Assembly: GCA_018725485.1 (NCBI GenBank)
Contig: QLUP01000033.1
Coordinates: 1-8,977, forward strand
DNA length: 8,977 nt
Direction of reading: 5' to 3'
Source: Candidatus Lithacetigena glycinireducens
GTDB taxonomy: Bacteria > Coprothermobacterota > HKB111
Position numbers and translations under genes: made by a program. Below, in pieces: positions 1-8,977 of this stretch. The notes beneath the pieces were generated by a model. The model had not been told where the DNA came from. It saw nothing but the letters and a program-made list of their open reading frames with translations, and made no database searches. Position 1 is the stretch's first letter; each line of letters begins with the position of its first letter.

Positions 1-211
1 ATGCAATTTCTCGCCAACGAATAAATATAAGTTTCAAAATTACCTTTACTTACATCAAAAGAAGGTAATGCTTTATATACTTTTAATAAAATATCTTGCA
101 TCAAATCCTCATTATACCTTCTATAATGTTTTGATATGCAATATCTGACAAGGTTCTCCAAATTAGTAGAAAACTCTTTGGAGTTTTGTCCGTAGGTAAG
201 ATATATTTCAT
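1..211 (-). pseudogene. Sigma-70-like factor (region 2), main part, separated from its start codon by a transposon; 3' end outside window
   Basis: On the minus strand an open frame runs without a stop from the transposon edge to base 1. It contains a pattern typical of sigma-70 region 2: EDLMQDILLKVYKALPSF followed by GNFETYIYSLARN. This matches the family's E-D-L-x-Q-x-hydrophobic core and the F-x-t-Y/W-x-x-x-x-A-R-N end used for core RNA polymerase and -10 binding. Region 4 would lie beyond the window. The frame has no normal start here. Its ATG and first codons are at 1450-1441, on the far side of the transposon, and joining 1441 to 211 gives MKLYEIYLTYGQ and onward in frame. A TTG at 224-222 preceded by a run of G (235-230) inside the element could give a weak substitute start. 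By position after TerS-like and metallophosphoesterase genes it may be a phage late-gene regulator (inference). An ECF-like host sigma factor is the alternative. Confidence 0.7.
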
Positions 212-215
212 ATAG

Positions 216-264
216 TTTGGGCAAGGAGACCCCCCGCCAAACTTGAGGAGGAATTGCCCCTCCT
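216..264 (+). repeat. Left-end potential hairpins of the IS element
   Basis: Two inverted pairs are visible just inside the left boundary. TTTGG (216-220) can pair with CCAAA (237-241). AGGAGG (246-251) pairs perfectly with CCTCCT (259-264) across a 7-nt loop. A further pair, GGGCAA (219-224) with TTGCCC (254-259), could form an alternative fold. IS200/IS605 ends carry subterminal hairpins recognised by the Y1 transposase, so one of these is the likely left-end structure. Which fold is used cannot be decided by eye. Confidence 0.45.
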
Positions 265-274
265 TTCTAAAAGC

Positions 275-303
275 TTGACTTTCTCTAATATTTGAGGTAT
301 ACT
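275..303 (+). promoter_or_regulatory. Promoter of tnpB, probably giving a leaderless mRNA
   Basis: TTGACT (275-280) and TATACT (298-303) are separated by exactly 17 nt and each differs from the sigma-70 consensus by one base. Transcription would start about 7 nt after the -10 box, at or next to the A of the ATG at 310. This leaves essentially no 5' leader and no ribosome site. Confidence 0.6.
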
Positions 304-309
304 AAACCT

Positions 310-1422
310 ATGAAATTGACACTGCAAGTAAAACTTTTGCCTACTACAGAACAAGCTAATACTCTCTTGAATACCCTGAAAGAGTGTAATAAGGCTTGTA
401 ACCAAATATCTGATGTTGTATGGCAAAATAGAATATTTAATCAACTTAAAGTCCACCATCTTGTTTACCATCACTTGAAGAAAACCACTAAACTTTCTGC
501 TCAAGTTATTGTTCGTTGTATTTCTAAAGTAATTGACGCTTATAAGATTGATAAGAAAAAGAAACGATTTTTTAAGCCTCTCGGTGCAATTACTTATGAC
601 CCTCGTATTCTTTCTTATAAAAAAGGTATCCAAGAAGTTTCTATCTGGTCTGTTGATGGCAGGTTGAAAATCCTTTTTGTATGTCATAATTCTAAATACC
701 TTCCTTATATCAAAGGTGAAGCAGACCTTGTTTATAAGAAAGGTAAGTTTTATCTTTTTCAGACCGTTGAAGTTCCTGAAGAGGATGTTAAGGATGTTGA
801 GGAGTTTATAGGGGTGGATTTTGGGAGAAATCAGATTGCAACTCTTTCTGATGGAACTCAATATGGTTCTGAAACTCTTAATAAGGTTAGAGATAAATAT
901 TTCAAAGTGCGTCGCTCTGTTCAAAGCAAATGCACAAGAGGTTCTAAAAAACTCTTGAAAAGGCTTAAAGGCAGAGAACAGAGATTTGCCACTATTACCA
1001 ATCACACAATAGCCAAACAAGTTGTCCAAAAAGCCAAGTCTCTTAATAAGGGAATTGCTATTGAAGATTTGACCCATATTAGGGAAAAAACTGTCGTAAG
1101 AAAGGCACAAAGAAGAAAACATCACTTGTGGGCTTTTGCTCAACTTCGCAACTTCCTTTCTTACAAAGCTAAACTTGCTGGTGTCCCTCTTAAAGTGGTT
1201 GACCCTCATTACACCAGCAAAACTTGCAATGCGTGTAAAATGATTGGCAATAGGAACGGCAAGCACTTTAGTTGTCCACATTGTAGCAATGTTTTTGATG
1301 CTGATATAAATGCGGCTAAAAATATTGCACAGCTGGGGGCGTTTTGTAAACCGCCCCGAAAAGATACGAGTATGTTGAATTCTGTTTCGCATATTCCTCT
1401 TAAAGCCCCTTCCAATCTTTGA
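310..1422 (+). CDS. tnpB: TnpB, RNA-guided nuclease of IS200/IS605 transposons (OrfB)
   Basis: TnpB is a compact RuvC nuclease that uses an RNA transcribed from the transposon right end to cut DNA next to a short TAM. This promotes retention of the element after excision. The frame can be extended to a TTG at 292, but that lies inside the promoter, so I start at the ATG at 310 (370 residues, normal family length). In the numbering from 310, the RuvC motifs are GVDFG (Asp170), GIAIED (Glu252) and DADINAAKNI (Asp332). The zinc finger cysteines are at 306, 309, 322 and 325, in CNAC and CPHC. All three catalytic acids and all four zinc ligands are present, so the protein looks active. The N-terminal segment KLTLQVKLLPTTEQ is the usual OrfB opening. 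The stop codon lies inside the right-end hairpin. Confidence 0.95.
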   Translation: MKLTLQVKLLPTTEQANTLLNTLKECNKACNQISDVVWQNRIFNQLKVHHLVYHHLKKTTKLSAQVIVRCISKVIDAYKIDKKKKRFFKPLGAITYDPRILSYKKGIQEVSIWSVDGRLKILFVCHNSKYLPYIKGEADLVYKKGKFYLFQTVEVPEEDVKDVEEFIGVDFGRNQIATLSDGTQYGSETLNKVRDKYFKVRRSVQSKCTRGSKKLLKRLKGREQRFATITNHTIAKQVVQKAKSLNKGIAIEDLTHIREKTVVRKAQRRKHHLWAFAQLRNFLSYKAKLAGVPLKVVDPHYTSKTCNACKMIGNRNGKHFSCPHCSNVFDADINAAKNIAQLGAFCKPPRKDTSMLNSVSHIPLKAPSNL

Positions 1423-1440
1423 TTGGTGGGGGTAGTTTAC
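1300..1440 (+). ncRNA. Probable omega (right-end) RNA region overlapping the tnpB 3' end
   Basis: In this family the guide RNA scaffold is the last part of tnpB plus the right end, and the guide is the sequence just outside the element. Here the scaffold would finish at the hairpin at 1406-1431 and the GGGGGTAGTTTAC end, with the guide beginning at about 1441. The 5' limit given is a rough guess from the family, not something visible. The right-end hairpin itself is clear. Confidence 0.45.
1406..1431 (+). repeat. Right-end hairpin of the IS element
   Basis: CCAATC (1412-1417) pairs with GATTGG (1421-1426) across a 3-nt loop. The stem continues, after a small internal bulge, with CCCC (1406-1409) against GGGG (1428-1431). 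It overlaps the tnpB stop codon TGA (1420-1422). There is no T-run after it, so it is a transposon end and omega-RNA structure rather than an intrinsic terminator. Confidence 0.75.
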
Positions 1441-1450
1441 ATAGTTTCAT
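1441..1450 (-). pseudogene. Severed 5' end of the sigma-like gene (ATG plus first codons)
   Basis: The minus-strand ATG at 1450-1448 is followed by AAA, CTA and one base of the next codon, then the transposon begins. Deleting 212-1440 restores ATG AAA CTA TAT GAA, in frame with the sigma region 2 coding sequence at 211-1. The ATG follows the stop of the 18-residue ORF in the arrangement TAAAATG, with no ribosome site of its own. The same arrangement precedes the first methyltransferase (5348-5342), which supports start by translational coupling. Confidence 0.65.
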
Positions 1451-1451
1451 T

Positions 1452-1508
1452 TTATTTTGTTTTAACTTTTTTAACCGGCTTTGTGGTAATTCCCTTTTTC
1501 TTAGTCAT
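1452..1508 (-). CDS. 18-residue lysine-rich ORF between metallophosphoesterase and sigma-like gene
   Basis: MTKKKGITTKPVKKVKTK, with eight lysines and no acidic residue. It has one of the better ribosome sites in the window, AAGGAGG about 9 nt before the ATG. The ATG overlaps the end of the metallophosphoesterase gene by 8 nt (ATGACTAA), the same overlap found at 7945-7938. Its stop is followed after one base by the ATG of the sigma-like gene. It could be a real basic microprotein, or a leader ORF that couples sigma translation to the upstream gene. No family is recognisable. The ribosome site and conserved-style overlap are the only arguments that it is translated. Confidence 0.45.
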   Translation of the reverse strand: MTKKKGITTKPVKKVKTK

Positions 1509-2217
1509 CCTTAAACACCTCCTTATAAGGTTTAAAATTTAACTTATACCAGGTTATCTCCTCTGTCTCACTACTCCATAAAACAACACTCGGCTCTAAC
1601 ATCATATCCCATTTAGTCCGCCTTAATCTGACAACTGCCCCCGGATTTATTGTCCAGCCATTCTCAAAGTGCTCCCACCTAAAATGATAATCACCTACTA
1701 ACCGCAACCTATAATTGACGGTCTGGTTAGCAAACTGACTACAACTTACTATATTCTGTGCTAATAATTGTGGTTCATTGCCTATCATTTTGTGTATTAC
1801 AAGCACATTTTTTTTCATAACATTATTATTTTCTGGTTGCGGTATTTCTCCATAAGGTCTTACCCCATATAACACCACATCATCAAGTTCTATTTTATCC
1901 TCAATAACAGTTATAACTTTTTCTAATTTTAACCAGTATAGCGGTGTTTTTTCTGAAAATAAATCGTGGTTTCCTAAAACACAGTAAATTGGGATAGCAA
2001 ATTCTTTAAACAAATCAACATAACTGTATATAAAGTCCTTTTTTTGTTTAGGATAATCAAAGAAATCTCCTGCCTGTAATATAAAATCAACCCTCTGCTC
2101 TTTTGCAATAGTCAATATTTGTCTTACCTTATCCCTTTGCACCTGTGCAAAATCATCTATCCTTCCCGCAGGTGCTTTCTCACGCAAGTGTAAATCACCT
2201 ACTAAAATTGCCTTCAT
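1501..2217 (-). CDS. Calcineurin-like metallophosphoesterase (phage nuclease/phosphatase)
   Basis: A 238-residue two-metal hydrolase. Motifs in order: GDLH (Asp8, His10), AGDFFD (Asp51), LGNHD (Asn83, His84, Asp85), a lone His142 in VIHKM, then GDYH (175-178) and NPG (191-193). The last metal motif, usually GHxH, reads GDYH here. Family members act as phosphodiesterases or as Mre11/SbcD-like nucleases, and phage copies are often single-domain like this one. The start is the ATG at 2217 with AAGGAAG 5 nt upstream. A longer frame to 2295 exists but it lies within the coding part of the upstream gene and has no ribosome site. It overlaps the ParB-like gene by 23 nt and the 18-residue ORF by 8 nt, so it sits in the same operon. 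The substrate is unknown. Confidence 0.88.
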   Translation of the reverse strand: MKAILVGDLHLREKAPAGRIDDFAQVQRDKVRQILTIAKEQRVDFILQAGDFFDYPKQKKDFIYSYVDLFKEFAIPIYCVLGNHDLFSEKTPLYWLKLEKVITVIEDKIELDDVVLYGVRPYGEIPQPENNNVMKKNVLVIHKMIGNEPQLLAQNIVSCSQFANQTVNYRLRLVGDYHFRWEHFENGWTINPGAVVRLRRTKWDMMLEPSVVLWSSETEEITWYKLNFKPYKEVFKDD

Positions 2218-2428
2218 AATTCTTCCTTTGATGCCCATCAATAATGTTATATTTACCCCTGTGCTTCCAGACAAAAATAGGGAAAGTAAATCCATATTTT
2301 TGTATTGATAACTTCAATTTCTCATATCCCTCTTTTGATAGCGTTTTAAGTGAGCCCTGAAAATCCTTTAATGTGCCGATGTCAACTAACTCGTTATATT
2401 TACAAGTAATACGGATAAGTTTATTCAT
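2195..2428 (-). CDS. Short ParB/Srx-like N-terminal domain protein
   Basis: 77 residues with the layout of the ParB/sulfiredoxin fold: an N-terminal strand (KLIRITCKYNELVDI), a helix ending KLKLSIQKYGFTFPIFV, then YNIIDGHQR at 61-68. GHQR occupies the place of the GxxR nucleotide-binding box seen in ParB-like proteins and in ParB domains fused to phage methyltransferases. The protein stops nine residues after this box, where relatives continue with helices of the domain, so it looks cut short. The ribosome site GAGGGG lies about 5 nt before the ATG. Its 3' end contains the ribosome site and first codons of the metallophosphoesterase. The function may be regulatory or DNA-associated, or it may be a degraded remnant of a ParB-methyltransferase fusion. 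Confidence 0.65.
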   Translation of the reverse strand: MNKLIRITCKYNELVDIGTLKDFQGSLKTLSKEGYEKLKLSIQKYGFTFPIFVWKHRGKYNIIDGHQRKNYEGNFSR

Positions 2429-2458
2429 AACACCCCTCTATGCTTAATATACGCTATT

Positions 2459-3148
2459 TTACGATGATGTGTCAATAGTATCCTCCGGCAAACTATCATA
2501 TATTTCAGCAAGAGCACTACCCCTTATTTTTACATCTGGTAATGCCTTCGCTCTTGTTATCACCTGTTCCAACCTCTCTGCCTCTGGCATATTACTTGTA
2601 TCATCTATAATCGTTTTTAAAGCAACCATAGCCAGATGCTTTATAGTTCCAGATACTTCACTTTTTATAATATCTACAGGTTCACCTCTTTCTATTCGCT
2701 CCATCCTCCACGCCTCTTTTATCAATTGCAACGCCAAATTCTTATCACCCAACCACTCAACAATAAGTTTTTTCTCTCCTGTCACCTTATCAATTACTTC
2801 AATTTGTCTAAACAATTCCCGATAGCCAAGTTCTTTTAGTTTTTCTAACCTCTCCAGGTCCTTCACTTTCTGTTCTGTTATCTTATCCATTATCTTTTCG
2901 CTATTTCTAAGTTGCACCTGCTTTAACTTTTCCTCATTAAGTTTTATATTCTCTTGTCTCTTTGCTACCCATTTCTCCTTTGCACATTTAATTTCAATTG
3001 CTTGTGTAGATATATTATACTTTTTGGCTAGCTCTCCTAATGTAATATTTGGAGAATTTAGATATTCATATCTTATAGGTAGCCACGCTATCCTCTGATA
3101 TTTTTTCCTTTGCCTTTTTTCAATATCCTTATAGGATTTGGTAGGCAT
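2459..3148 (-). CDS. Probable phage terminase small subunit (HTH protein)
   Basis: 229 residues. A basic N-terminus (KRQRKKYQR) leads into a helix-turn-helix, ITLGELAKKYNISTQAIEIK at about 35-54, followed by KEKWVAKRQ. This is the usual DNA-binding opening of phage small terminase proteins that recognise the packaging site. Residues 66-115 are a charged, probably coiled-coil segment, as expected for an oligomerising TerS. The rest is not diagnostic. It has its own promoter just upstream (3202-3174) and a modest GAGG site before the ATG. The next genes are a ParB-like protein and a metallophosphoesterase; no large terminase is in the window, which weakens the call. A phage HTH regulator is the alternative. 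Confidence 0.6.
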   Translation of the reverse strand: MPTKSYKDIEKRQRKKYQRIAWLPIRYEYLNSPNITLGELAKKYNISTQAIEIKCAKEKWVAKRQENIKLNEEKLKQVQLRNSEKIMDKITEQKVKDLERLEKLKELGYRELFRQIEVIDKVTGEKKLIVEWLGDKNLALQLIKEAWRMERIERGEPVDIIKSEVSGTIKHLAMVALKTIIDDTSNMPEAERLEQVITRAKALPDVKIRGSALAEIYDSLPEDTIDTSS

Positions 3149-3173
3149 AACTTATTTTTCCTCTTTCCCTTAA

Positions 3174-3202
3174 ATTATATTAAATTATATGCCAGAAATC
3201 AA
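3174..3202 (-). promoter_or_regulatory. Promoter for the TerS-like operon
   Basis: On the minus strand TTGATT (3202-3197) and a perfect TATAAT (3179-3174) are separated by exactly 17 nt. The predicted transcript would start about 20 nt before the ATG at 3148, leaving room for its GAGG ribosome site. The -35 box lies at the edge of the intergenic repeat described at 3196-3287. The -10 box lies in a tandem 10-bp direct repeat, TAAATTATAT (3171-3180 and 3181-3190). Confidence 0.6.
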
Positions 3203-3287
3203 GAAAACGCTATTAGATGCACAAAAAGGGGTAAAATTAACGAGTTTTGAGTTTTCAGGTATCATAAACCTATCCTTACCTATTTTC
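3196..3287 (-). repeat. Intergenic repeat, copy 1
   Basis: This 92-nt block aligns along its length with 6123-6212. Identical anchors in the same order (plus strand) are AAATCAAG (3196-3203), GCACAAAAA and CCTATCCTTAC (3269-3279), with partial matches between them and a 2-3 nt gap. On the minus strand it lies just upstream of the TerS-like promoter and gene. It contains no ORF of note. It could be a diverged regulatory leader or protein-binding site. Confidence 0.6.
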
Positions 3288-3327
3288 ACGCAATTTGAGG
3301 CATTTTTGAAGCAATTTGCCCTATTTT
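3279..3327. repeat. Short direct repeats in the gap upstream of the TerS-like gene
   Basis: GCAATTTG occurs at 3290-3297 and 3311-3318, 21 nt apart, which is two helical turns. CCTATTTT occurs at 3279-3286 and 3320-3327, flanking them. The block is outside any gene and next to intergenic repeat copy 1, so paired operator sites are possible. The repeats are short and could be chance in AT-rich DNA. Confidence 0.35.
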
Positions 3328-3345
3328 AGATAATCCCCCAGCCCT

Positions 3346-3738
3346 TTAAGCCCCATTTACTTTATAAAATAACGCCCTCCCTCTTTGTATCTCTGCAACT
3401 ATTGTCAATTTTTCTCCATCGTATTCTAATATCCTTACTCTACTTTCCTCAACCTTTTGCCATACCTGAACCTTGCAATGTTGTAGTGGGAATTTATATT
3501 CAGCAAGTTTATCAAGTTTTTTCTTTATATCGCTATGGTAAGTTGCTTGGACAAATAATACCTTTTCCTCTGGGTGGAGTGCAAGTATATCACAACCAAA
3601 AAAATCATTGCCAACAAACCTTACCGCACCACCAATGTATAACGCTTTTTTACCAGCAAGATGGACCTGATATCCTTGCTTCTCCAACCACTCCTTGACA
3701 TAATACTCAAACCTCCTTCCCTTTTCTTTTTTATTCAC
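3346..3738 (-). CDS. PD-(D/E)XK-like nuclease, possibly a resolvase-type phage endonuclease
   Basis: 130 residues with the alpha-beta layout of small PD-(D/E)XK nucleases: a first helix with KGRRFEYYVKEWLEKQGY (Glu11), a strand carrying NDFFGCDILAL (Asp45, Asp50), then KVLFVQAT (Gln64). In active members the last motif is (E/Q)xK; here it reads QAT, so the usual lysine is absent or supplied from elsewhere, such as the nearby KKK at 72-74. The start is GTG at 3738, chosen because AAGGAGGTGATAA sits directly before it. It follows the second methyltransferase by 11 nt, with the stop TAA overlapping the ribosome site. Context suggests recombination, resolution or a nuclease paired with the methyltransferases. 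The fold call is moderate and activity is uncertain. Confidence 0.55.
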   Translation of the reverse strand: MNKKEKGRRFEYYVKEWLEKQGYQVHLAGKKALYIGGAVRFVGNDFFGCDILALHPEEKVLFVQATYHSDIKKKLDKLAEYKFPLQHCKVQVWQKVEESRVRILEYDGEKLTIVAEIQRGRALFYKVNGA

Positions 3739-3749
3739 TTATCACCTCC

Positions 3750-4532
3750 TTAAAATAAATTACCCTGCCCACATTTTATACTCGATAATTCACAATACTT
3801 CTTTGATATGTCAACTAAAATTGCCTTTCTTTTTAATCTTTTTGCAACTACCCCTGTGGTCCCGCTTCCTGCAAATGGGTCTAATATAGTATTTCCAACA
3901 TACGAGTATAATTTTATCAATCTATAAGGCAATCCCTCTGGAAATGCCGCTGGATGTTTTGATATTTCTTCTCTTGTAGGATAAATAGTCCAAACATTAG
4001 TTGAAAATCGTAAAAATTCTTTTGCCGTTATATCAATTTTTTCTTTGTCTCCTTCTAAATCATACTTTTCTTTTGACATTATTACAATATATTCTGAGCC
4101 GTCCCGCAAATAAGGGTTTGAAGGATTTTTCCACGAGCCCCAAGCAGTAGAATGACCAGGAACTACTCCCCCCTCCATTTTAACCCAAGTAAGCCACTCC
4201 CTATCAAGAAAACCAATCCTTCTTAGCAGAAGGGTTAAATCCAATGCTAGGAAGGCAATTCTCGTAAAGGTATGTTGCTTAATGCAAGATGGAACATTTA
4301 CGCATAACCTACCACCAGAGACCAAAACACGATAACACTCCCTAAAAACATTTTCTAACATCCCAAAATATTTATCTTGTGACATCCTATCATAATGATT
4401 ATCATAATCAATTCCAGCGTTATAAGGTGGTGAGGTAATTATTAAATGCACGGAGTTATCCTCAATAAAACTTAAATCCTGACTATCTGTGTTATAAATT
4501 TTGACTAGGTCGTCTTGATAGTATGTTTTCAT
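3750..4532 (-). CDS. Beta-class DNA methyltransferase 2 (m4C or m6A)
   Basis: A 260-residue S-adenosylmethionine-dependent DNA methyltransferase. The catalytic motif IV, TSPPYN (33-38), comes before the AdoMet-binding motif I, DPFAGSGTT (218-226), which defines the beta class. HPAAFPE (193-199) is the motif preceding it. SPPY is typical of N4-cytosine enzymes, but some beta-class adenine enzymes also carry it, so the base methylated is not settled. Its ATG overlaps the stop of methyltransferase 1 by 4 nt (ATGA), so the two are translated together. All core motifs are intact and the length is normal. A second, non-identical methyltransferase alongside suggests either an asymmetric site, one enzyme per strand, or two separate specificities. 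Confidence 0.92.
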   Translation of the reverse strand: MKTYYQDDLVKIYNTDSQDLSFIEDNSVHLIITSPPYNAGIDYDNHYDRMSQDKYFGMLENVFRECYRVLVSGGRLCVNVPSCIKQHTFTRIAFLALDLTLLLRRIGFLDREWLTWVKMEGGVVPGHSTAWGSWKNPSNPYLRDGSEYIVIMSKEKYDLEGDKEKIDITAKEFLRFSTNVWTIYPTREEISKHPAAFPEGLPYRLIKLYSYVGNTILDPFAGSGTTGVVAKRLKRKAILVDISKKYCELSSIKCGQGNLF

Positions 4533-5344
4533 AGAAATAAATTACCGCTCACTCCTTGCAATTGCTTGATTGCTGTATTGAGATAATTTTTATTTACCTC
4601 AATGCCGATATATTTTCTACATAACCTTTTTGCCACAAAAGAAGTAGTTCCAGAACCTAGAAATGGGTCCAATACCAAATCTCCTTTATTGCTCCATCCC
4701 TCAATACAAAGGGAGACAATTTTTTCTGGAAACCTTGCAGGGTGAGGTGGGTTTTCTAAGTGAACAGCAGGTATCTCCCAAACATTTCCCAATAGAGCCC
4801 CCTTTTCATTAAATTTCCATTTCCTTTTATCTTTTTTAGCCCAAATGCTTTTCGGTAATCTTAAACTATCTGGATTAAAAACATAACTATCACTTTTGAT
4901 AAAGTGTAGTAGTTGCTCATACTTATTGACCAAATACCTATCATTTACAACAGGCATCTTATTTGGAATATACCAGATAATTCTCTGTCTTAATTTAAGC
5001 GGAGAAATATCAATAATTAAATCACTTAACCTAACTAAATTATTACTTCTTTGAACATCCATAATGTTGAATATTACATTTCCACTTTGCTTTAAAATTC
5101 GGTGAAATTGTTTGAATACATTTTCCATTGAAAAAATATACTCATCTAAACTTTGACCATATCCAATTTCATTTCCATTGTTGTATTTATGGATATTCCA
5201 GTAAGGTGGAGAGGTGACTATTAAAGATATAGTTTCATCTGGAATTAAAGGCAATATTTTTAAGCAATCGGACAACACCAATATCCCGTCGTCCTCTTGG
5301 TAAAATATCTCATCACTTAACTGTTCTTTCACTTGCTCAAACAT
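4529..5344 (-). CDS. Beta-class DNA methyltransferase 1 (probable m4C)
   Basis: 271 residues with the beta-class order: motif IV TSPPYW (44-49), a middle region that should include the target recognition part (about 115-190), HPARFPEKIV (201-210) and motif I DPFLGSGTT (226-234), then GIEVNKNYL. TSPPYW is most common among N4-cytosine methyltransferases. It differs clearly from methyltransferase 2 outside the motifs, so the pair is not a recent duplication. The ATG has no ribosome site and directly follows the upstream gene's stop as TAAAATG (5348-5342), implying translational coupling. The role is probably self-protection of phage DNA against host restriction; no adjacent classical restriction enzyme is evident. 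Confidence 0.92.
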   Translation of the reverse strand: MFEQVKEQLSDEIFYQEDDGILVLSDCLKILPLIPDETISLIVTSPPYWNIHKYNNGNEIGYGQSLDEYIFSMENVFKQFHRILKQSGNVIFNIMDVQRSNNLVRLSDLIIDISPLKLRQRIIWYIPNKMPVVNDRYLVNKYEQLLHFIKSDSYVFNPDSLRLPKSIWAKKDKRKWKFNEKGALLGNVWEIPAVHLENPPHPARFPEKIVSLCIEGWSNKGDLVLDPFLGSGTTSFVAKRLCRKYIGIEVNKNYLNTAIKQLQGVSGNLFL

Positions 5345-5345
5345 T

Positions 5346-5708
5346 TTATTCTATAGGAGGCAAAGGAATAACTTTATCAAATTCAATGTCCTCTCCAACC
5401 GGCAAATTACGAAGCACATCTCTGAAACTCTCGCACTCGTTATACTGCTTACTTATCTTTTTCAACTCAATTTTCTGTCCCCTAATAATACCTTCATATG
5501 CAGTATTCTTTGCCTGTAATGTTTCTACCACTTGTTTGCAATCCTTCAACTCTCTGTTCAGTCGGGTGACATACATCCTTGTCTGACTAAGGATAATTAC
5601 TATTCCCAGACAAATGGTAATAGCAAAAAGGATTTTGAAAAACTTGTCCTCGGTTCTGTGCCAGCGTTCCCTTGCGTTCCTCCAAAACCTTTTTAATTTC
5701 TTACTCAT
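5346..5708 (-). CDS. Single-TM coiled-coil membrane protein, spanin-like
   Basis: 120 residues: a basic cytoplasmic N-terminus (MSKKLKRFWRNARERWHR), one strongly hydrophobic helix at about 23-41, then a predicted coiled coil (about 46-98) and a short tail rich in Pro and acidic residues. The charge pattern predicts an N-in, C-out topology. This layout matches phage inner-membrane spanins and similar lysis or envelope proteins, but no motif proves it, and neither a holin nor an endolysin is in the window. The ATG overlaps the upstream stop by 8 nt (ATGAGTAA), with GGGAGG 6 nt upstream. It could equally be a membrane-anchored structural or exclusion protein. Confidence 0.5.
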   Translation of the reverse strand: MSKKLKRFWRNARERWHRTEDKFFKILFAITICLGIVIILSQTRMYVTRLNRELKDCKQVVETLQAKNTAYEGIIRGQKIELKKISKQYNECESFRDVLRNLPVGEDIEFDKVIPLPPIE

Positions 5709-6099
5709 TTTTTACCTCCCTTGCGTCCCTTCCATTACAACTGTATTTCGGCATCTCCCATATAGAAAATGCTTTATGCTTTATGCTAAAAAAATCCCCT
5801 GTAAAAACAGGTATAATCCACTCCTCATTTTCACTTTTGGGAATAGCAAGATAACCTCCCCAATCACGGTAGTGCGCTTCAGGACAGATTAAAACAAGAA
5901 AAGTAAAAAGTTTCAAATCCCATTCTGCTTTTGTTTTACTCCACTTTGCGTGCAACTTACTCCATTTTGCTCCTGCTTTATGAAACTCTTTCTCTGCTTT
6001 TCTCAACTTCGCCTCCAACTCATCAAATTTCCTTTCCCCTAACTTGCTTATTTCATCTCTAATGCTTCTTACTTCCTCTAATGTGTAGCATTTACTCAT
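5701..6099 (-). CDS. Hypothetical coiled-coil protein with Trp-containing repeats
   Basis: 132 residues, family not recognised. Residues 6-65 are predicted helical and highly charged. They include a short repeat of the form A-K/E-W spaced by seven (AGAKWSKLHAKWSKTKAEW, 42-60), the heptad spacing of a coiled coil. The C-terminal half (75-117) looks globular and beta-rich, with several Trp, Tyr and Phe residues. The ribosome site AGGAGG lies 6 nt before the ATG. The gene opens a new block after the 166-nt gap with the second intergenic repeat, and overlaps the spanin-like gene by 8 nt. Confidence 0.6.
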   Translation of the reverse strand: MSKCYTLEEVRSIRDEISKLGERKFDELEAKLRKAEKEFHKAGAKWSKLHAKWSKTKAEWDLKLFTFLVLICPEAHYRDWGGYLAIPKSENEEWIIPVFTGDFFSIKHKAFSIWEMPKYSCNGRDAREVKNE

Positions 6100-6122
6100 C
6101 TTTTGCCTCCTTTTTCCTTATT

Positions 6123-6212
6123 AAATCAAGGAAACCCAACCAAACGCACAAAAACACGCCAAATTCGGGGATTTAGATTTTTTGGGTACCTACCCTATCC
6201 TTACTCCTTTTC
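6123..6212 (-). repeat. Intergenic repeat, copy 2
   Basis: Aligns over about 90 nt with 3196-3287. Shared plus-strand anchors are AAATCAAG (6123-6130), GCACAAAAA and CCTATCCTTAC (6194-6204). In both copies the block lies immediately upstream of the first gene of a minus-strand gene cluster. Here the TTGATT box of the copy-1 promoter is conserved, but no TATAAT follows at the right distance, so this copy lacks that promoter. Confidence 0.6.
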
Positions 6213-6226
6213 GTTAAAATTTAACG
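6212..6226. promoter_or_regulatory. 15-nt inverted repeat in the gap before the small CxC/CxxC gene's end
   Basis: CGTTAAAATTTAACG has 7-nt arms around a single base. There is no T-run on the minus-strand side, so it is not an intrinsic terminator for the operon. It resembles the GTTAAC and GTTATAAC palindromes near the initiator only loosely. An operator is possible. CAGGTATC (6244-6251), also present at 3256-3263, lies nearby. Confidence 0.3.
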
Positions 6227-6265
6227 GGTTTTTATGCCTCTGGCAGGTATCCCAGAAAAAATCCC

Positions 6266-6511
6266 CTACTTATTTTTTATCCTGCCACACACCAGACACT
6301 CTCCATCTACTACCTCTTCAACGTGCGCTCCACAAGTGCAATGCCCACCCGCTTCCAGCATTTCTCCTATGGTATCAAATCCCTCTCCCTGCTCTAACTC
6401 CTCGCTCTCACGCAATAGAGAGTTGTCTATTGCTGGTCGCTCTGGTTGGAAACGCGGACCTGTTTCATACAACCCCATTACTCTAAAAATTTGTGCTGTC
6501 AAATCAAACAT
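6266..6511 (-). CDS. Small protein with C-terminal CxC/CxxC zinc-binding motif
   Basis: 81 residues from the ATG at 6511, which has AGGAGG 7 nt upstream. A longer frame to 6544 would start inside the upstream gene without a ribosome site. The last 25 residues carry CTC (Cys58, Cys60) and CLVC (Cys72, Cys75), a likely zinc knuckle. The middle (30-50) is acidic. It overlaps the octapeptide-repeat gene by 13 nt and ends the upstream gene block before the 166-nt gap. No family is recognised. Confidence 0.6.
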   Translation of the reverse strand: MFDLTAQIFRVMGLYETGPRFQPERPAIDNSLLRESEELEQGEGFDTIGEMLEAGGHCTCGAHVEEVVDGECLVCGRIKNK

Positions 6512-7032
6512 TTTATGCCTCCTTTTGTTTTTGTTTTTTCCCAAAACTTAATTTCCCCAGAAACTATGCTTGCTATTTGATTGTAGTGCTCTGAAAATTT
6601 ATTTGCTTCAAATACTCTAAACTCAAACTTATTGCTTTCCTCATCTTGGTAATGTAAAACTAAAATTGTATCTTCTGTGCAAACCCATCTACAGTTATCT
6701 CCATAATTCACACAAACACCAGCCCTACCCGTCTTTAACAATTTTGAGAACCTGCCTACTGATTGCCCACAGTCCCCTGATACTGACTGCCCATAACTCG
6801 TTGATATTGACTGCCCCCTGTTTCCTGATGTTGACCGTCCCCAATCCCTTGATATTGACTGCCCCCAATCCCCTGATACTGACTGTCCGCTGTCCCCTGC
6901 TATTGATTGTCCACAGTCCCCAGACATTGATTGTCCACAGTCCCCAGACATTGATTGTCCCTTATCTCCCGATGTTGACTGTCCATCAATATAGACAACT
7001 CTACCACGCACTTCATCTGCCTTTTTACTCAT
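6499..7032 (-). CDS. Octapeptide-repeat protein (GQSxSGDx repeats)
   Basis: 177 residues. Residues 17-94 are nine complete 8-residue units plus a partial tenth, with consensus G-Q-S-hydrophobic-S-G-D-x. The last position varies (K, C, C, S, W, W, R, Y, C). Regular G-x-S-x-x-G-D spacing suggests a beta-solenoid or beta-roll, and similar octapeptide repeats occur in uncharacterised phage and bacterial proteins. The C-terminal part (95-177) is non-repetitive, with Cys107, Cys114 and Cys118 and a beta-rich section. The start ATG has GGAGG 6 nt upstream and overlaps the Cys-rich gene by 4 nt (ATGA). No signal peptide is visible, so it is probably cytoplasmic. The biochemical role is unknown. Confidence 0.75.
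   Translation of the reverse strand: MSKKADEVRGRVVYIDGQSTSGDKGQSMSGDCGQSMSGDCGQSIAGDSGQSVSGDWGQSISRDWGRSTSGNRGQSISTSYGQSVSGDCGQSVGRFSKLLKTGRAGVCVNYGDNCRWVCTEDTILVLHYQDEESNKFEFRVFEANKFSEHYNQIASIVSGEIKFWEKTKTKGGIKCLI
6751..6984 (-). repeat. 24-bp tandem coding repeats
   Basis: About 9.75 copies of a 24-bp unit, in frame with the octapeptide repeats. Two adjacent units (the second and third) are identical in DNA sequence, a sign of recent duplication, while the others have diverged mainly at the eighth codon and at third positions. Copy number is likely to vary among relatives. Confidence 0.85.
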
Positions 7033-7427
7033 TTGACACCTCCTTTTTTTTGTTTTGTTTTTTTACTCTCTTCTTCCTCGTCTTTTTTTACGAGGTTAGT
7101 AAGGTAAGTTATTTGCGGGCAGAGTTGAAAACAATCCCAGCCACAGCCAATAAAACAGCACTCGGAATAAATACCCCTCTCGCATTTTGAACTTCGCTTT
7201 AAATTCTCCAGACACTTTCCCCTCACTAAATCGGGGCACTCCTTTCTTGCTTTCACTTGCAATACCTTTCTGGATTTGAGAAAGGAACTACTTTGGGTTA
7301 TTGACCCGATGCCAACATTGCCGTTATCTGTTATCCTTATTAAGAACTTACTTTGCTTTTCTCTTAATGTCTTCTTTTTCCGCATCTTTGACCTCCTTGC
7401 TTTTACTTTCAAAATTTTTCTTGTCAT
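7029..7427 (-). CDS. Basic Cys-rich hypothetical protein with an internal duplication
   Basis: 132 residues. The N-terminal half is very basic. The C-terminal half has eight cysteines within 40 residues (64, 72, 82, 90, 91, 95, 99, 103), the last ones spaced CxxxCxxxCxxxC, suggesting zinc or Fe-S binding. The decapeptide RKILKVKARR (3-12) recurs as RKVLQVKARK (53-62), and the two DNA segments are 23/30 identical, so part of the gene is an old duplication. Two starts are possible. The ATG at 7427 has AGGAGG 7 nt upstream and a 4-nt overlap with the previous gene; the ATG at 7385 has AGGAGG 6 nt upstream. The tail is Lys/Glu-rich. No family is recognised. Confidence 0.5.
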   Translation of the reverse strand: MTRKILKVKARRSKMRKKKTLREKQSKFLIRITDNGNVGIGSITQSSSFLKSRKVLQVKARKECPDLVRGKCLENLKRSSKCERGIYSECCFIGCGWDCFQLCPQITYLTNLVKKDEEEESKKTKQKKGGVK

Positions 7428-7945
7428 ACGCTCACCTCCTTATGTTTTTTTTGTTCTTTCTCTCTCTCCTCTCTCACCTCCTTGTGCGTTTTGACGCCTT
7501 CAATTTTTCTCACAAGTTCGTCGAGCTGTGAATCCGAATACGGATACCTTGCCTCTAACTCCCCCTCTGAAATACCTTCGTTATGTAGCCACTTCTGATA
7601 CACGGAGTAGTGCAAATCATCAATAGGGTAGCCAGCGAGAGACATTACGGTTTTCCAGGTCTTAAATAGGGTAAATCTTATTCCCCCTATCCGTTGCATT
7701 AGGTCATAGGTGTATTTCCAATCTCTTCCTTTCTCATCTCTTGTTGTTTCTTTTTTCCCTAATTGCCAAAAGCGGTTCATATTGGGGAATTGTGCATCTT
7801 CCTTCAAAATGGTGTCAACCACATACTTAAAATTTACAATGTCCTTTAACTCGTTGTAAAAAAATTCCCTCTCTCTGCTCGTTAGTCGCTTGTCAAAGTT
7901 TATTTCTAATCTCCCAAACTCATACTCAAAAAGTTTTTTAGTCAT
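7424..7945 (-). CDS. Putative replicative helicase loader (G39P-like N-terminus)
   Basis: 173 residues. The first 65 residues (RLEINFDKRLTSREREFFYNEL, broken here as RLEINFDKRL then TSREREFFYNEL, then FKYVVDTILKEDAQFPNMNRFWQLG) follow the pattern of small phage proteins of the G39P loader-inhibitor type: a worker helix, a second helix ending in a hydrophobic stretch, then a FPxxxxF/W turn. This is pattern similarity by eye. The remainder is not recognised and ends in a charged helix. Its place directly after the initiator, with an 8-nt overlap (ATGACTAA) and GGAGGAAG just before the ATG, fits a replication partner. Loaders commonly follow initiators in phage replication modules. Confidence 0.4.
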   Translation of the reverse strand: MTKKLFEYEFGRLEINFDKRLTSREREFFYNELKDIVNFKYVVDTILKEDAQFPNMNRFWQLGKKETTRDEKGRDWKYTYDLMQRIGGIRFTLFKTWKTVMSLAGYPIDDLHYSVYQKWLHNEGISEGELEARYPYSDSQLDELVRKIEGVKTHKEVREEREKEQKKHKEVSV

Positions 7946-8822
7946 CTTCTTCCTCCTCTAAAAATTTTTTCTTCCACTCCTCACGCTCATATTCTCTACC
8001 ACTTCTCATTTGCAAATCAATTTTATCATATTGCTTTCTTAACTTTTCTGTGGAGAGAATTACATTTTGCCAGAAGTCATCTGCTTGACACCACTCTATT
8101 ATTTGTCTTATTTTTTCGGGGTCTCTCTTGTCTATCCTTATCATTAGGTCAATATGTCTTGCCCACTTCTGTAAGTCAGGTTTTTTGTAGTCAGGTTTTC
8201 TCTCTATGATTTTATCTAATAAAAGTTTAGATAGTCCAAACTCAATTTGAGTTGGGACGAAAGATGTTTTAATTTCTTTTACTTCTTCTTCTTCTTCTTC
8301 TTCTTTACTTTCCTTTCCTTTACTTTTCTTTCCTTTACTTTCCTTTCCTTTGTTATACTTTGTTATAACATCGTCATCTTTTGTTATAACATTGTTATGT
8401 TCATCGTCATCTTTTGTTATAACATTGTTATCTTTTTTCATAACATTGTTATAACATTGATATTTCCACCTTGTAGTCATACCTTTTTTACCTGCTCTAC
8501 TTCTTGCTAATCTTTTTTCTTTTCGCTCCTTTAAATTATTTAATACTCTATCGTTCCAAATAGAGTTATCATCTTTATTAAGTAATTTCAGTTGATACAA
8601 TATTGTTATGATATTATTAAGTTTTTCTAACTCAACATTGAGTGAAAAAGCAACTCCCTCTATTTCATCAAGTTGTATTTTTCCACCCTGCTCATGTAGG
8701 ATTTCTATAAGTTGCCAGTAAATTCCATATCCTTCATTTCCTAATCTCAATCTTAGTTGTAATATTTTTGGGTCGTTTCTTGCGTTATAGTCGTGTGGGA
8801 AGTAGTAAGCGTTATCTTTCAT
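7938..8822 (-). CDS. Phage replication initiator/replisome organiser (Lin1244/DUF4373 N-terminal domain)
   Basis: 294 residues. Residues 4-118 match the Lin1244/Lin1753-like winged-helix domain: YYFPHDYNARNDPKILQLR, GNEGYGIYWQLIEILHEQGG, then SRAGKKGMTTRW at 108-119. Residues 121-181 are a low-complexity linker with repeats of NNVITKDDD, KGKESKGKKSKGK and a run of Glu. Residues 196-265 match the C-terminal domain common in phage replication proteins (KPDLQKWARHIDLMIRID, WCQADDFWQNVILSTEKLR). Such proteins bind the origin and recruit helicase. The ATG at 8822 has AAAGGAG about 11 nt upstream. GTTATAAC palindromes lie in its leader and in the linker coding DNA, so the gene may contain its own origin and be autoregulated. 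Confidence 0.85.
   Translation of the reverse strand: MKDNAYYFPHDYNARNDPKILQLRLRLGNEGYGIYWQLIEILHEQGGKIQLDEIEGVAFSLNVELEKLNNIITILYQLKLLNKDDNSIWNDRVLNNLKERKEKRLARSRAGKKGMTTRWKYQCYNNVMKKDNNVITKDDDEHNNVITKDDDVITKYNKGKESKGKKSKGKESKEEEEEEEVKEIKTSFVPTQIEFGLSKLLLDKIIERKPDYKKPDLQKWARHIDLMIRIDKRDPEKIRQIIEWCQADDFWQNVILSTEKLRKQYDKIDLQMRSGREYEREEWKKKFLEEEEDD
8345..8455 (-). repeat. Iteron-like GTTATAAC array inside the initiator gene
   Basis: Exact GTTATAAC at 8362-8369, 8383-8390, 8416-8423 and 8448-8455. Degenerate copies at 8352 (GTTATACT), 8394 (GTTATGTT), 8427 (GTTATCTT) and 8437 (ending CATAAC) keep a step of about 10-12 nt. The DNA also encodes the NNVITKDDD peptide repeat, so amino-acid-level selection is an alternative. 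The identical 8-mer in the noncoding leader argues for a DNA-level role. Base 8345-8369 is 22/25 identical to 8834-8858. Confidence 0.6.
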
Positions 8823-8833
8823 ATTGTTTATTT

Positions 8834-8886
8834 CTCCTTTGTTATGTTTTGTTATAACGGTGTTAACGGTGTTATAACGGTGTTTA
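8834..8886 (-). repeat. Iteron-like repeats in the initiator leader
   Basis: Plus-strand GTTATAAC at 8851-8858 and 8871-8878 with GTTAAC (8862-8867) between them. On the minus strand ACACCGTTA is repeated three times with steps of 9 and 11 nt. The block lies between the upstream gene's stop and the initiator's ribosome site. The final 25 nt recur within the initiator gene. Origin iterons or an initiator operator are the natural readings. Confidence 0.6.
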
Positions 8887-8976
8887 CTTTTCTTTTTTTA
8901 TTTCCTCCTTTTTTGCTTCCCACTCGTGCCCACATCTTCTACACCAAAAACCTTTATTTTTCTTGGTATAGAGTAT
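8884..8976 (-). CDS. C-terminal end of a small zinc-ribbon protein (5' end outside window)
   Basis: The last 30 codons of a minus-strand frame ending at TAA (8886-8884). The visible protein ends GFWCRRCGHEWEAKKEEIKK followed by EK. A CxxC with flanking aromatic and Gly-His residues is the second half or whole knuckle of a zinc ribbon, and the end is Lys/Glu-rich. It lies just upstream of the initiator leader, probably in the same operon. Length and function cannot be judged. Confidence 0.5.
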   Translation of the reverse strand: MLYTKKNKGFWCRRCGHEWEAKKEEIKKEK

Positions 8977-8977
8977 G

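Follow-up and report, generated by a model that had tools for sequence, protein, structure and literature searches.

A probable intragenic iteron origin of replication in a Lin1244_N-type initiator gene

The window, an 8,977-nucleotide stretch of DNA from Candidatus Lithacetigena glycinireducens, contains a replication initiator gene in which about ten short repeat units, spaced one helical turn apart, are followed directly by a 5-bp purine-rich repeat. Judged from its sequence, this arrangement is very probably an intragenic iteron origin that is bound by the N-domain of the initiator itself. In the mechanism that we propose, the winged-helix N-domain would bind the approximately ten sites inside its own gene, the resulting complex would open the adjoining (AAAGN)n tract, which is strand-asymmetric, and the replicative helicase would be recruited by the C-domain, possibly aided by a loader. 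Because the array DNA codes for a disordered linker, the protein would tolerate any peptide that the DNA dictates. The features concerned are as follows.

7938..8822, minus strand: initiator gene (294 aa), encoding a Lin1244_N winged-helix N-domain, a disordered linker and a C-domain
8430..8804, minus strand: N-domain coding part (residues 7-131; Pfam, AlphaFold and superposition), the presumed iteron-binding module
7944..8246, minus strand: C-domain coding part (residues 193-293; family matches and AlphaFold)
8352..8455, minus strand: intragenic array of ten iteron units (GTTATAAC/ATAAC) with a spacing of about 10.7 bp, in codons 123-157
8303..8351, minus strand: 5-bp tract (AAAGN)n of about 9.8 copies (TRF period 5), on the coding strand and directly 3′ of the iterons
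8592..8621, minus strand: two degenerate iteron copies 11 bp apart within the stretch encoding the N-domain; a second iteron cluster lies here in several relatives
8841..8878, minus strand: leader array GTTATAAC-GTTAAC-GTTATAAC-ATAAC in steps of about 10 bp, a candidate operator or second binding site
7424..7945, minus strand: next gene (173 aa), whose start overlaps the initiator stop

The first-pass annotation had reported the 8-bp palindrome GTTATAAC twice in the leader and four times in the gene, and all six copies were recovered (8851-8858 and 8871-8878 in the leader; 8362-8369, 8383-8390, 8416-8423 and 8448-8455 in the gene). Together with one further, unrelated copy at 1910-1917, the window holds 7 exact copies, compared to 0.20 expected from dinucleotide shuffles, none of 200 of which reached 7. 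The degenerate copies that were said to fill in steps of 10-12 nt are also present: when GTTAT, ATAAC and ATGAC are counted as half-sites, the ten intragenic units have centre gaps of 11, 10, 11, 10, 12, 11, 10, 11 and 10 nt, and their best period of 10.7 bp (R/n 0.97) was matched by none of 3000 peptide-preserving codon resamplings. The gene contains 4 palindromes against a mean of 0.61 in the codon null (P ~2.5e-4) and 12 half-sites against 4.5, a number reached by 0 of 20,000 resamplings. Within the gene, the copies of the 8-mer fall in two reading frames, three of them encoding VIT and one CYN. These results support the conclusion that the repeats in the window are under DNA-level constraint. 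The NNVITKDDD peptide repeats, which come from the iterons, look like a by-product of DNA signals, as had been suggested earlier and as both the codon nulls and the codon choice in the tract (see below) support.

The initiator protein matched Lin1244_N (PF14297) at 47.2 bits against a cut-off of 25, consistent with the initial identification of the gene as a relative of replication initiators. Lin1244_N was the only domain above the Pfam cut-off; the RepA_N domain was not matched, and Phage_rep_O (PF04492, the lambda O family) gave no match at E 0.1. Among PHROG families, phrog_2514, phrog_391, phrog_2562 and phrog_4880 matched the protein, its C-terminal part matched phage replisome-organiser/DnaD-like families, and "replication initiation protein" is a frequent annotation among its phage relatives. 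An AlphaFold model built from 55 sequences (pLDDT 83) was ordered at residues 7-131 (N-domain) and 193-293 (C-domain) and disordered at residues 137-180, where pLDDT was below 50 except for one residue; the array and tract encode mainly this predicted linker, plus the end of the preceding long helix. A solved structure was sought by sequence, both for the protein and for its alignment, and none was found. When superposed on the N-terminal domains of RepA_N Rep proteins (4pql, 5kbj and 4pt7), the N-domain model gave Z scores of 7.2-7.4 and an rmsd of 2.4-2.5 over 79 residues with 20% identity, Z scores of about 7 being common among winged helices.

In pSK41 Rep, the boxes bound by the winged-helix N-terminal domain lie in the middle of the rep gene, the ori encodes a linker that forms the central part of the protein, and the C-terminal domain is separate (PMC5703833). 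The window resembles such RepA_N initiators by anatomy only, in that its repeats are central in the gene and within the linker part; it differs from them in that its N-domain is Lin1244_N according to Pfam and its context phage-like, and in that about ten 10.7-bp units and a 5-bp AAAGN tract take the place of the four Rep boxes of pSK41. At the position of the 173-aa gene, relatives often have a DnaC-like helicase loader. The 173-aa protein had no family match above cut-off and, lacking a match, was rejected as a known helicase loader. The window stops 155 bp upstream of the initiator start codon, and the element is incomplete. Elsewhere in the window we observed a TnpB/OrfB gene of the IS200/IS605 type (292-1422, plus strand), which is the sole large plus-strand gene in a minus-strand block; two N6/N4 DNA methylase genes side by side (3750-5344, minus strand), both similar to phrog_67 and possibly a duplicated pair; and a gene (6499-7032, minus strand) for a protein with about nine 8-aa SGDxGQS-type repeats, corresponding to a 24-bp tandem DNA repeat at 6760-6985.

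We surveyed 129 non-redundant Lin1244_N genes from viral and genomic contigs and phage records. Exact 8-mers repeated at least 4 times in at least 2 reading frames were present in 28 of the 129 initiators and in 4 of 248 control ORFs, and a codon-null p≤0.01 was reached by 15 of 129 and 0 of 248, respectively; in this exact-word test some words are the purine tract itself and a minority of single genes pass, and a test based on position is cleaner. In 123 linkers, self-similarity exceeded a peptide-preserving null with z = 13.6 at lag 11, 9.6 at lag 22 and 8.1 at lag 33, as well as 13.5, 13.1 and 7.5 at lags of 5, 10 and 15 nt. The excess at lags 11 and 22 was absent from the C-terminal region (z of 0.5, −0.6 and 2.0 at lags 11, 22 and 33) and from the early N region (−2.3, 0.4 and 0.8), and it remained when the purine tract was cut off the linkers (10.7, 8.0 and 7.1). 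Since the lag test is biased inside the tract, where stretches were picked by AAAG content, our conclusion rests on stretches set by position or by peptide.

The repeated linker words vary from gene to gene (TGCAATGCA, TGCGAACGC, GTTCAACGG, TGGCAATGCC, AGCAATCGG and others), and the reading frames differ as well, while the layout of about 11 bp recurs. Arrays of the ATAACA/TGTTATAACA type were found at the same place in ten relatives whose N-domains are ~31-43% identical to that of the window; closeness of the N-domain was not a strong predictor of the ATAACA word (4/29 vs 4/89, P=0.10). Many equally close relatives use other words, indicating that the iteron word can change quickly. In some genes there is a second intragenic cluster, repeated linker words occurring in N-domain codons 51-85 at 3.1 per kb compared to 0.12 elsewhere. 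Relatives that kept the peptide repeat and lost the 8-mer, an outcome that the first-pass annotation had regarded as decisive against its proposal, were not seen; position and 11-bp spacing are kept, and word and peptide both change.

The purine tract covers codons 158-173 of the initiator, where it encodes KESK(V/G), and the purine run goes on past it to 8270 as (GAA)n; over 8270-8351 the coding strand is 93% purine (and the plus strand 93% pyrimidine). An easily melted duplex was rejected as the full reason for the tract, because the tract is only mildly unstable, with 7-16% of windows along the DNA being less stable. A purine tract was present in 103 of the 123 Lin1244_N relatives. To describe codon choice across relatives, tracts were delimited by their peptide alone. 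In these, 90% of serine codons are AGT compared to 20% elsewhere in the same genes, valine is GTA in 96% (28% elsewhere), lysine before valine is AAA in 98% (70% elsewhere) and lysine before lysine is AAG in 84% (36% elsewhere). This choice is far from the genes' own usage, which argues that the DNA 5-mer AAAGN is selected and that KESKV follows. Three AAAGT units in a row plus AA produce TAA in every frame, and in coding tracts N was T in 0 of 93 cases at codon position 1, 43 of 111 at position 2 and 89 of 129 at position 3; the absence of T at position 1 is forced by the stop codon, whereas the preference at the other positions is not.

Conversely, NNVITKDDD and KESKV could be useful linker peptides that the DNA merely follows. 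KESKV is indeed read in a single frame in all tract-scan matches, though the other two frames of the 26-mer contain TAA. Given the synonymous codon choice described above, and given that the same 11-bp unit yields different peptides in different frames, we regard selection on the peptide as highly improbable, the least probable of the three alternatives considered here, and favor selection on the DNA.

A scan with the 26-nt tract, by DNA only, matched 121 ORFs of at least 100 aa, of which 111 were Lin1244_N-like. Of the remaining ten, several have their start within the gene or the tract. The three complete ones that were tested belong to other replication-initiation families, such as phrog_1408. 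The tract lies beside this different N-domain family at three loci (L417, L388 and L441), in one of which (L417) a C-domain of the window type stands behind the phrog_1408-type N-domain and the tract. Two short Lin1244_N-like ORFs (L495, 5148-5627, minus strand; L506, 163-636, plus strand) consist of the N-domain alone and end inside an AAAGT tract, and their C-part may be encoded by a separate gene. The uninterrupted (AAAGT)n 24-mer was found in only 19 viral contigs, mostly intergenically or at ORF ends, and often directly behind 11- or 22-bp repeats. Since the 26-nt and 24-mer scans selected their loci by the tract, these loci do not bear independently on how frequent it is.

The B. subtilis oriC offers a parallel in its DnaA-trios/DnaD recognition element, likewise a short motif repeated on one strand of the unwinding region, although the tract in the window has a period of 5 rather than 3. 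DnaD binds a TnnT motif (PMC10201434), with which the pyrimidine strand of the tract, TnCT every 5 nt, would be compatible, a fit that we offer as speculation. As the tract is not unusually weak as a duplex, it more likely acts through recognition of a single strand than by simply melting. We see an even chance that (AAAGT)n represents an origin element that is sequence-specific and so far undescribed, common to phages whose initiator N-domains differ, and read single-stranded as an analogue of the DnaA-trios or the DnaD recognition element; it would be constrained strongly enough to write a KESKV linker into a very large number of phage proteins, its third unit being changed to dodge stops. 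The O gene of lambda also has an A/G-rich tract behind its iterons (PMC7466680); these iterons are 18 bp long and occur every 20-24 bp, unlike the ~10.7-bp units of the window. A lambda-type N-domain joined to the same kind of C-domain as in the window was found at another locus (L004).

In contig G104, the same iterons, the junction TTACTCTCCCACAAGTAAA and the tract occur twice, at 8552 and 30613 (22 kb apart). One copy lies inside an initiator gene and has AAAGG at every third unit, which keeps TAA stops out, whereas the other is non-coding and consists of pure (AAAGT)n. The two copies correspond to the following loci.

L501, around 4078-4101, minus strand, and L388, 264-1064, minus strand: G104 pair with the same iterons and tract, coding/non-coding

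In contig G112, GCCGAAAC at 11-bp steps precedes a non-coding tract at 35065 and recurs 11 kb away in the linker of a Lin1244_N gene with a tract at 46214. In a third contig (G113), iterons GTTTAGGGGTAC with a tract lie downstream of the gene, whose linker contains near-copies without a tract. Two contigs (L497 and L495) combine an uninterrupted tract with a Lin1244_N gene, and a clear shared iteron was not found there; a tract with TTAATG-type repeats is visible in phages phiFL1A, B054, bIL286 and iLp84. The arrangement in G104 and G112 is like that of SPP1, in which oriL, within gene 38 (gp38), consists of direct repeats and an unwinding region and a second copy, oriR, is located ~13 kb away outside the gene (PMC6316719). 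By contrast, no second iteron-plus-tract copy for the window's element was found in the incomplete MAG, where the leader iterons have no tract and no other GTTATAAC pair occurs.

A disordered linker that is free to vary could also accumulate slippage repeats without meaning, and the K/E/S-rich, low-complexity tail of this linker, together with a 15-nt KESKV unit and 21/33-nt units that could be copied in frame, would suit such neutral expansion. Units of 11 nt, however, cannot be added one at a time in coding sequence, an excess at lags of 11 and 22 nt stands over a fixed-peptide null, the same words recur in non-coding copies elsewhere, and synonymous choice in the tract is position-specific; we therefore consider neutral expansion very unlikely, though a little less so than selection on the peptide.

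The leader array sits in the short gap between the stop of the upstream gene and the initiator start codon, and a 25-bp element shared with the coding sequence (8834-8858 and 8345-8369, 22/25) was confirmed. A sigma-70-like promoter was sought on the leader and not found. Of 9 leader word matches among the 37 relatives whose linkers carry repeated words, 7 came from the window itself; the leaders of relatives being almost empty of linker words, the leader array was rejected as a family-wide feature. The two-part origin proposed in the first-pass annotation has parallels in the two phage contigs with a second, non-coding copy 11 and 22 kb away; its leader part is not supported as a general feature. 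Autoregulation by the initiator via the leader array is plausible, and this array is probably, at close to even odds, an extra binding site by which the initiator dampens its own expression.

If the arrays served purely as operators, the initiator (or else a repressor of the phage) would bind leader and gene to stop its own transcription, and the origin would lie elsewhere. The position of the leader array before the start codon, with its end overlapping the ribosome-binding stretch, would fit this, as would the upstream sites of pSK639-type replicons (PMC5703833). Relatives, however, keep the intragenic array and hardly ever the leader array, an operator has no need of the adjacent AAAGN tract, and two other phages have a further copy of the pair of iterons and tract in non-coding DNA, well away from the gene. 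A purely regulatory role is therefore improbable, if the strongest of the three alternatives, and an intragenic origin remains our preferred reading.

Intragenic iteron origins themselves are known. For the module of 11-bp iterons and an AAAGT tract, no description was found in the literature searched: searches for DUF4373 origins and for KESKVKESK or AAAGT as an origin motif returned none, and the DUF4373 papers found concern iron. Lin1244_N (DUF4373) proteins were found in numerous contigs of phages and prophages, whose hosts include Firmicutes and Bacteroidetes. If our reading is correct, the origins of Lin1244_N phages could be read from sequence, a single gene holding each phage's iteron word together with its unwinding tract and cognate domain, which would provide a rule for locating phage origins; a widespread low-complexity peptide would be explained as the footprint of a DNA function, and coding/non-coding pairs of one origin would be natural tests of overlapping constraints.

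The same MAG contains a second Lin1244_N gene (contig C198), the only close relative found within the MAG's own phylum. In its linker, GATGTCAACAC/GATGTAAACAC units recur every 11 nt (GATGTMAACAC) and use all three reading frames, giving DVNT, MST and CKH. The window contig and C198 have in common the end of the upstream gene as far as its stop codon and, past the linker, both the tract and the stretch encoding SFVPTQ; leader, N-domain and iterons differ between them. The comparison looks like a swap of a module comprising the DNA-binding domain and its cognate sites, resembling pPR9 and pSK41, between which the N-terminal domain and ori are exchangeable as a unit (PMC5703833). C198 also carries, at 3139-4811 of locus L010, a row of genes for a small, possibly ubiquitin-like protein and a suspected E2-like 185-aa protein, neither with a Pfam match, and for a ThiF/E1-family protein (PF00899), near an AAA_24 recombination-type gene; this row is perhaps a phage-borne ubiquitin-like conjugation set.
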